This document shows, one piece after another, positions 1 to 64,000 of a DNA stretch of 64,000 nt. The stretch's first letter is position 1. Each line of letters begins with the position of its first letter. Under the pieces are notes generated by a model. The model was not told where the DNA came from and made no database searches. It was given only the letters and a program-made list of their open reading frames with translations. The DNA is from Ruficoccus sp. ZRK36. Lineage in GTDB: Bacteria > Verrucomicrobiota > Verrucomicrobiia > Opitutales > Cerasicoccaceae. The stretch lies in contig NZ_CP080649.1 in the NCBI RefSeq assembly GCF_019603315.1, positions 1,813,501-1,877,500 on the forward strand. Direction: 5' to 3'. Position numbers and translations under genes: made by a program.

Positions 1-138
1 AAACTATGGTTGTCATTGAGGCTATGTTAAATGCCCACATTCAGAATATGACTATTTATTATTGTTTTAGAATGTGCTCAGTCCTATGAAATTTAGGCAG
101 GAATATGGATTGATGAGCGTTACTAGTGCAGTACACTC

Positions 139-366
139 ATGGCACATTACTGCACAGTTAGACTTGAGGCCCGCCTCATGGCCTTCGCCATCGTTTTCGA
201 CGAGTGGCTCGCGGAAGGAAAAGTCCGCGGCTACGCCGAACTGACCGCGATCAGTGGTATGGACCGTTCCGACGTCACCCACATCATGAACCTGCGCCTA
301 CTGGAACCGGAGAAGCAGGAGCGGCGGCTCGGGATTCGCCTTGAAGCAGGAACCGGTTGTCCGTAG
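139..366 (+). CDS. recombinase-associated helix-turn-helix remnant
   Basis: A 75-codon frame. Residues 9-60 carry ARLMAFAIVFDEWL, then VRGYAELTAIS and DRSDVTHIMNLRLLEP. From family knowledge this pattern is typical of a small helix-turn-helix region found in, or directly after, serine site-specific recombinases of mobile elements. No resolvase catalytic domain is present in the frame or in the 138 bases before it, and the usual C-terminal extension is cut short. I read it as a leftover of a recombinase module at the left of the island. No clear ribosome binding site is seen, and expression is doubtful. Confidence 0.4.
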   Translation: MAHYCTVRLEARLMAFAIVFDEWLAEGKVRGYAELTAISGMDRSDVTHIMNLRLLEPEKQERRLGIRLEAGTGCP

Positions 367-425
367 CGTGTCTCTATACTTGTGAATGGCAAATACCGCA
401 GTCTTGAAATCAGGATGGAGTAAGC

Positions 426-1073
426 ATGAGTGTAGGCAAGTATCAAACCTCTGCGGGAATTGAGGGCGAATACCAGCCCGGTTCCCGAAAGCGTGTCCTT
501 CGCAATTTATTGGGCATTACCAGCAAGCAGGCCATGGACGAGGCGGAATTCGAGGCTCTGATCGGCGTTCAAGACTGCTATTTGGATGGGGTGACGGAAG
601 ATACTGTTTTCACTGCGAATCTATTGCGTCAAATGCACAGGGAGTGGTTGGGGAGCATTTATGAGTGGGCAGGGAGCTATCGAACGGTGGAAATGTCGAA
701 GGCCGGCTTTACGTGGCCCCCTGCTTTTCGCGTTGCGGCCAACATGGAGAGCTTCGAAAGGGATATCCTTCGGAAGATGACACCGTTTCGGCTGGAGGGT
801 CTTGATGCCGGATGCGTTGCCTTGGCCCAAGTGCATGCCGAATTTCTATTGATCCATCCTTTCCGCGAAGGCAACGGTCGAATGGCTCGCTGGTTGACGG
901 ATTTGATGTGCCTGCAGGCAGGTTTGCCGCAACCCGAATACGGGTTCGTGGGGCGAGGAAGCCGCCAGAACCAACAGGCTTACCTCCAAGGCGTCATTCG
1001 TGGGTATGAGCAAGATTACCGCGCCTTGGCGGATTTTTTCCAGAAGTCCTTGGAGCGAAGCACCACCCGGTGA
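426..1073 (+). CDS. Fic family protein (AMP-transferase fold)
   Basis: A 215-residue protein with the complete Fic motif HPFREGNGRMAR (His144 to Arg155), the active site of Fic enzymes that move AMP or another phosphate-containing group from a nucleotide onto a target protein. The N-terminus has S9-A-G-I-E13-G14, which fits the (S/T)xxxE(G/N) auto-inhibitory motif of class II Fic proteins, so the enzyme could be self-inhibited without a separate antitoxin. GGAG lies 6 bases before the ATG and supports this start. No antitoxin gene is adjacent. Fic proteins of this size are often carried on mobile elements as toxins or modifiers; the target here is unknown. Confidence 0.9.
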   Translation: MSVGKYQTSAGIEGEYQPGSRKRVLRNLLGITSKQAMDEAEFEALIGVQDCYLDGVTEDTVFTANLLRQMHREWLGSIYEWAGSYRTVEMSKAGFTWPPAFRVAANMESFERDILRKMTPFRLEGLDAGCVALAQVHAEFLLIHPFREGNGRMARWLTDLMCLQAGLPQPEYGFVGRGSRQNQQAYLQGVIRGYEQDYRALADFFQKSLERSTTR

Positions 1074-1336
1074 TTGCGAGGCAAACGCAAACCTTCAAAA
1101 ACGGAGGACTCGTAGGTGCGCCGCTCCAACAGAGAGCGAATCTCCGCAACAGAGTGCACCGCTAGGTGGGGATTGGACTGGCGAAGCGACGGCATGATTT
1201 TCCCACAAATATAAGGCATCCTTTTCCAATCGTCAACCGGAATAGCCCGTGATGGAGAGGGCATTTCTGGGGGGTAGAAAAAATGTTCGTTCTTCTGCGT
1301 GGGCGTTATTCGAGGATTCCGGGGTACCCCTGCAAT

Positions 1337-2036
1337 TTACAGGCTTTTGGTATATTTGCATTTCGGATACGCCGAGCAACCGAGAAAGGAGTTGCCTGCG
1401 TTTTTACCACTCCTGGCGGTTCTGACGACTAATGCTTTTCCGCATTTGGGGCAGACGGTTGTGGAGGCATGACGGCTCTCCAGCGATTGCAGATGTGCCC
1501 GACGAGTGAGGGTGGGGTCGTTCCGCAGGCCGGTCAGATATCCCAAGGCCAGGGATGCTTCTTCGGCGCTCACGATCAGTTCGCGGAAACTCTTAATGTA
1601 GGGAACCAGGCCCCGGTTCATGACATTGGCGGGCATTTCGGTTTTGAAGGTGCATTCCCCGATGAAAAACACGACGGAGAGGAAACGGTCTTCCGGCAAC
1701 CCCCATAGATGCGCTCAGGCACTTGATGTGTCGATAATTCTGGTGCAGGGGATTTTGAAAGCTGGATTTTTTGCCGTAAAGTGATTGTGTCCACTTGGCC
1801 TGCTTCTCCCCGCCGAAGATCCAGCCGGAATAGTTTTTCGTCTCAATGACAAAGATGCCGACCCGGGAAACAATGACATGGTCGATTTGCGTAGTGCCGT
1901 TAGTGGAGGGGGCGATCACGTCATGAAAACGCGGATAGCACTGCTTATCGAGCGTCGCCCAAATCCCAAGAGAAGTCATTTTCTCACCAAGCCAGCCTTT
2001 CAACAAACTCATACAACTGGATATTGACTGTTGCAT
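1337..2036 (-). pseudogene. NERD domain / topoisomerase-type zinc ribbon protein, frameshifted
   Basis: Two overlapping minus-strand frames make one protein. The first (2036 to about 1705) gives the NERD nuclease-related domain with GTTQIDHVIVSRVGIFVIETKN and the conserved D/E...K residues. The second (from about 1699) continues with LPEDRFLSVVFFIGECTFKT, typical of the end of NERD, and closes with a zinc ribbon CPKCGKALVVR...FLGCSAYPKC like the C4 fingers of topoisomerase I. The frames join if one base is removed from the run of five C at 1700-1704. So this is either a recent frameshift or a homopolymer sequencing error. The start may be Met9 (2012). NERD proteins are often linked with DNA processing or mobile elements. 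Confidence 0.8.
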
Positions 2037-2437
2037 GGCTGAACGCCATTCGATTTTTATCCGTTTTGCATTCCCCAGTCTTATCGGATTGTTGATTTAA
2101 CTGGGCCGATTCTGAGGTGGTTTTCAGAAAATGGGGCCGGATTTTTGGCGGGTCGGTGTGCCCGCGACAGGGAAAAAATGGGGTAGCAGAGCGGACTTGT
2201 CCTGCCGCCCGCATGCACAACTTTGAGGCCTGTCTGCCCTGGTCCCATGTCCTTCAATCCCTATATCTATGGGCGTTCGGGGGCGATTGGCTCCTTCCCG
2301 CGATGTCAACCATGGTTGACACCCAACCCTCAGTATTGGTGGGATTACGGACTTTTTAGGGTGTTTTTTCATGGACCACGGGAAATAACCAAATAGAGAT
2401 AAGGGAGTTTTCGTATCTTTATGACCCCCTGATAGCG
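2037..2437. other. divergent intergenic region
   Basis: About 400 bases between the NERD gene (leftward) and the sigma-like gene (rightward). It should hold both promoters. The only striking element is the perfect 18-bp palindrome at 2304-2321, about 115 bases before the sigma-like start. No convincing small gene was found. Confidence 0.5.
2304..2321. repeat. 18-bp palindrome copy 1, TGTCAACCATGGTTGACA
   Basis: Perfect palindrome. An identical copy lies at 10760-10777 and a two-base variant (TGTAAACCATGGTTTACA, changed symmetrically) at 35117-35134. The symmetric substitution suggests a binding site for a dimeric protein. Here it lies in a divergent promoter region. Confidence 0.75.
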
Positions 2438-3154
2438 ATGAATAGCACGCGCAGTGATATCCCCGAGACGACCCGTACGACGGTCGATATCCTGCTTGGC
2501 CCGGATAATCCCAGACGTCAGGCCCGCGTTGCTGAAATCGCCGCGATCTATCAGCCTGTTTTAAGAGGGGTTGCCGCCAGCTTTTTGCTCAAGCATGCGG
2601 GCAATGGCGAGGGCTTATCAGAGGTGGAGGACCTTGCTGGCAATGAAGTCCTGCTGATGCTGGACCCCGGTCGCGATTATTTCTCGACGTATGACCCGAT
2701 ACGTGGACGGCTGAGGCATTGGATCAAGAGCAGGATCCGCCGCCATGTGCTCGACCACTGGCGTAAGCGCAGGAAGCTGGTGGCGTCCGAACTGGACGAG
2801 GAGCACATGCACTCGGAGTCGCAAATCGTCCAGTGCATCGATGAGCTTGAGGTGAACGAAGTCTTTCGTTTGGCCATGCGTCTGACCGCCGAGCACTATG
2901 CCGAGCTGGGTCAGTCCGAGCGCTATGAGGCCTATAAGGAACTGAAGTCCGGACAGGAGCGTTCGTCCGGCGTGCAGGCGATGGGCGAGTGGGAGATGCG
3001 CACCATCAAGAGCGAGGTGGCCTCCTACATCCGTCAGCAGGCTCTCTGGCGGGCAGCCTTGACGGTGTCCGACAACCCGGAGGATGTGTACGAGCTGGCC
3101 GGGGCAGTCTGGGACCGGGCCAAGAACAAGAAAACCCTCGATCTGGATTTTTAA
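2438..3154 (+). CDS. sigma-70-like (ECF-type) RNA polymerase sigma factor
   Basis: A 238-residue protein. Residues about 15-110 resemble sigma region 2: an N-terminal ETTRTTVDILLGP and RVAEIAAIYQPVL, then YDPIRGRLRHWIKSRIRRHV, the segment that normally contacts core polymerase and the -10 element. A clear region 4 helix-turn-helix is not visible, so promoter recognition may be unusual or the protein may only be sigma-derived. It is followed after 7 bases by a Ser/Thr kinase gene; in Planctomycetota and Verrucomicrobiota such sigma factors and kinases are often paired, the kinase controlling the sigma factor. The 18-bp palindrome upstream may control the pair. Confidence 0.65.
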   Translation: MNSTRSDIPETTRTTVDILLGPDNPRRQARVAEIAAIYQPVLRGVAASFLLKHAGNGEGLSEVEDLAGNEVLLMLDPGRDYFSTYDPIRGRLRHWIKSRIRRHVLDHWRKRRKLVASELDEEHMHSESQIVQCIDELEVNEVFRLAMRLTAEHYAELGQSERYEAYKELKSGQERSSGVQAMGEWEMRTIKSEVASYIRQQALWRAALTVSDNPEDVYELAGAVWDRAKNKKTLDLDF

Positions 3155-3161
3155 GGGTGTC

Positions 3162-4640
3162 ATGGATTTTTCCGACGACGAGTTGAAGGGCCTGATCGCA
3201 GGAGACGGCGGTGCTTTTGACCCCGGAGAGATTATCGGCAATAACTTCGAGGTCCTGGAGTTTATCAAGGAGGGAGCGGACGCGGAGGTGTACCGCGTCA
3301 GGAACCTGACAGACGGGCAGGAGTATGCGGCCAAGGTGCCGAAGGATGCGAATGCCTATGGGCAGTTCGAGCACGAGATCGAGTTGTATAATATTTTGAG
3401 TCGTCGGCATCGTTCGGAGCACTTGGTGCGGGTGCACCCCTCGATCGACCACCATGGCTGCCCGGTCTTCATTATGGAGTATTTGCACGGTCATACCTTG
3501 GCCGAGCGTATTCAGTCCGGGAAGGCGCTTCGCCCGCGGGAGATCGTCAAGATCATCAAAGATATCCTCAGTGGGCTGTCCGAGCTGCACCGCTCAGGGA
3601 TTATCCACTGCGACGTCAACCCGAACAATGTCATGATCACGCAGCACGGGGCCGTGTTGTTCGATCTGAGCGCGGGCGTCCTAAGCGAGAAGGTCGGTGG
3701 GCGTACGCCCAGACGCGGGACCAAGGGCTACATGCCGCCGGATGAATACCTTTCCTATGCCTGGGATGTTTATTCGGTCGGCGTGATTTACTATCAGCTG
3801 ATGCTCGGAGATTACCCGGCCTGGACGCGACCGGTCGGTGTGCAGGACGAGACGACCAAATCGCTGACGATACCAGAGAAGTTCGGGCGCTACCTGGGGG
3901 CGCGTCCGATCGTGGAAAAGGCCCTGCAGCTGGACCCGGATAAGCGCTACCGCAATGCCACGCAGATGCTCGCTCAAATGCGCAACCCGGTCCACAGCCA
4001 GCGTTTGTTTGAGGGGATGAATATTTTTAAACGCCGCCACCCACTGTCGTTCTGTGTATTGGGCTTCGTGCTTGTGATCGTTGTGCTGGCTGGTGTTGGG
4101 GGCTATCTTTGGTCTACTGGACGAGCCGAGAAACTCAGGGATACCTACTCGCTGAACCTGACCCATCAGGACCATGCCCTCGGATGGTGCTTTCTGTCGA
4201 GTGAGGCCTGGGACCTGCACAAGCAGATACAGACGCAACAAAGCGCAATGGATTCACAAGACGGGGCCATCGTAGCAATCGACGAGGTGTTGCTGCGTCT
4301 GAAGGATGATGGCAGTAAGCAGTATACGCTCACGCTTGAGTTTTCTTCGTTAGCCAGTGGCAGGTCAGAGGCGGTGGAATTTCCGTTGGAGTGGTCGGAG
4401 GTCCAGGGCGGCTACTGCCTGGACCTGAAAGATGCCAGAGTGGTTAAGGGGATCACCCCGAAAACCCGCGTGCTTATCAAATTGAAACGTCACCGGCGTT
4501 TGTGGTTGGATAAGGAGTACGCGGCCCCTGAGCGGGCTTTCCAGAGACTTCAGCCTACCCCGAATGGGTGGGTGAGCTGGGAGGACGATGGTACGTCCTT
4601 CAGCCTGAGAGTTGGCGGCAGCTACCTGTCCGCGAACTGA
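3162..4640 (+). CDS. transmembrane Ser/Thr protein kinase
   Basis: A 492-residue protein. The kinase domain covers residues about 25-285: Lys of YAAKVPKD near 57, the catalytic loop HCDVNPNNV (His149, Asp151, with the downstream Asn kept), and FDLS (Asp168) in place of DFG. The glycine loop is weak (EGADAEVY). The key catalytic Lys, Asp, Asn and Asp are present, so activity is plausible although HRD is HCD. One membrane helix follows at about 293-318, then about 170 residues outside the membrane of unknown fold. The ATG at 3162 is preferred to an upstream ATG at 3084 inside the sigma gene because it gives a 7-base spacing. Probably co-transcribed with the sigma-like gene. Confidence 0.88.
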   Translation: MDFSDDELKGLIAGDGGAFDPGEIIGNNFEVLEFIKEGADAEVYRVRNLTDGQEYAAKVPKDANAYGQFEHEIELYNILSRRHRSEHLVRVHPSIDHHGCPVFIMEYLHGHTLAERIQSGKALRPREIVKIIKDILSGLSELHRSGIIHCDVNPNNVMITQHGAVLFDLSAGVLSEKVGGRTPRRGTKGYMPPDEYLSYAWDVYSVGVIYYQLMLGDYPAWTRPVGVQDETTKSLTIPEKFGRYLGARPIVEKALQLDPDKRYRNATQMLAQMRNPVHSQRLFEGMNIFKRRHPLSFCVLGFVLVIVVLAGVGGYLWSTGRAEKLRDTYSLNLTHQDHALGWCFLSSEAWDLHKQIQTQQSAMDSQDGAIVAIDEVLLRLKDDGSKQYTLTLEFSSLASGRSEAVEFPLEWSEVQGGYCLDLKDARVVKGITPKTRVLIKLKRHRRLWLDKEYAAPERAFQRLQPTPNGWVSWEDDGTSFSLRVGGSYLSAN

Positions 4641-4821
4641 GTTTTGCCCCCGGATCGAGATCGATCGGAGAGGGTATTGCTGTGTTTAGGCCTGTGTCCA
4701 TGCTGGATTTGCGGGGCCGTGCTGTCTTTGCATTTTGAATGCGGGGTAGGGGGATGAGCCTGCCCTAAAAACTTTTTTTCAAAAAAATCCCTCAGGGTGC
4801 GGGTGCTCATGCGTAACGGGT

Positions 4822-6789
4822 ATGAAGGGTCGAAACAACTTCGGCCTAAAACTCAAAAATATAAGAAAAACCATGAGTAAAGAAACTCATCCGACCTGGT
4901 GCGACAGCACCGCGAATCCCATGATGGGCGGCAAACACAGTGAACTGTTTGCTCCCGCCGACACGATCCTCGATAGCATCGACAAGGTCGTTCATGCCCA
5001 GTGTGGCGACTGGACGGAAGGCCAGGCCCGCGAGCTCTACGCAGAGCTGATTAACGAAGCCTACGATGCGATCGAAGCGCCCAGCGAGCATCACAGCAAA
5101 GCACTCACCACCACGAACCTCTACCACCTTCGCAAGAAATTTATCGCGAAGGTGAAAGCCGATTACGGGAAGCATTCTTCCGCTGCTGCCCATCGGGCAA
5201 TTGAGGAGCGGATCACTAGCCATGCTGCCATGCAGCATTTCAAGAAGGGCTACAGCCTGGTAAATCCGGAACGTAAGCCGAAGAAGGGATATGCTCCCAC
5301 CTTTGAGAGCGTGACCAAATTCAATGGCAGGGGCCGTAAGGCTGCTGCCCTGTCAGACCTGCTTGGCTGTCGCTCGGCAAATGAAGCATGGAAAGTACCG
5401 CTCGCCCGCATCATCTGCATCGGTGACCTCGGAGATGCCTTCAGCGATGAGGCGAATTTCGAGTTTCTCGAAGCAGAAATGAAGCAGGCAATCCGTAGTG
5501 AAGCAGGCCAGAAACACCTCTGGGTCTGGTCAACCATGTGCCCCGATGTGATGGGCAAGTTCGCTGAACGCATTGGCGGTTTTTTTACCAATGTCTGTGT
5601 GATGACGACGCTCACCCGTGTCGACGAAGTCAATCTGAAGCGCTTGGATGATCTCAAGGCCGTCAACGCAGCCATGCGGGCACTATGCCTCATGCCCGCA
5701 GCCGAGATTGAGATGGATAAGCTGAATCTCGATAGCATCGACTGGGTCATCCTCGAAGGGGAAAGCAAGCACGGCAAATATCCTCGTGCCTTGACGGTTG
5801 AGTGGGTGGAAAAGCTGCGTGCGCACTGTCAGGAGCAGGGCGTGGCTTTCTACCTGCAGCAACTGGGCGGCAATCCATCACAAAACGGCATGACGCTCGG
5901 GCTGAAGGACGGGGACGGTGCGGACTGGGACGAATGGTCCTCCACGCTACGTGTGCGCGAATTCCCGCAGGCCTTCCATGAGTTCCGAAAAGAGGAGTTG
6001 GATAGTCCGGGCACGGAGTATCCCGACCGGAGTAAGGGGCGTCCGAATACGTCCACCTTGCCCGCTCTGCCTATGGATAAGCTCAATGAAGCCGAGCGCG
6101 AGGAGCTGGAGCAGTGCGAGGAATGTATTCAGCGTGGAAAGCATGTATTCGAGAAAGTCGGCTATGCGCTGCTGAAGATCAAGAACGACCGACTCTACCG
6201 CGAAAAATACAAAAGCTTCCAGGAGTACTGCGAACTGAAGCATGGGTTCTCGCGTCAATACGGTTACTTGGTAGCCAATGCCGTTGCAGCAAAGGAAATT
6301 ATCTCTCCGAAGCTTGCCGCGCGTGGTCTGCCGTTAATCGAAACGGAGCGAGGCTTGAGGCTCTTCGGTGGCCTCAAAGGCAGTGCCTATGATGAGGTGA
6401 TCGATATCGTTGCGGAGGAAATCGGTGAGGAAAAGGCATCCATTCCTTACCCGATTATCGAAAAGGCGGTCAAAACCATCAAGCAGAAGTCCAAGAAGCC
6501 GAAGGGGCCTGAACTCGATGATTCTATGGAGGACAAGGCACCGGTGAACGATGCTGTGATGCTCGGTACCGATCTGATGATCGATGAGGATGACACGCCA
6601 CCGATAAGGCTGAGCAAGCCGATATTCCGGGGATTTCTCCCTCAATCGACCAGCGATAAGTGTACTTCGTCAGGCGAGGGACTCGCTGCCAAACTGCGGC
6701 GAGCTGTATCAATGGCAGAAAAAGGTGATCTGACTCAGGTCTACGAGGTTTTGGAAGCGATCCTGAAAGAAAAGGAAGTCAGGTCCTGA
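4822..6789 (+). CDS. Gp37/Gp68-like (DUF5131) protein fused to a phage/plasmid C-terminal domain
   Basis: A 655-residue protein. Residues about 190-370 follow the layout of the phage Gp37/Gp68 (DUF5131) family: ARIICIGDLGDAFSDEANFE, then HLWVWSTMCPD, FTNVCVMTTL, IDWVILEGESKHGKYPRAL and a C-terminal FYLQQLGGNP matching the usual FFKQWGG. It is divergent, and the usual N-terminal cysteine cluster is not seen. Residues about 430-500 (LLKIKNDRLYREKYKSFQEY) match a domain common in phage and plasmid proteins where it precedes DNA-binding segments. The rest is charged and probably disordered. An alternative start is Met18 at 4873. Function is unknown; the context is mobile. Confidence 0.6.
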   Translation: MKGRNNFGLKLKNIRKTMSKETHPTWCDSTANPMMGGKHSELFAPADTILDSIDKVVHAQCGDWTEGQARELYAELINEAYDAIEAPSEHHSKALTTTNLYHLRKKFIAKVKADYGKHSSAAAHRAIEERITSHAAMQHFKKGYSLVNPERKPKKGYAPTFESVTKFNGRGRKAAALSDLLGCRSANEAWKVPLARIICIGDLGDAFSDEANFEFLEAEMKQAIRSEAGQKHLWVWSTMCPDVMGKFAERIGGFFTNVCVMTTLTRVDEVNLKRLDDLKAVNAAMRALCLMPAAEIEMDKLNLDSIDWVILEGESKHGKYPRALTVEWVEKLRAHCQEQGVAFYLQQLGGNPSQNGMTLGLKDGDGADWDEWSSTLRVREFPQAFHEFRKEELDSPGTEYPDRSKGRPNTSTLPALPMDKLNEAEREELEQCEECIQRGKHVFEKVGYALLKIKNDRLYREKYKSFQEYCELKHGFSRQYGYLVANAVAAKEIISPKLAARGLPLIETERGLRLFGGLKGSAYDEVIDIVAEEIGEEKASIPYPIIEKAVKTIKQKSKKPKGPELDDSMEDKAPVNDAVMLGTDLMIDEDDTPPIRLSKPIFRGFLPQSTSDKCTSSGEGLAAKLRRAVSMAEKGDLTQVYEVLEAILKEKEVRS

Positions 6790-6805
6790 ACGATAACTCA
6801 CAATG

Positions 6806-6837
6806 GCCCGTCAGGCGTGGAAATATGCCTGGCGGGC
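6806..6837 (+). terminator. 11-bp hairpin between the Gp37-like gene and the next gene
   Basis: GCCCGTCAGGC and GCCTGGCGGGC form an 11-bp stem with one G-U pair and a 10-base loop. A terminator or attenuator is likely. It argues against a possible start at 6803 and for the ATG at 6857 of the following gene. Confidence 0.55.
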
Positions 6838-6856
6838 AACCTTTAACAAAAAAAAC

Positions 6857-7882
6857 ATGAACTACACATCACCTTATTCCTACAACTTCAAGGAGTTGAT
6901 CCGTCAGCGAAAACGATATGCCAAGGCTCTGGTTTCATTATGTGCAACGCTTCCTGGACCGAACAAGGGGTTATACACACTGATCATTCGGGACCTGATT
7001 TATCACTTTGACCGTACCGCAGCAGGCTATTGCCGATCCTCTATCAAGCATGACGGTAGACTCTGGAATGCGGATAACTACGAGGTCCTGACGAAGCGGT
7101 ATAATAGGAAACTCAAAAAGCCTGTCAGCGTAAAGACCGTGAAGCGGTACCATGCTGACATGAAGAAAAATGGGCTGCTCTATACCTCTCGCTACATTTT
7201 TCGTGGCAAGAATACCCTGCATCGAAGCATTAATATCCCGGTTATGGAGGAGGTGCTTCTGAGCGTGGATCGAGCAATTCGCCTGCGCAACGATAAAGCG
7301 TTGCAAGAGCACGAATATGACGAACTGAGGTCTATGGTTGATGAAGCGAAACGCAAAGACATATGCCGCGAGAAATATGGCGTTGTCCCGTTTACCTATC
7401 AGACGAACGGTGAAATCGATCAGATTGTGGAATCCACGATCGAATTTGGCCACCTGTTGTTCAACCTGGGGCGGCTTACCGACACGGCGAAACGACCGAC
7501 GCAGCGAGCTCGGGCCAGAATCAGGCGATTGGTTGAGCTTCGCATTCTCGGCCCTCAGTTTCTTGTTTGTTTGCGAGCCGCAATAGACCATGGGGAGTTC
7601 GAGAACGAAAAGTCTATCATCACGCACCGTTTTTGGCCAAATTGGCTGGAGACTTTTTACCCCGAAGAAGGAGAGGAGTCTATTGAGGATGGCCTTGCCG
7701 CTTCCTGGTTCCAGTTTGATGGTGCAGAGGATTCGACATGGATGACGCCCAGCATGCGGTACAACTTTCGGCGATGCCATGGGTTGTTCTGCGGGTATCT
7801 GGATAGTGTGAGGTACGCTGAAAGTACCAAAAAACTTGTTCAGGAAGCTACGGAGAGTACGGGTGAAAACGAGATTGTGTAA
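6857..7882 (+). CDS. unknown protein with winged-helix-like segment
   Basis: A 341-residue basic protein that I do not recognise. Residues about 70-125 (KTVKRYHADMKKNGLL, then FRGKNTLHRSINIPV) look like the recognition helix and wing of a winged-helix domain of the kind seen in replication initiators and phage regulators. The rest is mixed helix with many Arg and Tyr. The start at 6857 was chosen because the frame upstream (from 6803) runs through a hairpin. Just after its stop are three 9-bp direct repeats (7961-7995), which would fit an initiator with iterons, but three short copies are weak evidence. Replication or regulation of the island is a guess only. Confidence 0.55.
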   Translation: MNYTSPYSYNFKELIRQRKRYAKALVSLCATLPGPNKGLYTLIIRDLIYHFDRTAAGYCRSSIKHDGRLWNADNYEVLTKRYNRKLKKPVSVKTVKRYHADMKKNGLLYTSRYIFRGKNTLHRSINIPVMEEVLLSVDRAIRLRNDKALQEHEYDELRSMVDEAKRKDICREKYGVVPFTYQTNGEIDQIVESTIEFGHLLFNLGRLTDTAKRPTQRARARIRRLVELRILGPQFLVCLRAAIDHGEFENEKSIITHRFWPNWLETFYPEEGEESIEDGLAASWFQFDGAEDSTWMTPSMRYNFRRCHGLFCGYLDSVRYAESTKKLVQEATESTGENEIV

Positions 7883-7960
7883 TGTCCCTGATCCTTCCGG
7901 ATTTGTCCCTGGGAAGCCATATTTTTTCCTCAAGGCTGTCCCTAAGGAATGTCCCCAATA

Positions 7961-7995
7961 TTACTGAATGTGTTACTGAATTGAATATACTGAAT
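7961..7995. repeat. three short direct repeats (TTACTGAAT, TTACTGAAT, ATACTGAAT)
   Basis: Copies begin at 7961, 7973 and 7987. They lie in an AT-rich stretch right after the unknown protein gene and before a strong terminator. They may be protein binding sites; chance cannot be ruled out. Confidence 0.35.
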
Positions 7996-8033
7996 ATGTC
8001 CTGAATTCTTATCTGAACAATATAAAGAGAAAG

Positions 8034-8064
8034 AGACCTCACCTTACTGGTGAGGTCTTTCTAT
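8034..8064. terminator. terminator between convergent genes
   Basis: AGACCTCACC and GGTGAGGTCT make a perfect 10-bp stem with loop TTACT, followed by a T-rich tract on the plus strand and preceded by an A-rich tract that serves the minus strand. It can end both the 6857-7882 gene and the leftward secreted-protein operon. Confidence 0.85.
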
Positions 8065-8123
8065 GTCTTTTATATTTAGCTAAACACGTAGATCCATGTC
8101 GTCCATGCTTGTCGTTCGACAGA

Positions 8124-8684
8124 TCATCCATCGGCTGTGTGCTGGTACTGTACTCCATCGAAGATATAAACATGCTGGGAGTGGGGGATGCCTGTGTTCA
8201 GGGTTTGATGTCCTTCCTCGTTCACAAACTCCAGGGAACCATCACCGTCAAAGTCCCAAAAGTAATACACCTCTCCAGTCCCCTCTATCGGGGACAGTTC
8301 TTTAGGCCCATCCTCATGCAGGATAAAGACGCGCATCACCCAGGCAGGGGAACCCGACGCGGGAAAGGTTTTTACGCTCTCCAGAACAGCCAAGGCTGGG
8401 ACCCCGTTTACAGGTATCGGTTCCCAAGGTTCCAGAAAACAGAAGATCGACATAGGCTCATAGGGCAGTTCCAGGCAGGTGTCCGCGCCCAACCTCTTTG
8501 CATACCTTGGCCTAATCGTTAGGGGCACCTGATCCTTCAGGGGGATTTGGATTTCTGTGACATAACCTTCAGCGTCTTTTTCCAGGTTAATCTCATGCTC
8601 ACTGGCAGCCGTTGTTGCCATACCACTTAGGAAGCACGTCAAGAAGGCCACCAGGAGGGTGCTGGAGAGCGTTTTAATCATCAA
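8124..8684 (-). CDS. secreted protein of unknown function
   Basis: A 186-residue protein with a signal peptide (residues 1-27, cleavage near SGMATTAASE). The mature part has no family I recognise; it ends with YYFWDFDGDGSLEF, which resembles a single calcium-binding DxDxDG-like loop, and a short C-terminal strand-rich stretch. It begins 25 bases after the stop of the 8710-9171 gene and is the last gene of a three-gene operon of exported proteins (10402 down to 8124). Confidence 0.65.
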   Translation of the reverse strand: MMIKTLSSTLLVAFLTCFLSGMATTAASEHEINLEKDAEGYVTEIQIPLKDQVPLTIRPRYAKRLGADTCLELPYEPMSIFCFLEPWEPIPVNGVPALAVLESVKTFPASGSPAWVMRVFILHEDGPKELSPIEGTGEVYYFWDFDGDGSLEFVNEEGHQTLNTGIPHSQHVYIFDGVQYQHTADG

Positions 8685-8709
8685 AGGCCAGATGGGTTGC
8701 TTGCCGCAT

Positions 8710-9171
8710 TTAAAGAGGCTGAGAGGGCGTTTGGGCGTTGGGCTTCTTGGGGCACAGGTTGATCCCGTTTCCCAGGCGGATCGGAATGACCCGTATCGGC
8801 AGTTCGAAGCTCTGCACGACCTGTTGCAGACGCGTCAGATATTTTTCCTGATCAGGCTTTTCGATGACCAGGATGATGGCTGCTTGTCGTCCGGTTTGAG
8901 CAGCGTAGTTCAGGCTCTGCCCGATGGCTTCGGCCCACTTGTCAGCAAAGTCCACCTCGATGGCATAGGTATCGGTCAGGATGTCGCAGCGGGTGCCGTT
9001 GGGGAGGGCGACCTCTGTCTGGCCGTTCAACTGCGTGGCCGCACGTACCTGATAAAACGCTTCCGGGTGTTCACGCGCTGCCTCCAGGGGCAATGAGCAG
9101 ATGCCTGCCAGCCCAACCACCAGCAGGAGACGGAGCACTGTGCCCGCGCTAACTGGACTCGGTTGGCTCAT
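8710..9171 (-). CDS. exported protein of a nuclease-like conserved family
   Basis: A 153-residue protein with an N-terminal hydrophobic signal (residues about 12-31). The mature part carries EVALPNGTRCDILTDTYAIE, then VDFADKWAEAIGQSLNYA and AAIILVIEKP. This pattern (GTRxDxLTxxxAIExDFxxKWxEAIGQS) is known from small exported or cytoplasmic proteins thought to have a PD-(D/E)XK-like fold: the Asp, Glu and Lys positions are all kept. Activity has not been shown as far as I know. Its start overlaps the end of the preceding 9149-10402 gene by 23 bases, so the three exported proteins are translationally coupled. Confidence 0.7.
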   Translation of the reverse strand: MSQPSPVSAGTVLRLLLVVGLAGICSLPLEAAREHPEAFYQVRAATQLNGQTEVALPNGTRCDILTDTYAIEVDFADKWAEAIGQSLNYAAQTGRQAAIILVIEKPDQEKYLTRLQQVVQSFELPIRVIPIRLGNGINLCPKKPNAQTPSQPL

Positions 9172-10402
9172 CCTCTGCCTTGGCGGGTATCGTGTGCTGT
9201 TGTTTGTAGGCGTTGATGACCTGCATGCGCCGCTGGTTCAGCTTCGCTCCCTGTTCGCACAGGTCGATCCGTTGCAGGGTGTCATTACGCCACTCCAGCT
9301 TTTCAGAGGCAACCTCCTGCATGATCGGGAAGGTTCGCTGTGAGCCATCGGCCATCATGATGGGGTCCGAACGTCCTGCGTAGACCAGATCCCGTTCTGC
9401 CCACCCGGGGGTATAAAAGACCGTCTCTTGCGTCCTGATGAAGACCAGCTGCTCTCCGACCTCGACCAGGTAAGCCCTCCAGCCCTCACCCGTGATTTCC
9501 TGGTCGATCGATGTTTGGCTCAGGTAAAACCGTACCCTTTCTCCGAACTCCTCTTCGCGCTCCTTCAGCATTTCCTGCAAGCCCTTTCCGTACTTTTCGT
9601 AGGTCATAGAGGGCATGCCCGTCGTTGTCATCAGGCCCCCCTTGTCGTCCTGCACATAGGCATACGCGTTGTCGTAGGCGATAGAGGACTCGTTTTTAGG
9701 CATCATGGTGAGTCCAGGGATTGACGGGAGTCTGTCCCATTGAGCGAACACGCTTTGGTAAATGGTTTCCTGGGTATCCACGGACAGCGCTGACAGGGCA
9801 ATCCGGTAGTACCGGTCGCCGCTGCGGTAGATGATCGCGTCCAACCCGTCGAGCATCACCACGCAGCCCTCGATGCTTTGCCCAGCGGCATTTTCGAGAG
9901 TCATGGGATCGGTTAAACTCCGTCCGTGTCGCAGCGAGTCCAGACGTCCTTGCAGGTCTTTGACCGCGTTGACCACGTGCTCGTTTTGCTCCAGCTCACG
10001 ACGAGATTTTCTCAGTAGCTGCTCCCCTCGGGCCCGTATGTCTGCCTTGCTCAACGACCGTCCGCTGACAAAGCTTCTCATGTCGCCGGTATTACTCATG
10101 CTCTGAGCCTCTTTGATTTTGTCCATCAGTTGCGCATTGCGGAGCTCCAGGCGCGTCAGCAGCGATGGCCACACAGACGGATCGTCCAGACTGTAGTTGC
10201 GGCACCATGACGCGAAGGTCGGGTCCTGCTTCAGCAGGATAAAGAGGTCGTCGCGCTCATAGCCTGATTTGTTCAAGGTCTCGTTGATGGAGAACGCGTC
10301 CGGCCCGCCGAAAGCCAGAGGGGACACGCACATGATCAGAAGTGCACACAGGGCCAAGTGTACGAGACTTTTAACCGGCCAGTAGGAGAGGGGCGTATTC
10401 AC
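9149..10402 (-). CDS. secreted protein of unknown function with coiled-coil segment
   Basis: A 417-residue protein beginning with GTG and a signal peptide (LVHLALCALLIMCVSPLAFG). Residues about 75-155 are charged and helical (coiled-coil-like); the rest is mixed. No known domain is recognised. It is the first gene of the exported three-gene operon and is divergent from the XRE gene at 10464. Its first codons lie inside segment A of the dispersed repeat described at 10363-11009, so the 5' end of the gene and the repeat share sequence. Confidence 0.65.
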   Translation of the reverse strand: MNTPLSYWPVKSLVHLALCALLIMCVSPLAFGGPDAFSINETLNKSGYERDDLFILLKQDPTFASWCRNYSLDDPSVWPSLLTRLELRNAQLMDKIKEAQSMSNTGDMRSFVSGRSLSKADIRARGEQLLRKSRRELEQNEHVVNAVKDLQGRLDSLRHGRSLTDPMTLENAAGQSIEGCVVMLDGLDAIIYRSGDRYYRIALSALSVDTQETIYQSVFAQWDRLPSIPGLTMMPKNESSIAYDNAYAYVQDDKGGLMTTTGMPSMTYEKYGKGLQEMLKEREEEFGERVRFYLSQTSIDQEITGEGWRAYLVEVGEQLVFIRTQETVFYTPGWAERDLVYAGRSDPIMMADGSQRTFPIMQEVASEKLEWRNDTLQRIDLCEQGAKLNQRRMQVINAYKQQHTIPAKAEDEPTESS

Positions 10403-10463
10403 AAAACAACCCCAGCGATCACGGGTAACAAAGGCAAGTCTTTTCCCCTACAATCACTGGGGT

Positions 10464-10733
10464 ATGGATTCCGTCGAACGTGTCGCCCGCCGAACCCGTG
10501 AGCTTCGTCAGAAGCACGGCCTGACCCAACAGGAGTTGGCCGAACTGGCCGACATGTCAGAGAAGTTCCTCCAGCAGATCGAGGCCTGCCGTAAAAAGGA
10601 AATCTGGGTCAGCACCGTTGAGCGCATCGCCGCCGCCTTCAGCCTGGACGTGCATGAATTCCTCGCCCCCGACCTTCCCAGCACCTCTAGGCTTGCCAAG
10701 AAAGTCCCCAGCAGCCGGGTACATAGAAGGTAA
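10464..10733 (+). CDS. XRE-family helix-turn-helix regulator
   Basis: An 89-residue protein. Residues 6-65 form a standard XRE helix-turn-helix: ARRTRELRQKHGLTQQELAE, then MSEKFLQQIEACRKK and VERIAAAFSLDVHEFL. The C-terminal 25 residues are basic. It is divergent from the exported-protein operon and lies in the longest copy of a dispersed repeat; a decayed copy of its 3' half is found at 47765-47889. A perfect 18-bp palindrome follows 27 bases after the stop and may be its operator. Such small XRE proteins usually repress their own promoter or neighbouring genes; the target is not shown. Confidence 0.85.
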   Translation: MDSVERVARRTRELRQKHGLTQQELAELADMSEKFLQQIEACRKKEIWVSTVERIAAAFSLDVHEFLAPDLPSTSRLAKKVPSSRVHRR

Positions 10734-10759
10734 GGGGATAGGGAGTCTGCTCGGAATAG

Positions 10760-10777
10760 TGTCAACCATGGTTGACA
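10760..10777. repeat. 18-bp palindrome copy 2, TGTCAACCATGGTTGACA
   Basis: Identical over all 18 bases to the copy at 2304-2321 and close to that at 35117-35134. It follows the XRE gene by 27 bases and lies about 380 bases before the ParD-like gene. Confidence 0.75.
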
Positions 10778-11096
10778 TCTTCCCTCGGGGTAGGGTTGGG
10801 CCGTACACTCGGGCTGCTCACCACACTTGGGTTTCGGTAAAAGAAATCGCACCCGATCCCTTCGAAACCAACCTCCAAGGCATGGGCTACACTCGGGCTA
10901 TGCCCTCCTTCCGCCCAAGCCTTGACACCCCTCTACAACTTAACACTCAATCACATTATTAACCCGCTCAGACTAACAATCAACGCGGTACAGTTTGTAT
11001 AGGCAGGTCCGCTTCAATATACCATCCTCCTGGTGATCGAACGCTACACGGACTCGCACTGTTTCGTGTTCATCCCTTAGTAAAGGATAGCTGTTG

Positions 11097-11137
11097 GACC
11101 AATAGTTTATTAGTAACAAACTTTGACATTATTGGTC
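11097..11137 (+). promoter_or_regulatory. inverted repeat before the ParD-HsdMS operon
   Basis: GACCAATA (11097-11104) and TATTGGTC (11130-11137) are perfect inverted arms around an AT-rich centre with inner GTTT/AAAC. It ends 22 bases before the ParD-like start and is a good candidate operator, perhaps for autoregulation by the ParD-like protein. Confidence 0.45.
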
Positions 11138-11159
11138 GTTCGTCCAGCATCATGGCGGA

Positions 11160-11336
11160 ATGAATGTTTCCCTAACCGATAAGCTGGAGGATTTCGTCAA
11201 CGAACTGGTGGCGCAGGGCCGCTATCGCTCTGCCAGCGAAGTCGTCCGCGAAGGGCTTCGGCTGCTTGAAATTAGGGAAGCTCAGCTCAAAAGCGCGTCT
11301 GAGATACCCAAAGTGATCAAGACACCTAAGAAGTAA
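11160..11336 (+). CDS. ParD-like ribbon-helix-helix antitoxin, without partner
   Basis: A 58-residue protein: MNVSLTDKLEDFVNELVAQG, RYRSASEVVREGLRLLE. This is the ribbon-helix-helix pattern of ParD/CC2985 antitoxins, which bind DNA as dimers and neutralise ParE toxins through the C-terminal tail. The tail here is short and basic. No ParE-like gene follows; hsdM starts only 5 bases later. I infer that the protein serves as a transcriptional repressor of the restriction operon, or is an orphan antitoxin. GGCGGA immediately before the ATG is an unusually close ribosome binding site. Confidence 0.8.
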   Translation: MNVSLTDKLEDFVNELVAQGRYRSASEVVREGLRLLEIREAQLKSASEIPKVIKTPKK

Positions 11337-11341
11337 CTTTT

Positions 11342-13360
11342 ATGCCCGAAGCGAATATTTCCAACCTAAGTTCCTTTTCATGGTCTATCGCAGAAATTCT
11401 GCGGGGTGACTTCAAACAGTCCGAGTATGGCAAGGTGATCTTGCCTTTTGTGGTGCTTCGGCGTTTGGACTGCATTCTCGAAGCCTCGAAGGATGCCGTG
11501 CACGCTGCGAATGACAGCTTGCCCGATGGCATCGATGATGCCACGCGGGACATGATGCTCTTCGAGGCCGTTGGTGACGGCATACAGGTCTACAATACGA
11601 GCAAGTTCACTTTCGCGAAGCTCAAGGGACAGGATGCCGCCGACCTGCATTCCAATTTGGTCAACTACATCACCAGCTTCTCGCCCAACGTTCGCGACAT
11701 CTTTCTGGATAAGTTCCGTTTCACGGAGCAACTGAAGCGGCTCAAGGATGGCGGTATCCTCTGGCAGGTCTTCGAGCGTTTCGCATCTATCGACCTGCAC
11801 CCGTCCGCCCTCACCAATCTGGAGATGGGCTACCTCTTCGAGGATTTGATCCGCCGCTTCTCGGAAATCTCGAATGAGACCGCAGGGGAACACTTTACCC
11901 CGCGTGAAGTGATCCGCTTGATCGTCGAGCTACTGATTGCTCAGGACGACAGTAAGCTGGCGGGTAAAGGCGTGATCAGGCAAATTTACGATCCGGCTTG
12001 CGGCACGGGCGGTATGCTCGCACTGGCTGAAGAAGCCTTGAAGCAGTTCAACCCCGATGCGCGGGTGGAACTCTTTGGTCAGGAGCTAAACCCAGAGTCC
12101 TTTGCCATTTGCCAGTCCGACATGCTGGTGACGGGGCATGACCCCGCCAATATCGCTTTCGGCAATACTTTGACCGAAGACGCGCACGGCTCGAAAAAAT
12201 TTCACTACATGCTCTCCAATCCGCCTTATGGCGTGGACTGGAAGAAATACGCTGATCCGATCAAGGATGAGCACGCCGAGAAGGGCTTTGATGGACGTTT
12301 CGGTGCAGGTTTGCCCCGTATCAGTGACGGTCAGCTTCTCTTCTTGCTGCACATGATTTCCAAAATGCGTGACGACGAAAACGGCAGTCGCGCAGGTATT
12401 GTCATGAACGGCTCGCCGCTCTTCACGGGGGGCGCAGGCTCCGGTGAAAGCGAAATCCGCCGATGGATGTTTGAGCAAGACCTTGTTGAGGCCATCGTCG
12501 CGCTGCCGACTGACCTTTTCTACAACACGGGCATTCAGACTTATGTTTGGCTCCTAAATAACCGGAAGCCGAAACAACGCCGCGACAGGGTGCAGCTCAT
12601 CGACGCAAGCAGTGAACGCTTTTGGCAATCAATGCGTAAGAGCCTTGGCTCTAAACGTCGTGCTATTCCCGATGATGCACGCCATGAGATTGTTAAAATC
12701 TATGCGGGTATGCTCAACGGCGACGGCGAGTATGCCGAATTCTCGAAAATTTTTGATGCCTCAGACTTTGGCTATCGTGAGATTCGTGTCGAGCGTCCGC
12801 TCAAGCTGAACTTCCAAGTGACGGATGAACGCCTAGAGCAACTCAAAGAGGCGAAACCATTCCAGAAACTGGATGAAGCGGATCAGGAAAGCATCCTCGA
12901 TGCTTTGGCTCAACTTCCCGACGAGAAGTTTATGAACCACGATAGGTTCAGTAAAGTGCTGAACAAAGCCTTGAAAACAACGGAACTGAAAATCGGTGCC
13001 CCCATCAAGAAAGCCATTCTTGCCGCACTCTCGGAGCGCGACGAAGAAGCCGATGTTTGCACCGATAAAGACGGTAATCCTGAACCGGATACGGAATTGC
13101 GCGATCATGAGCTCGTTCCGCTCAAGGAAAATTGGAAGGAGTATGTTGCCCGTGAAGTCACGCCATTTGTTCCTGATGCATGGGTCGACGCCAACCACAC
13201 TGATACACAGGACGGCGAAATCGGGCGTGTCGGTTACGAGATCAACTTCAACCGTTACTTTTACCAGTATGTTCCACCGCGCCCATTGGACGAAATCGAC
13301 ACGGAAATGAAGACACTTGAGGCGGAAATTGCCAACTTGCTCAAGGAGGTTGCAGGGTGA
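11342..13360 (+). CDS. hsdM: type I restriction-modification N6-adenine methyltransferase (HsdM)
   Basis: A 672-residue protein. The N-terminal HsdM helical domain is followed by the S-adenosylmethionine motif DPACGTGGML (from about 217) and the catalytic motif NPPY (in MLSNPPYGVDWKKY, near 292), as in adenine-N6 methylases. With HsdS it forms the methylase core that protects the host. The C-terminal part (from about 500) is longer than in short HsdM proteins, with charged helical segments. It follows a ParD-like gene by 5 bases, and its stop overlaps the hsdS GTG start. First large gene of a five-gene operon. Confidence 0.96.
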   Translation: MPEANISNLSSFSWSIAEILRGDFKQSEYGKVILPFVVLRRLDCILEASKDAVHAANDSLPDGIDDATRDMMLFEAVGDGIQVYNTSKFTFAKLKGQDAADLHSNLVNYITSFSPNVRDIFLDKFRFTEQLKRLKDGGILWQVFERFASIDLHPSALTNLEMGYLFEDLIRRFSEISNETAGEHFTPREVIRLIVELLIAQDDSKLAGKGVIRQIYDPACGTGGMLALAEEALKQFNPDARVELFGQELNPESFAICQSDMLVTGHDPANIAFGNTLTEDAHGSKKFHYMLSNPPYGVDWKKYADPIKDEHAEKGFDGRFGAGLPRISDGQLLFLLHMISKMRDDENGSRAGIVMNGSPLFTGGAGSGESEIRRWMFEQDLVEAIVALPTDLFYNTGIQTYVWLLNNRKPKQRRDRVQLIDASSERFWQSMRKSLGSKRRAIPDDARHEIVKIYAGMLNGDGEYAEFSKIFDASDFGYREIRVERPLKLNFQVTDERLEQLKEAKPFQKLDEADQESILDALAQLPDEKFMNHDRFSKVLNKALKTTELKIGAPIKKAILAALSERDEEADVCTDKDGNPEPDTELRDHELVPLKENWKEYVAREVTPFVPDAWVDANHTDTQDGEIGRVGYEINFNRYFYQYVPPRPLDEIDTEMKTLEAEIANLLKEVAG

Positions 13361-14616
13361 GTTCGATATCCAATCAGAGGTTTACAAAGATTACGGACTG
13401 CACGCGTTGGCCGAGCAAACGCGCACGCTTTTTATTTCGTGAAAGCCGCCAGAGGGCATCCGATGGCGATGAGGCACTCACTGCTAGCCAAAGCCATGGA
13501 GTGATTTCTCAAAAGAGATACATGGAGCTATCTGGAAATCGAGTGACGCTAGCATTAGCTGGGACTGATAACTTTCTTCATGTTGATCGTGATGATTTTG
13601 TAATCAGTCTGAGAACCTTTGAGGGCGGGATTGAACGCGCCTATGACACAGGATGCATTAGTCCTGCATACACGGTAATGAAGTCTTCGAGTGAAGTGCT
13701 TCCGCCGTATTATCATTATTTGCTAAAGTCCCATAGTTTCATTTCAGGGCTTCAAACTACCGTTACTGGAATACGAGACGGTAAGACGGTAAGATTTGAT
13801 AACTTTGCTGACTTGATATTGCCAGTTCCCGCGCGCAAAGATCAGCAAGCGATTGCTGATTTCCTTGACTACGAGACCGCTCGCATTGACCAGCTCATCG
13901 AGAAGAAGAAACGGCTGGTTGCTTTAGCTTCTTCCTACGTCGAATCACTTGTGGATAGAGCAATTTCTGACTCAAGCTTACCTCGCAAACGCTTTGAGTA
14001 TCTCACCCGCCGAATGACTCGACCTGTTGATCTTAACAATCACGACGAACTCGTTCGGTTAGGCTTATACAATAGAGGTCGAGGGATTTTTAAAAAGCCT
14101 GCCGCAGATGAGGAGGGTATGGGTGCGTCAGATTTCCATTTTATAAAATCTGGCGATCTTATCATAAGCGGCCAATTCGCATGGGAAGGCGCGGTAGCGA
14201 TGGCAACAGATGACGAGGAAGGATGCGTAGTCTCCCATCGCTATCCTGTTTTCCGAGCTACCGACTCTATAAAGACCGCTTATTTACTCGGCTTTCTCAG
14301 AACAAAGCTAGGCGATTTCCTCCTGAATGACTGTTCACGGGGTTCCGCTGGAAGAAACCGACCTTTGAATGCTTGGCGTCTTGGCAAGGAAAAGATTCCA
14401 GTGCCTTCTATCGCCTTACAGGAAGAAGTCGAAAGAGCCGTAGTCGCCCATCGAAAAATCAAAATAAAGACTGAAGAATCCATCGAGAAACTGAATGAGT
14501 TCCGTTCTGCCTTAATCACGGCGGCAGTCACGGGACAAATCGACGTAAACAAATGGAGCCGCCGAGGGCATTCCGACGCGAAGCTGGATGCCATTGCGAA
14601 AGAAATGGAGGCCTAG
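13357..14616 (+). CDS. hsdS: type I restriction specificity subunit (HsdS)
   Basis: A 419-residue protein beginning with GTG that overlaps the hsdM stop by 4 bases. It has the two-target-recognition-domain layout: the first domain ends with LILPVPARKDQQAIADFLDY and a helical spacer (ARIDQLIEKKKRLVALASSY), the second ends with KIPVPSIALQEEVERAVVAH and a second spacer helix. HsdS selects the bipartite recognition sequence and bridges HsdM and HsdR. The recognition sequence cannot be predicted from here. Its last 30 residues (NKWSRRGHSDAKLDAIAKEM) are a common HsdS tail. Confidence 0.95.
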   Translation: MSSISNQRFTKITDCTRWPSKRARFLFRESRQRASDGDEALTASQSHGVISQKRYMELSGNRVTLALAGTDNFLHVDRDDFVISLRTFEGGIERAYDTGCISPAYTVMKSSSEVLPPYYHYLLKSHSFISGLQTTVTGIRDGKTVRFDNFADLILPVPARKDQQAIADFLDYETARIDQLIEKKKRLVALASSYVESLVDRAISDSSLPRKRFEYLTRRMTRPVDLNNHDELVRLGLYNRGRGIFKKPAADEEGMGASDFHFIKSGDLIISGQFAWEGAVAMATDDEEGCVVSHRYPVFRATDSIKTAYLLGFLRTKLGDFLLNDCSRGSAGRNRPLNAWRLGKEKIPVPSIALQEEVERAVVAHRKIKIKTEESIEKLNEFRSALITAAVTGQIDVNKWSRRGHSDAKLDAIAKEMEA

Positions 14617-14619
14617 CGT

Positions 14620-15822
14620 ATGATCGATTTCACAAGGCACGAAGACAAACTCATCATGCGCTATCAGCCAGAGCGCAATGAGGCGTGGCTTGTGGAGCCG
14701 TTACAGCGGGACGACGACATCCCGCTTTCGAGCAGGACGTTCTTTGTCCGACAAGAGATTTACCGAGCAGACATAGATGACAGTGATTACGGCATGGATG
14801 CCTGCTATCGATTCATCGTCGGGCAGCTCGAAGGCGAGTATTATCGGATGGATAGGCGTTTTCTGGGCATTGAATACGATCTATTCATGCACCAGTCGCT
14901 TGCCTTCAAACGCACGACGTTTGTGGCTAAGACTAATCTGGCGATTTTCAGGGGCTTTAATAATTACGGCTTTGAAGAGCTTTGGATCGGCGGGGATAGA
15001 CCTGATGCATTGCCCAAGCCAGTCTTTGAGGAAATGCTCGATCAGTTCCCGACGACTTGGGAGCTGAAGAGATACGCCAATGCCAGGGTGAGCAGCATCA
15101 TACGGAACTATGTGCCGCACGAAGTCGATTTTGAGGAGAAGTATCGCTCCTACATGGAGCGAAAACAGTCTCGACAAGGCTTTCAGCCATTGGAGGTCTT
15201 TTCCGATTACGAAGCCGAGAAATACTCCGACCTACTGGAGAAGCTGAAGGACATGCTTGCGCAGGCCGAAGGCTATACCGAAGTGCAATGGCAGGCAGAG
15301 ATCATTCAGATCATTCAGCTACTTTATCCAAAATACGTGCATGCCATTCCCGAAGCTCCCGTTAGAGATAGCCTTGCGGGTAAAAATCGTAAGATTGATT
15401 TCATGCTAGTGGATGCATCCGGCTACGTGGATGCCGTCGAGCTGAAGAAGCCCTTTGCTGAGTGTATCGTTACGAATAACCGTTACCGCGATAATCACGT
15501 TCCCATGCGTGAACTGAATGGCACGGTCATGCAGCTCGAAAAATACCTGTATCATCTGAACCGCTGGGGGCAGCAGGGAGAGAAAAAACTGAATGAACGC
15601 TACGGCGACCAGCTCCCTGATGGTGTAGCCATTAAAGTCGTGAACCCAAGCGGCATGATCATCATGGGGCGCGACAAAGACCTCACAGAGGATCAGCGCA
15701 ACGATTTTGAGGTGATACGAAGGAAGTATCGCCATGTCTTAGAAATTATGACTTACGATGATATGCTAAGACGCCTTGAAGTTATCCGAAACCAATTGAA
15801 GAGAGACGCAGACAATGGCTAA
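14620..15822 (+). CDS. Shedu-like (DUF4263) nuclease-domain protein
   Basis: A 400-residue protein between hsdS and hsdR. The C-terminal half matches the Shedu SduA nuclease domain (DUF4263): WQAEIIQIIQLLYPKYV, then KIDFMLVDASGYVDAVELKK (Asp near 260, Glu and Lys near 273-276), the PD-(D/E)XK pattern, and a closing MTYDDMLRRLEVIRNQLKR. The N-terminal half (1-190) is not recognised and is strand-rich; in Shedu proteins this part varies and controls the nuclease. Shedu is an anti-phage nuclease. Its place within the operon (4 bases after hsdS, overlapping hsdR by 8 bases) suggests coupled expression, perhaps so that methylation protects the host. Confidence 0.85.
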   Translation: MIDFTRHEDKLIMRYQPERNEAWLVEPLQRDDDIPLSSRTFFVRQEIYRADIDDSDYGMDACYRFIVGQLEGEYYRMDRRFLGIEYDLFMHQSLAFKRTTFVAKTNLAIFRGFNNYGFEELWIGGDRPDALPKPVFEEMLDQFPTTWELKRYANARVSSIIRNYVPHEVDFEEKYRSYMERKQSRQGFQPLEVFSDYEAEKYSDLLEKLKDMLAQAEGYTEVQWQAEIIQIIQLLYPKYVHAIPEAPVRDSLAGKNRKIDFMLVDASGYVDAVELKKPFAECIVTNNRYRDNHVPMRELNGTVMQLEKYLYHLNRWGQQGEKKLNERYGDQLPDGVAIKVVNPSGMIIMGRDKDLTEDQRNDFEVIRRKYRHVLEIMTYDDMLRRLEVIRNQLKRDADNG

Positions 15823-18790
15823 GACGAACAGCTCCATCCACAAAGAAATCGTGCTAGAAGAGCATCTGGTGCAGAACCTATGCTTTGGCTTGGGATATGA
15901 AGAGCGCTCGCCGGATGACTTTGACCGCAATCTGGCACTCGATACGGACGTGCTGATCGAGTTTATCCAGCAGACCCAAGCGGATGAGTGGGAAAAACTG
16001 ACCGCACAATACGCAGACAGCGCGAAGGCCGAGCTACTGAAGCAGCTTGAGAAGGCATTGAAATCTCGCGGCACTCTGGACGTGCTACGCCATGGTCTGA
16101 AGCTGATCCCGAATATCCAGCTTCGCTTCTGTTTCTTTCAACCCGCATCCGGCCTGAATGCGGAGCTGGTTTCGCTTTACGAGAACAATCGCCTCACGGT
16201 GATCCGGCAGCTCAAATACAGTCAGAAGAATGAAAACGCCATCGACGTTGGGCTGTTTCTAAACGGCATCCCTGTGGCGACACTGGAGCTGAAGAACCTG
16301 CTTACAGGTTCCACCTTCAAACACGCGGAGCGGCAATACATCAAAGACCGCTCTCCGGCGGGAGAGCCTTTGCTGACCTTTAAGCGCGGGGCACTCGTGC
16401 ATTTCGCTCTGGATGAAGACAACGTGTCTATGACTACACGCCTCCAGAACGGAAAAACCCACTTTTTGCCCTTCAATCGGGGCAATGAAGGCGGGGCTGG
16501 CAATCCAGACGTGCCGAATGAATTTCGTGTCGCCTATCTCTACAACGACATCGCTGACGAAGACTGGCAGCGCAAAGCGGTATTCAGCCGCGAAGCTTTG
16601 CTGGCGATCATTGGCCGCTTCATGCACTTGAGCAAGGAGGCGAATAAGGCCGAAGTGATGATCTTCCCACGCTTTCAACAACTGGATGCGGTATTGAAAA
16701 TCATGGCACACGCCAAAGCGAAAGGCACTGGCCACAATTACCTCATCCAACACTCGGCTGGCTCTGGTAAGTCCAACACGATTGGCTGGACAGCCCACCA
16801 AGTCATCAACCTACACACCGAGGCGGACGAACCGATTTTCGATACGGCGATTATCGTGACCGACCGTATCGTGCTCGACCGCCAGCTTCAGAATACGGTG
16901 AAGCAGTTTGAGCAGACGAAAGGCGTGGTGAAAAAGATCGATGGCACGTCCAAGCAGCTCAAGAAGGCGATTGAGGGCGGAGCGCGGATCATCATCACGA
17001 CAATCCAGAAGTTCGGCACCGATCATTTGAAAACCGTGGCGGGGCAATCAGAGCGAAAATTTGCCATCCTGATTGACGAGGCGCACGGCTCGCAGTCTGG
17101 AAAGACTGCTCAGGCCATGACCGATGCACTGACACGGGAAGCCTCTTCGAGTGACGACATCGAAGACATTATTGCCGAATATCAGAAAGGCCGAGGCCCT
17201 CAGCCCAATATCAGCTACTTCGCTTTCACCGCTACACCCCGCAACGTGACACTGGAGCGTTTTGGGATACGCGGAGCAGATGGGCTGCCGAGGGCTTTCC
17301 ACCTTTATTCTATGCGACAGGCTATCGAAGAAGGCTTCATTCTTGATGTCCTGCAAAACTACATGACCTACTCGGCTTACTACAAGCTGGAGAAAACGAT
17401 TGAGGACGATCCGACGCTGCACACGAAGAAAGCACAGCGTAAGGTGGCTAAATTCGCTCACCTGCATCCGACCGCAATCAGCCAGAAAGTCGAAGTGATT
17501 GTGGAACACTTCCGCCGACACGTCATGCAGGAGCTGCATGGACAAGCCAAGGCAATGGTCGTCACTGCCAGCCGTGAAGCCGCCTTGCGCTACTATCAGG
17601 GGCTTCAGGAATATATCCGCAAGCAGGGCTATACGGATATGAAGGCACTGGTCGCATTTTCCGGTGAGCTGGAAATCGACGGTGTAACCTATACCGAAGC
17701 TGCCGTGAATGGGTTCTCGGAAACGCAGCTTCCCGAAAAGTTTGATACCGAAGAAGACTATCGCCTTCTCATTGTCGCGGAGAAATATCAGACGGGCTTC
17801 GACCAGCCGAAACTTTGCTCCATGTATGTGGATCGTAAACTGGCCGGACTACAAGCAGTGCAAACCCTGTCCCGCCTGAACCGCACAATGGTAGGCAAGA
17901 AGAACACGTATATCCTCGATTTTCAGAACTCAATCGACGACATCAAAGAAGCCTTCCGTCCCTTCTTCCAAGCGACCACGCTTGAAGAGACTTCAGACCC
18001 CAATCAGATTTATGACCTCGAAGCCAAACTCAGGGGCTTTGCCATTCTGGACGAAGGTGAAATCGACCGCTTTTCCGAGATTTTCTTCAGTGTCGATTTA
18101 ACTTCGAATGATCGAATTCAGCTCGAAGGCTTGGTGCGGGAAGCAGTCAATCGCTTCAGCTATGAGGATGACGAAGGGAAGCAGGAGGAATTTCGCCAGC
18201 TTCTGAGGAGCTTCATGCGCTTCTACGCATTTGTCGCCCAGATCGTCAGGCTCTCCGACAACAGCTTGGAAAAGCTTTATGCTTACACCGCTTGGCTCGT
18301 GCGCTTGTTGCCGAACCGCGAAGTGCCGCCTGAAATCGAAATCACCAACGAGATGTTGGAGTTGCAGGCGTTCAAAGTCAGCCAGCTGGAAGCTGGCAGC
18401 GCGTCACTAGGCGTTGAGGAAGATCAAGCCTTGTATCCAATCAAGGAGTTTGGAGCGAAAACTTACACTCCCGAAGAGGAAAAGTCGCTATCTGAAATCA
18501 TTGATTCATTCAACGACCGACACGGCACGAACTTCAGCAAGGAAGACTTCCTGCGCTTCGAGCAGGTAAACAAGGAAATCATGGATGAGGACATGAAGGA
18601 AATGCTGCGAAACAATCCGCCGGACGTGGTTTTCTCAGCCTTCAGTAATGCCTTCTTCCGTGGCGCAATCCGTATGTTCCAACGGGATTCCGAGATGAAG
18701 AACATCATCCTAACCGATGAGAAGGCACGCGAGCAGGCCATCCAGCATTTCTTCAGCCGCGCCATGCGCGAAGCACGAGAGAGCGCGTAG
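15815..18790 (+). CDS. hsdR: type I restriction endonuclease/translocase (HsdR)
   Basis: A 991-residue protein. The N-terminal nuclease domain has IDVGLFLNGIPVATLELKN (Asp and Glu-x-Lys at about 143-161). The SF2 translocase follows with Walker A HSAGSGKSN (Lys319), DEAH box LIDEAHGSQSG (421-424) and motif FAFTATPR, then the second RecA domain with YQTGFDQPKL and LSRLNR. The C-terminal helical part should dock to the methylase. It moves DNA and cuts it when unmodified sites are met. The ATG at 15815 overlaps the Shedu-like stop. Length is normal for the family. Confidence 0.96.
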   Translation: MAKTNSSIHKEIVLEEHLVQNLCFGLGYEERSPDDFDRNLALDTDVLIEFIQQTQADEWEKLTAQYADSAKAELLKQLEKALKSRGTLDVLRHGLKLIPNIQLRFCFFQPASGLNAELVSLYENNRLTVIRQLKYSQKNENAIDVGLFLNGIPVATLELKNLLTGSTFKHAERQYIKDRSPAGEPLLTFKRGALVHFALDEDNVSMTTRLQNGKTHFLPFNRGNEGGAGNPDVPNEFRVAYLYNDIADEDWQRKAVFSREALLAIIGRFMHLSKEANKAEVMIFPRFQQLDAVLKIMAHAKAKGTGHNYLIQHSAGSGKSNTIGWTAHQVINLHTEADEPIFDTAIIVTDRIVLDRQLQNTVKQFEQTKGVVKKIDGTSKQLKKAIEGGARIIITTIQKFGTDHLKTVAGQSERKFAILIDEAHGSQSGKTAQAMTDALTREASSSDDIEDIIAEYQKGRGPQPNISYFAFTATPRNVTLERFGIRGADGLPRAFHLYSMRQAIEEGFILDVLQNYMTYSAYYKLEKTIEDDPTLHTKKAQRKVAKFAHLHPTAISQKVEVIVEHFRRHVMQELHGQAKAMVVTASREAALRYYQGLQEYIRKQGYTDMKALVAFSGELEIDGVTYTEAAVNGFSETQLPEKFDTEEDYRLLIVAEKYQTGFDQPKLCSMYVDRKLAGLQAVQTLSRLNRTMVGKKNTYILDFQNSIDDIKEAFRPFFQATTLEETSDPNQIYDLEAKLRGFAILDEGEIDRFSEIFFSVDLTSNDRIQLEGLVREAVNRFSYEDDEGKQEEFRQLLRSFMRFYAFVAQIVRLSDNSLEKLYAYTAWLVRLLPNREVPPEIEITNEMLELQAFKVSQLEAGSASLGVEEDQALYPIKEFGAKTYTPEEEKSLSEIIDSFNDRHGTNFSKEDFLRFEQVNKEIMDEDMKEMLRNNPPDVVFSAFSNAFFRGAIRMFQRDSEMKNIILTDEKAREQAIQHFFSRAMREARESA

Positions 18791-18822
18791 AATAATCTAG
18801 AAACAGCTTATACAACCTTGAC

Positions 18823-21060
18823 ATGAAAGACGCACAAAAGCCCGACCATATCAGCCTGAACACGCTCATTTCGCGATTAAAGGAAGGGCGTTTTATGATA
18901 CCCGACTTCCAACGTGAATTCGAGTGGAAGCCATGGGACATTCGTGACCTGATGCGATCAATATTCCTCGATTACTACATCGGGAGCCTGCTTTTGTGGA
19001 AAGGTAAGGATGAGAATTTCGAGGCTTTGAGTTGCGAACCTGTTTACGGCACAGATGGAGCTGGAAATCGCGAGCACATCGTGCTCGATGGTCAGCAGAG
19101 ACTCACCGCGATGAATTATGCGTTCACCGCGCCCAATCAGCCACTTCCATCCAGAAGTAATCCATACTATTACTTCATTCGAGTGGATCGGTTTATGGCT
19201 GAGGAGTATGACCAAGCCTTTGAGTATGACTGGACAAAGCAGCGTCGGAACAAGTTGGAAAACGATCTCGAACACCAATATGCCGAGCACATTTTCCCTC
19301 TCTGGATAATCGGCCAAGGCGGTCGAAAGCTCTACAAGTGGTCAGACGGCTACGCGGACTATTGGAAAAAGAAAACGGAAGAAGCAGCGACCTCAGGCGA
19401 TAGCGCACTTGAAGAAATTGCCCGTAAGCATTCTGAGAATGCATTGATCTTCGATGAGCATATTCAAGGCATCACGGAGCAATACCAAGTTTCATATATC
19501 GAATTGGATCGAGATATTGGTGTGGATAAGGTCTGTGACATATTCACCCAGATCAACAGCAAGGGCGTTCGCCTCGATGTCTTCGACCTTATCAACGCAC
19601 TGCTGAAGCCAAAGGGCTTGCAGCTGAAACACCTATGGCGTGAGGCCAAAAGCCGTTTGGAGTTTGTCGAAAGTGATAAGCTAAACGTCTATATCCTTCA
19701 GGTGATGTCCATTCTGGTGCAGGCGTATTGTTCGCCGAAGTATCTCTACTTCCTTCTTCCAGCACAGGAGAAACCAGTGCGTGATCCTGATGGCACCCGA
19801 CGCAAGGAGGTTCTTATTCCAGATACGAATGCTTTTGAAAGCCGTTGGAACAAGGCTGTCGATGCACTGGAAAATGCAATCAAGATTCTCAGGCATCCGC
19901 AGGAGTATGGTGCGGTATCGTCCAAATATCTGCCATACGTTTCTATTCTCCCTGCTTTCGCGGCAATACGCCAAGCTACGAAGTTGGTTGAACCGAATAA
20001 GCAGATAGATGCTCAGCGAAAAATTCGTCACTGGTATTGGGCTTCTATCTTCAACAGTCGCTATTCAGGCTCCGTTGAATCAACAGCCGCACGTGACTTT
20101 CTGGATATTAGGGAGTGGATCGACGATGACGCAGCGCAGCCGGCATTGATTGCTGAATTCTCTCAGAGATTTCGCAACCTAGATTTTCGTAAGGAAACCA
20201 GCACTCAAAGCTCGGTCTATAAGGGGGTGTTCAACTTGCTTGTGTTGAAAGGTGCCCGTGACTGGATGACCAGCGATGTTCCCCATCACGATGAGTTGGA
20301 CGACCATCACATCGTTCCGGTTTCGCGCGGAAAGGATGATTTGGACCTCAAGGGCGATGCCATTCATACCATCCTTAACAGAACACCGCTCACCGCTGAC
20401 ACCAATCGCAAGGTAATTGGCAACAAGCTTCCCAATGAGTATCTCCCTGAACTGATACAAGAGAACGGATTAGAGCAGGTTCGAGGTATGATGGAATCAC
20501 ACCTCATATCCGCTAAAGCCTTGGATATTTTGCTCAGAGATCCGTTTGCGCCGGATGATTTCGACGAATTCATCAGCGAGCGGCAGCGAAGTATTCAGGA
20601 AGCCATTGAAAATCTTCTGATTAAGGAACGCCTCGACCTCAGCCCTCAGTTGAGAGAGCTGGATGAGGCAGTCGAAACGACCGAACTTGGCTTGAGATAC
20701 TGTGTGCAGGAAATCGTTGCACAGGATGGCAAAGAGTTTCCGCCTCACATTCTGGCCAAGGTTAAGGAGCGCATCCAGAGGGCGGACAAGAAGGATGCAT
20801 CCTTCGATGCAGATTATTATTCAGAGATAAAGGGGCAGCTCGAATACTTCGACCTCAGAGAATTGCAGGACACAATCCTAAACAAAGCTCTATGGCCTGA
20901 CTTTGAACCAAAATTCAAAAACAAAGAGGCTCTGATGACTAAATTCGGGCAGCTCGCCGAGATGCGCAATGGCATTCGCCATAGCAGAAACCTCAGCGAG
21001 ATTACCCGTAAGGAAGGTGAAGCCGCGCTTCTTTGGTTTAAAGAGGTGCTTGGTAATTAA
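18823..21060 (+). CDS. GmrSD-type DUF262/DUF1524 protein
   Basis: A 745-residue protein. The N-terminal DUF262 domain has MIPDFQREFEWKPWDIRDLM and IVLDGQQRLTAM (DGQQR near 90), the ParB-like NTP-binding motif. The DUF1524 HNH-type nuclease has HHDELDDHHIVPVSRG near 490, followed by NRTPLTADTNRKVIGNKLP. About 200 C-terminal residues are helical. GmrSD proteins cut foreign, often modified, phage DNA. It starts 32 bases after hsdR on the same strand, so it probably belongs to the same defence transcription unit, giving modification-dependent restriction beside the type I system. HNH residues are intact. Confidence 0.9.
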   Translation: MKDAQKPDHISLNTLISRLKEGRFMIPDFQREFEWKPWDIRDLMRSIFLDYYIGSLLLWKGKDENFEALSCEPVYGTDGAGNREHIVLDGQQRLTAMNYAFTAPNQPLPSRSNPYYYFIRVDRFMAEEYDQAFEYDWTKQRRNKLENDLEHQYAEHIFPLWIIGQGGRKLYKWSDGYADYWKKKTEEAATSGDSALEEIARKHSENALIFDEHIQGITEQYQVSYIELDRDIGVDKVCDIFTQINSKGVRLDVFDLINALLKPKGLQLKHLWREAKSRLEFVESDKLNVYILQVMSILVQAYCSPKYLYFLLPAQEKPVRDPDGTRRKEVLIPDTNAFESRWNKAVDALENAIKILRHPQEYGAVSSKYLPYVSILPAFAAIRQATKLVEPNKQIDAQRKIRHWYWASIFNSRYSGSVESTAARDFLDIREWIDDDAAQPALIAEFSQRFRNLDFRKETSTQSSVYKGVFNLLVLKGARDWMTSDVPHHDELDDHHIVPVSRGKDDLDLKGDAIHTILNRTPLTADTNRKVIGNKLPNEYLPELIQENGLEQVRGMMESHLISAKALDILLRDPFAPDDFDEFISERQRSIQEAIENLLIKERLDLSPQLRELDEAVETTELGLRYCVQEIVAQDGKEFPPHILAKVKERIQRADKKDASFDADYYSEIKGQLEYFDLRELQDTILNKALWPDFEPKFKNKEALMTKFGQLAEMRNGIRHSRNLSEITRKEGEAALLWFKEVLGN

Positions 21061-21170
21061 AACTACGTCTCATGGATACCATCAAAAAGCTAAGGATTAT
21101 CTGTCTGAGCCTCCCTCAAGTGGTCCATTGCTGATGAGATGATTTTCTGTCAAACGACAGATAATCGAGT

Positions 21171-21248
21171 ATGAAACGAGGAAGACCAAGCACCGAAGAG
21201 GTCATCCGTATTCTTCGCGCAAGCGAAGTGTGCATTCATGGGCCGTAA
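21171..21248 (+). pseudogene. short IS3-type OrfA remnant, cut by IS66
   Basis: A 25-codon frame starting MKRGRPSTEEVIRILRASE, similar to the first residues of IS3-family OrfA (TEEQIIxILREAE). Its present stop lies in the left end of IS66; without the IS66 copy the frame would run only three codons further to a TGA at 23775-23777. A 10-bp inverted repeat (ATTATCTGTC at 21096-21105, GACAGATAAT at 21156-21165) stands just upstream. It is probably a relic of an older insertion. Confidence 0.35.
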
Positions 21249-21355
21249 GCGTCATGCCAAGCACCGTTTGATTTTGCTTGCCGCGTCGTTTGCGGTGTCG
21301 CTTGCGTTGGAGGGGGGCGCGTACGCCGTGTCCCCGGGGATTGGGCTGGTCGGCC

Positions 21356-22873
21356 TCAGGCGGCGTTTGCCGGCAGGAGTCGTTTGCTCTTGGCGATGGC
21401 GGCAGGGGTGTAGGCTTGGATTTGCCAGTTGGTGGCGGCGGGGAGTTCCCTGAGCAGGAGGAGGAGGTACTGGTAGGGGTCGAGTCCGTATCGTTTGGCA
21501 GACTCGATGAGGGTGTAAAGGATGGCAGCGGTTCTTCCTGATGTTTCCGAGCCGATAAAGGTCCAGTTTTTGGCGCCGATCTTGGTGGGGCGGATGGCTC
21601 GCTCGACCTCGTTGTTGTCGATGTCGATGGCCCCGTTTTGGAGGAAGGCTTCCAGTCCGCTCCACTGGCCCAGGGCGTAGTCGATGGCCTTGGCCATGGA
21701 GCACTGGGGGCGGTAGCGCTGGCGCAGGATGGGCAAGGCCCTTTTCAGGCGGGCCACGACGGGGGCCGACTGCGTGGCACGCCGAGCTGACCGCAAGGCG
21801 GGTCCGGCCTTGTCGTCACGCAGGCGTTGCTCAACGCGGTAAAGCTGGGCGATCTGCCCGAGTATCCATCCGGCCACGCTCGGGGCGTGTTCGCGAGCTT
21901 CAAAAAACTTGCGCCGGGTATGGGCCCAGCAACTGGCCAACTGAACCGGTCCCTGTTCCAGCTCCAGGTCCGGTCCGGCGCGTTGTCTGGCCACACTGGG
22001 ATAGGCGGCGTAGCCGTCACACTGGATAATGCCTCGGTAGTGCTCGGGGAGTATCTGCTGGAGGCACTCGGCTGAGCGGCTCGGATGCCAGATGTAAATG
22101 ACGTAGCCGTTGGGCAGGGAGCAGACCCACAGGTAGCCCTTGGCGGTTTGGCCCCGGCCCGGATCAAGGTACGGGATGGGCGTCTCATCGATTTGCAGGT
22201 AGGCGTGGGCCATCTGCTCGCGGGCCATCCACTCGTAGAGCAACTGGCAGGTATCGGCGGCCAGGTCCACCCAGCGACACAGGGTCTGCCGCGAGAGCTC
22301 CACGCCTGCGCGCCGGTAAATCTGCGACTGCCGGTAAAGCGGAAGGTGATCGGCATATTTGCCGATCACCACCTGAGCGATCAGTTCCGGGGTGGCCAGG
22401 CAGCGTTCCTGCATACACGGAGGCAGCGGCGCGATCACCGGCGCGGTAAAGGGAGCGTCCTTGCGGACGTACTTGCGCCGGATCAGGCGGCGACGGTAAA
22501 AGCGCCCCGGCTCGTAATCGAGCTGCTCGCTGACCTCTTCGCCCATCAGCCGCCACTCTTGCGGGCAAGCCAGCACCTCGTCCGGGTCGAGCACGACTTC
22601 CTTCACCGGCAGGTGCTCGGGCACGCGCGGACCGGGGCGGCGGGGCTTGCTCGGAGCCTTTTGGGTGACTCCCGCGGGCGGCTCAACGGCGGCGGGAGCC
22701 TCGTCTATTTTTTCCGCAAGCCCTCCGAGCAGCTCAAGTTGCGCGGGGTCCAGCTTCTCGCTCTTTTTGCCGTAAAGGGCACGCACCAGCGCGTCGATCT
22801 TCTCCCGCAACAACCGGTTTTCCAACTGAGCCGCCTCCAGTTTGGCTTCGAGGGCGGCTTCGCGGTCGGTCAT
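21356..22873 (-). CDS. tnpC: IS66 transposase (TnpC)
   Basis: A 505-residue DDE transposase. The N-terminus has a leucine-zipper-like helix (AALEAKLEAAQLENRLLREK), then the IS66 zinc-binding region (ACPQEWRLMGEE, degenerate) and the catalytic core with Asp in LQIDETPIPYLD, Asp in IIQCDGYAAYP and Glu in NNEVERAIRPTKIG. The C-terminal IS66 segment has FIGSETSGRTAAILYTLIES. All catalytic residues are present, so it is likely active. It is the last gene of the three-gene IS66 operon and ends about 110 bases from the left inverted repeat. Confidence 0.96.
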   Translation of the reverse strand: MTDREAALEAKLEAAQLENRLLREKIDALVRALYGKKSEKLDPAQLELLGGLAEKIDEAPAAVEPPAGVTQKAPSKPRRPGPRVPEHLPVKEVVLDPDEVLACPQEWRLMGEEVSEQLDYEPGRFYRRRLIRRKYVRKDAPFTAPVIAPLPPCMQERCLATPELIAQVVIGKYADHLPLYRQSQIYRRAGVELSRQTLCRWVDLAADTCQLLYEWMAREQMAHAYLQIDETPIPYLDPGRGQTAKGYLWVCSLPNGYVIYIWHPSRSAECLQQILPEHYRGIIQCDGYAAYPSVARQRAGPDLELEQGPVQLASCWAHTRRKFFEAREHAPSVAGWILGQIAQLYRVEQRLRDDKAGPALRSARRATQSAPVVARLKRALPILRQRYRPQCSMAKAIDYALGQWSGLEAFLQNGAIDIDNNEVERAIRPTKIGAKNWTFIGSETSGRTAAILYTLIESAKRYGLDPYQYLLLLLRELPAATNWQIQAYTPAAIAKSKRLLPANAA

Positions 22874-22918
22874 GATGCCATCACTGTATCCATTTTAGCA
22901 TGACAGTAAAGCTCATTA

Positions 22919-23275
22919 TCACGGCTCGCGTTCATACCAGGGTAAAAACTTTGCCCCCTGCATCTGCACCCCGTCGCACAACAGCACAAACGCCTCCGGG
23001 CGCAGCCGCAGCTTCACTGCCGTGGGGTCCGTCGAGACTGGCCAACTGAAGCGACCAACCTCCAACCTTTTGTTCAGGAGCCACAAACCCGTCCCGTCGA
23101 AGTAAAGCGCCTTCAGGCGTGTGCGCCGCTTGTTCGTGAACAAAAACAGCGCTCCCCCGCGCACCGATTCCTTCAGGCGCTGCGTCACCAGCGCTTCCAG
23201 TCCACTAAACCCTTTGCGCATGTCGCAAGGCTCCAGCGCCACGAACACACGCAGACTCCCGCTGAAGCTCAGCAT
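22919..23275 (-). CDS. tnpB: IS66 accessory protein TnpB (Orf2)
   Basis: A 118-residue protein with the family signature VFVALEPCDMRKGFSGLEAL, followed by LFLFTNKRRTRLKALYFDG and LLNKRLEVGRFSWP. TnpB is required with TnpA for efficient IS66 transposition, though its biochemical role is unsettled. The start overlaps the end of tnpA by 7 bases and the gene lies 46 bases before tnpC. Length and motifs are normal for the family. Confidence 0.95.
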   Translation of the reverse strand: MLSFSGSLRVFVALEPCDMRKGFSGLEALVTQRLKESVRGGALFLFTNKRRTRLKALYFDGTGLWLLNKRLEVGRFSWPVSTDPTAVKLRLRPEAFVLLCDGVQMQGAKFLPWYEREP

Positions 23276-23691
23276 GACTCCTCCCGCAAGGCCCGCAGCA
23301 GCGCCACCGCCAGGGCAATATCCTCACGCCGGGCGATATGCACCTTCAGCCCGCCCGGCGTCTCCACCTCGACAGAGCCTCCAGTGCCCGCGCCCCCATC
23401 CAACACCGCCTCAACCAGCGCAATAGGGCCGGTCGTTCCGGTCAGCCCGGCTTCCCCGCTAAGAACACGATGCCGCGCCCGCACCCACCGCCTGAACGTC
23501 CCATCCCTCACCCCCAGACCCTCCGCAAATGCTCGCTCGCTCAGCCCGCTACGCTCGAACGCATCCAAGATCAACTCTCGCTGCCCGGGCGACACCCTCG
23601 ACACCCCAGCCAGCTCCCGCCTCAGCAACTCAAGCTCACTCAAGCCTGCGCTCCCGGCATCACATTCTGGCGGACAAGGCGTAATCTCCAT
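23269..23691 (-). CDS. tnpA: IS66 accessory protein TnpA
   Basis: A 140-residue protein with a helix-turn-helix in the first half (SPGQRELILDAFERSG, then SERAFAEGLGVRDGTFRRWV) as in IS66 TnpA proteins, and a C-terminal VHIARREDIALAVALLRAL, which resembles the tail of this group. It is the first gene of the IS66 operon and begins about 70 bases inside the right inverted repeat. It probably binds the IS ends. Confidence 0.88.
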   Translation of the reverse strand: MEITPCPPECDAGSAGLSELELLRRELAGVSRVSPGQRELILDAFERSGLSERAFAEGLGVRDGTFRRWVRARHRVLSGEAGLTGTTGPIALVEAVLDGGAGTGGSVEVETPGGLKVHIARREDIALAVALLRALREESC

Positions 23692-23773
23692 GCCTACCGA
23701 ATATACGACAACCCCCGCCCCCGCGGGCAGAATAAATCAACGGCACTTGGTATGACGCTTACCATGGGCCTGC

Positions 23774-24691
23774 TCAATGATCAGTGGACGAGCTTATAAA
23801 TTGCCATACGCCCGGATTCTCGAGCAATAGGTCAAATCCAGCATTTTGATGGACAAGGTTCAATAGGGCATGATCCCATTGGACGCCTGGATTTATAGCC
23901 AAGCGTTCCCAGTTAATGCGGTCTGCATAACGCATCACCAGTTGGTGATCCCATGGAACTGCTCGATTTGCAGACAGGGCGTTCCAATTCCAAGCGCCTG
24001 TGAATTTATCCATGATTTCGTTGCTAAAACAGAACCCCTCATTCTGGCTAAGCAAGTTCCAGTGTTCCAGTTGTGCCCATTGCAGAAAATCGTCAAAGTC
24101 CACCGGGTAGGACGCATTTTTCAAGAGGTTGAGACGTTCTTTCGGAGATAAGAACTCCGTTGTAAGTTGCTGCAAGACATGACTGCTCCACGGTAATGCC
24201 GGGTTATCGGCCATCATCAGCCAATTGAGCGACTCTTTTTCGCTGTAGATGAAGTCGATACTCCAAAAGCTTCCTCGGTTCTGGCTGAGCGACCAATAGT
24301 GCACCTGTTTCCGGAACCGCTCAATACGACTGGAACACCAATAAATCGATGCGTTATTGCTGATTGATTTCCAATGTAGGTTATCGCTTTCGTTGCTCAG
24401 GAAATCATCTGTCCATGGAAAGCCAATGTTTTTGGAAAACTCTGCGCGGTGCCACGGGAAGCGGTAGTATTTATCTACGGACCACGGCAGGGATGGGTTT
24501 GAACTGAGATTGTACAGGTCTAGTCGATCCATTCGCGCTGAAATGAAATTCCACGACCACTCAAAGCTCTGATTTAGGCTTAGTAGCCGCCAGTCCAATG
24601 CGTGCTCGATGCGTGGGGTGTCAGAGGGTTTGAAATGCCCATACCTTGATGCCAATTGAGCAACGAGTGTTCGAAATGTTTCAGCGTCCAT
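23774..24691 (-). CDS. tryptophan-rich repeat protein
   Basis: A 305-residue protein built of about ten degenerate repeats of 25-28 residues. The unit reads roughly W-x-x-L-S-x-N-x-x-(L/F)-P-W-(S/D)-x-x-(L/F/I); clear examples are LSSNPSLPWSVDKY, FSKNIGFPWTDDFL, MADNPALPWSSHVL, LSANRAVPWDHQLV and LAINPGVQWDHALL. There is no signal peptide or membrane helix, so it should be a cytoplasmic solenoid-like binding protein. I know similar repeats only as uncharacterised proteins. It is divergent from the small membrane protein and DnaE-like operon. IS66 sits 4 bases beyond its stop codon, so its original 3' surroundings are displaced but the gene is complete. Confidence 0.75.
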   Translation of the reverse strand: MDAETFRTLVAQLASRYGHFKPSDTPRIEHALDWRLLSLNQSFEWSWNFISARMDRLDLYNLSSNPSLPWSVDKYYRFPWHRAEFSKNIGFPWTDDFLSNESDNLHWKSISNNASIYWCSSRIERFRKQVHYWSLSQNRGSFWSIDFIYSEKESLNWLMMADNPALPWSSHVLQQLTTEFLSPKERLNLLKNASYPVDFDDFLQWAQLEHWNLLSQNEGFCFSNEIMDKFTGAWNWNALSANRAVPWDHQLVMRYADRINWERLAINPGVQWDHALLNLVHQNAGFDLLLENPGVWQFISSSTDH

Positions 24692-24783
24692 CGTTCCGGG
24701 AGATGATTTTTGTCATGGAGTGGGTTTTTGACAGTATATCGCCTCCCGCGACACAGTACGTCGCACTCGAGTGTATGATGGGA

Positions 24784-24804
24784 ATGTGATCAAACAGATC
24801 ACAT
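24784..24804 (+). promoter_or_regulatory. 8-bp perfect inverted repeat, candidate operator
   Basis: ATGTGATC and GATCACAT around AAACA. It lies 23 bases before the start of the small membrane protein (24828), between divergent genes. The half-site resembles TGTGA of CRP sites, but the spacing is longer than theirs. Confidence 0.45.
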
Positions 24805-24827
24805 CAATTAACCTATTCATCGATCAC

Positions 24828-25151
24828 ATGGCTAAACTCATACTCGAACACCCTGCGACAGGGATTATCAAAAACGCGCCTGTCGGCTTCTCTTGGACGA
24901 CACTTTTCTTTCCTGCCTTACCCGCTTTATTTCGTGGGGACATAAAGGGATTTATCATCCAAGTTTTTCTGGATTGTTTGCTTTTGGGGATTCCTGTCGT
25001 CGTCTTCCCCTTTATCTACAACAAGCAGTTTTTGATGCGTCTTTTGCGTGAGGGCTATAAAGTGGTTGAGGCCAAAGGAGGCAATTTGGAGTCAGCAAGC
25101 CACAAGCTGAAAATCAAACTGCCAACATTGGAGCATTCGGCCTCTGTCTAA
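24828..25151 (+). CDS. small membrane protein, HrgC-like
   Basis: A 107-residue protein. Residues 18-30 (PVGFSWTTLFFPA) followed by LPALFRGDIKGFIIQVFLD and a second hydrophobic helix (LLLGIPVVVFPFIYN) match a family of two-helix membrane proteins sometimes labelled HrgC, with the conserved PxGFSWT and PALFRGD motifs. The C-terminal 40 residues are charged and cytoplasmic. An upstream ATG (24771) would add 19 residues that cover an operator-like inverted repeat, so Met at 24828 is preferred. The DnaE-like gene starts 3 bases after the stop, so the two are co-translated, which suggests a membrane-tethered partner. Confidence 0.7.
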   Translation: MAKLILEHPATGIIKNAPVGFSWTTLFFPALPALFRGDIKGFIIQVFLDCLLLGIPVVVFPFIYNKQFLMRLLREGYKVVEAKGGNLESASHKLKIKLPTLEHSASV

Positions 25152-25154
25152 CAC

Positions 25155-26642
25155 ATGGAGAACGCTTTCCGCTGGATAATCTCCCTCGGAACGTCTGATT
25201 CCAGTTCTATTCGCCCACCACTATCAGTAACGATGGATTTAAATAAAAACAGGCTCTACGTTTACGGACAACTCCCGAGACGCCAAAAGGAAATGGATCT
25301 TCAAGGGCTCTGTAAGCTTGGTTTGCACGAGTGCTACGGCGTCGATTATGATGAGATACGCATTGGCCAGTCAACCGACGGGGGACTGGGTTGCTGTTCA
25401 AAGCCTAGTCTTCGCTCATTCCAGCTTTGTGAACGAATGGATTACGAGTTGAGTCAGATCAAGGAAGCTGGGCTTGAGGGTGATTTTCTCCTTGCATGGG
25501 ACATTGTTAATTGGGCTCGTGAGCAAGGCATCGCAGTCAGTCCAGGAGCCCGAGCTGCCCCGAGCTCTCTGGTCTCTTATTTGCTACGGATTACCGATGT
25601 GTGCCCCATCCGCTTCGGTTTGCTATTTGAACGCCTGCTAACCGACAAGCCGACGTTTTTCGTGGAGCTGTGCATGCACAGAGGAAAAGAGGTTCTTGAC
25701 TATGCGAAATCTAAGTATGGTCAGCGTTGCACCATCCGTCAGGAATCGGCGACTCCCTCGGAGATTCATGAGATGAGGGGAGTTGAGTATCTAAAGCCGT
25801 GTACGCTGGTTATATCAGATGTGCTGACCGATCATGAAGCTCCGTCGCCTAAAGGTTCCGTGAAGAGTGATTTACCCCGCGTTGCCCCAGGAGCTGAATA
25901 TGGCAAATCCTTGGAAATAGGCATGCGAGGGCTGAATGCACTAACGGTGATTCAAGATGCGGTGAGACGCATTCGTAGGCGGGCGGCATACCGGCGCTTT
26001 GATATAGAGCGTATCTCGCTTGATGACCCGGCGACGTTCAAATACATTTGCGACAATAGTACGACGGCCATCTTCCAGTTGGGTGTTGGTGGAATGGATG
26101 AACACTGTCGAGAATGCAGAGTGCACTCTGTAGAGGATATTGCTGCCCTGATTGCGATGTGCGGTGTGTTTGCGGGGAAATTTATCCCTCAGTATCTTGG
26201 GGGAAGAAAGCGCGCTGAAAGAATTCGAGCAGAGCATCCTCTCTTGGCGGATATGTGTAAAGAAACGTCCGGTATACTGCTCTACCAGGAGCAATTGATG
26301 CTGGCCCTTCAGGCTATTGCTGGTTTCAGCCTGATTGAAGCAAACACGCTCCGTATCGATTTTGGAAAGAAGACCAAGTCGACCATGGAAGTGCACCGGG
26401 AAGCGTTTATCAAAGGTGCACAAAGGGTAAAATATCTCCCAAAACAGGAAGCCCATGAGTTGTTCGGTCTCTTGTATGAATCTGTGGTGTACACCTCTAG
26501 TAAGTCGCACGCCCTTGCTTATGCGGTGACGAGTTATCGCACCGCATACTTGAAGGCACACTTTTACAGCGAGTACATGTGGGCAATCGTTAACTCGGCA
26601 TCTGGGATGGCCTTTGTGCAGGAGGAATCGTCCGTGCGATGA
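25155..26642 (+). CDS. truncated DnaE-like protein lacking catalytic aspartates
   Basis: A 495-residue homologue of the polymerase and fingers part of DNA polymerase III alpha. Residues 92-160 (CERMDYELSQIKEAG, DFLLAWDIVNWAREQG, FGLLFER) and 371-480 (GILLYQEQLMLALQAIAG, SKSHALAYAVTSYRTAYLKA) match closely. The catalytic PDxDxD motif has become PTFFVEL (166-172), so the Asp pair is Thr167 and Phe169, and the third Asp (usual VKFDFLGL) is replaced in LEIGMRGLNAL (Gly256). GPGRGS is SPGARA. The PHP domain, beta-binding and OB parts are absent; the first 85 residues are unrelated. It cannot be a normal polymerase. Retained fingers motifs suggest selection, perhaps for binding DNA, nucleotides or replisome parts. 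It is coupled to a membrane protein gene. Confidence 0.85.
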   Translation: MENAFRWIISLGTSDSSSIRPPLSVTMDLNKNRLYVYGQLPRRQKEMDLQGLCKLGLHECYGVDYDEIRIGQSTDGGLGCCSKPSLRSFQLCERMDYELSQIKEAGLEGDFLLAWDIVNWAREQGIAVSPGARAAPSSLVSYLLRITDVCPIRFGLLFERLLTDKPTFFVELCMHRGKEVLDYAKSKYGQRCTIRQESATPSEIHEMRGVEYLKPCTLVISDVLTDHEAPSPKGSVKSDLPRVAPGAEYGKSLEIGMRGLNALTVIQDAVRRIRRRAAYRRFDIERISLDDPATFKYICDNSTTAIFQLGVGGMDEHCRECRVHSVEDIAALIAMCGVFAGKFIPQYLGGRKRAERIRAEHPLLADMCKETSGILLYQEQLMLALQAIAGFSLIEANTLRIDFGKKTKSTMEVHREAFIKGAQRVKYLPKQEAHELFGLLYESVVYTSSKSHALAYAVTSYRTAYLKAHFYSEYMWAIVNSASGMAFVQEESSVR

Positions 26643-26717
26643 CGGGGCTGTGTGCTGGATGTTGTTCGGTTTTCGTTCTCTCCGTGGCTTTTGTAAATAA
26701 AACTTGATAACGTTAGC

Positions 26718-26766
26718 AGTTGCGACATGAAATGACGCATTAATGGGTACCATTTGAGCCGCAACT
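26718..26766 (+). promoter_or_regulatory. nested palindromes before the WYL regulator
   Basis: Outer arms AGTTGCG (26718-26724) and CGCAACT (26760-26766) enclose a second inverted repeat AATGG-GTA-CCATT (26742-26754) and the 9-mer ATGACGCAT (26732-26740), which also occurs at 31004-31012. The start codon is at 26768. A candidate autoregulatory site for the WYL protein. Confidence 0.45.
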
Positions 26767-26767
26767 T

Positions 26768-27766
26768 ATGGCAAAATCGCATAATTATTTAGCTGTCGAA
26801 CGTCAGTGGACTCTGCTTCGCCTTATCCCGGAGCATCCCCCTGGTGTCACCACAAGTCAGCTTTTTGAGCGATTAAAGGAAGATGGACACTCGGTTGCCA
26901 AGCGTACGGTTGAGCGGGATCTTGAGCAGCTGTCCCGGCAGTTTGGTATCGCCTGTAATGACGTTAGCAAGCCGTACGGTTGGTATTGGCTGAAGGGCAA
27001 AAAAGACCTGCTCGAATCGCTGGAGATCAAGGAGGCTGTGTCGTTGGCGATGGCTGAGAATATCCTGAGCCAACTACTTCCCCTGCCAATGCAAGAAGAG
27101 CTGGCTACGATCTTTGCGGATGCGCGTAAAAAACTGAGCGCATTGTCTGGGCATCCATTGGTGCGTCTTCAGGATAAGGTCCGCTATGTTGCTCCAAGCT
27201 TACATTTTGAGAGACCTTACATTCGCAACGGCATCCTCAAGGTCCTGAAGGAGGCCTTGATGGAGGATCGACAGATCACCTCGCAGTACGCTCCATTTGA
27301 TCAAAAGGATAGGGAACTGCGTCTGCATCCGCTGGGGCTCGTCCAGCGAGGGCCGGTTCTGTACCTGGTGGCAAGGGCTTTTGACTATGACGATGTACGC
27401 TTTTATGCCGTTCATCGCTTCAGCAAAGTCGAGCTGCTTTCAGAAAAAGCCACGGCTCCAGCTGGTTTCTCCATCGATGAACTGGTTGAGCAAAACGCCT
27501 TTGATTTCGGATCGGGCGAGATGATTACTGTTAAGGCCCGGCTCAACAACACGCTCGCCATGTACTTGGCTGAGACACCGCTAGAGCCCAAGCAAAAACT
27601 CTCGCCTCAAAACGGACACTACATGCTCACAGCTCGCGTTCGCGACAGTTGGCAACTGTATTTCTGGATACTTTCACAGGGCGATCAGATCGAAGTTCTC
27701 GCGCCAAAATTACTGAGAAATGCGATTGCTGATACGGTGAAGGAAATTTACAAATTATATCATTAG
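26768..27766 (+). CDS. WYL-domain transcriptional regulator (YafY type)
   Basis: A 332-residue protein. The N-terminal winged helix (residues 8-62, RQWTLLRLIPEHPPGVTT, then VAKRTVERDLEQLSRQFG) is followed by a WYL domain (about 145-225: ITSQYAPFDQKDRELRLHPL, GPVLYLVARAFDYDDVRFYA, VHRFSKVEL) and a C-terminal WCX-like extension ending with WILSQGDQIEVLAP. WYL domains bind nucleic acid or nucleotide ligands, and such regulators commonly control phage defence genes. The gene sits between the DnaE-like gene and the second GmrSD-type gene on the same strand and is preceded by nested palindromes, which suggests it controls itself and its neighbours. Confidence 0.92.
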   Translation: MAKSHNYLAVERQWTLLRLIPEHPPGVTTSQLFERLKEDGHSVAKRTVERDLEQLSRQFGIACNDVSKPYGWYWLKGKKDLLESLEIKEAVSLAMAENILSQLLPLPMQEELATIFADARKKLSALSGHPLVRLQDKVRYVAPSLHFERPYIRNGILKVLKEALMEDRQITSQYAPFDQKDRELRLHPLGLVQRGPVLYLVARAFDYDDVRFYAVHRFSKVELLSEKATAPAGFSIDELVEQNAFDFGSGEMITVKARLNNTLAMYLAETPLEPKQKLSPQNGHYMLTARVRDSWQLYFWILSQGDQIEVLAPKLLRNAIADTVKEIYKLYH

Positions 27767-27880
27767 GCAGGTCACTGGTTCAGCCTCCAGAAAACAAATG
27801 CCATCCACGCTTTACCTTCGTTACTTGAATTCAATTACCAATGGCAGCAATGGCTGTCGCATATAATCAGTACATATTCT

Positions 27881-30133
27881 ATGAACATTTGGAGATTGTC
27901 ATCAAGCTGGAGCCAAGATGGGAATTATGACTCCACTATCCTTGATATTTTTTGGAAACATGGAGTCGTTTTTATCCGCGATGACGGAAAGCCCTTACAT
28001 TCCGTTAACCATGCCGATAATGATGAGGAAGGAGACCTTATCGCCGTAACCGATGGTGATCGCATCGTGGGTTTAGCAAAGCCCCTAACTGCCGTTTTAG
28101 ACTTCACTGAGCTGAAGATGGGGCTGAGAAAGTCGGATGCACAAAGACTGTCTGATGCCGAGGCCGACATCCGGGGATTTCGAGTGCGCTTCCTCAATGT
28201 ATCTGATCTGGATGATCTTGGGGATCAAGAACCGAGTCGCTTTTGCCGTATTAATGACGAAACACTCAAAACTCGACTCAAAGAGATTTGGACGTCGAAG
28301 AATTGTGAAGACGCCAGCAAAGCTTTCAAAATTGAGGCATCAACCAAGACCTTGGATAAACTGATTCGCGAAAAGGGTGACCAGGATGTGACCCTCTACC
28401 AAGTTCCCGTATACCAGCGCCCATATGCCTGGGGAGAGGATCAAATACAGCGTTTTCTTGGTGACATTATCCGAGGCATAAACAAGGGCGAAGACATGTT
28501 TATCGGAACCATACAGCTTTCGGCGAAACGTTTGTTGGATCCAAGAGGCGAATACTACCAGGAAGTCATTGATGGACAGCAAAGACTGACTACCTGCGCT
28601 CTGATTTTGAAAGCTCTTGAGCTCCTCAGTCCTGATGAGTCTTTTTCGGCTTTCACGAAACAGTTCACTTGGATCGAGACACGAGTCAGCAACGGCCTAA
28701 TGCAGAAGTATCTCGATCAAACCCTGTTTGAAAACGCGTTGGAAGATAGTTCGGAGCTGAATATCTATGCGACCAACCTCAAGCTTATCAAAAAAATACT
28801 CGAAGAATGGATGAGCAAAGACGGGGAAGAAAATTCATGGCAATACAACCCGCTTGAGCTCTTTGAATACCTCACAAAGAAGCTTCATTTCGTTGTCATC
28901 CAAACCGAGGCCGGGCTTTCCAAAACACTCCAGATTTTTAATACCATCAACACTGCAGGTCTAGATCTCAACGGAGGCGACCTGTTCAAGGTTAGAGCAT
29001 ACGAATACTTCAAGGACTATCATCAATTCGACTGTTTCGATGACATCAGCGAACTGTATGAAAAGATTGACCGTATAAACTCAAACAAAAGACGTTCAGT
29101 TTGCTCGATTCAAGAGGTTCTCAATATATACCAGACTATCATCGTGGGCAAGACATACGACCCCACTCCAGATAAACAGTCAGGACTCCCCATTTCCACG
29201 ATCCGTTTTGCTCCAGAAACGTTCTTCGAGCGTCTTTTTGATACCCGTTTCGGCATTCAACGTTGGGAAAACTTTACCAGCGTCACCAAACTCGACCTAG
29301 CAAGTCGCATCATCGACCTGAATGAACTTCAATGGATTGTCGAAGAATGCAACCGACTCGATAGTAAATGGTATAGTAACAATCTGTATACTGAGACTTT
29401 TTTGGCGTTCAATCTGATCTATAATAGTCGATATTCGGAGTATATACATCTCTGGCACGTCTTCAGGTTTGCCTACAAAGACCATGAAAACAGGCAAAAG
29501 CTTTCGACGGAATACATGAAGGCCTTGGCTCGCCTATTTACGATCTACAGTATCATCTATGCCAAAAAGGTGAACGAGATGCATACCTATATTGGAAATC
29601 TGGTTCGTGAGATGTTCAACGAGTCGGCAGAAAATATCATCGATAAGCTAAATGAAAAAATTGAAACAAAAAGAGACCATTTCTACTCAGAACTCGATTC
29701 GCAGTTCGCATGGTATCCGACCCCAAAGAACCTGCTCTGCCGGCTTTTGGAATGGTTGGCCAGAGAGCCCGCCCAAAGAGACCCTAGTGAAACTCGCATG
29801 ATCTTTGAGGGATCATACGACATTGAGCACATTCAGTCTTTAAACGACATTAAACAAGAGGAGCGAGAGGCAATCTCAAAGGAATGGGGTGATAAGATCA
29901 ACGGGCTTGGCAACCTGATGTTGCTCGAATACGACATCAACCGCTCCATCGGTAATAAGACCTTTGATTTAAAAATCCTTCGCTATGGCGGCGACGAAGA
30001 GGATTGCAGTAAGCTAACAGTCCCCAACTCCATTTCCAAAGACTATCAAGGAAACAAAATCTGGAAAATGGAATTTGGAGAGAAGAAGCTTCAGAACGAT
30101 AAAGAACAGCTGATGCGCTTCATCTTCGGATAG
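27881..30133 (+). CDS. second GmrSD-type DUF262/DUF1524 protein
   Basis: A 750-residue protein. The first 140 residues (with TSKNCEDASKAFKIEAST) are an extra N-terminal region. DUF262 follows with YQVPVYQRPYAWGEDQIQRF and EVIDGQQRLTTC (DGQQR near 230), then FNTINTAGLDLNGGDLFKVR. The C-terminal DUF1524 has YDIEHIQSLND near 645 and GNLMLLEYDINRSIGNKTF, the HNH-like nuclease pattern where His of EHI is the catalytic candidate. It is only distantly similar to the 18823-21060 protein, so the two were acquired separately. The family restricts phage DNA. It begins 114 bases after the WYL gene on the same strand. Confidence 0.9.
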   Translation: MNIWRLSSSWSQDGNYDSTILDIFWKHGVVFIRDDGKPLHSVNHADNDEEGDLIAVTDGDRIVGLAKPLTAVLDFTELKMGLRKSDAQRLSDAEADIRGFRVRFLNVSDLDDLGDQEPSRFCRINDETLKTRLKEIWTSKNCEDASKAFKIEASTKTLDKLIREKGDQDVTLYQVPVYQRPYAWGEDQIQRFLGDIIRGINKGEDMFIGTIQLSAKRLLDPRGEYYQEVIDGQQRLTTCALILKALELLSPDESFSAFTKQFTWIETRVSNGLMQKYLDQTLFENALEDSSELNIYATNLKLIKKILEEWMSKDGEENSWQYNPLELFEYLTKKLHFVVIQTEAGLSKTLQIFNTINTAGLDLNGGDLFKVRAYEYFKDYHQFDCFDDISELYEKIDRINSNKRRSVCSIQEVLNIYQTIIVGKTYDPTPDKQSGLPISTIRFAPETFFERLFDTRFGIQRWENFTSVTKLDLASRIIDLNELQWIVEECNRLDSKWYSNNLYTETFLAFNLIYNSRYSEYIHLWHVFRFAYKDHENRQKLSTEYMKALARLFTIYSIIYAKKVNEMHTYIGNLVREMFNESAENIIDKLNEKIETKRDHFYSELDSQFAWYPTPKNLLCRLLEWLAREPAQRDPSETRMIFEGSYDIEHIQSLNDIKQEEREAISKEWGDKINGLGNLMLLEYDINRSIGNKTFDLKILRYGGDEEDCSKLTVPNSISKDYQGNKIWKMEFGEKKLQNDKEQLMRFIFG

Positions 30134-30202
30134 ACTGATGACCTGGCCGTGTCCTCTAGAACTGGACCGCTTGCAAAGTTAGTCTGAGTGCTTAGAAAGG
30201 AC

Positions 30203-30454
30203 TCAGAAGATGAAAGGCAAGCCGTCCTCTACAGACTGATGCTGATACTTCTTCAGCAGTGACTCGAAGTGGGCGTGGCGGTACTCCTCCGAAGGGGAGT
30301 CTGTCGGGGTGTACTCCAGCCACTCGGCAATATCTTCTCCATTCAAGTCCTCGTCCTTGAGGAATTTCGTGAGGGTGCGTGGTGGCCGCAGTAAACGTAC
30401 GGCCCATGGTTTTAGGCAACTTGTGAGGTCAAACGTTTCCATATGTGCTTTCAA
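30203..30454 (-). CDS. small unknown protein next to exonuclease
   Basis: An 83-residue acidic protein that I do not recognise. It is mainly helical (TLTKFLKDEDLNGEDIAEWL, SEEYRHAHFESLLKKYQHQ) with no signal peptide. Its start overlaps the end of the exonuclease gene by 26 bases; Met5 at 30442 also overlaps. The coupling suggests a partner protein of the exonuclease. Confidence 0.5.
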   Translation of the reverse strand: MKAHMETFDLTSCLKPWAVRLLRPPRTLTKFLKDEDLNGEDIAEWLEYTPTDSPSEEYRHAHFESLLKKYQHQSVEDGLPFIF

Positions 30455-30947
30455 TGGCTGTTAAAGAAGCTGGTACTTGGTTTATGCAGCACCTCAGGTA
30501 GAGTGTTGCACAGGCCATTGCATCGGAAAGGGCGTCGTGGTGATTCAGGGGGATGCCAAGCTCCTGGCAAAGGGGCCCGAGGCCTTTTCCGTAAATCCGA
30601 TACGTGCAGTGCCCCGAAAAAGTCGGCATTTCCATCCCGTAATGAGAGAGGGTTTGCTCCAGGCAGCCGAAGTCGAACGAGCTGTTATGGGCGACGACAG
30701 TTTGGCCTTCGATATACGGGTGTATCTGGGGCCAGACTTGATCGAAGGTTGGAGAGTTTTGAGTATCCCACCTGTGAATGCCGTGTATTTTAGAGAAAGA
30801 GCGCCAGTAGTAATTGTCTGGCGGCTGTACAAGCAGGCTCAGTTTATCTACGACCGTACCGTCAACTACACGCACAAGCCCAACTTGGCAAATGCTCCAA
30901 CGGTAGCCCTGCGCGGTTTCGAAATCGAGTGCAGTGAATGTTTCCAT
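30429..30947 (-). CDS. DnaQ-like DEDDh 3'-5' exonuclease
   Basis: A 172-residue protein made of a single exonuclease domain. It has Exo I ALDFET (Asp8, Glu10), Exo II NSSFDFGCLEQTL with the third Asp, and Exo III HHDALSDAMACATLY with His and the fourth Asp, so all DEDDh residues are present. Stand-alone proteins of this size resemble the epsilon subunit of polymerase III or RNase T type enzymes. It is likely active on single-stranded DNA or RNA. It faces away from the Rhs fragment, with a 7-bp inverted repeat (30993-31011) in the divergent region. Confidence 0.92.
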   Translation of the reverse strand: METFTALDFETAQGYRWSICQVGLVRVVDGTVVDKLSLLVQPPDNYYWRSFSKIHGIHRWDTQNSPTFDQVWPQIHPYIEGQTVVAHNSSFDFGCLEQTLSHYGMEMPTFSGHCTYRIYGKGLGPLCQELGIPLNHHDALSDAMACATLYLRCCINQVPASLTAIESTYGNV

Positions 30948-30973
30948 ATATGGAATTCTTTTGTGTGTGACTT

Positions 30974-32161
30974 GTGCAGTATAGGGCTTTTGTGCGTCAG
31001 AATATGACGCATGGAGCAGATTATCTCGCTGTGGCAGAGGAGACCGGTTCGGTTTACCTGGCCCCGAACCCAGAGAATTTTGTTTACGACGCGGACGGCA
31101 ATCTTAAGCTGGATGGACGTTGGTCCTACTCCTGGGACGCCGAAAACCGCCTCATCGCCATGCAACCAACCACGGATGCCCTTGCCGCCGGTGTACCCAA
31201 CCGGAAATTGGAATTTTCGTATGATGCGCAAGGCCGCCGCTATAAAAAGACGGTTTTGGACTGGAGCGACGCCAGCTCGGCCTATGTTGTCTCCTCGGCC
31301 ACACTATATCTCTACGACGGCTGGAACGTGATCGCTGAGCGCTCGGCCACGGACAAGTATTACCTGTGGGGGCTAGACCTGAGCGGCTCGCTCCAAGGAG
31401 CAGGCGGCGTTGGCGGGCTGCTGGAGGTCTCCGTGACAGATGAAACCGCCGGAACGCACACTTATGCCCCCGCTTACGACGGTAATGGCAATGTCATGGC
31501 CTATGTGGACGCCTCCAGTGGCGAAGTCGCTGCGCAGTTCGAGTATGGCCCCTTCGGTGAGCCCCTGCGTGCGACCGGTAGCGCTGCCGACGAGCTCACC
31601 TACCGCTTCTCCACTAAATACACCGACCCCGAGTCCGGTCTCCTCTACTACGGCTATCGCTACTACTCTCCCGGAATAGGGCGTTGGCCATCTAGAGACC
31701 CAATCGGTGAGGACGGTGGAGTTAACCTTTACGGAATGGTCAATAATGACCCGATTAATTACTGGGATGTGCTGGGTCGTTGGCCAAATTTTCTTTCATG
31801 CTTTGGGGTTACTGGAGATGCAAGTGAGTATCCTGATCCGAGGGAAACCTGCCTGACAAGCAACCGAGAGGGTTTTTACAGGCATTGCGTTAACACTTGT
31901 TTGCTGAGTAGATGCTTATCGACGATTAATCCAGTATTGGGACCAATTATAGCAGAGCAAGTCGCTCTTGAGGCAGGAGGCGATCGTGGCACAGGCAACT
32001 CCGATACAGAAGCAAATGAACATGGAGTCGGAAACACGTATGGGGTCGGAACATGTGAGAGTATGTGCCTGAATGACTTCAATTCATACGTAGCTGAAAA
32101 TTGCTGTAGCACTGACGAGATGCTAGATAAGTCTGATTCGTCTTGTTGTGATGAAGAATAA
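30974..32161 (+). CDS. Rhs-family C-terminal fragment with cysteine-rich tip
   Basis: A 395-residue frame that carries only the end of an Rhs/YD-repeat protein: FVYDADGNLKLDGRWSYSW, AENRLIAMQ, FEYGPFGEPLRATG, then the core terminus YYGYRYYSPGIGRWPSRDPI and GGVNLYGMVNNDPINYWD. After this hallmark comes a 140-residue variable tip rich in cysteine with no recognised toxin motif. The large N-terminal shell is missing and the first 25 residues are not Rhs-like, so this is a displaced C-terminal module, not a full toxin. The next gene overlaps by 14 bases and is the likely immunity gene. Whether it is expressed is uncertain. Confidence 0.75.
   Translation: MQYRAFVRQNMTHGADYLAVAEETGSVYLAPNPENFVYDADGNLKLDGRWSYSWDAENRLIAMQPTTDALAAGVPNRKLEFSYDAQGRRYKKTVLDWSDASSAYVVSSATLYLYDGWNVIAERSATDKYYLWGLDLSGSLQGAGGVGGLLEVSVTDETAGTHTYAPAYDGNGNVMAYVDASSGEVAAQFEYGPFGEPLRATGSAADELTYRFSTKYTDPESGLLYYGYRYYSPGIGRWPSRDPIGEDGGVNLYGMVNNDPINYWDVLGRWPNFLSCFGVTGDASEYPDPRETCLTSNREGFYRHCVNTCLLSRCLSTINPVLGPIIAEQVALEAGGDRGTGNSDTEANEHGVGNTYGVGTCESMCLNDFNSYVAENCCSTDEMLDKSDSSCCDEE
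30993..31011. promoter_or_regulatory. inverted repeat TGCGTCA-gaata-TGACGCA
   Basis: Perfect 7-bp arms, 46 bases before the start of the exonuclease gene. The 9-mer ATGACGCAT at its right arm is also present before the WYL regulator (26732-26740), so both promoters may share a regulator. Confidence 0.4.
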
Positions 32162-32507
32162 TAAGATTATATTATTAGCATTCTTTCTAGTGCTACTGTG
32201 TGTTGCACTTATTGGAATGACTTTACTTACAAGCATGAAGCTAACCTCATATCGAAATCTTGCTAATGCAGTTCACTTTGAAACTAAGAATGATATTGTG
32301 GAATCAGGTGGGTTTAGTCGAGTCGAGCACTTATCGAGTTACGAGTTTATCAAGGGCTCTATCCCTGAAGGCCTAGACATTGATGATCTCTGGGTTAATA
32401 CACAAATTGAAGTTTACTCGGCAGGGGGTGTGCCAGCGAGATTTGCTATTTTCATTATAGATAAAGATACGAAAGATATCTTATTTTATTATTGGGTAGC
32501 TGCGTAG
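32148..32507 (+). CDS. membrane-anchored candidate immunity protein
   Basis: A 119-residue protein with one N-terminal membrane helix or uncleaved signal (IILLAFFLVLLCVALIGMTL) and a small globular part that ends IFIIDKDTKDILFYYWVAA. No family is recognised. It overlaps the end of the preceding Rhs tip by 14 bases in another frame, the usual place for the cognate immunity gene of an Rhs toxin. This role is inferred from position only. AT-content is higher than in the Rhs core, as is common for imported tip/immunity pairs. Confidence 0.55.
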   Translation: MMKNNKIILLAFFLVLLCVALIGMTLLTSMKLTSYRNLANAVHFETKNDIVESGGFSRVEHLSSYEFIKGSIPEGLDIDDLWVNTQIEVYSAGGVPARFAIFIIDKDTKDILFYYWVAA

Positions 32508-32573
32508 TGAGTTTTCGTTTTTCCGAAGGAATCCCCCTTAGCCGCCTTCATTACTTAGGCTGATGCCCGTAAA

Positions 32574-33338
32574 ATGGTCGCCATCAATCAAGCCTACGCC
32601 CTGAGCGAAACAGGCAACCCCACGCAAAACCGCGTCGGGAGTTTTTTTGATCGCACCCAGCCCCGTGCCTGGCGAAGCCAGCCGCCAAGCCGCACAGCCA
32701 CTAAGGAAAAAACAGGCACCCTTACGATAACCGTGTCGGGTCGCCCCTTTTGGCTCTCAAGAGACCCGATTGAGGAAAAGGGAGGGCTGAATTTGTATAG
32801 TTTCGTTAAAAACGATGGAATTAATTTCTTGGATGTTGCTGGCTTAGAGGCAGTCGGAGGAACCCCAACTGTACCTGGTTTGCCTCCGACAACTGAATTT
32901 CAGCCTCCGACCCCGCCTGCTACACCAAGTGGGGCAAGCGGTTCTGCGGCTGATTTGGCAACGCAGGTCAAAGAGTTCATGGATAAGCTAGATGATGCAA
33001 AGATAGATGCTGACTTAACTTCACTACTAAACGGTTCAATGTTAATTTGTCATCAGGAACGTATACAGATGGGTGAGCCTGAGGGCTGTGGGTGTTGCAT
33101 ATTAAGAATCTTGGCAGAGATGCAGTATCCTCGGACGAAAGGTGGTCGTGGTCTGTTTAATATTGGTCCGTACAGACCAGGCTTGCCACCCAGTGGTCGC
33201 ATTGAGAAAATAAGATCTTACAAAATTCGCTATGTACCCAAAAACTGTGATAAAATCAGCTACTCTTCAGTTTTCGAAGATGAAGTATATAGTGCAACAG
33301 ATTACAGTGCAGTGATTTATTATGGGCGGACTCTTTAA
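32574..33338 (+). CDS. orphan Rhs C-terminal tip module
   Basis: A 254-residue frame. Residues about 55-92 give the Rhs core end FWLSRDPIEEKGGLNLYSFV and NDGINFLDVAGLEAVGG; the first 50 residues look like out-of-frame filler from a deletion. After a proline-rich linker (TPTVPGLPPTTEFQPPTPPA) there is a tip of about 140 residues with QERIQMGEPEGCGCCILRIL, which I do not recognise. It is a second displaced tip, as found downstream of rhs genes that exchange tips by recombination. Two related lipoprotein genes follow, the first overlapping by 17 bases. Confidence 0.6.
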   Translation: MVAINQAYALSETGNPTQNRVGSFFDRTQPRAWRSQPPSRTATKEKTGTLTITVSGRPFWLSRDPIEEKGGLNLYSFVKNDGINFLDVAGLEAVGGTPTVPGLPPTTEFQPPTPPATPSGASGSAADLATQVKEFMDKLDDAKIDADLTSLLNGSMLICHQERIQMGEPEGCGCCILRILAEMQYPRTKGGRGLFNIGPYRPGLPPSGRIEKIRSYKIRYVPKNCDKISYSSVFEDEVYSATDYSAVIYYGRTL

Positions 33339-33720
33339 TATAAGATGCGTTATTGCACTGCTATCATGCGTTTATTTGGTAGCATGTACTGACAATGATG
33401 ATTCGCCAGGGGCTCCAATTGTCCTGAAGCGCGGCGACAATATTCTGTTTCGATCTGACTCCGTTACGGAGATAGATGTATATGGGATGCGAGCTGAAGT
33501 GGATTTATCTAGTTCTGACTCAATCGAATTGGCTAAGTCTATCGGCTTGGAACAGGGGAATGGTATGGTTTATGATTTATACCTTGGAGAAATACTATAT
33601 ATGAAAGATGTTAATTTTGTTTTTAGTGAAGACGATGATTTTGATTTGCTTTCTATACCATTTTCTATGGATTGTGTTTCTAGATTAAACGAAGTCGGTA
33701 TTGATATTATCTACAAATAA
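33322..33720 (+). CDS. lipoprotein, candidate immunity protein (copy 1)
   Basis: A 132-residue protein with a lipoprotein signal ending VYLVAC. The mature part includes APIVLKRGDNILFRSDSVTE and YDLYLGEILYMKDVNFVF. It shares this layout with the next gene (VPVVIKNGDKVLFESEPISE, VDVYLGDLPYVKNAPIVF), so the two are tandem paralogues. It overlaps the preceding Rhs tip gene by 17 bases. A membrane-anchored immunity protein facing the periplasm is the natural suggestion. Confidence 0.6.
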   Translation: MGGLFNIRCVIALLSCVYLVACTDNDDSPGAPIVLKRGDNILFRSDSVTEIDVYGMRAEVDLSSSDSIELAKSIGLEQGNGMVYDLYLGEILYMKDVNFVFSEDDDFDLLSIPFSMDCVSRLNEVGIDIIYK

Positions 33721-33724
33721 ATTC

Positions 33725-34102
33725 ATGAAAATTATAGCTTTATTATTGGTCATGTCATGTTTATGGACCTCCTGTGGGTTGGGTGTAAAAAGGGGGGTTC
33801 CTGTTGTTATTAAAAACGGTGATAAGGTGCTTTTTGAATCAGAACCAATCAGTGAGGTGCGTATTGGCACAGGTAGTGCGGATTTTATTTTTTCAACTAA
33901 TGACTTGAAGCGTTACGAAAAGTTCATGCGTGAAGGTGCTTCCAACGGTTTGTCTGTTGATGTTTATTTAGGTGATTTGCCATATGTCAAAAACGCGCCA
34001 ATTGTTTTTTATTCAGATGGGATTAGAACTAAGCCCATTATACCACTTCCAAACGACTATGAATCTAAATTTGAAGAAGCTGGATTCAGTACTATACGCT
34101 AG
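33725..34102 (+). CDS. lipoprotein, candidate immunity protein (copy 2)
   Basis: A 125-residue protein with signal MKIIALLLVMSCLWTSC; the lipobox is slightly unusual (Trp at -3). It is a paralogue of the 33322-33720 product, with the same order of motifs and similar length, but clearly diverged. It starts 4 bases after that gene. An upstream Met at 33701 lies within the preceding gene and would place eight residues before the signal, so 33725 is preferred. Duplicated immunity genes may guard against related toxin variants. Confidence 0.6.
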   Translation: MKIIALLLVMSCLWTSCGLGVKRGVPVVIKNGDKVLFESEPISEVRIGTGSADFIFSTNDLKRYEKFMREGASNGLSVDVYLGDLPYVKNAPIVFYSDGIRTKPIIPLPNDYESKFEEAGFSTIR

Positions 34103-34219
34103 TAATCCCAATCCAACTAACAAATCCTCCGCGATGCTCCCTCCACAGTCGTCAAAGCCAAGCTCCTGAACGAAGCCATTGACGCCGATTAAATCATAGG
34201 TGTCATAGCTACGGGATCA

Positions 34220-34939
34220 ATGACGACTACGATTTTAAATGACTGCTGCAATTGCAATCCAACGGCGCTCCACGTGACGCTTACTATTAATGTCACATTC
34301 TTGAGTTTTACGCTGTGCGTTTTCCCCTTGTTCGCACATGCCGGGCTTCGGTGGGAGCATACGCGTTTGACTGTGCCGGTGGAGGTGGGGCAGGAGCAGG
34401 CCGTGGGGGTATATGCCTTTAAGAATACCGGGAATGAGCCAGTGACGATTCTGGATATCCACTCCAACTGCGGCTGCACGGTGCCTGAGCTGGAAAAAAA
34501 GACTTACGAGCCGGGCGAATCCGGCGAGATCAAGGCCATCTTTACCCTCGGTGACCGTACCGGACCACAACGTAAGGTGCTGACGGTGAACACAGATATG
34601 CCAGGGCACCCGATCACCCGTCTTGTCCTGGAGGCCAATATCCCCAAGTTGATGACCATTGCGCCCAGAATTCTCATCTGGCGAAAAGGGACCGCCAACG
34701 AGAATAAAGAGATCTATGTAACGACGGATCCGGCGAATAGCATCTCAATCGAAAAAGATGCCGATGGCTACGATGCTCCGTGGTATGAGCTGGTGCCGGA
34801 CGAGGATAAACCCGGGCGCTACGTCGTGCTCGTGCACCCCGAGAGCACTGAAGTCAGCAGGAAGCTGAAATTCCTGATCGTCGTGACTACCCCCGAGGGG
34901 AAGCAGGTAAAAAACGGCGCCTTTATCCTCGTGCGTTGA
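34220..34939 (+). CDS. DUF1573 exported protein
   Basis: A 239-residue protein with an N-terminal hydrophobic export segment (VTFLSFTLCVFPLFAHA). Residues about 50-115 match DUF1573: VYAFKNTGNEPVTILDIHSN, CGCTVPELEKKTYEPGESGE and IKAIFTLGDRTG, an immunoglobulin-like fold. The second half is a further strand-rich region. DUF1573 proteins are common and mostly uncharacterised surface or periplasmic proteins in Bacteroidota and Verrucomicrobiota. It follows the Rhs module on the same strand by about 120 bases and ends before a strong terminator. A link with the Rhs genes is not evident. Confidence 0.8.
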   Translation: MTTTILNDCCNCNPTALHVTLTINVTFLSFTLCVFPLFAHAGLRWEHTRLTVPVEVGQEQAVGVYAFKNTGNEPVTILDIHSNCGCTVPELEKKTYEPGESGEIKAIFTLGDRTGPQRKVLTVNTDMPGHPITRLVLEANIPKLMTIAPRILIWRKGTANENKEIYVTTDPANSISIEKDADGYDAPWYELVPDEDKPGRYVVLVHPESTEVSRKLKFLIVVTTPEGKQVKNGAFILVR

Positions 34940-35058
34940 CCCTCGCGGGCGATACGTTGGCTATCGTTTCTGAGCTTGGATAAAGGATACGATGAACTAC
35001 AGAGTTCGTTGCCTGCTCGGACATATCGTTTCTAATTGTCCTGCACCTTCCAGCTAAA

Positions 35059-35113
35059 AGAAAAGCCCCCGTGCGCCCCTTGTATGCGGGACGACAGGGG
35101 CAGGGGCTTTTCT
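35059..35113 (+). terminator. strong terminator hairpin
   Basis: AGAAAAGCCCC (35059-35069) and GGGGCTTTTCT (35103-35113) pair perfectly over 11 bases, with further pairing inside, and end in a T tract. It can act for the DUF1573 gene and, from the other strand, for the DUF932 gene. Confidence 0.7.
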
Positions 35114-35116
35114 AGA

Positions 35117-35134
35117 TGTAAACCATGGTTTACA
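35117..35134. repeat. 18-bp palindrome copy 3, TGTAAACCATGGTTTACA
   Basis: Differs from the copies at 2304 and 10760 by one symmetric base change in each arm. It lies between convergent genes just after a terminator, so it is unlikely to be only a promoter operator; a partition or nucleoid-type site is possible. Confidence 0.7.
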
Positions 35135-35203
35135 TGGTAGGTGATTGCACTGCTTAGAGCGCCCCTACCTGCACAGGATGGGTGGCAGTGCCTCTCATCC
35201 CCC

Positions 35204-35974
35204 TCAATTCAAACCCAGTGCTGTATCGAGGAGTTGGTGGAGGCGGTGGGTACGGGTGGGCAGGAGGTTGAGGTTGCCTTTGAGGGCCTCGGTGAAGGCG
35301 TTCTGGAGGCTCCAGGCGGTACGGGGCTTAAAGGCCGCGTGTCGGGGTTGACGCCACTCCTGCAGGACCTTGGGGATGGAGCTGTTGGCCATGACACCGG
35401 CATCGACGGCACGTACAATCAGATCGTGAGCGGTACGATCCTGAAGCGTGATGCGACGGTAGTAATCCACCCGGCGGTCATGTTTATCCCAGTGATGCTT
35501 GAGCCCTGACACCGCCTCCCGGGCAAGGCCAGGCAGATCCTGCAGGATACGCGGAGTATGTTTGCGGGCCAGTTGAATTTCTCCTGAGAACGAGAGATTA
35601 TCGCAAACTAAAACCTGGCTCCCGGCTACGACTCCCGCTGAGAAGCGTTGATCGTGGCTGTTGCGGACGCCGACGACATAGGTGTATTCAAGTCCGGATA
35701 CGGGGGCGTCCACTTCGATCAGCCCGAAGTAACGCGCATTGTCATGGGTGAGCCCGTGGGCTTGGCCTGTGACGGTAAAGCCCTGTTCGAGCAGGGCACG
35801 TTCGACGACTTGTAACAACCGGATGTGCGGGATCGGTCTCCAGGTGGAGGTTGCCCGGGGAGTCTTGATCTGGGCAAGGTCGCACCGGCTGACGGCATGG
35901 CTGCCGCAGTGCAGGAGCAGGTTGCAGCGTTGAGGGGCTGCGGGTGAGACGGGTTCAATCGTGTCTGTGATCAT
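35204..35974 (-). CDS. DUF932 phage/plasmid-like protein
   Basis: A 256-residue protein of the DUF932 family: ERALLEQGFTVTGQAHGLTH, then NARYFGLIEV, YTYVVGVRNSHDQRFSAGVV, GSQVLVCDNLSFSGEI and the long helical end with DRTAHDLIVRAVDAGVMANS. DUF932 proteins are widespread on plasmids and integrative elements next to recombination or replication genes and lack a firm function. It lies upstream of the membrane, nuclease and integrase genes that read in the same direction but is separated from them by a terminator. A perfect 9-bp inverted repeat (36008-36033) is placed 34 bases before its start. Confidence 0.85.
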   Translation of the reverse strand: MITDTIEPVSPAAPQRCNLLLHCGSHAVSRCDLAQIKTPRATSTWRPIPHIRLLQVVERALLEQGFTVTGQAHGLTHDNARYFGLIEVDAPVSGLEYTYVVGVRNSHDQRFSAGVVAGSQVLVCDNLSFSGEIQLARKHTPRILQDLPGLAREAVSGLKHHWDKHDRRVDYYRRITLQDRTAHDLIVRAVDAGVMANSSIPKVLQEWRQPRHAAFKPRTAWSLQNAFTEALKGNLNLLPTRTHRLHQLLDTALGLN

Positions 35975-36007
35975 GGTGTTGATGTGTTGAGTTTGAGGGT
36001 TAAAAAC

Positions 36008-36033
36008 TACGAAAAACGTCCTGTTTTCGTAGC
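36008..36033 (-). promoter_or_regulatory. inverted repeat before DUF932 gene
   Basis: CTACGAAAA and TTTTCGTAG, perfect 9-bp arms with an 8-base loop, upstream of the leftward DUF932 gene. Candidate operator or attenuator. Confidence 0.45.
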
Positions 36034-36172
36034 TTTTGGAAAATGCTGATTCGCCTGTATGTTAGGTAAATACTGGCCTGAGAGGCAGTGGTGTCGTAAT
36101 CGAGTATGGGATGTCCCAGACCCTGTTACCGCACCGAAGGGGCAGATGGGATGGCCTCCGATGTTTGGAAAA

Positions 36173-36207
36173 ACAAAAGCCCCGCCTCGTGTGATCGAGG
36201 CGGGGCT
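36173..36207 (-). terminator. terminator of the nuclease/membrane operon
   Basis: On the minus strand AGCCCCGCCTCG, loop ATCACA, CGAGGCGGGGCT, then TTTGTTTTT. A perfect 12-bp stem with a T tail, 28 bases after the stop of the 36235-36471 gene. Confidence 0.92.
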
Positions 36208-36234
36208 GTATTGGCCGGGCATGACATGTGAGGC

Positions 36235-36471
36235 TCAGCGGTAGCGTTCACGGTCCCGTTCGTACTCGGGGTATTCCGGGACGAAGGGCGAACGTCTCAC
36301 CGCTCCCACGGCATAACCAATGGACCCGATGAGGACGGCTACGGAGATGACCAGGAACGGGCTGAGCGTTTCCTTGGCCTCATTGACCGCCCCGATGGCG
36401 ACCGGCCCCACCAGCGTGCCGACGCTGTAGGCAGTCAGCGCGACGAGCACGAGCTTAAGGACGGCATTCAT
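36235..36471 (-). CDS. small two-helix membrane protein
   Basis: A 78-residue protein with two membrane helices (VLKLVLVALTAYSVGTLVGP and PFLVISVAVLIGSIGYAVGA) and a charged Tyr/Arg-rich tail. No family is recognised. Its start overlaps the end of the preceding small membrane protein gene by 17 bases. It is the last gene of the operon 38018 to 36235 and is followed by a strong terminator. Confidence 0.65.
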   Translation of the reverse strand: MNAVLKLVLVALTAYSVGTLVGPVAIGAVNEAKETLSPFLVISVAVLIGSIGYAVGAVRRSPFVPEYPEYERDRERYR

Positions 36472-36727
36472 GATGAGGCTGACTGTTATGTTTACGTTTT
36501 ATCCGGCGCTGCGGGTTCAGGTGCTTATACCTGGCCGCCCGCACAATACTGCTTCCCCAGATGAGAGAACAGGCGACCGAGCATCCCCCGACCCAGTAGA
36601 GGGCATGGGCCAGTGGCAGGAGGACGGGTTGCTCGACCGGAGGAGGTGAGGGTGGCTCGTCGTGGTCGTTGAGCATAAAAATGCCCGCGCCCACGCTGAT
36701 CACGGTGATGAGGATGGCCTGGATCAT
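36455..36727 (-). CDS. small membrane protein
   Basis: A 90-residue protein. The ATG at 36727 overlaps the TGA of the RecB-like nuclease gene (ATGA), which decides this start over an upstream one at 36772. It has two hydrophobic segments (MIQAILITVISVGAGIFML and LYWVGGCSVACSLIWGSSI) separated by a proline-rich loop, and a basic tail. Unknown function; the tight coupling suggests it works with its operon partners. Confidence 0.65.
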   Translation of the reverse strand: MIQAILITVISVGAGIFMLNDHDEPPSPPPVEQPVLLPLAHALYWVGGCSVACSLIWGSSIVRAARYKHLNPQRRIKRKHNSQPHHECRP

Positions 36728-37545
36728 CGCGCCCCTCCCGTCCATTTTGCGCACTGCGAGCGGTAGCTGCACCAGGCACAGTGCATGCCTGGCTGTGGAT
36801 GAAACCGCTCATGGTAAATGCCGTCCACCGCCGCACAGGCAATGTCCAGCACGCGCTGTTTCTCTCGTTCGCTCGCCGGTGCCAGCCGGTGTACGATAAT
36901 CTTCGGGACCTTGGTTTTTACGATGAAAACCAGTTCGCGGCCCTCGACCTTTTCGCCCGTTGCCGATTCGATAAGCAGTTGGTAGAGCGTGAGCTGTGCC
37001 TCGTGCTGGAAGGCTTCGAGCTGGATGTTTGGGGTGCTCGCGCAGGTCTTGTAATCGACCGGTACGTTGCCCACCCGAACCAGATCGATGTACCCGAGCA
37101 CGGGGCTGGGGATGTCCGGCAGGTCCTCCTCCAGTTGGACTTCGACACCGAGTGGAAGCTCTGTCATCTGCCCGTGCTCGGAGTCCAGGTAGGCCTCGAC
37201 CATTTTGATGCCTTTGTCGTGATTGGTCTGTCGCGTATCCATGTTCGGATACACAGGGGCCTCATCAGGCGTATTAAACGCCTGTGTGAAGGCCTCGATC
37301 ACCGTCGTCCGCTCATGGCACTCCCCACGCCAGCGAGCGCGGTGGAAGTGCTGCAAGGCGGCGTGGACAGCCTTACCCAGGTGCAGGCTGGGGGAGACAG
37401 GCTCGGACAACTTAAGGACCTTCTTGTACCAGAACTTCAGCGGACAGGTCAGGTAGAGTTTGACCGTGCTGGCCGAGATGTGATCAAGCAGGCCATCGGT
37501 GGAGGGATGCTGGCCGTTGTGGTCGTGTTCCAGTGGCTGGATCAT
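36724..37545 (-). CDS. RecB-like PD-(D/E)XK nuclease
   Basis: A 273-residue protein. It begins ISASTVKLYLTCPLKFWYKK, the RecB/Cas4-type opening, followed by HLGKAVHAALQHF, then the core GYIDLVRVGNVPVDYKTC (Asp, Asp and Lys of the PD-(D/E)XK centre) and the QLTLYQLLIE motif. Four C-terminal cysteines (CAAVDG, CAWCSYRSQC) together with the first Cys can form the iron-sulphur cluster seen in Cas4 and AddB-like nucleases. It probably acts on DNA ends or single strands during element recombination. The start overlaps the 37542-38018 gene by ATGA; no cas genes are near. Confidence 0.9.
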   Translation of the reverse strand: MIQPLEHDHNGQHPSTDGLLDHISASTVKLYLTCPLKFWYKKVLKLSEPVSPSLHLGKAVHAALQHFHRARWRGECHERTTVIEAFTQAFNTPDEAPVYPNMDTRQTNHDKGIKMVEAYLDSEHGQMTELPLGVEVQLEEDLPDIPSPVLGYIDLVRVGNVPVDYKTCASTPNIQLEAFQHEAQLTLYQLLIESATGEKVEGRELVFIVKTKVPKIIVHRLAPASEREKQRVLDIACAAVDGIYHERFHPQPGMHCAWCSYRSQCAKWTGGAR

Positions 37546-38018
37546 GACCGGTTCCTCCCCTTGGCAGAGCCGTAGGTGCCGATCAGTTCGTCGATCAGCC
37601 CGGAGGCCTGCATCTTGTTGAGGCGGGTGAGGGGCGTCTGGAAGCGGCTTTGGGATAGCTCTTCCAGCGCATCTGTCGTGATGCCGTGCTCCTTCATCAT
37701 CCGCTCGATCAGGGCCTGTTGTTTAGGTGAACAAGCCCACCCGGTCGATGCCTGTCGGTTGAAGTCCGGGCGGTTGGGATCTGCCCGTAGCGGTGTACGT
37801 GCGGGCTCGTGTAGCGATGAACCGGATACAGGCAAAAAGCCCGTCTCCTGGATGTCCCGGTCCACCGCGTCCTGCAGTTGCCGGTACAGGTGCGTGCTGG
37901 CCTGCTGGATGTGGGCGAGGTCGTTAACCTCCGTGCGGACCGTGATCGAGTACTGGTGCGAAGAGTACTGCGGCAGGCCCAGCTTCTTCGAGTAGTTGGC
38001 TTCGAGGGTGATAGCCAT
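37542..38018 (-). CDS. conserved mobile-element protein (ANYSKKLGLP type)
   Basis: A 158-residue protein starting MAITLEANYSKKLGLPQYSS, followed by HQYSITVRTEVNDL and LYRQLQDAVDRDIQETGFLP. I recall this N-terminal pattern from uncharacterised proteins on plasmids and islands. The C-terminal third (SPKQQALIERMMKEHGIT, LIDELIGTYG) resembles the short helical tail often found in phage single-strand annealing or RecT-linked proteins. Coupled with a RecB-like nuclease gene by ATGA, it may be a DNA-binding partner; that is inferred. Confidence 0.6.
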   Translation of the reverse strand: MAITLEANYSKKLGLPQYSSHQYSITVRTEVNDLAHIQQASTHLYRQLQDAVDRDIQETGFLPVSGSSLHEPARTPLRADPNRPDFNRQASTGWACSPKQQALIERMMKEHGITTDALEELSQSRFQTPLTRLNKMQASGLIDELIGTYGSAKGRNRS

Positions 38019-38052
38019 GAGGAATCCTTTCGAATGCGACCGTGTGGGTACG

Positions 38053-38088
38053 AAAAAGCCCGGCGACGGGTCAGTGTCTGCCGGGCTT
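38053..38088 (-). terminator. terminator after the integrase gene
   Basis: On the minus strand AAGCCCGGC and GCCGGGCTT pair over 9 bases followed by TTTTT. It ends the integrase transcript about 70 bases after its stop and separates it from the downstream operon. Confidence 0.85.
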
Positions 38089-38160
38089 CTGATAGCGAGA
38101 TCGTCCCGCCATCACCGATATATAACGCAGGTCGAATGCTTTTTGCGCAGGGGAGGGGGC

Positions 38161-39558
38161 TTACAGCCCGAGTGCCCGTTGTCGCTGCCAGTAGCCGTTC
38201 TTGGGCAAGTCGATCTTGTGCTTGATGCAGCGCTTGCGGATCGCGTTGTCCGAGATCCCTAAATCCTTGGACAGCTTCGATAATGGTTTTTCCCACACCA
38301 GTTTGGCCAGCTCTGTGTCGTCGGGCCAGTTGTCGAGGCCTTGTCCCGTGGGAAGATCGACCGTGACGGTTTTCAGGGATTCAGGAGAAATTTCCCAGTA
38401 GGCATCGACGGACTTGGGATCATCGATGACGTCGCGGTAATGCCGCTCGATCATCGTTCTGGACGTGCCGTTGTTGAACGCTGTGTAAGCGTCATCCTTG
38501 TCGCGCTCCAGCTGAAAGCTGATCGAGGTGTGCCGGATGATGTCCTGCACCCAGTGCTCGGCTTGAGTGGCTGCTTTGAGGACCTTCATCTTATAGGCTG
38601 AGCCCTTGGGCTGACCTGTAAATGGAAACTTTTTCAGCCAGGTGGAAAGGATATCCGGCTTGGGAACCCGTCTGTTCATCTGACGACGTAATTTCCCTCC
38701 TGTGACAACGATGTACTCGTCCTTGATGTTCTTGGGCTCAAGGTCATCGATTTCACTCGGGCGTAGTCCTGCAAAGAGCCCAAGTGCGATGACCGCAGCC
38801 ATGGCTCCGTCGCTGTAGAGCATGGACGCTCGGAGCAGGCGCTTAGCTTCATCGAGGGACAGGATTGAAACCTGGGAGGTGTCGGCTGGAAGCTTGTCTA
38901 GCCTGATGCACGGGTTTTCAACCGCATAGTGATGACGAACGCACCAGTTGAAGAAGGTGCTTAGACTGCGTCTGTAGGTTCGCTGCGTGTTGATATTTTT
39001 GTACTTGGCCAGCAGTGGCTCAATGGCTTTCAGCCCGATCTGATGCACCAGCGTATTCGGGTTCATGCGCTGGAGGAGTTTCAGGCCTGTCGTATAGTAG
39101 GCGAGGGTTCGCTTACTGTGCCCCTCTTTGCTTTTCAGAAAACGTTCAATCGCAGCGCCGACGGCTATATCTTCAAGCTCAGGCTTATAGTGTTGGGCGA
39201 GAAAATGAACGGCCCCATCCAGAGATAATCCTGTTTTGGCATGGACTGCGGCTTCCAGCTTTCGGTAGTGGGCTACAATCTCAGCCACTGAGGTCCCTGA
39301 TGCTAAGTTGATGGCACTCTCGGCATCAGCCAACTGCTCACGGGATAAAGAGGTGCGTTGGAGCTGGTAGTTGATCGCAGCGCCCTCGGCCTCGGTTTCT
39401 ATGCGTGCTCTGTGTTCGACGGCATCGGATTTGTAGCGGAAATTCTTCCGTTCTCGCTTCCCGTCGGGCCAGTAACCCGTTACTCTCCAAGATGTGGTAC
39501 CACTATCGTTCGTGTATGCTTTGACCTTGAAACGTTCATCTTTCTTGGGCCGGGACAT
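38161..39558 (-). CDS. int: tyrosine recombinase (integrase) with C-terminal HTH tail
   Basis: A 465-residue integrase. The N-terminal arm-binding part is basic; the core-binding SAM-like region is at about 135-225; the catalytic part has Arg266 (GLFAGLRPSEI), Lys of TGGKLRRQMNRR, Arg342-His343 (IIRHTSISF) and the nucleophile in IERHYRDV (Tyr374). The last 60 residues (VWEKPLSKLSKDLGISDNAI, RKRCIKHKIDLP, GYWQRQR) form a helix-turn-helix tail often found as a separate motif. It starts about 100 bases from the tRNA-Thr fragment at 39659-39704, which is its presumed attachment site. It would drive integration and excision of the island. Confidence 0.93.
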   Translation of the reverse strand: MSRPKKDERFKVKAYTNDSGTTSWRVTGYWPDGKRERKNFRYKSDAVEHRARIETEAEGAAINYQLQRTSLSREQLADAESAINLASGTSVAEIVAHYRKLEAAVHAKTGLSLDGAVHFLAQHYKPELEDIAVGAAIERFLKSKEGHSKRTLAYYTTGLKLLQRMNPNTLVHQIGLKAIEPLLAKYKNINTQRTYRRSLSTFFNWCVRHHYAVENPCIRLDKLPADTSQVSILSLDEAKRLLRASMLYSDGAMAAVIALGLFAGLRPSEIDDLEPKNIKDEYIVVTGGKLRRQMNRRVPKPDILSTWLKKFPFTGQPKGSAYKMKVLKAATQAEHWVQDIIRHTSISFQLERDKDDAYTAFNNGTSRTMIERHYRDVIDDPKSVDAYWEISPESLKTVTVDLPTGQGLDNWPDDTELAKLVWEKPLSKLSKDLGISDNAIRKRCIKHKIDLPKNGYWQRQRALGL

Positions 39559-39658
39559 AGCTGATATTGGGCAACTATTTGGGCAATTGGCAACTCTTTT
39601 GTCGAATATATATTTTTTAGTTGCTGTATAACATAGTTTAACAAAACTTAGATGTAGG

Positions 39659-39704
39659 TTTTGTAATCAGTAGGTCGTCGGTTCGACTCCGTCCCCCGGC
39701 TCCA
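39659..39704 (+). other. 3' half of tRNA-Thr(UGU), probable attR site
   Basis: The sequence contains an anticodon loop TTTGTAA, five variable bases, a T loop GGTTCGACT, a 7-base acceptor strand CCCCGGC and an encoded CCA. The 5' half is absent; upstream bases are AT-rich island DNA. This is the typical displaced tRNA 3' end created when an island integrates at a tRNA gene. The integrase gene is immediately to the left. The intact tRNA-Thr and attL should be left of position 1. Confidence 0.8.
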
Positions 39705-40026
39705 CTTTTCTTAAGCGGTTTTCGCTGATATAGAGAGCGTTACGAGACGCTTGGGCATATGGGCCGAGTCTCATTCAGTCTCAATAAATTCCGTCCAGTC
39801 TCGAAGAACCCCCTGTTTTGGGGCAACTTTTTTGGCCACTGTTTTTGAGCTTTTCGGGTTAGCCGCAGACGAATCGTTCTGTGGTATCAACCCTGACTGA
39901 TGAGTGCTTCTCCAAGTACACCTCGGACAGCGAGACTTTTAACCTGCGAGTAGGAGAGGGGCGTTATCACAATTACAACCCCAGCGGTCGCAGGCAACAA
40001 GAGGGAGCCTGGAAACCCAGTCGTGT
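39705..40026. other. intergenic region right of attR
   Basis: About 320 bases without a convincing gene. It contains short CAGTCTC repeats near 39777-39800 and repeat segment A (39931-40001). This is the first host sequence after the island. Confidence 0.5.
39931..40001 (+). repeat. dispersed repeat, segment A fragment
   Basis: Closely similar to 10363-10433, with a run of 16 identical bases (AGTAGGAGAGGGGCGT) and CACAA, ACAACCCCAGCG shared. The XRE gene itself is missing here. It lies outside the island, so the repeat family is older than, or independent of, the island. Confidence 0.65.
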
Positions 40027-41058
40027 TCAGCTTTGGTATGCGACGGTTTGTCCATCCACCCATCTCCCGTCAATGAGGTGGAAAACCGGGACATCTGGGA
40101 CGCCACGTTCTCTTCGGTTTATCATTTCAATTAGAAAATCAACCGCCTTTGCTCCTATGATTTTAGGATTCTCATGAATGCCCGATAGCAGTTCCCCATT
40201 GTCTTGCACAGAGATCATGGCAAAGCCGGTTTCTTGTGGGACTCGCACACCAGCTTCTTGAAGCCAGCCGTAGGGCTCGATGTTGATACTGATCACGACG
40301 TCAGGTCTGTGTTTTTGAAACCACTTTAAGAATATCTCATCGGTGAAGTTCTTGGATATGAGCGTGGGAATCCGCTCTCGACTGCCAAAGTGCTGTCGTT
40401 GTAAGGAATTGAAGGTGTTGGACCAGCTATGGTCAACTCGTGCGTCGCTTTCTTCGCGCACCGCCATTCCGGGACGTTGATAGCCCATCTCAATCAACTT
40501 GCTGAACGCAATTTTCATGGATCGCGCATGATGCATGGTGACGACATGTAGTTGCGGTTTGACCAGGGTGTATCCAAACGCGATGGCCGAGAACTGCTCG
40601 AAGCTGAAATCCAGAATGGTATTGGGGTTTGGCTGGGGGGCCAGCAGAAGCCCGTCGATACCGCGCGCATGCAGGATGCGCTCCATGCGGGTATGACTCA
40701 TGCCCTCAGAGCGCAGGGCAAAGTCCTCCAGTGTGTAGCCCAACTCCGCTGCGCGCTCACTGGCACCTGCATGATACTCTTCAAAAATCGACAAGGATCG
40801 CCATGTCCGACCATCTGAATCGTTGGAAATCCACGCAAGGTTCGCGTGAAAACGAGCCGCCTTGGTCCGCTTGCGGTATGATGCCAAGCCACTCAGATAA
40901 GGGTCGGGAGAGTAATTGAGCTCCTGGGCAACGCGTTGGACTTCAGCACGGGTATCGGGTGGAATGCTGGAATCATTGCGTAATGCACGCGATACCGTTG
41001 ACTGGGTCAGTCCCAGTTTTTTGGCTATACTGCTTTGGGTAACGCGGGGGGGCTCCAT
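40027..41058 (-). CDS. LacI-family transcriptional regulator
   Basis: A 343-residue protein. The N-terminal helix-turn-helix TQSSIAKKLGLTQSTVSRAL with hinge helix EVQRVAQELNYSPDPYLSGL is typical of LacI repressors. The periplasmic-binding-like core follows, with RGIDGLLLAPQPNP and GFAMISVQDNGELLSGIHEN. It should bind a sugar ligand. Divergent from the heparinase-like gene, with a 14-bp palindrome-like site between them, so it probably controls that gene in response to a breakdown product. Confidence 0.93.
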   Translation of the reverse strand: MEPPRVTQSSIAKKLGLTQSTVSRALRNDSSIPPDTRAEVQRVAQELNYSPDPYLSGLASYRKRTKAARFHANLAWISNDSDGRTWRSLSIFEEYHAGASERAAELGYTLEDFALRSEGMSHTRMERILHARGIDGLLLAPQPNPNTILDFSFEQFSAIAFGYTLVKPQLHVVTMHHARSMKIAFSKLIEMGYQRPGMAVREESDARVDHSWSNTFNSLQRQHFGSRERIPTLISKNFTDEIFLKWFQKHRPDVVISINIEPYGWLQEAGVRVPQETGFAMISVQDNGELLSGIHENPKIIGAKAVDFLIEMINRRERGVPDVPVFHLIDGRWVDGQTVAYQS

Positions 41059-41100
41059 TAGTGGGGAATTTGGCAGAGAAAGTGGAGTATTTCAAGTCCA

Positions 41101-41114
41101 CGCATATGTATGCG
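41101..41114 (+). promoter_or_regulatory. candidate LacI-type operator
   Basis: CGCATA-TG-TATGCG, 6-bp inverted arms, 43 bases before the LacI-family gene and in the divergent promoter region with the heparinase-like gene. Confidence 0.4.
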
Positions 41115-41295
41115 CGCCACTAGGGTGGTATATGGCTCCCGAGGATATATGGTGGATGGTATGGTAACAATGCGCGATCAAAGCCTGAAAGCAGCTGTTG
41201 TCACTCGATGCCCCCTACATCGCTTTTCCCGTTGCGAGGATAAAGGCCTTTGGCGTGGTGTCGGTAGTCGTGTGGTCAGGCAACGGAGGCATTTC

Positions 41296-43392
41296 ATGGA
41301 TCGTCTGCCTACCGGACAGGGTCTTTCCCGGTACCCCACAGCGCTGCGGACGTCGCTCTACTTTTTCGCATGCTTATTTTTTGCCAGTGGGTGCTTCGGC
41401 CAGAATGCTGAGGAGTTAACCGTGATGCCTGCTATCGGAGATGGGGATGGACGTTTTGTAAAAGTTGAAAAGACGAGGTTGCCCGCTCCAGATCCGATTA
41501 ACGCAGAAGCCATCGCCGAATTGGTACCATTTGTGTCGGAGGAACCTCTTGGGCTGGGAGCACCCGTGTCGGACCGGGCGTTCTGGGAGCCTTTGGCCCG
41601 TCTTCCCGGGGCGGATGAGGTCATAGCCTCCGCCGAGTCTTTAGTCGATGCTCCGATACCCCAATTGACCGAGGAGCTGTGGCTGCGTTATCAGACTGAG
41701 AATGATCGTTATGCCTATCAAACGCCTTACACGCAGCTCACCTATCATTTGACGGATCTGGCCTTGGCGGAAGCTCTTGAAGATGCTGGCCGTTTTCTGC
41801 CGCAGATCGAAAACTATCTAGAGGCATTTCTCGATTTACCGACGTGGAGCACTCCCGCTCATGGAAGCGATATGGCGGTCTATCGTGGTGAGTGTATCGT
41901 CATCGATCTGCATGCCTCCCAAACCGCTTGGCTTCTTGCCACTGTGGAGTATTGGTTCGCGGATGAGCTTCCTGAGGAATTGAATCTTAGATTGGTAGAG
42001 GAGGTTAAGCGGCGCGTGCTCACTCCATACTTGTCTGCTATCCGCAGGGGACAGCCCTTGTGGTGGATGGTGAGACCGAATAACTGGACTGCTGTGTGTG
42101 CGGGCTCAATCACCGGCGCAGCTCTTGCTCTTGAGCCAGACCCGGAGACGCGCGCAGAGTATATCCTATGCGCGTCTGAGTTGCTTGAGCGCTACATCGA
42201 CACCTTCTCGGACGAGGGCATTTCCGACGAGGGGATGAACTACTGGACCTACGGCTTTTCGCACTTCCTGTGGGCAAGTGAGGCGATACGCAAATCCACC
42301 GGTAATCAGGTGGACATACTGGCGGATGACAAAGTCTTCAAAGTCAGCCAGATCCCACGCTCCATGGCTATTTCCGGAAAGACCTATCCCGCCTTTGGTG
42401 ATCAAAAGATTTATGGAAAGCCGGATGCATCCTTGTACGATTTTGCCTCCATGCGGTACGGGCTTCCGTACTCACGGGATTTCGACAAGGTAGACATCGG
42501 CATACACAGCAAGGTGCGTCCACCGCTGGCTGCTTTGTCCATCGCCCCCTTCGGTTCTTCTGCCCCGCAGGTGCAGGATTATTCACCACCTTCGAATGCG
42601 TTGGAGGATCAGGGCCTGCGCAGTTGGTTTCCCGGCAGTCAGTATTTTGTTTGTCGTCCGGGGACTGTCGATAGCTCTGGACTGGGAATCGCGATACATG
42701 GCGGGAATAATGGCGTATCGCATAACCACAACGACCTGGGGAGCTATGTTGTGGTCAAAGACGGTGTCCCCGTTCTGCTGGACCCCGGCTCTGAGATTTA
42801 TACCGGCCTTACATTTGGGCCTACCCGCTACCAGAGCCAGATGCATAATTCGTATGGGCATCCGGTGCCACTTGTCGCAGATCGCATGCAGAAAACAGGG
42901 GCTGAAGGCTATTCCACCGTCCTCCATGCGGACGCCACTCCGAGCGTGGATAGCATAACGCTGGACCTCACCCATGCTTATCGTAGTGATTCACTGCTTT
43001 CGGTTACCCGCACACTGAGCTACCAACGCTCAGCAGAGCCGGTCAGCGCGTCAGTTCGCATCGTGGATGAGGCTTCTTTTAGCCAGCCCCAGAATTTCTC
43101 GACAGCGCTCATCACGCTGGGAGATTTCCAGATTATCAATGCCACGACGGTCATGATCACCTACGAGGGAGTCTCTCTTTATGCGCAGGTCGATACTCGC
43201 GGCGCTGATTTCACTTTTATCGAAACCCCAGTTACCGGTTTCAAGCTACCCAATGGATTAGAGCCAAAGCGTATGGGAATTGCGCTTAACTCTCCTCTAA
43301 TGGCCCCATATGTCGCCGTCGAGATAACATCGAATCCACCCCAAATTCAGAGTTTGCCAGCGAATGAAGAACTTACCTCTACCCAAAAATGA
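41296..43392 (+). CDS. heparinase II/III-family polysaccharide lyase-like lipoprotein
   Basis: A 698-residue exported protein. GGAGG seven bases before the ATG at 41296 decides this start; the signal ends FFACLFFASGC and looks like a lipoprotein signal. Residues about 150-350 form the alpha-toroid (VRPNNWTAVCAGSITGAALA, DEGISDEGMNYWTYGFSHFL); the C-terminal beta-sandwich has GGNNGVSHNHNDLGSYVV and GVPVLLDPGSEIYTG, the heparinase II/III signature with candidate catalytic Asn, His and Tyr. It cleaves a uronic-acid-containing polymer by elimination, substrate not predictable. Overlaps the following pilin-like gene by 29 bases; regulated probably by the adjacent LacI protein. Confidence 0.9.
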   Translation: MDRLPTGQGLSRYPTALRTSLYFFACLFFASGCFGQNAEELTVMPAIGDGDGRFVKVEKTRLPAPDPINAEAIAELVPFVSEEPLGLGAPVSDRAFWEPLARLPGADEVIASAESLVDAPIPQLTEELWLRYQTENDRYAYQTPYTQLTYHLTDLALAEALEDAGRFLPQIENYLEAFLDLPTWSTPAHGSDMAVYRGECIVIDLHASQTAWLLATVEYWFADELPEELNLRLVEEVKRRVLTPYLSAIRRGQPLWWMVRPNNWTAVCAGSITGAALALEPDPETRAEYILCASELLERYIDTFSDEGISDEGMNYWTYGFSHFLWASEAIRKSTGNQVDILADDKVFKVSQIPRSMAISGKTYPAFGDQKIYGKPDASLYDFASMRYGLPYSRDFDKVDIGIHSKVRPPLAALSIAPFGSSAPQVQDYSPPSNALEDQGLRSWFPGSQYFVCRPGTVDSSGLGIAIHGGNNGVSHNHNDLGSYVVVKDGVPVLLDPGSEIYTGLTFGPTRYQSQMHNSYGHPVPLVADRMQKTGAEGYSTVLHADATPSVDSITLDLTHAYRSDSLLSVTRTLSYQRSAEPVSASVRIVDEASFSQPQNFSTALITLGDFQIINATTVMITYEGVSLYAQVDTRGADFTFIETPVTGFKLPNGLEPKRMGIALNSPLMAPYVAVEITSNPPQIQSLPANEELTSTQK

Positions 43393-44047
43393 GAAAGCAT
43401 CAAAGGCCTTTGCCCTCATTGAGCTCATCACAGTCATATCTATCATCTTAATCCTGGCAGGTATCCTGATCCCTGTCATGGGGATCGTCAGAGAGCAATC
43501 ATCCCGGGCAATTGAAACATCAAACCTGCGCCAAATCGGCTCGATGGTATTGCTCTATTCCCACGATCATGGGGATACTCTGCCCGGTCCGCTCTATCCG
43601 AAGCAGAAGCCTCGGTACAAAGAGTTGATCGTGAATGATGATGGTGTGAGGACCAAGGACCTTGCATCTATGTTGGCGACCTACGCCGATCTGCCACTCG
43701 ATGGGAGGCAATGGCGAGATTTTTCACTGCTAAGCTCGCCAAAATTTGAGGCAGCCCGTGAATCGAATGGCTCAGGATTCGCGACCTACTCCTATCTCAT
43801 GCAGCAGGAAGCCAGTGACAATAATCGGCAAAGCCCCTGGGGGACGATAAGCACCGATCAGCCGTTTACGCTCGCGCAACTCGCGGAGAGGGTAGACGGC
43901 CAGCGATGGGCGATGCAGGCGCTGGACATGGACAATCTACCTTCAGGTATGAACTCCTCGAATGTCCTTGCCGATCCCGTTTTTGAGGATTCACGCGCTA
44001 CGCTTTATTTTGATTGGCACGTCGATTTTGTGCCCATCGAGAACTGA
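43364..44047 (+). CDS. type IV pilin-like / type II secretion pseudopilin protein
   Basis: A 227-residue protein with a prepilin leader and hydrophobic helix: KASKAFALIELITVISIILI followed by LAGILIPVMGIV, where cleavage would fall after Ala in KAF and Glu is at +5. The rest (LRQIGSMVLLYSHDHGDTLP, ending TLYFDWHVDFVP) follows the plan of the many solitary pseudopilins in Verrucomicrobiota and Planctomycetota (H-x-G near the C-terminus modified). It overlaps the lyase gene by 29 bases. Such proteins usually accompany polysaccharide genes but their role is not known. Confidence 0.85.
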   Translation: MKNLPLPKNEKASKAFALIELITVISIILILAGILIPVMGIVREQSSRAIETSNLRQIGSMVLLYSHDHGDTLPGPLYPKQKPRYKELIVNDDGVRTKDLASMLATYADLPLDGRQWRDFSLLSSPKFEAARESNGSGFATYSYLMQQEASDNNRQSPWGTISTDQPFTLAQLAERVDGQRWAMQALDMDNLPSGMNSSNVLADPVFEDSRATLYFDWHVDFVPIEN

Positions 44048-44105
44048 GAATCAGGCTTATCCGAAAGACAAAGACAGACACCACTCGTTTAGAAATATCC
44101 TAGAG

Positions 44106-44726
44106 ATGAAAATACTTCCCATAATTCTTATATTTTTCTCCTCACTGGCGTGCGCGCAAGATGATGTTCTTGTTTCCTACTCATTTGATGGCGCGAGCAG
44201 TTTAAGCGAGATGCTGTCTCCCTCAAAGGTTCATCGCCAGGTCTCTGCAACGTCTATCACCGGTAAGAATCTCACCGTGGTGCCGCAGCACGCTTTCGCG
44301 AGATCTTTGGAGAACCGCCTGGCGGCGAGAGCCAACATCAAAACGCGTCGCCCCTCGGTCAATGATGCACTTGAGAATAATACTTATTTCTCTTTCACGA
44401 TTACTCCCGAGGCGGGTCAGGAGATCGTTTTCAGCGAGCTGACATTCACTGCTCAAGGTGGAGGGGAGTCTCCCTGTCGGGCCTTCTACGTCTTTTGCCA
44501 GGCTGATGGGTTCTCCGCTCAGGACCTGCTTCTCAGTGCGATCCAGGCGGGCAATGAAGATGACACGCTGAACAGTGAAAACCCAACCTCTTATTCCATT
44601 AAGTTGCCCGACATGCGTGTAAATGCGCCGTCGGAATTTCGCATTTATATCAATTCAGACTCAGACCGTAAGACTGTGATCTTTAATGATATCACACTGC
44701 ACGGAAAGGTGTCCGCCGGTCGATGA
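44106..44726 (+). CDS. secreted paralogue of the PEP-CTERM protein, lacking the sorting tail
   Basis: A 206-residue protein with signal peptide MKILPIILIFFSSLACAQ. The body is collinear with the next gene's product: VSYSFDGASSLSEML, TVVPQHAFA, NNTYFSFTITPEAGQ, ELTFTAQGGG, FRIYINSDSDRKTVIFNDI. The paralogue then runs into a PEP-CTERM tail, but this one ends after GKVSAGR. So it should be freely exported, not processed by exosortase. An upstream ATG at 43962 would overlap the pilin-like gene and hide the signal; 44106 is preferred. Confidence 0.8.
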   Translation: MKILPIILIFFSSLACAQDDVLVSYSFDGASSLSEMLSPSKVHRQVSATSITGKNLTVVPQHAFARSLENRLAARANIKTRRPSVNDALENNTYFSFTITPEAGQEIVFSELTFTAQGGGESPCRAFYVFCQADGFSAQDLLLSAIQAGNEDDTLNSENPTSYSIKLPDMRVNAPSEFRIYINSDSDRKTVIFNDITLHGKVSAGR

Positions 44727-44810
44727 TCGGTGTTGGCATCAAGTATAAATTCTAATCACGAGAGTGACAATAAACCCTCACCAAACAATAACCCAAAATA
44801 CATCGAATAA

Positions 44811-45533
44811 ATGACAGTACCTACCTCAAAATTAAAACATCTGTTTTTAGCAGGCTTATTCATTGCTGCCCCGATCGTAACGCACGCAGATGTCATCGTA
44901 TCCTATGGCTTTGATGGTGCTTCATCTTTGTCCGAGATGCTAGAGCCCTCCTCAGTTGCTAACAATGTAGCGGCCTCATCGATAGCTGCAAACAATGTGA
45001 CCGTGGTTCCTCAACATGGCTTTGCCAGCGACCCTGATAATCAGTTGGCGGCTAAGGCCGATATCACCACATCGTCCCTGTCGGTATCGTCGACGCTGTC
45101 GAATGAGACATATTTCTCCTTCACGTTGACGCCGGATGCTGGCCAGCAAATCACATTCGATAGCCTGACGTTTACCGCTCAGGGTGGTGGTTCCTCCGTT
45201 TACCGCGCCTTCTATGTCTTTAGTAGCGCTACGGGATTTGAGGCGGCCGATGTCCTAGAGAGTGGCATACAAGAAGGTGAAGCCACAGACACGCTGAATA
45301 GTACGGGCGAGACGCTCTATACGATCACGTTTTCCAGCTTGGTCGTTACCTCTGAGACGGAATTCCGGTTTTATATTGATTCGGACTCAACCAGCCGGAC
45401 GGTCATCTTCGATGACGTAACGGTTAACGGAACGGTCTCAGCGGTCCCGGAGGCATCGACCACTGCGCTTGTCATCGGTGTATTGGCGATTATGGCCACG
45501 CTTATACGGCGCAGAGCAGGCAGCCTCAAGTAA
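44811..45533 (+). CDS. PEP-CTERM sorting-domain protein
   Basis: A 240-residue protein with an N-terminal signal (LKHLFLAGLFIAAPIVTHA) and the C-terminal sorting signal VPEAST followed by ALVIGVLAIMATLI and RRR, as in PEP-CTERM proteins processed by an exosortase. The body is a beta-rich domain of about 190 residues closely related to the preceding gene product. It is probably displayed at the surface or in the extracellular matrix. No known enzyme domain is seen. The exosortase is not in this window. Confidence 0.85.
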   Translation: MTVPTSKLKHLFLAGLFIAAPIVTHADVIVSYGFDGASSLSEMLEPSSVANNVAASSIAANNVTVVPQHGFASDPDNQLAAKADITTSSLSVSSTLSNETYFSFTLTPDAGQQITFDSLTFTAQGGGSSVYRAFYVFSSATGFEAADVLESGIQEGEATDTLNSTGETLYTITFSSLVVTSETEFRFYIDSDSTSRTVIFDDVTVNGTVSAVPEASTTALVIGVLAIMATLIRRRAGSLK

Positions 45534-45781
45534 GGGCCATTCGTTGACCAGCGAGCGCATCATCACGGTGGTGCGGTATTGTTCAGGCATTTCTTGAATG
45601 CCTGCATGTCATTCTATGTGAACTTAGTGAGCGGGTCCAGGCCTGCTGCCAGGGGCATTTTTATTCGGAGGGTGAGTGAGGCCGAGTTTGCCGGGAAGGC
45701 TAGGGTGGCCTTCTGGATAGACAGCTTTATGCTTGAGGCGCGGGTGGGGTGACCGGATTGGAAGTGGGTGGGATGTGGATG

Positions 45782-46609
45782 TTATCCCGTCGTGTGCCGA
45801 TCGCGAAACGCACGCGGAGAATCGCCTCCCACTCGCTTAAAGAAACGCGAGAACTGGAATGCATCCGGGAATCCGAGCTCGGTGGCGATTTCTCCGACAG
45901 GCAACGGTGACTCCAAAAGCAGCCTGCGTGCGACTTCGAAGCGATACTGATCTACAAACTTCTTGGCCGGCATGCCGAGGTAGCGTTTGAAGATACGGTT
46001 CAGGTACTGCGTCGAGCAGCCTGCTGTTTCGGCCAATTCGCCTACTCGTACCGACTTCCCTGCGGCCACACGCGATTCGACAAGCTTTTTGGCCGCGCTG
46101 ATCATCTCGTCCTCAACCAGCGATGGTCGTTTTTCGCCAATATGGATCGCGAGCACGGCAGCGATCAGGTGCTCAATTACTACGCGTGTCTCCTCGTCGG
46201 GATTATCACCTGTCGCTGTCGTATCCAGGAGTGCCTGGTGCAAGCAGTTACGGAGGGGCCCCGGTTTCACGGTAGACACCGGGTAGAGTGATGTGAGTTC
46301 ATCCGCTGAAAACTTGAAAGTCCATCCGAGCTTGCCTTGGGGATGGATGAACAAGTGAGAGCATTGCGGTGGGATCAGTACAATATCTCTGTCTTTCGGC
46401 CTCAGCTTTTTCTCGCCGAAACGTATCGTAAACCCACCCGTCTCGACCACTTCCATCTGCCAATAGGGGTGCACATGTTCGGTGTGCTTCCAGCTCTTGG
46501 TTTTATGCCCCTCGATCTGTACAAGGCTCACCTCAATCGGGGAATATGCTCGGCGATGGTTGAGCTTGTCAAGGTGCTGGTCCCACGCGCTGTTGGGTTC
46601 GATCGGCAT
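45782..46609 (-). CDS. AraC-family transcriptional regulator
   Basis: A 275-residue protein. The N-terminal cupin has EHVHPYWQMEVVETGGFTIR and RDIVLIPPQCSHLFIHPQGK; the C-terminal AraC/XylS domain has two helix-turn-helices (VRVGELAETAGCSTQYLNRI and GEIATELGFPDAFQFSRFFK, then GDSPRAFRDR). It senses a small ligand, probably a sugar. It is divergent from the alpha/beta hydrolase gene at 46714, about 100 bases away, a likely target. Confidence 0.93.
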   Translation of the reverse strand: MPIEPNSAWDQHLDKLNHRRAYSPIEVSLVQIEGHKTKSWKHTEHVHPYWQMEVVETGGFTIRFGEKKLRPKDRDIVLIPPQCSHLFIHPQGKLGWTFKFSADELTSLYPVSTVKPGPLRNCLHQALLDTTATGDNPDEETRVVIEHLIAAVLAIHIGEKRPSLVEDEMISAAKKLVESRVAAGKSVRVGELAETAGCSTQYLNRIFKRYLGMPAKKFVDQYRFEVARRLLLESPLPVGEIATELGFPDAFQFSRFFKRVGGDSPRAFRDRHTTG

Positions 46610-46713
46610 ATTGGAGGAGTTTCCTTTTTGCTATGTTTTGCATGGGTCCATCTATTCTGCAAGCGCGATTACCCTGCTATAGTTACATCGTAAACTTTTC
46701 AGCCAATACCGAT

Positions 46714-47745
46714 ATGAGTGTAAACCAGCCCGCTAGTTTTGACCCTGTTCTTAGCCATGTTCGCCTTTGTGAGCAGAGTAAGCCCGTACTCACATGGGGA
46801 GGTCATGGCTTTCCCGAATGGAGGGCTCAGGCTGCTGCCCGGCTCTCGCAGCTGTTGGGGCTGGACACAATGTTTTTTCAACTCCGGCCATCCCTCGATG
46901 TGCGGAGCGTATGGCACCGTGAGCATCCGCTCGGGACTATTGAGAAAATCATTTTTACCAGTGAGCCCGGTGCGGATGTCCCCGCCTATGTTTGTATTCC
47001 CCATGGCTTTCGAGCACCCGGACCTTTTTTTGTCTGCCTCCAAGGGCATTCGACGGGCATGCACAACAGCATTGCGGTCGACATTAAAGATGAGCGCCTG
47101 CCTATCGAAATCAAGGGGGACAGAGACTTCGGTCTGGGCTGTATGAAGCGCGGTATCGCCGCCCTGTGTATCGAGCAGCGGGCTTTCGGGGAGCGCGAAA
47201 GTCCGCGTGACGGACAGGGGAATCGGTGCCATGCCGCCTCGATGCAGGCGTTGATGCTTGGTCGCACACTTATCGGTGAGCGTATTTACGACGTCGATCG
47301 TGCCTTGGATTATCTGATGACTCGCGGGGATGTTGATCCGGCCCGCATTGGGGTTCTGGGGCAGTCCGGTGGAGGAACCGTGGCCGCCTTTGCAGGCGGT
47401 CTGCTTGGGCGTATTACCCACATCATTGCCTCGTGTAGCTTCAGCAGTTTCGCGGCCTCCATCATGAGTGTGCATCACTGCCAGTGTAATTATGTGCCCG
47501 GGCTGCTCCGCTATCTCGAAGCCGCAGATGTCGCTGGGCTTGCCGCCCCTAAACCTCTGGTGATCGTAAACGGCCGCCACGATGATATATTCCCGCTTCA
47601 AGCCGCAGAAAGCGAATTTGAGCGCCTGCGTTCCATTTACGCCGCGGCTGGAAGACCGGATAACTGCCGCCACGTCGTCGGTGAAGAGGGGCACCGCTTT
47701 TATGCGGACCTTGCGTGGCGAGCGATGTTTGATCTTCTGAACTGA
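46714..47745 (+). CDS. alpha/beta hydrolase (acetyl xylan esterase / dienelactone hydrolase type)
   Basis: A 343-residue cytoplasmic protein. Catalytic triad: Ser218 in GVLGQSGGGTVAAF, Asp290 in NGRHDDIFP and His327 in GEEGHRFYADL. The region PAYVCIPHGFRAPGPFFVCL and the oxyanion turn LQGHSTG fit the esterase/acetyl hydrolase group that acts on acylated sugars. No signal peptide is seen with the start at 46714; a longer frame begins at 46633 but its extra residues are not protein-like. It probably removes acyl groups from imported oligosaccharides. Confidence 0.85.
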   Translation: MSVNQPASFDPVLSHVRLCEQSKPVLTWGGHGFPEWRAQAAARLSQLLGLDTMFFQLRPSLDVRSVWHREHPLGTIEKIIFTSEPGADVPAYVCIPHGFRAPGPFFVCLQGHSTGMHNSIAVDIKDERLPIEIKGDRDFGLGCMKRGIAALCIEQRAFGERESPRDGQGNRCHAASMQALMLGRTLIGERIYDVDRALDYLMTRGDVDPARIGVLGQSGGGTVAAFAGGLLGRITHIIASCSFSSFAASIMSVHHCQCNYVPGLLRYLEAADVAGLAAPKPLVIVNGRHDDIFPLQAAESEFERLRSIYAAAGRPDNCRHVVGEEGHRFYADLAWRAMFDLLN

Positions 47746-47764
47746 GCTTTAGGTTTCTTGAGGC

Positions 47765-47889
47765 AGCACCGTTGAGTGTATCGCCGCCGCCTTCTGCTGG
47801 ACGTGCACGAATTCCGTGCCCTCGACCTACCCAGCAACCGCCAAACTCGCCAAAGCAGCCGCCAGCAGCCGGGTGCACTGGAGGTGAGG
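47765..47889 (+). pseudogene. decayed 3' part of an XRE gene (dispersed repeat segment B)
   Basis: The bases match the end of the XRE gene at 10611-10735: first frame STVECIAAAF, then after a one-base shift LLDVHEFRALDLPS, equivalent to STVERIAAAFSLDVHEFLAPDLPS. The 5' half is missing. It lies just before an AraC gene. It shows that the repeat family once had further copies in the host part. Confidence 0.75.
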
Positions 47890-47976
47890 TACATGCGTGT
47901 TTGTACATTCGCGGATATTGAAATCTACGGACTAAAACCTTGTCTTGTATCAGTATGTAGCTTTGATCGCATTTTA

Positions 47977-48855
47977 ATGTGTAGCCTGCTTTCTCTTACC
48001 CCTGAGTCATGGCAACAGTGCCGCGCGGATCTGCTGTGTCTGCGATGGGGGGCGCCTGCTGAAGATGGCCGAGTCATGGAGTGCAGCCCCAATGAGCTCA
48101 CTGCCTGGTACATCGAGGCCGGCCAGGTCAAGGTGACAACATCGCGGAGAAAATTCACTGTCCGAAAAGGGGAGTGGATCTTCTTGCCGACGGGATACCG
48201 ACGTCAGGAGTTCAGCGATGCTTCGCGTATTTTTTCGGTTGCTTTTGACGTGAGCTGGCAGGATAGCCACCGGCCGGTTCTGGATTTACGTCCTGGTCTC
48301 GTCGCGCCCTCTACGGACGCTCTGGACGCAGCGATGAAGGTCATCCGTCGCCAGCGTGAGAACTCCGAGAAGTTTGAGTGGCACTTTCACCATATCGTGT
48401 GTGATATGCGCGAAAACTTTGAGTTTCAAAGCTGGTTCCTCGGATGGCTCAGGGACGTGCTTTCTGTTTTGCGCGATTATCTGCCTGAGCTTGAGAACTC
48501 AAGTGAGATGGACCCCCGGGTGGACGCAGCCCGTCGCTGGATTGAGGATCAGCCAGAAGCTCAGCCTATTGCCGATTTTCAGGGGGCGGCGGCTCAAGCC
48601 AAACTGAGCCTGGGTCATCTGAATAAGCTCTTTCTTGATTGTTACCATCAAAGCCTGCATGGCTTTCATGAGCAGCGTCGTTTTCGCTATGCCTGCAGTC
48701 GGTTAATTGAGCCTGACAGTCGCATCAAATCCGTAGCCTATGAGATGGGGTTTAACGACCTGTCCAAGTTTTCGAATTGGTTTAAGCGGCTCAAGCAAGT
48801 TTCTCCCAGGGAGTACCGGCGAAAGAATGCGAGTGATGCAGCCGGAAAGGGGTAA
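47977..48855 (+). CDS. AraC-family transcriptional regulator
   Basis: A 292-residue protein from Met at 47977; another start at 47893, preceded by GAGGTGAGG, would add 28 poorly protein-like residues next to the XRE remnant. The N-terminal part is a cupin (TAWYIEAGQVKVTTSRRKFT, VRKGEWIFLPTGYRRQEF). The C-terminal AraC domain has LSLGHLNKLFLDCYHQSLHG and RIKSVAYEMGFNDLSKFSNW, ending FKRLKQVSPREYRRK. The first helix-turn-helix is atypical. It precedes the PEP-CTERM and GH5-like genes, separated by a 244-base region with a palindrome at 48998-49011, and may control them. Confidence 0.88.
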   Translation: MCSLLSLTPESWQQCRADLLCLRWGAPAEDGRVMECSPNELTAWYIEAGQVKVTTSRRKFTVRKGEWIFLPTGYRRQEFSDASRIFSVAFDVSWQDSHRPVLDLRPGLVAPSTDALDAAMKVIRRQRENSEKFEWHFHHIVCDMRENFEFQSWFLGWLRDVLSVLRDYLPELENSSEMDPRVDAARRWIEDQPEAQPIADFQGAAAQAKLSLGHLNKLFLDCYHQSLHGFHEQRRFRYACSRLIEPDSRIKSVAYEMGFNDLSKFSNWFKRLKQVSPREYRRKNASDAAGKG

Positions 48856-48997
48856 ATAGCTCATTGCCGAGCTTAGCATTTTGAGGTGTTCTCAATGCTA
48901 TAGTTAAGAGGCTAGATTGCACCTTTCATTGACCTTTATACCAGCTTACTTGCTAGGGGTTGGGATGTGTGTCTTGTGTAGTTTTCTAAAGTTTTTG

Positions 48998-49011
48998 GGC
49001 CATAATTGGCC
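48998..49011 (+). promoter_or_regulatory. inverted repeat GGCCA-TAAT-TGGCC before the PEP-CTERM gene
   Basis: Perfect 5-bp arms, extended by TTT/AAA one base off register, 88 bases before the PEP-CTERM start in an AT-rich region. Candidate operator. Confidence 0.35.
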
Positions 49012-49099
49012 AAATTTATGAGAAAATGTAAAGTTTTGCTTAAAATGAGCAACTTATTCGCCTTCCCGTTAAGCGATGTGACAGGCTATTTTACTAGCC

Positions 49100-49921
49100 A
49101 TGATCTACAATACCTCGAGACATCCCATCTTCGCCTTTTCTAAATTAATCGCGCTGGGGGCGCTTGCTACCCTCGGCTTTGCTGCGACATCGTCGCTGTC
49201 AGCCCAACTCATCGAGAACGGCTCTTTTGAGAGTTGGACAGACGGCATGCCGGATGACTGGACGCTAGCATCCGCCCCCGAGCCCACCCAGATTAGTGGT
49301 CTCGTGGCGGGATCGGATTCTGCTGTGCTGATGACAACCGGTGGTCGGATTTCTCAGAATATTGTCGAGGCTCCTGAGCAGGCTGTACTTTCCCTGACGT
49401 TTGCTTCCAGTGCTGCCGCTACTTCGAGCGCTCGGGCTTTCTCGATCGCTATCGGTGTTAATGGGGGGATCCCTTCGATTAATCTTCGTCTCTTTAATAC
49501 GACGGGAGACTCTGGTTCTCAATTGCTGAGTCTGCGCGCCTACGATGGCATTTCGAAACAGTATGTGACCATCGCTGAGAACGCCTTTACTGCGTCCGTC
49601 TATGACACTGAGGCAGGGTCGTTCACGACCTTGAATGCTTACAACATGTCCATCAATGTCGACTATATGTCCGAAACGCCGTCCTATTCTATCGCTTACG
49701 GCGCAGTCGGCGGGGAAATGACGACGATTTCGAATATAAGCTATTTTCAGGATGCGACGATCTCGACGGTGAATGCTGTCTATCTCACTGACGCTGGCGC
49801 TGGCTGTTACTATGCGGTAGATAATATGTCTTTGGCTTCCGTTCCTGAGCCGGAGTCCTCCACCTTCATCTTGCTTGGGCTTACGCTTGCTTTCATGCTC
49901 TTCCTGCGTCGTAGGAAATAA
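49100..49921 (+). CDS. PEP-CTERM sorting-domain protein
   Basis: A 273-residue protein with signal (LIALGALATLGFAATSSLSA) and C-terminal VPEPESS, then TFILLGLTLAFMLFL and RRRK. The mature part begins ENGSFESWTDGMPDDWTLAS, which is the usual opening of a carbohydrate-binding galactose-binding-like (jelly-roll) domain, and continues as a beta-sandwich. It is probably a surface-anchored glycan-binding protein. It is followed by a pseudopilin and a large glycoside hydrolase, which suggests joint expression. Confidence 0.88.
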   Translation: MIYNTSRHPIFAFSKLIALGALATLGFAATSSLSAQLIENGSFESWTDGMPDDWTLASAPEPTQISGLVAGSDSAVLMTTGGRISQNIVEAPEQAVLSLTFASSAAATSSARAFSIAIGVNGGIPSINLRLFNTTGDSGSQLLSLRAYDGISKQYVTIAENAFTASVYDTEAGSFTTLNAYNMSINVDYMSETPSYSIAYGAVGGEMTTISNISYFQDATISTVNAVYLTDAGAGCYYAVDNMSLASVPEPESSTFILLGLTLAFMLFLRRRK

Positions 49922-50020
49922 GCCTCGAACAGCTTTCCTCCAGAGCGTTTATTGCTTTCTACATAAGTAGACATGCGCTTACCGTTTATCTGCTGAAGGG
50001 CAGGATAAACGCTCCTACCC

Positions 50021-50737
50021 ATGCCCCCACGGAACTTAAAGTTACGCATGAAGAGATTGCGGCCAGATCTTGGTTTTTCTCTGGTCGAGTTGCTGTGTGC
50101 GATTGCTGTGATCGCTATACTGATGATGGTTGTAGTCTCCACTCTCTCGCGGGTGAAGGTACATTCTCAGCGATCACAAAGCGTTGCCAATCTCAAGTCT
50201 ATCGGTCAGGCTATCATGCTGTACAGTGCTGACCATCAAGGGGTTCTCCCATTGATGTGCTCAGCGGACCGGTGGGGGAGTCCGATCTGGAGCACAAACG
50301 TACTGCCAGAGTATCTGGATAATAACATGACCGAGGTGCCCGGCGACAGGACCATTAACTCGGTGTTTGTAGATCCGTTACTGGAGTTCGAGAAACATGG
50401 TTCGCTCGGTGATTACGCTGCCAACGCTGAAGTGCTGCGGGGGTTCCCAAGCTATCCTGGCGAGGATGGTCTGCGGCTATCCAAGCTGGCACAGGCTGAT
50501 ACCTCGCGTCTCATGATGGTGATGGCTGCAGAGAATGGCGGCTCGGACCTGCTTCATGGGATGTGGTACATACTCCCGATTTACTTGAGAGGGAGTTTGT
50601 TTGATAACCCCAGGGCGAGACCGAGTACACGCGACATTGGAGTGGTGTTGGGCGTATTCGTGGACGGACATGTTGCTGCTGTTCCCGAGGCCGAGTTTGC
50701 CGAGAACTACCGTGATTACCTTTTTCTGGAGCCTTGA
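50021..50737 (+). CDS. type IV pilin-like / pseudopilin protein
   Basis: A 238-residue protein with prepilin signal PDLGFSLVELLCAIAVIAIL: cleavage after Gly, Phe+1 and Glu+5. Residues 60-90 have VANLKSIGQAIMLYSADHQG, and the C-terminus IGVVLGVFVDGHVAAVPEAE contains the DGH-type motif frequent in Planctomycetota/Verrucomicrobiota solitary pseudopilins. A shorter start at 50048 leaves a 9-residue leader and may be the true one. It lies between a PEP-CTERM gene and a large glycoside hydrolase gene, the same arrangement as the lyase-pilin pair at 41.3-44.0 kb. Confidence 0.85.
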   Translation: MPPRNLKLRMKRLRPDLGFSLVELLCAIAVIAILMMVVVSTLSRVKVHSQRSQSVANLKSIGQAIMLYSADHQGVLPLMCSADRWGSPIWSTNVLPEYLDNNMTEVPGDRTINSVFVDPLLEFEKHGSLGDYAANAEVLRGFPSYPGEDGLRLSKLAQADTSRLMMVMAAENGGSDLLHGMWYILPIYLRGSLFDNPRARPSTRDIGVVLGVFVDGHVAAVPEAEFAENYRDYLFLEP

Positions 50738-50787
50738 ATGATCATCGTATCGTTATCGGCCGTCTATAATCATAAAATTAGTATAAA

Positions 50788-53700
50788 ATGATTTTTAGAA
50801 ATTTACTTATTGGCTTACTCTTGGGAGGTGCACTTGGCTATGCGAATGAGGGCGATTTACTGTCCGTCTGGCAGTACGATACGCCCGGCGATTATCGTTT
50901 TCATGTGGTGCCCGATAATGTTGCGACGATTGACAGCAACACGGGTGAGGTGACTCCCGGCGGTGAGAAAGCTGTCGCCATCAGCTTGGTAAAGCTGGTT
51001 TCAGGGGCATTACCGTGGGATATTCAATTCTCTTGCGACTATGATGGCGCGCTCAGTGCCGGAAAGAGCTACGAGGTCAGCTTTGCCTGCCGGGCCACTG
51101 TGCCGGGCGTGATTAAAGTTTGCTCGGGACTTCGCAATAAGCCGTTTACGCCCATTGCCGGATCCATGGCGGATATCGATGTGACGGAGGACTGGAGGAC
51201 TGTATCCTTCCGGTTCACCGTTGATCAGGATTGGCAACCACCGCTCACAATCTCACGTATGATGCTGGCAGATTACGGTGAGCCCTCGACTCTGTACATC
51301 GGCCCCATCTCGCTGCGTGAGTTGCCGTCGCTGCTTCCTCTGGCTGTCGAAGACGAGTGGGTGGTGTGTTTGGATGCCGATAAGCCAATGGATGTAGCGA
51401 CCTTTCAGGATGGGTTTGCCACCTCGAAGGGGGAAGCCTCTCCCATGCTGGTGACAGCTACCGAAGGTGATATCGACCTGGCGGCTTTGGCTGGTGAGAG
51501 TCAGGAAAAGCGTAGTGCTATTCTCTACAACGAGTTCTATTCACCGAGTGCAGGGAAGATGCGAATCGGGGTTTCCGCCGATTGGTGGATGGAGATTTTC
51601 GTCAACGGAAAATCAGTCTATAGCACGCTAGCGGCAGGCAATCTGTCGAATAGCTTTACGGTTAACGACCATGTCGTAGAGTTTCCCGTCATGGAGGGAG
51701 TGAATCTCCTGGCTGTGCGTGTCTTGAGTGGCTCAGAGGGTTGGCGTTTTACCTATGGCGTGCCCACCCGGGCACCGGATGAGGTTGGGCTTTATGTTGT
51801 GCGGCCGAGTCACGAGTGGAAGCCTGTGAATATGGGAGCCTACATCGTCAAGGCCGGGACGGCTTTGGACTTTTCCCGGTTGCTGGGAGAGCCGGTACCA
51901 GCGGGGACGTTTGGGCGTCTGATCGTTTCGGAGGAGGGGAATCTGGCTTTTGAAAACGCCAAAGAGAAGCCGGTGCGCTTTATTTCCTTTAACTGCATGC
52001 TCAGCAAATGGCGAAAAAAAGTGCATACCTGGACGAAGCAGGATATCGAAAACTATGCGGATGCTATAGCCCGGCAGGGATACAATATGGTCCGCTTGCA
52101 TTTCAATGAGCGCTTCCTGTTGGGATACAAGATTCATGATACTCCACATCGGACACTTGCGGAAACGGGTATCCCCGAAAGCGCCTCAGAGATACCGTTT
52201 GATGAAGAGAACTATGAACGCTTCGAGTACCTGATTTACTGCCTGAAAATGCGGGGGATTTATGTCAACCTCGACTTGATGGGATCGCACGGGGGTTATA
52301 CGTTGGCATACCCGTCTAAGGTCGCCTCAGAAAACAGCTTTCGGGTACAGCTACTCATTAACCCTGAGTACCGTAAGCACTGGTATCAAGCGATCGAGTA
52401 CTTGCTGACGCGGGCCAATCCCTATACGGGCCTAAGCCTGAAAGACGACCCCATGATTGCCCTGGTTGAGCCGCTGAATGAGCAAGATCTTCGTCTGTAT
52501 GATAAAGGAATGATGGCTGCTCTCACTCCCGCCTTCACCGAATATCTGAAGAGTAAGTACGGCACCGACAAAGCGCTTCAAGAGGCGTGGGGCGAGGCAT
52601 CCGTCACTTTTGCCACAGTGCCTGATATTGATGAAACGATACTGAGAAAAGGGGACACCCGGTCGGATGATGCTGGTACTTTCCTGATCGATACGATGTC
52701 GGAGATGACAAAGTGGTACTACGATTCGCTACGTCAGATCGGCTACAATGGGTTGATCTCTCAGTGGGACATGATCATGCGGACAATGGAGATTCCGGTG
52801 CGGGCGTTGATGCCGGTGATTGCCCAGCACAGCTACTTTAGCCACCCGACTCATGGCATCCCGACTAAGAATTTGGCGCAAAAGTCAATGAACTGGCGAT
52901 ACACGCTGGGTAATCCCGATTATGACGTCATGGTGGTACAGGAAAGCTCCCTGAACTCCAGTTACTTCAGGGCTTCAGCCGCCGCACGCTTTCTGGACCG
53001 TCCATTTCTGATCACGGAGTACTCACATAGTTCATTTAATCGTTACCGTCATGAAAGGGGCCTTTATTTCGGAGCCTACGCCGCGTTTCAGGATTGGGAT
53101 TGTCTGACTGCGCATGGCGAACTGGCAGCGGTCAGAGACACGACTGCTGAGCCTTTGGCTACCTTTGAGAGTGCCGTAGATCCTATCTCCAAGGCTTCCG
53201 AGACGGTGGCAGCACTTGCATTCCTGCGGCGGGATGTGGGTGAAGCAAAGCATTCGGTCGAGTTCCCGTTGACGCGTGACCTCCTTTTCCCACAGCACTT
53301 TTTAGCTGCGATTAGTGATGACTATGCGAAGCTCTCCATGCTGACCAAGATCGGTATATCCTATAACCAGGTCGAACCGCTGATGCCTGTGGGGGTATGT
53401 ACTCCGACGCTGCAAATCGTACCGGAGGATTTCTCGCCGCTCCAGGTTACCACTTGGTACGTCAAGGCGTCTTCATCGGATTCAAACATGCTTCCTTCCT
53501 TGGTTCAGGATGTCCGCGAGGCAGGGATCCTCTCGGGCCAGAATAAAACTAACGCCGAGGAACACATTTACCAAAGCGATACCGAGGAAATCATTCTCGA
53601 CGCTCAGGAGGAGACCATGACGGTGATCAGTCCTCGTCTCGAAGGCGCAATCGTGAAAGAGGATGTCCCAGTGCAACTGGACCGTATGCATATTGATTCA

Positions 53701-54066
53701 TGTTCAAAGCCTGCGTCAATTGTGCTCGCGTCTCTGAATCGTGATCAGGATATACGGGATGCTGATCGTCTGCTGCTGGTGCTGGCGACGAACGCCCTCA
53801 ATGACGGCATGACCTTTGAGCGTCCAAATATGGTTCTTCTCGCAGAGGTCGGCCAACTTCCAGTCCTCATGGAATCTGTTCAGTGCGAGATCAAGATTGA
53901 AACATCACAGTCCACGCTTCCCAGGGTGTTTGCCTTGAATATGGACGGAACCCGGTCCGAAGAAATTTCCAGCAAGTTGAGGGATGGAAAGTTGATCATA
54001 AGCCTGGATACAGCGAAGCTTGAGTACGGAACACCGTACTTCGAGATCGTCTATTCCGAAAAATAG
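50788..54066 (+). CDS. large GH5-like (clan GH-A) glycoside hydrolase
   Basis: A 1092-residue exported enzyme. Signal peptide MIFRNLLIGLLLGGALGYA. Residues about 30-190 form a carbohydrate-binding jelly roll (DYRFHVVPDN, EDWRTVSFRFTVDQDW) and 190-370 a second beta-sandwich. The TIM barrel runs from about 395: RFISFNCMLSKW, QGYNMVRLHFNERF, acid/base Glu565 in ALVEPLNEQDL and nucleophile Glu744 in PFLITEYSHSSFNRYRHERG. The last 200 residues are beta-rich. The two glutamates and strand order support clan GH-A; the exact family (GH5 or a related one) is open. It likely cleaves a beta-linked polysaccharide outside the cytoplasm. Confidence 0.82.
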   Translation: MIFRNLLIGLLLGGALGYANEGDLLSVWQYDTPGDYRFHVVPDNVATIDSNTGEVTPGGEKAVAISLVKLVSGALPWDIQFSCDYDGALSAGKSYEVSFACRATVPGVIKVCSGLRNKPFTPIAGSMADIDVTEDWRTVSFRFTVDQDWQPPLTISRMMLADYGEPSTLYIGPISLRELPSLLPLAVEDEWVVCLDADKPMDVATFQDGFATSKGEASPMLVTATEGDIDLAALAGESQEKRSAILYNEFYSPSAGKMRIGVSADWWMEIFVNGKSVYSTLAAGNLSNSFTVNDHVVEFPVMEGVNLLAVRVLSGSEGWRFTYGVPTRAPDEVGLYVVRPSHEWKPVNMGAYIVKAGTALDFSRLLGEPVPAGTFGRLIVSEEGNLAFENAKEKPVRFISFNCMLSKWRKKVHTWTKQDIENYADAIARQGYNMVRLHFNERFLLGYKIHDTPHRTLAETGIPESASEIPFDEENYERFEYLIYCLKMRGIYVNLDLMGSHGGYTLAYPSKVASENSFRVQLLINPEYRKHWYQAIEYLLTRANPYTGLSLKDDPMIALVEPLNEQDLRLYDKGMMAALTPAFTEYLKSKYGTDKALQEAWGEASVTFATVPDIDETILRKGDTRSDDAGTFLIDTMSEMTKWYYDSLRQIGYNGLISQWDMIMRTMEIPVRALMPVIAQHSYFSHPTHGIPTKNLAQKSMNWRYTLGNPDYDVMVVQESSLNSSYFRASAAARFLDRPFLITEYSHSSFNRYRHERGLYFGAYAAFQDWDCLTAHGELAAVRDTTAEPLATFESAVDPISKASETVAALAFLRRDVGEAKHSVEFPLTRDLLFPQHFLAAISDDYAKLSMLTKIGISYNQVEPLMPVGVCTPTLQIVPEDFSPLQVTTWYVKASSSDSNMLPSLVQDVREAGILSGQNKTNAEEHIYQSDTEEIILDAQEETMTVISPRLEGAIVKEDVPVQLDRMHIDSCSKPASIVLASLNRDQDIRDADRLLLVLATNALNDGMTFERPNMVLLAEVGQLPVLMESVQCEIKIETSQSTLPRVFALNMDGTRSEEISSKLRDGKLIISLDTAKLEYGTPYFEIVYSEK

Positions 54067-54089
54067 GCGCATTGGGTAACCTTTACGAC

Positions 54090-54128
54090 GAGGCCCTCAC
54101 TTTAACTAGAAGTGGGGGCCTCATTTTG
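54090..54128 (+). terminator. terminator after the large glycoside hydrolase gene
   Basis: GAGGCCCTCACTT and AAGTGGGGGCCTC pair over 13 positions with one G-U, loop TAACTAG, then ATTTT. It is 24 bases after the stop codon. Confidence 0.85.
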
Positions 54129-54509
54129 CCTGAAGGGGTACAGCCGCTGCAATCAGTGACAGCTGTTGCGCCTAGGCACAGAGGGGTCGCAGGGGAGGCA
54201 TTGCTTCTCTGGTTATCGCGTCGGAGCGGGAGTGTCGGTAATCGTGTCGATAGGGGGAGCGATAAGCATCAGGCTTAGCTTTTTCTACCGGGGACACGGC
54301 GCTCAACGCGCAGCCTGCGAGGGCTTGCTCCGTGAGTCGAAGGCGCGGCCTGGCCTGCCGGTTTGCATGTTGTGTGACCGCATGCTCCGGGGGCGGTGTG
54401 TGCATGTTTATACGGGCTGTACTTTGACTTGCGGCGGGTGACGTGTGGCCTTCTGCCCCCTGCTCCCGGCGACTGCGGGACACTCTCCGGGCAGCGTGTG
54501 CCATAGACT
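54129..54509. other. GC-rich intergenic region without supported gene
   Basis: About 380 bases between the glycoside hydrolase terminator and the end of a leftward symporter gene. One minus-strand frame (54172-54504) is open but is Arg/Ala/His-rich and looks like a compositional artefact. Nothing else seen. Confidence 0.5.
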
Positions 54510-56804
54510 CTACTTGTCCTTATCGTCAGCCTTTGTGCTAAAGGCGGCTTTGTCCATGAGGGAGACTTCTCCCTCTACGCGACCATCGTCGAGCGGGTTG
54601 TCGATGCGGTTCTTCAGGTCTCGGAACAGTTGACGGGTATCAATAATCCCACCGATCATGAACCAGATCGTGCTGACCATGCCCATGATGGCCGGGACCA
54701 TGATGAACGTGATGAAAAAGTACACGCTCCACCAGTGCTTGGGCCAGGGGCTGATGAGGTTCCAGATCAGCACAACCAGAAAGGACAGGAAAAACTTGAA
54801 GAAAATGGAGTAATAGAAGATCGCCCAGGCGATGATGCGGTCTCCCTTGGTGTAGTCGGGCGTGATGCCGATGAGTTTCTTGAACACCGTGCGCCAGCTC
54901 CAGGCGGTATCGATGTGCTTCTCGCCGTCGATGTTGTACTTACCGCGGTGGAGAAGTCGCTCCAGGTTGTAGGGCTTCTTACAGGTCAGCAGCGACACGA
55001 CTACATAGCCCAGGATGCCGAGCAGGATGGCCATGAAATACAGCTCGTACGAGTTGATCGGGAACTTCACGGCGCTCATCTTCCACTCGATGTAGGGCGA
55101 GAAGGGGCTGGAAACGGTAACCAGAAAACGACCGATCGGGTCCACCCATCCGTGTTGGTCGAGGAAGGGGTAGATGACGTCTGCCCATTTGCGCTGAAGG
55201 AATAGGCCCAGGATGGAAAAACCACTGCCAAAGGTCAGCGCGGTGTAGGCGCCTGCCGTCGTTCCGAATCGGCTGTACAGGCCAAACACCATAATCGGCC
55301 CAGCTCCTCCCATCCAGATCGCGGTCATGATGGTTACAAACATATTGATGTAGTCCAGGCTGACAAAGAGCATGGAGAAACACCAAAAGAAGACGGCAAT
55401 GACGAGGGAGCAAAGGCGAAGCACCCAGATGTGCTGACGCGGTGTGAGTGGCCTTTTCAGGTTGGGCAGTATCACGTCCTGCACTATGCTCGCCGAGCTG
55501 TTGAAGATGCGTGAGTCATCCGTCGAGAGCATGAGCATCAGCATGAGCAGGCAGAACAGGCCCGTCAGCCCGATGGGGAATATCTGCCGCAGGGCGACAG
55601 GCATCATCATCTGAAAGTACTGGGTGCGATACTGCTGGAATTGGCGATTCCCGTCCGCGCTGTCACCGAGCACTTCGTGGGCGGTATCGAAATACACCGT
55701 GTCGAGATTGCTTTTCTGGGAGAGTGGGGGATCCATGCCAATGACATGATGTTGCTCCGGGAGCGCCGCGATTCGTGCATCCAGCTCTCCGCGCAGCGAG
55801 TCGTCTTCGATGACCTTTTCCGTGATCTTCTCCGAGAGTTCGGCACGGATTTCATGCGCCTGTGTGGCATGATTACGGTGGGTCATGACCGTGATGATCA
55901 AGATCGCAATCGCTATGCCCATGAACGCGGAGAGCCCTGCCCGCCAGGCTCCCAGGAGGCCCGCCATTTTCTGCTCGTGGGGTGTGCGGGCCGAGCACGA
56001 GGTGTCGCTGCCTATCCAGCTGGCTCGGTTCAGCACAGAGCTGACCACCTGCACCAGGAGTGCAAAAATGTTAAAGTCTCTCAGTTCATCGATGTCAAAG
56101 GGGTTTAGAAAGCTCTGCCCATCGACTCGGTCCAACATCGTAGGGGCGATCTCGCTGCCCCAGGAGACATGGAGAATCAGGTAGCCGGTGATAATGACAA
56201 AAACCGGGTATGCGATCAGACCCTGGAAACAGTCCGTCAGCAGGAGCGAGACGCGTCCACCCGGCCAGATGATGATGATGGCCATGATCAGGACCAGAGT
56301 GACCACAATCCCGTAGCACGGAATCGGAATCCCGAAGATCATAACCTGGTGCGGGAGTCCGAGATAGTAGATGAAAAAGTTGGCAGCGATCGCAGGGCCA
56401 ATGGCGTTGGTCAGTAGCTCAGATAGCGTACGTAGTATCGAAGCCAATACACGAAAGCGCCGACTGTAGCGCATCTCCAGAAACTGCCCCATCGAGAGCG
56501 CCTTGGTTTCGCGGAAGCGGTAGACGCAGTAGCCCGTCAGACCCATGAATATGCTGACAGGGATCGTCAGGAAATACCAGAACGCCAGCCCGTAGCCGGT
56601 TTGATACTTCATCTCTACCATCCCCACCAGCGTGATGATGCTGAGTGTGGCGGTCATGTCGCCGACAGAGATCACGTAGCGCCCGGCGACTCGCCCTGCG
56701 GCCAGAAAGTCAACCACGCCGTGGATATACCTGCGCGAGTAGGCAGACAGGAGCAGGATCGATAAGGTCGGGATAATGACGATCAGGTAGTCAACAAGAT
56801 GCAT
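54510..56804 (-). CDS. sodium/solute symporter (SSS family), long form
   Basis: A 764-residue membrane protein with about 13-15 helices. The SSS signature is visible: YIHGVVDFLAAGRVAGRYVI, GLAFWYFLTIPVSI, RFRVLASILRTLSELLTNAI and IWPGGRVSLLLTDCFQGLI, with LMLMLSTDDSRIFNSSAS in the sodium-site helix. A soluble insert of about 80 residues (330-410; ELSEKITEKVIEDDSLRGEL) and an extra C-terminal region make it longer than usual. It should import a sugar or organic ion with sodium. Downstream in the same direction as the GH42-like enzyme gene, about 100 bases away, so probably co-transcribed and supplying it with substrate. Confidence 0.92.
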   Translation of the reverse strand: MHLVDYLIVIIPTLSILLLSAYSRRYIHGVVDFLAAGRVAGRYVISVGDMTATLSIITLVGMVEMKYQTGYGLAFWYFLTIPVSIFMGLTGYCVYRFRETKALSMGQFLEMRYSRRFRVLASILRTLSELLTNAIGPAIAANFFIYYLGLPHQVMIFGIPIPCYGIVVTLVLIMAIIIIWPGGRVSLLLTDCFQGLIAYPVFVIITGYLILHVSWGSEIAPTMLDRVDGQSFLNPFDIDELRDFNIFALLVQVVSSVLNRASWIGSDTSCSARTPHEQKMAGLLGAWRAGLSAFMGIAIAILIITVMTHRNHATQAHEIRAELSEKITEKVIEDDSLRGELDARIAALPEQHHVIGMDPPLSQKSNLDTVYFDTAHEVLGDSADGNRQFQQYRTQYFQMMMPVALRQIFPIGLTGLFCLLMLMLMLSTDDSRIFNSSASIVQDVILPNLKRPLTPRQHIWVLRLCSLVIAVFFWCFSMLFVSLDYINMFVTIMTAIWMGGAGPIMVFGLYSRFGTTAGAYTALTFGSGFSILGLFLQRKWADVIYPFLDQHGWVDPIGRFLVTVSSPFSPYIEWKMSAVKFPINSYELYFMAILLGILGYVVVSLLTCKKPYNLERLLHRGKYNIDGEKHIDTAWSWRTVFKKLIGITPDYTKGDRIIAWAIFYYSIFFKFFLSFLVVLIWNLISPWPKHWWSVYFFITFIMVPAIMGMVSTIWFMIGGIIDTRQLFRDLKNRIDNPLDDGRVEGEVSLMDKAAFSTKADDKDK

Positions 56805-56907
56805 GGCGGGGGTATATTTGCGGGCATGGGGGGCAAAAAGTCGAGGAGGTGCCCGGCAGGCACATTGCCGGGCACTCCTGTCGATACGAGGACACGCGCT
56901 ATCAGCC

Positions 56908-58860
56908 TCAGACTCGCGTGTTATCGTACTCTAGCTGATATAGCACACTATCAGGAGCTTGGAGAGTATCCTCGAAGCTGTCGCAATCGGTGGCTACGAC
57001 ACGTCCGGAGAACAGTTCTCTGACACTGCTGCATTTGGCGGGAAGCTGGAACGTCCTGAGGCCGCCCGTGGCGGTATGGGCGGCGAGGAGGCGAGAGTTG
57101 GCATAGACGGGCTCACCCACTGCACCGTAGAGATGCACGCCAGCAGAGTCGGCTATGGCGCGCAGGGAAGCGGCCGAGGGGCTAAGGTCGGAGTGCAGGA
57201 CAGATGTCCAGCCCCCAAAGTCTTTCTCCTGAATGCTGCCTGGCTTGTAGGGGAGACCGGTTAGTTTCTCGACATTGGCCTCATCGTAGTGACCGTCAGC
57301 GATGACGCCTGCCATGTGAATCCAAAGGAGAGTCCGGCCTTGCGCGGCGATTTTGTTTTTCAACTCCTCGGCTTTGTCAGTGTCGCAGGCGAAGAGATTG
57401 GGGAAGATGACCAGCTTGAACTGCGTGAAGTCGATCCTGTCGATATCGGCAGTGGAGTAGAGGCTGTAGGGAGCACCGATACGCCCAAGAGGTTGACGCA
57501 ACGTTCTGAACACATCGATCACGCGCTTGTCGTATTCGTTCAGGGCGAGGCAGCTGTCGGCATCGACGAGGACGGCGATTTCGCTCGCGTCTGCCGCGGG
57601 CGTCTCAACTTGCTCATCCCAGATGTCTTTCATCTGCTCCAGAGCCTGCAGGACATTCTTGGAATCGTACCAGTGGTTCCACATGTCGAACCACCAGAGC
57701 GAAACACCCTTGGTGAGAGCCAGTGAGAACTCTCGACGCAGCCCGGCTATGGACGAGGGCTCATCGGACCAGCGATGATTCCACGATTCGCCCCAGGGGA
57801 TGCCCCATGGGAGAAGGGGGTTGCCGTTTGCCGTATGCGTAAAGTGGTCAATCTCCCGGATATAGCCCTTACCGTGCAGCTTCATGCTGTCGATGAGCGA
57901 CATGTACCCGCTGGCACCTCCCATCTCACGATCCGCATAAGTGCCGGGAGAGATAAAGAAATCGATGTCGTCGGAGGCGAACACCTTGTCGTATCCCAAG
58001 TGCCCGTAGGAGACGAGTCGCTCGTGTCCGTGCTCGAGGACGTAGCCGTAGAAAACACCGAGATCGACACGGTGGTCGATGATCGACTGGGCCTGCTCGG
58101 CAAAGTAAAGAATCGTATCGGCGATCAGGTTACGGCTGAAATCCCAATACCGGATGCTGAGCCCGTCTGCCTGAGGGTCTTTCAGAAGTCCATGAGCAGC
58201 AGATGTACGCTCTCGCATAGACGGTAGATCAGTCGAATCTTCATTGCCCTGCTCGGCACACCACTGGCGCCACGCATCGATCCTGCTCGGTGACTCCTGC
58301 CCGTGGGAAGCGTCTTGCCATTCGCAGGTTGCTCCGGCGCACAGGATATAGCTTTTGATATGTTCGCCGTACTTCTGCTCACAGTGTTCCAAAAAGGCGT
58401 GCAGGTACTCGGTGGCCTCTTTGCGCCACCGCGTGTCGCCAGCTACCTTGCCGAGGTTGTAAAAGGAGTCGTCATAGCGGGAAAAACGCGTGAGCCAGTT
58501 TGGCGTGTTCAGGTCGATCATGCAGAGGAACTGCGTGCTCGGGTTGACCTCCAGTATCTCGTCAAACTGGCGGTCCAGGTACTCCCACTTATAGACGCCG
58601 AAGTGCATCCAGTTGGGGCGATGCTGACTGTATTCGACACCCAGGCTGTTGAGTGTGTTGGAGGGGTAGATACACACCGTATCGACTCCGAGTTCCACGA
58701 ATTGGGCAACGGTATCCTGTTTAGGCCAGAATGAGCGGTAGGCCATAAATGGTTTTGCCTTGGAGGATACTCCTCCATCTATGGTGCCGGATACGGTCGC
58801 GGTGTTGCTTTCAGCAGCCGCGTGTGAAGGGGGGCGAATCGAGTGTGTCATCCCTAACAA
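56908..58860 (-). CDS. GH42-like glycoside hydrolase with trimerisation-type domain
   Basis: A 650-residue protein without signal peptide, so cytoplasmic. The TIM barrel (residues 40-400) has RSFWPKQDTVAQFVELGVDT at its start, candidate acid/base Glu180 in YILCAGATCEWQDASHG and candidate nucleophile Glu336 in GKGYIREIDHFTH. Residues about 430-600 form a class I glutamine amidotransferase-like domain (FKLVIFPNLFACDT, GRTLLWIHMAGVIADG) as in beta-galactosidase trimerisation regions. It probably trims oligosaccharides after import; substrate specificity is unknown. It is divergent from an AraC gene (59002) and upstream of a symporter gene. Confidence 0.8.
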   Translation of the reverse strand: MLGMTHSIRPPSHAAAESNTATVSGTIDGGVSSKAKPFMAYRSFWPKQDTVAQFVELGVDTVCIYPSNTLNSLGVEYSQHRPNWMHFGVYKWEYLDRQFDEILEVNPSTQFLCMIDLNTPNWLTRFSRYDDSFYNLGKVAGDTRWRKEATEYLHAFLEHCEQKYGEHIKSYILCAGATCEWQDASHGQESPSRIDAWRQWCAEQGNEDSTDLPSMRERTSAAHGLLKDPQADGLSIRYWDFSRNLIADTILYFAEQAQSIIDHRVDLGVFYGYVLEHGHERLVSYGHLGYDKVFASDDIDFFISPGTYADREMGGASGYMSLIDSMKLHGKGYIREIDHFTHTANGNPLLPWGIPWGESWNHRWSDEPSSIAGLRREFSLALTKGVSLWWFDMWNHWYDSKNVLQALEQMKDIWDEQVETPAADASEIAVLVDADSCLALNEYDKRVIDVFRTLRQPLGRIGAPYSLYSTADIDRIDFTQFKLVIFPNLFACDTDKAEELKNKIAAQGRTLLWIHMAGVIADGHYDEANVEKLTGLPYKPGSIQEKDFGGWTSVLHSDLSPSAASLRAIADSAGVHLYGAVGEPVYANSRLLAAHTATGGLRTFQLPAKCSSVRELFSGRVVATDCDSFEDTLQAPDSVLYQLEYDNTRV

Positions 58861-59001
58861 TGCTCTCTCGCTTCACCGCAATCCTCAATCTGATTGAGTT
58901 TCCCATTTTTCACAAAACTTTAGTTTTATGAAGATTTTGGCCGTTGGATATAATCTTTGTGTTTTCGACTCATGGTGGACAATATCCAATATTTTTGCTA
59001 G

Positions 59002-59910
59002 ATGCATGGCATGTCTTTGAAAGACGCTCTTCCTGGCGTCTCTTTGTCCCCAAACGGTTTTATCTTCATGTCTGTACCAGATTCTAGCTCATCGGTGGAT
59101 GGTAGGGAATCCCATGTGAAACATGCCTCTCCGCACCACGGTTTTATTTGTGGGTATCGTCACTGTCAGCCGGAAACTTCGCCCTGGAAGCAGCGTATCA
59201 CTGATCGGGCCGGATTGCTACTGTGCGTGGACGGAGAGGGAGTTATCTCCTACGGGGATGATGATCGGCTGTCCGCTGTGTCTGGTGATCTTATTCTTCT
59301 GAAGCCCAGTGTCGCACACGCCTTTCAACCTGTCGGGACCTGGCATTTTCTCTGGTTTCATTTTCCGATCCGGTCGCATGTCATGCATGCTCTGCAGTGG
59401 CCAGAGCCGATTCCGGGGCTAGGGAAGGCAAGCCTTTTGCACGAGGACTTTATGCAGTCGCAGACTTCGCTGCTGGAGGCCCATCGGCTTGATTTGCAGC
59501 GTACACGTAATTGGAGTGAGCTGGCTCTCATCCTCGTGGAAAGTGCACTGGTGCGCGGCTACAATCAAAACATGGCGGAAGCGGCGGGTATCGACCGTAG
59601 GGTGCAGGCTGCTCAAAAGCTTCTGGCGGAGAGCGATGGGAGTATCGATCAGATTGCCAGACTATGCGGTGTGTCCAGGACGGCTCTGTACGAGAAATTT
59701 AAGAAAGCTGTCGGGGTTTCTCCTCGGCAGTACCGTGAGGAGGCTTTGCTTAGGCGCGCAGTACAGCTCCTTGCATTGCCTGAGTTGTCGATTGCGGAGA
59801 TCTCGGAGCAGGTTGGCATGCCAGATCCCTATTACTTCTCCACGCGTTTTCGTAAGGCGTTTGGACAGGCTCCCCGAGACTATCGCAAGCGATTGTTTGC
59901 GGGCAGTTAA
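59002..59910 (+). CDS. AraC-family transcriptional regulator
   Basis: A 302-residue protein. The N-terminal AraC cupin has LLLCVDGEGVISYGDDDRLS and GDLILLKPSVAHAFQPVGTW followed by HFLWFHFP; the C-terminal DNA-binding part has GSIDQIARLCGVSRTALYEK, FKKAVGVSPRQYREEALLRR and SIAEISEQVGMPDPYYFSTR. It is divergent from the GH42-like gene and upstream of the GH127 gene on its own strand. The divergent region has AAAACT-TT-AGTTTT (near 58916-58929), which may be its site. It probably senses the released sugar, perhaps arabinose. Confidence 0.94.
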   Translation: MHGMSLKDALPGVSLSPNGFIFMSVPDSSSSVDGRESHVKHASPHHGFICGYRHCQPETSPWKQRITDRAGLLLCVDGEGVISYGDDDRLSAVSGDLILLKPSVAHAFQPVGTWHFLWFHFPIRSHVMHALQWPEPIPGLGKASLLHEDFMQSQTSLLEAHRLDLQRTRNWSELALILVESALVRGYNQNMAEAAGIDRRVQAAQKLLAESDGSIDQIARLCGVSRTALYEKFKKAVGVSPRQYREEALLRRAVQLLALPELSIAEISEQVGMPDPYYFSTRFRKAFGQAPRDYRKRLFAGS

Positions 59911-60039
59911 TAGCCCTGATTTTTGTCACAGGCACAGCGCCGACCATCTCGCGTCATACCGATTTGTCTGCGTGTTTGATGTCGAGCCGGTGTTTTCGGA
60001 CAAAATTAAAGGTAATATGGATGTTAAGCTATTTTCGGA

Positions 60040-62016
60040 ATGCCTGTAATAAAGTATTCTATGAGCGATCTGTATTTTGAGTCACCTGTACCTCCTAAAA
60101 GATTGGAATCGCTTATGAAAGTATCCTCACACTCCGAGACTTTGCCGCCTTCATTGGGCCGACTGCGCCTGAGCGGACCTGTTGCTGAGCACCTGGAAAC
60201 CTTTGCTTACGAGCGCATCATCTCCGAGCGGGCGCATCGGGTGGTCTTTCACGAAGCGGAGGACGCATTTCGCAATAAGCTGGACGACAGCTCCGGCGTG
60301 CATGGCATCTGGCAGGGCGAGTACTGGGGTAAATGGATGATCGGCGCAGTGCGTCACTGTGAGTATGTCCACGACACGGAACTTAAGGAGTTTATCCGAA
60401 CCAGCGTGCATACGCTGATGGAGATGCAGGAGCCCTCCGGGTATATCGGCACTTACCGTGACCCGATGAACATTTTCCCCGCTGACCCTGCTGTGACCGA
60501 AAAGGCGCTGGGGTGGCCGTGTAACTGGAACTGGAACATCTGGTGCCGCAAGTACACCCTGTGGGGCCTGCTAGAGGCCTACCGCCTGCTCGGCGAGTCG
60601 GAGATCTTGCACGCGGCCGAGCGGCTGGCCATGCACTTAATTACCTCGCTGAAGGAGAATGGGATACGACTCGGACAGACGGGAACCTTTGCCGGGGTGG
60701 CCAGCGGCTCGATTCTCAAGCCAATGCTGCTGCTGTATCGTCAGACCGGGGATGAGCGCTACCTGGAATTTTCCCAGGAGATCGTGGCTGATTGGAGGCG
60801 CGAGGACGACCTGTGTCCGAACCTTATCACTAACGCGCTTAGCGGAAAGCCGGTCCATGAGTGGTACGGGAATCCCCATGACTTCGCCAAGGCCTACGAG
60901 ATGATGTCCTGCTTCGAAGGAGTCATCGAGCTCTACCGAATCACGCGAGAGCGCGAACTGCTCGAAAGCGTCATCTGTTTTCACCGGCTGCTAAAAGAGC
61001 ATGAGTACAACGTGGTCCACTCGGTCGGCTTTAATGACATCTTTCACCATGGGTCCTCGCAGATCAGTGCCATCACTGAGCCCTGCGATGTTATCCACTG
61101 GATGCGCCTGAACGGAGAGCTCTACCTGGAGACCGGTGACAGCGTTTACCTGGACGATTTTGAGCTGGCATTCTATAACCCCTTTCTGGCCTCCGTGTGT
61201 CGGGACGGTAAGTGGGGAGCCCGTGGCGTGCGCAGCCATACTCGCCATCTCTACGTTTTTGAGCAGGCCAAAATGAAGCATAACCACTGCTGTGTGGACA
61301 ACATGCCGCGAGGCTTCCTCAACTTCGCCCAAATGGCCACCACCGTGAACGATAACGGTGTTTCGGTGAACTTCTATTCGCCTTTTGAGTCCGAGCTGGA
61401 GCTGCCCTCCGGCGGCTCGATCAAGCTCTGTGTCAGCGGTGACTATCTCGGTACCGGTAAGGTGCAGATCACCTGGGATGCAAAGCTTGATAAGCCCATT
61501 GTGCTGCGCCTTCGTATCCCGGGATGGGCGATGTCAGCCACGCTGGAGATCGAGGGTGCGCTGGAAACTGAGCGTACGACGCCAACGGGAGAGGGGGAGT
61601 GGTTTGACCTTGCCGTCGAGTCCGGTCAGTCCAGTGCAGAGTTGTGCTTTGAGCGCGAGCTTGTTGTGCGTGAGCACGCAGCTACGCCTGATGTTCCGGC
61701 CTGGCACCGCAAGCGCTGGATTGAGCCAGGCATCGAGTCGTTGATGCGTACTGAGCGTGGCAGCACTCTGCAGTACGGGCCGCTATTGCTCGCCCGCAGT
61801 CGTTTTATCGGAAATACGGAGGAGGAGATGTTTGGCCCGCCGCTGTCGGCCGGTTTTACGTGCACGCTCACGCCCATCGCACCCAACGGAGTGGACTATG
61901 CCTTCGAGGCCGAGATACATGATGGCAGTCGATCGCTTCAGACAAAGGTCTGTGACTTTGCATCTGCCGGGAACGTCATCACCGAAGAGGCGAAGCTGTT
62001 CAGCGTTTTCTTTTAG
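60040..62016 (+). CDS. GH127-family beta-L-arabinofuranosidase-like enzyme (DUF1680)
   Basis: A 658-residue protein without signal peptide. The (alpha/alpha)6 barrel has HGIWQGEYWGKWMIGAVRHC, GYIGTYRDPMN, WNWNIWCRKYTLWGLLEAYR and the signature HNHCCVDNMPRG. The Cys pair (417-418 counted from this start) corresponds to the GH127 zinc ligand and cysteine nucleophile; the other Cys and the Glu ligand lie upstream (ITEPCDVIHWMRLNGELYLE). A beta-sandwich follows (VLRLRIPGWAMSATLEIEG). A start at 60061 is also possible. The family removes beta-L-arabinofuranose from plant glycans, although some members have other targets. Probably controlled by the AraC gene before it. Confidence 0.9.
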   Translation: MPVIKYSMSDLYFESPVPPKRLESLMKVSSHSETLPPSLGRLRLSGPVAEHLETFAYERIISERAHRVVFHEAEDAFRNKLDDSSGVHGIWQGEYWGKWMIGAVRHCEYVHDTELKEFIRTSVHTLMEMQEPSGYIGTYRDPMNIFPADPAVTEKALGWPCNWNWNIWCRKYTLWGLLEAYRLLGESEILHAAERLAMHLITSLKENGIRLGQTGTFAGVASGSILKPMLLLYRQTGDERYLEFSQEIVADWRREDDLCPNLITNALSGKPVHEWYGNPHDFAKAYEMMSCFEGVIELYRITRERELLESVICFHRLLKEHEYNVVHSVGFNDIFHHGSSQISAITEPCDVIHWMRLNGELYLETGDSVYLDDFELAFYNPFLASVCRDGKWGARGVRSHTRHLYVFEQAKMKHNHCCVDNMPRGFLNFAQMATTVNDNGVSVNFYSPFESELELPSGGSIKLCVSGDYLGTGKVQITWDAKLDKPIVLRLRIPGWAMSATLEIEGALETERTTPTGEGEWFDLAVESGQSSAELCFERELVVREHAATPDVPAWHRKRWIEPGIESLMRTERGSTLQYGPLLLARSRFIGNTEEEMFGPPLSAGFTCTLTPIAPNGVDYAFEAEIHDGSRSLQTKVCDFASAGNVITEEAKLFSVFF

Positions 62017-62120
62017 TATCGAGGGGCGACGTGTGTCTGCGCGGCATCTGTGGCATTTGAAGGGTGCGGAGTCAAGGCATGCTGAGAGCTGCGGCTGGCT
62101 TAACGTGCTACCAGAACTTT

Positions 62121-62228
62121 TCGAAACTAACCTTTAAGTCATGGGCTGCCTTTATAACCAAACGCTCAGTCACACCATTGACCCGTCTGGACTGAATCTC
62201 AACGGGGTACTGTTTGCGTAGACAGGTC
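62121..62228 (+). repeat. dispersed repeat, segment C fragment
   Basis: Matches 10861-11009 with about 45 bases missing after CATGGGCT. The last 77 bases agree at 55 positions without gaps, and a stop codon in one frame (GTTTGCGTAG versus GTTTGTATAG) is kept. It fills most of the gap between the GH127 gene and the convergent symporter gene. Confidence 0.6.
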
Positions 62229-62238
62229 AAGGCCACGG

Positions 62239-64000
62239 TCAGGCCTGGTCAGACCCGGTTGCAGCCTGATTGAGATTGCCGACGTGTTCGGGCTCTTCCT
62301 TTTCTGAGGCCTCCCGAGCCGCCATAATAGCCTCCACGTTTTTCTGCGCACGGAGCCCGCCGAGGTATAGCAGCAGTCCCGATAGGATGACGAAAAGGGA
62401 CACCGCCAGGATGCAGAGGCGGCTGAATAGATCATTGGGGACGAGCAGGATCAGCATAATCAGCGCTCCCACCGCCATGACGGACTTACCCAGCAAGTAG
62501 TACTGAGCATAGTCGATGGTGGACGAGCCAATCTCCTTCTCGTAGTCGATCGGCTTGTGCATCATCTTGAAGAAGTTGTCGATCTCCTCACGAGATTTCT
62601 CGGAGGAGGTACGGTTCATCAGGCGGCAGACAATGGTCGCCAGTGTCCCACAGATCAAAATCCACATCGTGCGCTCCTGGACCGTCCACTGCTCGCCGCT
62701 CAGGTAGCCGTCGATAAACGACCAGATCGAGGGGATCATGCAGCCTCCAAAGATCGGGAAATATGACCATTTGGGTAGCTTTTTGAGCCACAGGCCCATC
62801 AGCTTGGGGAAGCCCATCGGCACGCCGATGACCGAGCCGATGATCAGATAGGCATCAAAGAGTGCGATCTCGCTCTGGTTCGCCAGCAGCAGCGCATAGC
62901 TCACAATGATCAACCCGAGGATCAGCGTTGAGATATGGCAGATGCGGATATCTGTTTTCGGTGAAAGTTCCTTGTGGTACCCAAGCGCCCCCCGCAAGCG
63001 AGGGATCATGTTGCGGGCAATAACGCCCACCTGGCCGTTTAGCCCGGAGTCCATGCTACTCATCGTAGCCGCAAACATGGCCGCAATCATCATGCCCATC
63101 ATGCCGTTGGGGAGGAGTTTCATGGCGATAAACGCGTAGGCTGTCTCGGTCGGTTTCTCCACAGCACTGGCCATGATCTCATCCGCGAACATGAACCGCG
63201 CAACCATCGGCGGGACGAACCAGATCAGGCTCCCGATGGCCATCATGATAAAGGCCCACCAGGAGGCACGGGCGGCTTCCTTGCCGTCGCGCGCCGAGAT
63301 ATAACGCCCGGCTGAGCTGAGGCTGATCTGACTGTATAGCTGCATGAAAAAGATCACGATGGCCCACTTGTATGTGAAGCGGTCTCCCGAGAAGTGACCC
63401 GGATCGTTAAAGAAGCGAAAATCCTCCGCGAAGCGCGGATCGCTGAAATAACTGAAGAACTCTCCAAATCCCCCAATGGCTCGCAGCGACAGGAAAAACA
63501 CCAGCGCCGTAATCGCAAACATCACCAGTGCCTGCACAAAGTCCGTCGCCATGACCGCCCATTTCCCCCCGGTGGTGGAGTAGAAAACCACGATCAGGCA
63601 GATCGTTATCATGACGGGCACCAGTGGCAGGTTCAGCACCGTGCTGGCAAAGAGCGAGAGCGCGTACAGCTGGATGGCAGCCCCAAACGGCCCCAGGAAC
63701 ACACCGGCGATGGCCGAGAACTGCTCGACCGATATGCCGAAGCGCATGCGTATCACATCCACGGTCGTGTAGGCCCGCGTCTGCCTGAACCATGGACCCA
63801 GGAACAGCCCCCCGACCGCAAATCCAGCACAGTTAGCCAGGTAAAGAACCAGCAGGCTCGGCCCAGCCTCGTAGGCTGCCGAAGCGTTTCCCGTAAAGGT
63901 GAAGGCACTGATTCCACTCATCAGGATACTCGTACCGACCAGCCACCATGTGCCACGACCACCGCCGCGCACGAAGTCGCTGAGGTCTTTGTTGAAACGG
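62239..64000 (-). CDS. sodium/solute symporter (SSS family), 5' end outside window
   Basis: At least 587 residues with about 12 membrane helices. The visible N-terminal part reads FNKDLSDFVRGGGRGTWWLV, the usual xDFxxGGR opening of SSS transporters, so the first 20-30 residues are beyond the window. Other signatures are YTTVDVIRMRFGISVEQFSA, GGKWAVMATDFVQALVMFAI and AAMFAATMSSMDSGLNGQVG, the sodium-site helix. The C-terminal tail is charged. It is convergent with the GH127 gene. By context it imports sugars or uronates released by the lyases and hydrolases around it. Confidence 0.93.
   Translation of the reverse strand, partial: RFNKDLSDFVRGGGRGTWWLVGTSILMSGISAFTFTGNASAAYEAGPSLLVLYLANCAGFAVGGLFLGPWFRQTRAYTTVDVIRMRFGISVEQFSAIAGVFLGPFGAAIQLYALSLFASTVLNLPLVPVMITICLIVVFYSTTGGKWAVMATDFVQALVMFAITALVFFLSLRAIGGFGEFFSYFSDPRFAEDFRFFNDPGHFSGDRFTYKWAIVIFFMQLYSQISLSSAGRYISARDGKEAARASWWAFIMMAIGSLIWFVPPMVARFMFADEIMASAVEKPTETAYAFIAMKLLPNGMMGMMIAAMFAATMSSMDSGLNGQVGVIARNMIPRLRGALGYHKELSPKTDIRICHISTLILGLIIVSYALLLANQSEIALFDAYLIIGSVIGVPMGFPKLMGLWLKKLPKWSYFPIFGGCMIPSIWSFIDGYLSGEQWTVQERTMWILICGTLATIVCRLMNRTSSEKSREEIDNFFKMMHKPIDYEKEIGSSTIDYAQYYLLGKSVMAVGALIMLILLVPNDLFSRLCILAVSLFVILSGLLLYLGGLRAQKNVEAIMAAREASEKEEPEHVGNLNQAATGSDQA

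What the first reader, a model, noticed from the sequence alone, without database searches (positions are those of the whole stretch)
25155..26642. Catalytically dead, PHP-less DnaE homologue coupled to a small membrane protein in a defence island
Alignment by eye with DNA polymerase III alpha shows that the fingers region (YQEQ, SKSHALAYA, TAYLKAH) is kept while all three catalytic aspartates are lost: PDxDxD is PTFFVEL (166-172), and the third Asp is Gly256. The PHP, beta-binding and OB parts are absent. The reading frame is intact over 495 codons and starts 3 bases after a two-helix membrane protein. Neighbours are a tryptophan-repeat protein, WYL regulator and GmrSD-type gene. A decoy or sensor of phage replication proteins or nucleotides is a possible role; this is inference.
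Basis: partly seen in the sequence, partly recalled or inferred. Interest (0 to 1): 0.85.

Follow-up and report, generated by a model that had tools for sequence, protein, structure and literature searches.

The report
Dead mini-DnaE beside GmrSD defence genes
A shortened copy of a bacterial DNA-copying enzyme has lost its catalytic centre but kept its palm-and-fingers shape; the same cut-down form turned up in three other bacteria, and three of the five copies sit close to anti-phage nuclease genes, which suggests a working defence part and not junk.

Summary
Window 25155-26642 (+) is an intact 495-codon DnaE homologue without PHP, HhH, OB or tail; catalytic D401, D403 and D555 are T, F and G. 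The native dnaE lies elsewhere. The thumb is missing too: what remains is the palm-fingers body of E. coli DnaE (281-432 + 510-810).

It is not a lone remnant. Four more mini-DnaEs were found: one in G036, two in G191, one on Butyrivibrio plasmid pCY186. All five break at E. coli residue 421-425, end at 776-808 and lack D401 and D403; D555 is lost in three, while the G191 pair has an Asp aligned there. They share 10 kept near-invariant residues (1.3 expected). Trees reject one common origin (p-AU 0.009; long branches). The G191 pair diverged to 40% identity under purifying selection. Of 126 viral DnaE frames, 125 keep all three Asp.

The membrane-protein pairing is not conserved. GmrSD is next or next-but-one downstream in three of five loci; the window genome's only two GmrSD genes flank this locus.

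Best reading: a non-catalytic DnaE mimic serving as sensing or targeting part of a GmrSD-type defence cassette. The class is well supported, the mechanism inferred.

The parts
25155..26642 (+). mini-DnaE: catalytically dead palm-fingers module, 495 aa
25650..25667 (+). codons 166-171, PTFFVE in place of PDxDxD (D401->T, D403->F, D405->E)
25725..25904 (+). codons 191-250, low-confidence linker where the thumb (E. coli 433-509) is missing; pLDDT under 50 over 197-250
25920..25922 (+). codon 256, Gly at the place of D555
25905..26612 (+). codons 251-486, end of palm and fingers
26286..26294 (+). QEQ (378-380; E. coli 687-689), kept in all five minis
26502..26510 (+). KSH (450-452); H452 = E. coli H760, kept in four of five minis
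24771..25151 (+). small hydrophobic protein, 126 aa, phrog_4915; ends 3 bases before the mini-DnaE; pairing not conserved
26768..27766 (+). WYL + WCX regulator, 125 bases after the mini-DnaE
27881..30133 (+). GmrSD-type gene (GmrSD_N + GmrSD_C, IDGQQR kept), 114 bases after WYL
18823..21060 (+). second GmrSD_N gene of the genome
23774..24691 (-). Trp-repeat protein, 305 aa, divergent neighbour

Best explanation
The gene encodes a non-enzymatic DnaE mimic: the palm-fingers body of a replicative DNA polymerase, without PHP, thumb, helix-hairpin-helix, clamp-binding and tail parts and without the metal-binding aspartates. It belongs to a recurrent class (mini-DnaE) that arose more than once and is kept by selection. 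In the window and in genome G191 it forms a cassette with a GmrSD/DUF262 nuclease. I propose that it binds something that normally meets the replicative polymerase (a phage or plasmid replication factor, or a primer-template end) and passes that event to the GmrSD effector, as its sensing or targeting subunit. Shown: sequence, missing parts, predicted fold, recurrence, shared kept and lost residues, selection on the G191 pair, GmrSD neighbours. Inferred: binding partner, contact with GmrSD, defence activity.
For: Same boundaries in five genes: break at E. coli 421-425, end at 776-808, the palm-fingers body 281-432 + 510-810 used in PMC4703070 (passage). Models of two minis superpose on E. coli DnaE 279-810 (Z 34.5, 398 residues) and 272-781 (Z 27.7, 361 residues). 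Ten of 60 near-invariant sites kept by all five (1.3 expected, 0 of 20,000 permutations reach it), 11 lost by all five (2.1 expected, P 5e-5), D401 and D403 among them. Five-member monophyly rejected, p-AU 0.009; three-member p-AU 0.018. G191 pair: codon-position differences 0.455/0.381/0.534; changes far more conservative than neutral (BLOSUM -0.36 against -0.88, sd 0.11); both carry T[FV]PLET in place of PDxDxD, so their ancestor was probably dead. Control: 125 of 126 viral DnaE frames that span palm and fingers keep D401/D403/D555; the exception is the G036 mini itself. GmrSD: G000 has 2 such genes, both flanking this locus; G191 has 5, of which 3 follow its two minis directly.
Against: Two of five loci (G036, Butyrivibrio) have no GmrSD nearby, and G036 has none at E <= 1e-5. 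GmrSD genes cluster in defence islands anyway, so the chance figures are too small if minis sit in islands for another reason. For this gene itself selection evidence is moderate: 6.4 stops expected under neutral drift, 0 seen (1 of 300 simulations), but the kind of changes is not clearly different from neutral (20 of 300), codon usage is weak and one antisense frame scores better. No orthologue of the window gene was found, so no dN/dS. D555 has an Asp aligned in the G191 pair. Palm loop residues that hold the nucleotide are partly lost (G359, R362, S364 in this gene), which speaks against a dNTP sensor. Long branches weaken the tree tests.
Confidence: 0.4

Rival explanations
1. Stand-alone replication decoy: the mini-DnaE competes with or jams a polymerase of phages or plasmids, or is a regulator in a mobile element's own replication, without GmrSD.
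For: The Butyrivibrio mini lies on a plasmid between dnaX and genes for an AAA-M41 protein, a DnaA/Hda protein and PolC. The G036 mini lies at the end of a predicted 75-kb provirus contig. The E. coli fingers contact tau through 657-667 (PMC4703070, passage), a stretch inside the kept body. Point mutants of DnaE1 were dominant negative (PMC12641269, passage).
Against: Clamp-binding and tail parts are missing, so access to the replisome would be poor; three of five loci are GmrSD cassettes.
Confidence: 0.25
2. Degenerate remnant: an extra dnaE picked up by a mobile island, cut down and drifting.
For: Single genome in the family; long branch; 57 of 143 positions invariant in 30 order DnaE1 rows are changed; weak codon signal.
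Against: No stop or frameshift where about 6 stops are expected; same boundaries and the same lost and kept residues in five genes of at least two origins; purifying selection in the G191 pair.
Confidence: 0.15
3. Nucleotide sensor: the fingers bind dNTPs or modified dNTPs and switch the NTP-dependent GmrSD.
For: BrxU, a GmrSD relative, is promoted by NTPs and dNTPs (PMC10952713, passages); H760 is kept in four of five minis, R709 and K714 in the window, G036 and Butyrivibrio minis.
Against: Palm loop G359, R362, S364 and both metal sites D401/D403 are lost in this gene; R709 and K714 are not among the sites kept by four or five of the five minis.
Confidence: 0.1

Closest known systems
DnaE1 (Pol III alpha, C-family polymerase)
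   Same: homologous palm-1 and fingers; the window gene groups with DnaE1 of its own order
   Different: no PHP, thumb, HhH, OB, tail; D401/D403/D555 lost; about 500 instead of about 1200 aa
ImuB and other catalytically dead Y-family polymerases (seen as abstract and passages); noncanonical PolX without polymerase activity (PMC9226535, abstract)
   Same: polymerase homologues kept without polymerase activity
   Different: other polymerase families; no relation to GmrSD reported in what I saw
GmrSD / BrxU / SspE (DUF262 type IV restriction; PMC10952713, PMC4619093, passages)
   Same: the GmrSD gene of the window has GmrSD_N, GmrSD_C and IDGQQR
   Different: a dead DnaE as partner; no paper in the library holds both words GmrSD and DnaE

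Membership tests
C-family DNA polymerase (active DnaE) | catalytic Asp D401, D403, D555 (called absolutely conserved in PMC3919608, passage) | tested here: not met
   T167, F169, G256
C-family DNA polymerase (active DnaE) | homologous palm and fingers | tested here: met
   Pfam 120.9 and 81.5 bits; model Z 34.5 to 2hnh over 398 residues
C-family DNA polymerase (active DnaE) | PHP, thumb and HhH parts | tested here: not met
   no PHP or HHH hit; no run aligned in E. coli 433-509, only 23 scattered columns in a low-confidence linker
mini-DnaE class (proposed here) | palm-fingers body only, break at E. coli 421-425, end before 811, D401 and D403 lost | tested here: met
   five genes
GmrSD-type restriction (neighbour gene 27881-30133) | GmrSD_N, GmrSD_C, (I/V)DGQQR | tested here: met
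   104 and 43.1 bits; IDGQQR at 231
GmrSD-type restriction (neighbour gene 27881-30133) | cleavage of modified DNA | not testable with these tools
   needs a biochemical or plating assay
known PADLOC defence families | profile match of the mini-DnaE | tested here: not met
   0 families for all five minis

The most novel reading that the evidence does not exclude
A class of catalytically dead, thumb-less DnaE palm-fingers proteins has evolved several times and works as the recognition subunit of GmrSD-type defence: a replicative polymerase turned into an immune sensor or decoy.
Probability: 0.35. Interest if true: 0.92.

Novelty: new variant of a known kind. Interest (0 to 1): 0.75.

Why it matters
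Surveys of bacterial polymerases call the C-family aspartates absolutely conserved and set aside fragments without an intact active site (PMC3919608, passages), so such genes fall out of view. Repeated origin of one cut-down form, with the same residues lost and kept, points to a function of the palm-fingers body other than synthesis. If it is a GmrSD partner, it shows how type IV restriction might sense replication, and gives a simple laboratory test.

Tried and rejected
Frameshifted or decayed full-length dnaE: rejected as the simple reading; the frame is open and DnaE similarity stops at the same domain borders in five genes.

Membrane-protein pair as the unit: homologue in 1 other of 88 genomes, no mini there; phrog_4915.

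Trp-repeat protein as shared partner of the window and G036 loci: both Trp-rich (20 and 31 Trp) but BLAST E 0.27, so homology is not shown. LRR_5 genes lie upstream of both G191 minis, but another LRR_5 gene follows in L146, so this may be a local gene family.

Close relatives by peptide patterns: none in genome contigs or viral contigs. Single-protein searches of phages and plasmids list ordinary DnaE above all; they yielded one mini (Butyrivibrio).

Survey limits: finger-domain searches of 71, 111 and 121 genomes (overlapping sets) found minis in G000 and G036, in G000 and G191, and in G191 respectively. Short frames in G072, G156, G093 are contig edges. Other frames of about 480-1000 aa (for example G016, G024, G042, G527, G543, G547, G544) were not each examined; L037 was fetched for G024 but not analysed. 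The HMM searches list only the best rows.

Error and repair: three DnaE rows (L015, L017, L030) were wrong reading frames; repaired, and the neutral test was run again (linker left out, 375 codons). L031 (one stop) was left out throughout. Row sets: searches used 49 reference DnaEs, one search used 59.

Promoter/terminator scan of 23600-31000: fewer sites than shuffles give, no terminator-like site on the + strand between the mini-DnaE and GmrSD genes; no weight placed on it. Chance of the GmrSD neighbourhood uses gene numbers guessed as genome length / 1.1 kb. Models were made with alignments of full-length viral DnaEs, which leans them to the DnaE fold.

Full report
Observation. The ORF 25155-26642 (+) is intact and encodes 495 aa. 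It matches the DnaE finger domain (120.9 bits) and the DNA_pol3_alpha domain (81.5 bits) and no PHP, HHH or OB family. Against E. coli and order DnaE1 proteins the aspartates D401, D403 and D555 are T167, F169 and G256. The genome has a normal dnaE at G000:C1:3.48 Mb, a 1260-aa frame, 41% and 43% identical in two pieces.

Anatomy. In E. coli numbering the protein aligns to 246-424 and 496-808, with 23 scattered columns inside 433-509. A cryo-EM paper treats PHP as 1-280, palm-fingers as 281-432 + 510-810, thumb as 433-509 (PMC4703070, passage). So the gene keeps the palm-fingers body and has lost PHP, thumb, tip of fingers and tail. AlphaFold2 gives pLDDT 77.8 and pTM 0.79, with residues 1-45 and 197-250 (the thumb's place) under 50. 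Foldseek's 19 PDB matches at E <= 0.001 are DnaE or PolC chains; the model superposes on E. coli 2hnh residues 279-810 with Z 34.5, rmsd 3.3, 398 residues.

Recurrence. The exact gene is not seen in the other 9 of 10 family genomes, nor did any orthologue outrank native DnaE in 177 order genomes or 387 phylum genomes. A search for the finger domain in 71 relatives showed a second short gene, in G036: 461 aa, FtsK_gamma N-terminus (42.0 bits), IPTFHIS in place of PDxDxD. A plasmid search with it gave a third, Butyrivibrio proteoclasticus pCY186, 480 aa, annotated hypothetical, PSYCIR. A search of 111 phylum genomes gave two more in G191, 399 and 396 aa. A further 121 genomes of G191's class gave no others that I recognised, with the limits told under Tried and rejected. 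All five break at E. coli 421-425, end at 776-808 and lack D401 and D403; D555 is lost in three, and the G191 pair has an Asp aligned there. The model of the G036 mini superposes on 2hnh 272-781, Z 27.7, 361 residues.

Not chance. Among 60 positions near-invariant in 59 active DnaE rows, 10 are kept by all five minis (1.3 expected; none of 20,000 permutations) and 11 lost by all five (2.1 expected; P 5e-5). For the first three minis, D401/D403/D555 are lost in 9 of 9 cells; 220 of 35,990 triples of such sites are. In 160 viral loci, 126 DnaE frames span palm and fingers (69 partial frames set aside) and 125 keep all three Asp; the exception is the G036 mini. Among 62 non-mini rows, 59 keep them; three full-length paralogues of family f44 do not (E-S-D twice, E-G-E once).

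Origin. The window gene falls in the DnaE1 clade of its order and the Butyrivibrio mini in a Clostridia DnaE group; G191's two minis are sisters (100/99). Holding the first three together is rejected with p-AU 0.018, all five with 0.009, the window gene with the G191 pair with 0.032. Branches are long, so the exact number of origins is unsure; the place of the G036 mini is open.

Selection. G191a and G191b are 40% identical over 352 codons; codon positions differ by 0.455, 0.381 and 0.534, and replacements are more conservative than neutral ones (BLOSUM -0.36 against -0.88, sd 0.11). Both have T[FV]PLET where PDxDxD was, so their ancestor was probably dead already. For the window gene, neutral decay to the observed loss at conserved sites would leave 6.4 stops (1 of 300 simulations had none), but replacement type does not stand out (20 of 300), and its codon usage is weak, one antisense frame scoring better.

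Neighbourhood. Window: small hydrophobic protein, mini-DnaE, WYL, GmrSD, all on +, gaps 3, 125 and 114 bases. G191: mini then GmrSD (gap 137) then a second GmrSD_N gene (gap 17); and mini then GmrSD (gap 54). Whole-genome counts of GmrSD_N at E <= 1e-5: 2 in the window genome, both flanking this locus; 5 in G191, three of them behind its minis; 0 in G036. With rough gene numbers the G191 pattern has a chance of about 5e-6, too small a figure if minis sit in islands for other reasons. The G036 locus has HsdR (42% identical to the window's), Fic, and a metallo-hydrolase related to one at the Butyrivibrio locus. The Butyrivibrio locus has WYL, dnaX, DnaA/Hda and PolC. PADLOC has no family for any of the five minis.

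Mechanism. GmrSD-type proteins are NTP-driven nucleases (PMC10952713, passages). I propose that the mini-DnaE is their recognition part here: a polymerase body that cannot synthesise and so can only bind. Loss of the palm nucleotide loop in this gene makes a dNTP sensor less likely than binding of a protein or a primer-template end. Not one of these binding steps is shown.

Known or not. One survey says the catalytic Asp are absolutely conserved in the C family and that fragments without an intact active site were removed (PMC3919608, passages); a 2026 survey lists four C-family groups and describes inactive PHP domains in them (PMC12926913, passages and one section). Library searches found no paper with both GmrSD and DnaE, and only two papers, neither on this subject by title, for six phrases such as inactive or truncated DnaE. 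Subscription papers and preprints are mostly outside the library.

Noticed in passing
L148:5664-9014 (-), L149:3518-6886 (+), L150:1795-5217 (-): Full-length DnaE paralogue (PHP, thumb and HHH kept) in three genomes of family f44 with PELSLD or PELGLD in place of PDxDxD: a second, different kind of probably dead DnaE.
   Followed up: partly
window 30429-30947 (-): DnaQ-like exonuclease (RNase_T, 59.5 bits) close to the mini-DnaE; relation unknown.
   Followed up: no
window 14620-15822 (+): Shedu SduA_C gene (120.2 bits) between hsdS and hsdR of a type I system.
   Followed up: no
L049:9601-10599 (+): Second DnaE-derived protein on pCY186, 332 aa, with the palm-1 part only (DNA_pol3_alpha 47 bits).
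   Followed up: partly
L035:8796-10070 and L049:2924-4111: Metallo-hydrolases 28% identical over 417 aa (E 2e-31) at both the G036 and the Butyrivibrio mini-DnaE loci.
   Followed up: no
L074, L076, L081, L086, L104: Phage DnaE split in two reading frames about 1.7-2.8 kb apart.
   Followed up: no
window 21356-23691 (-): Three genes that look like an IS66-type element (recalled from sequence, no profile run) beside the island's defence genes.
   Followed up: no
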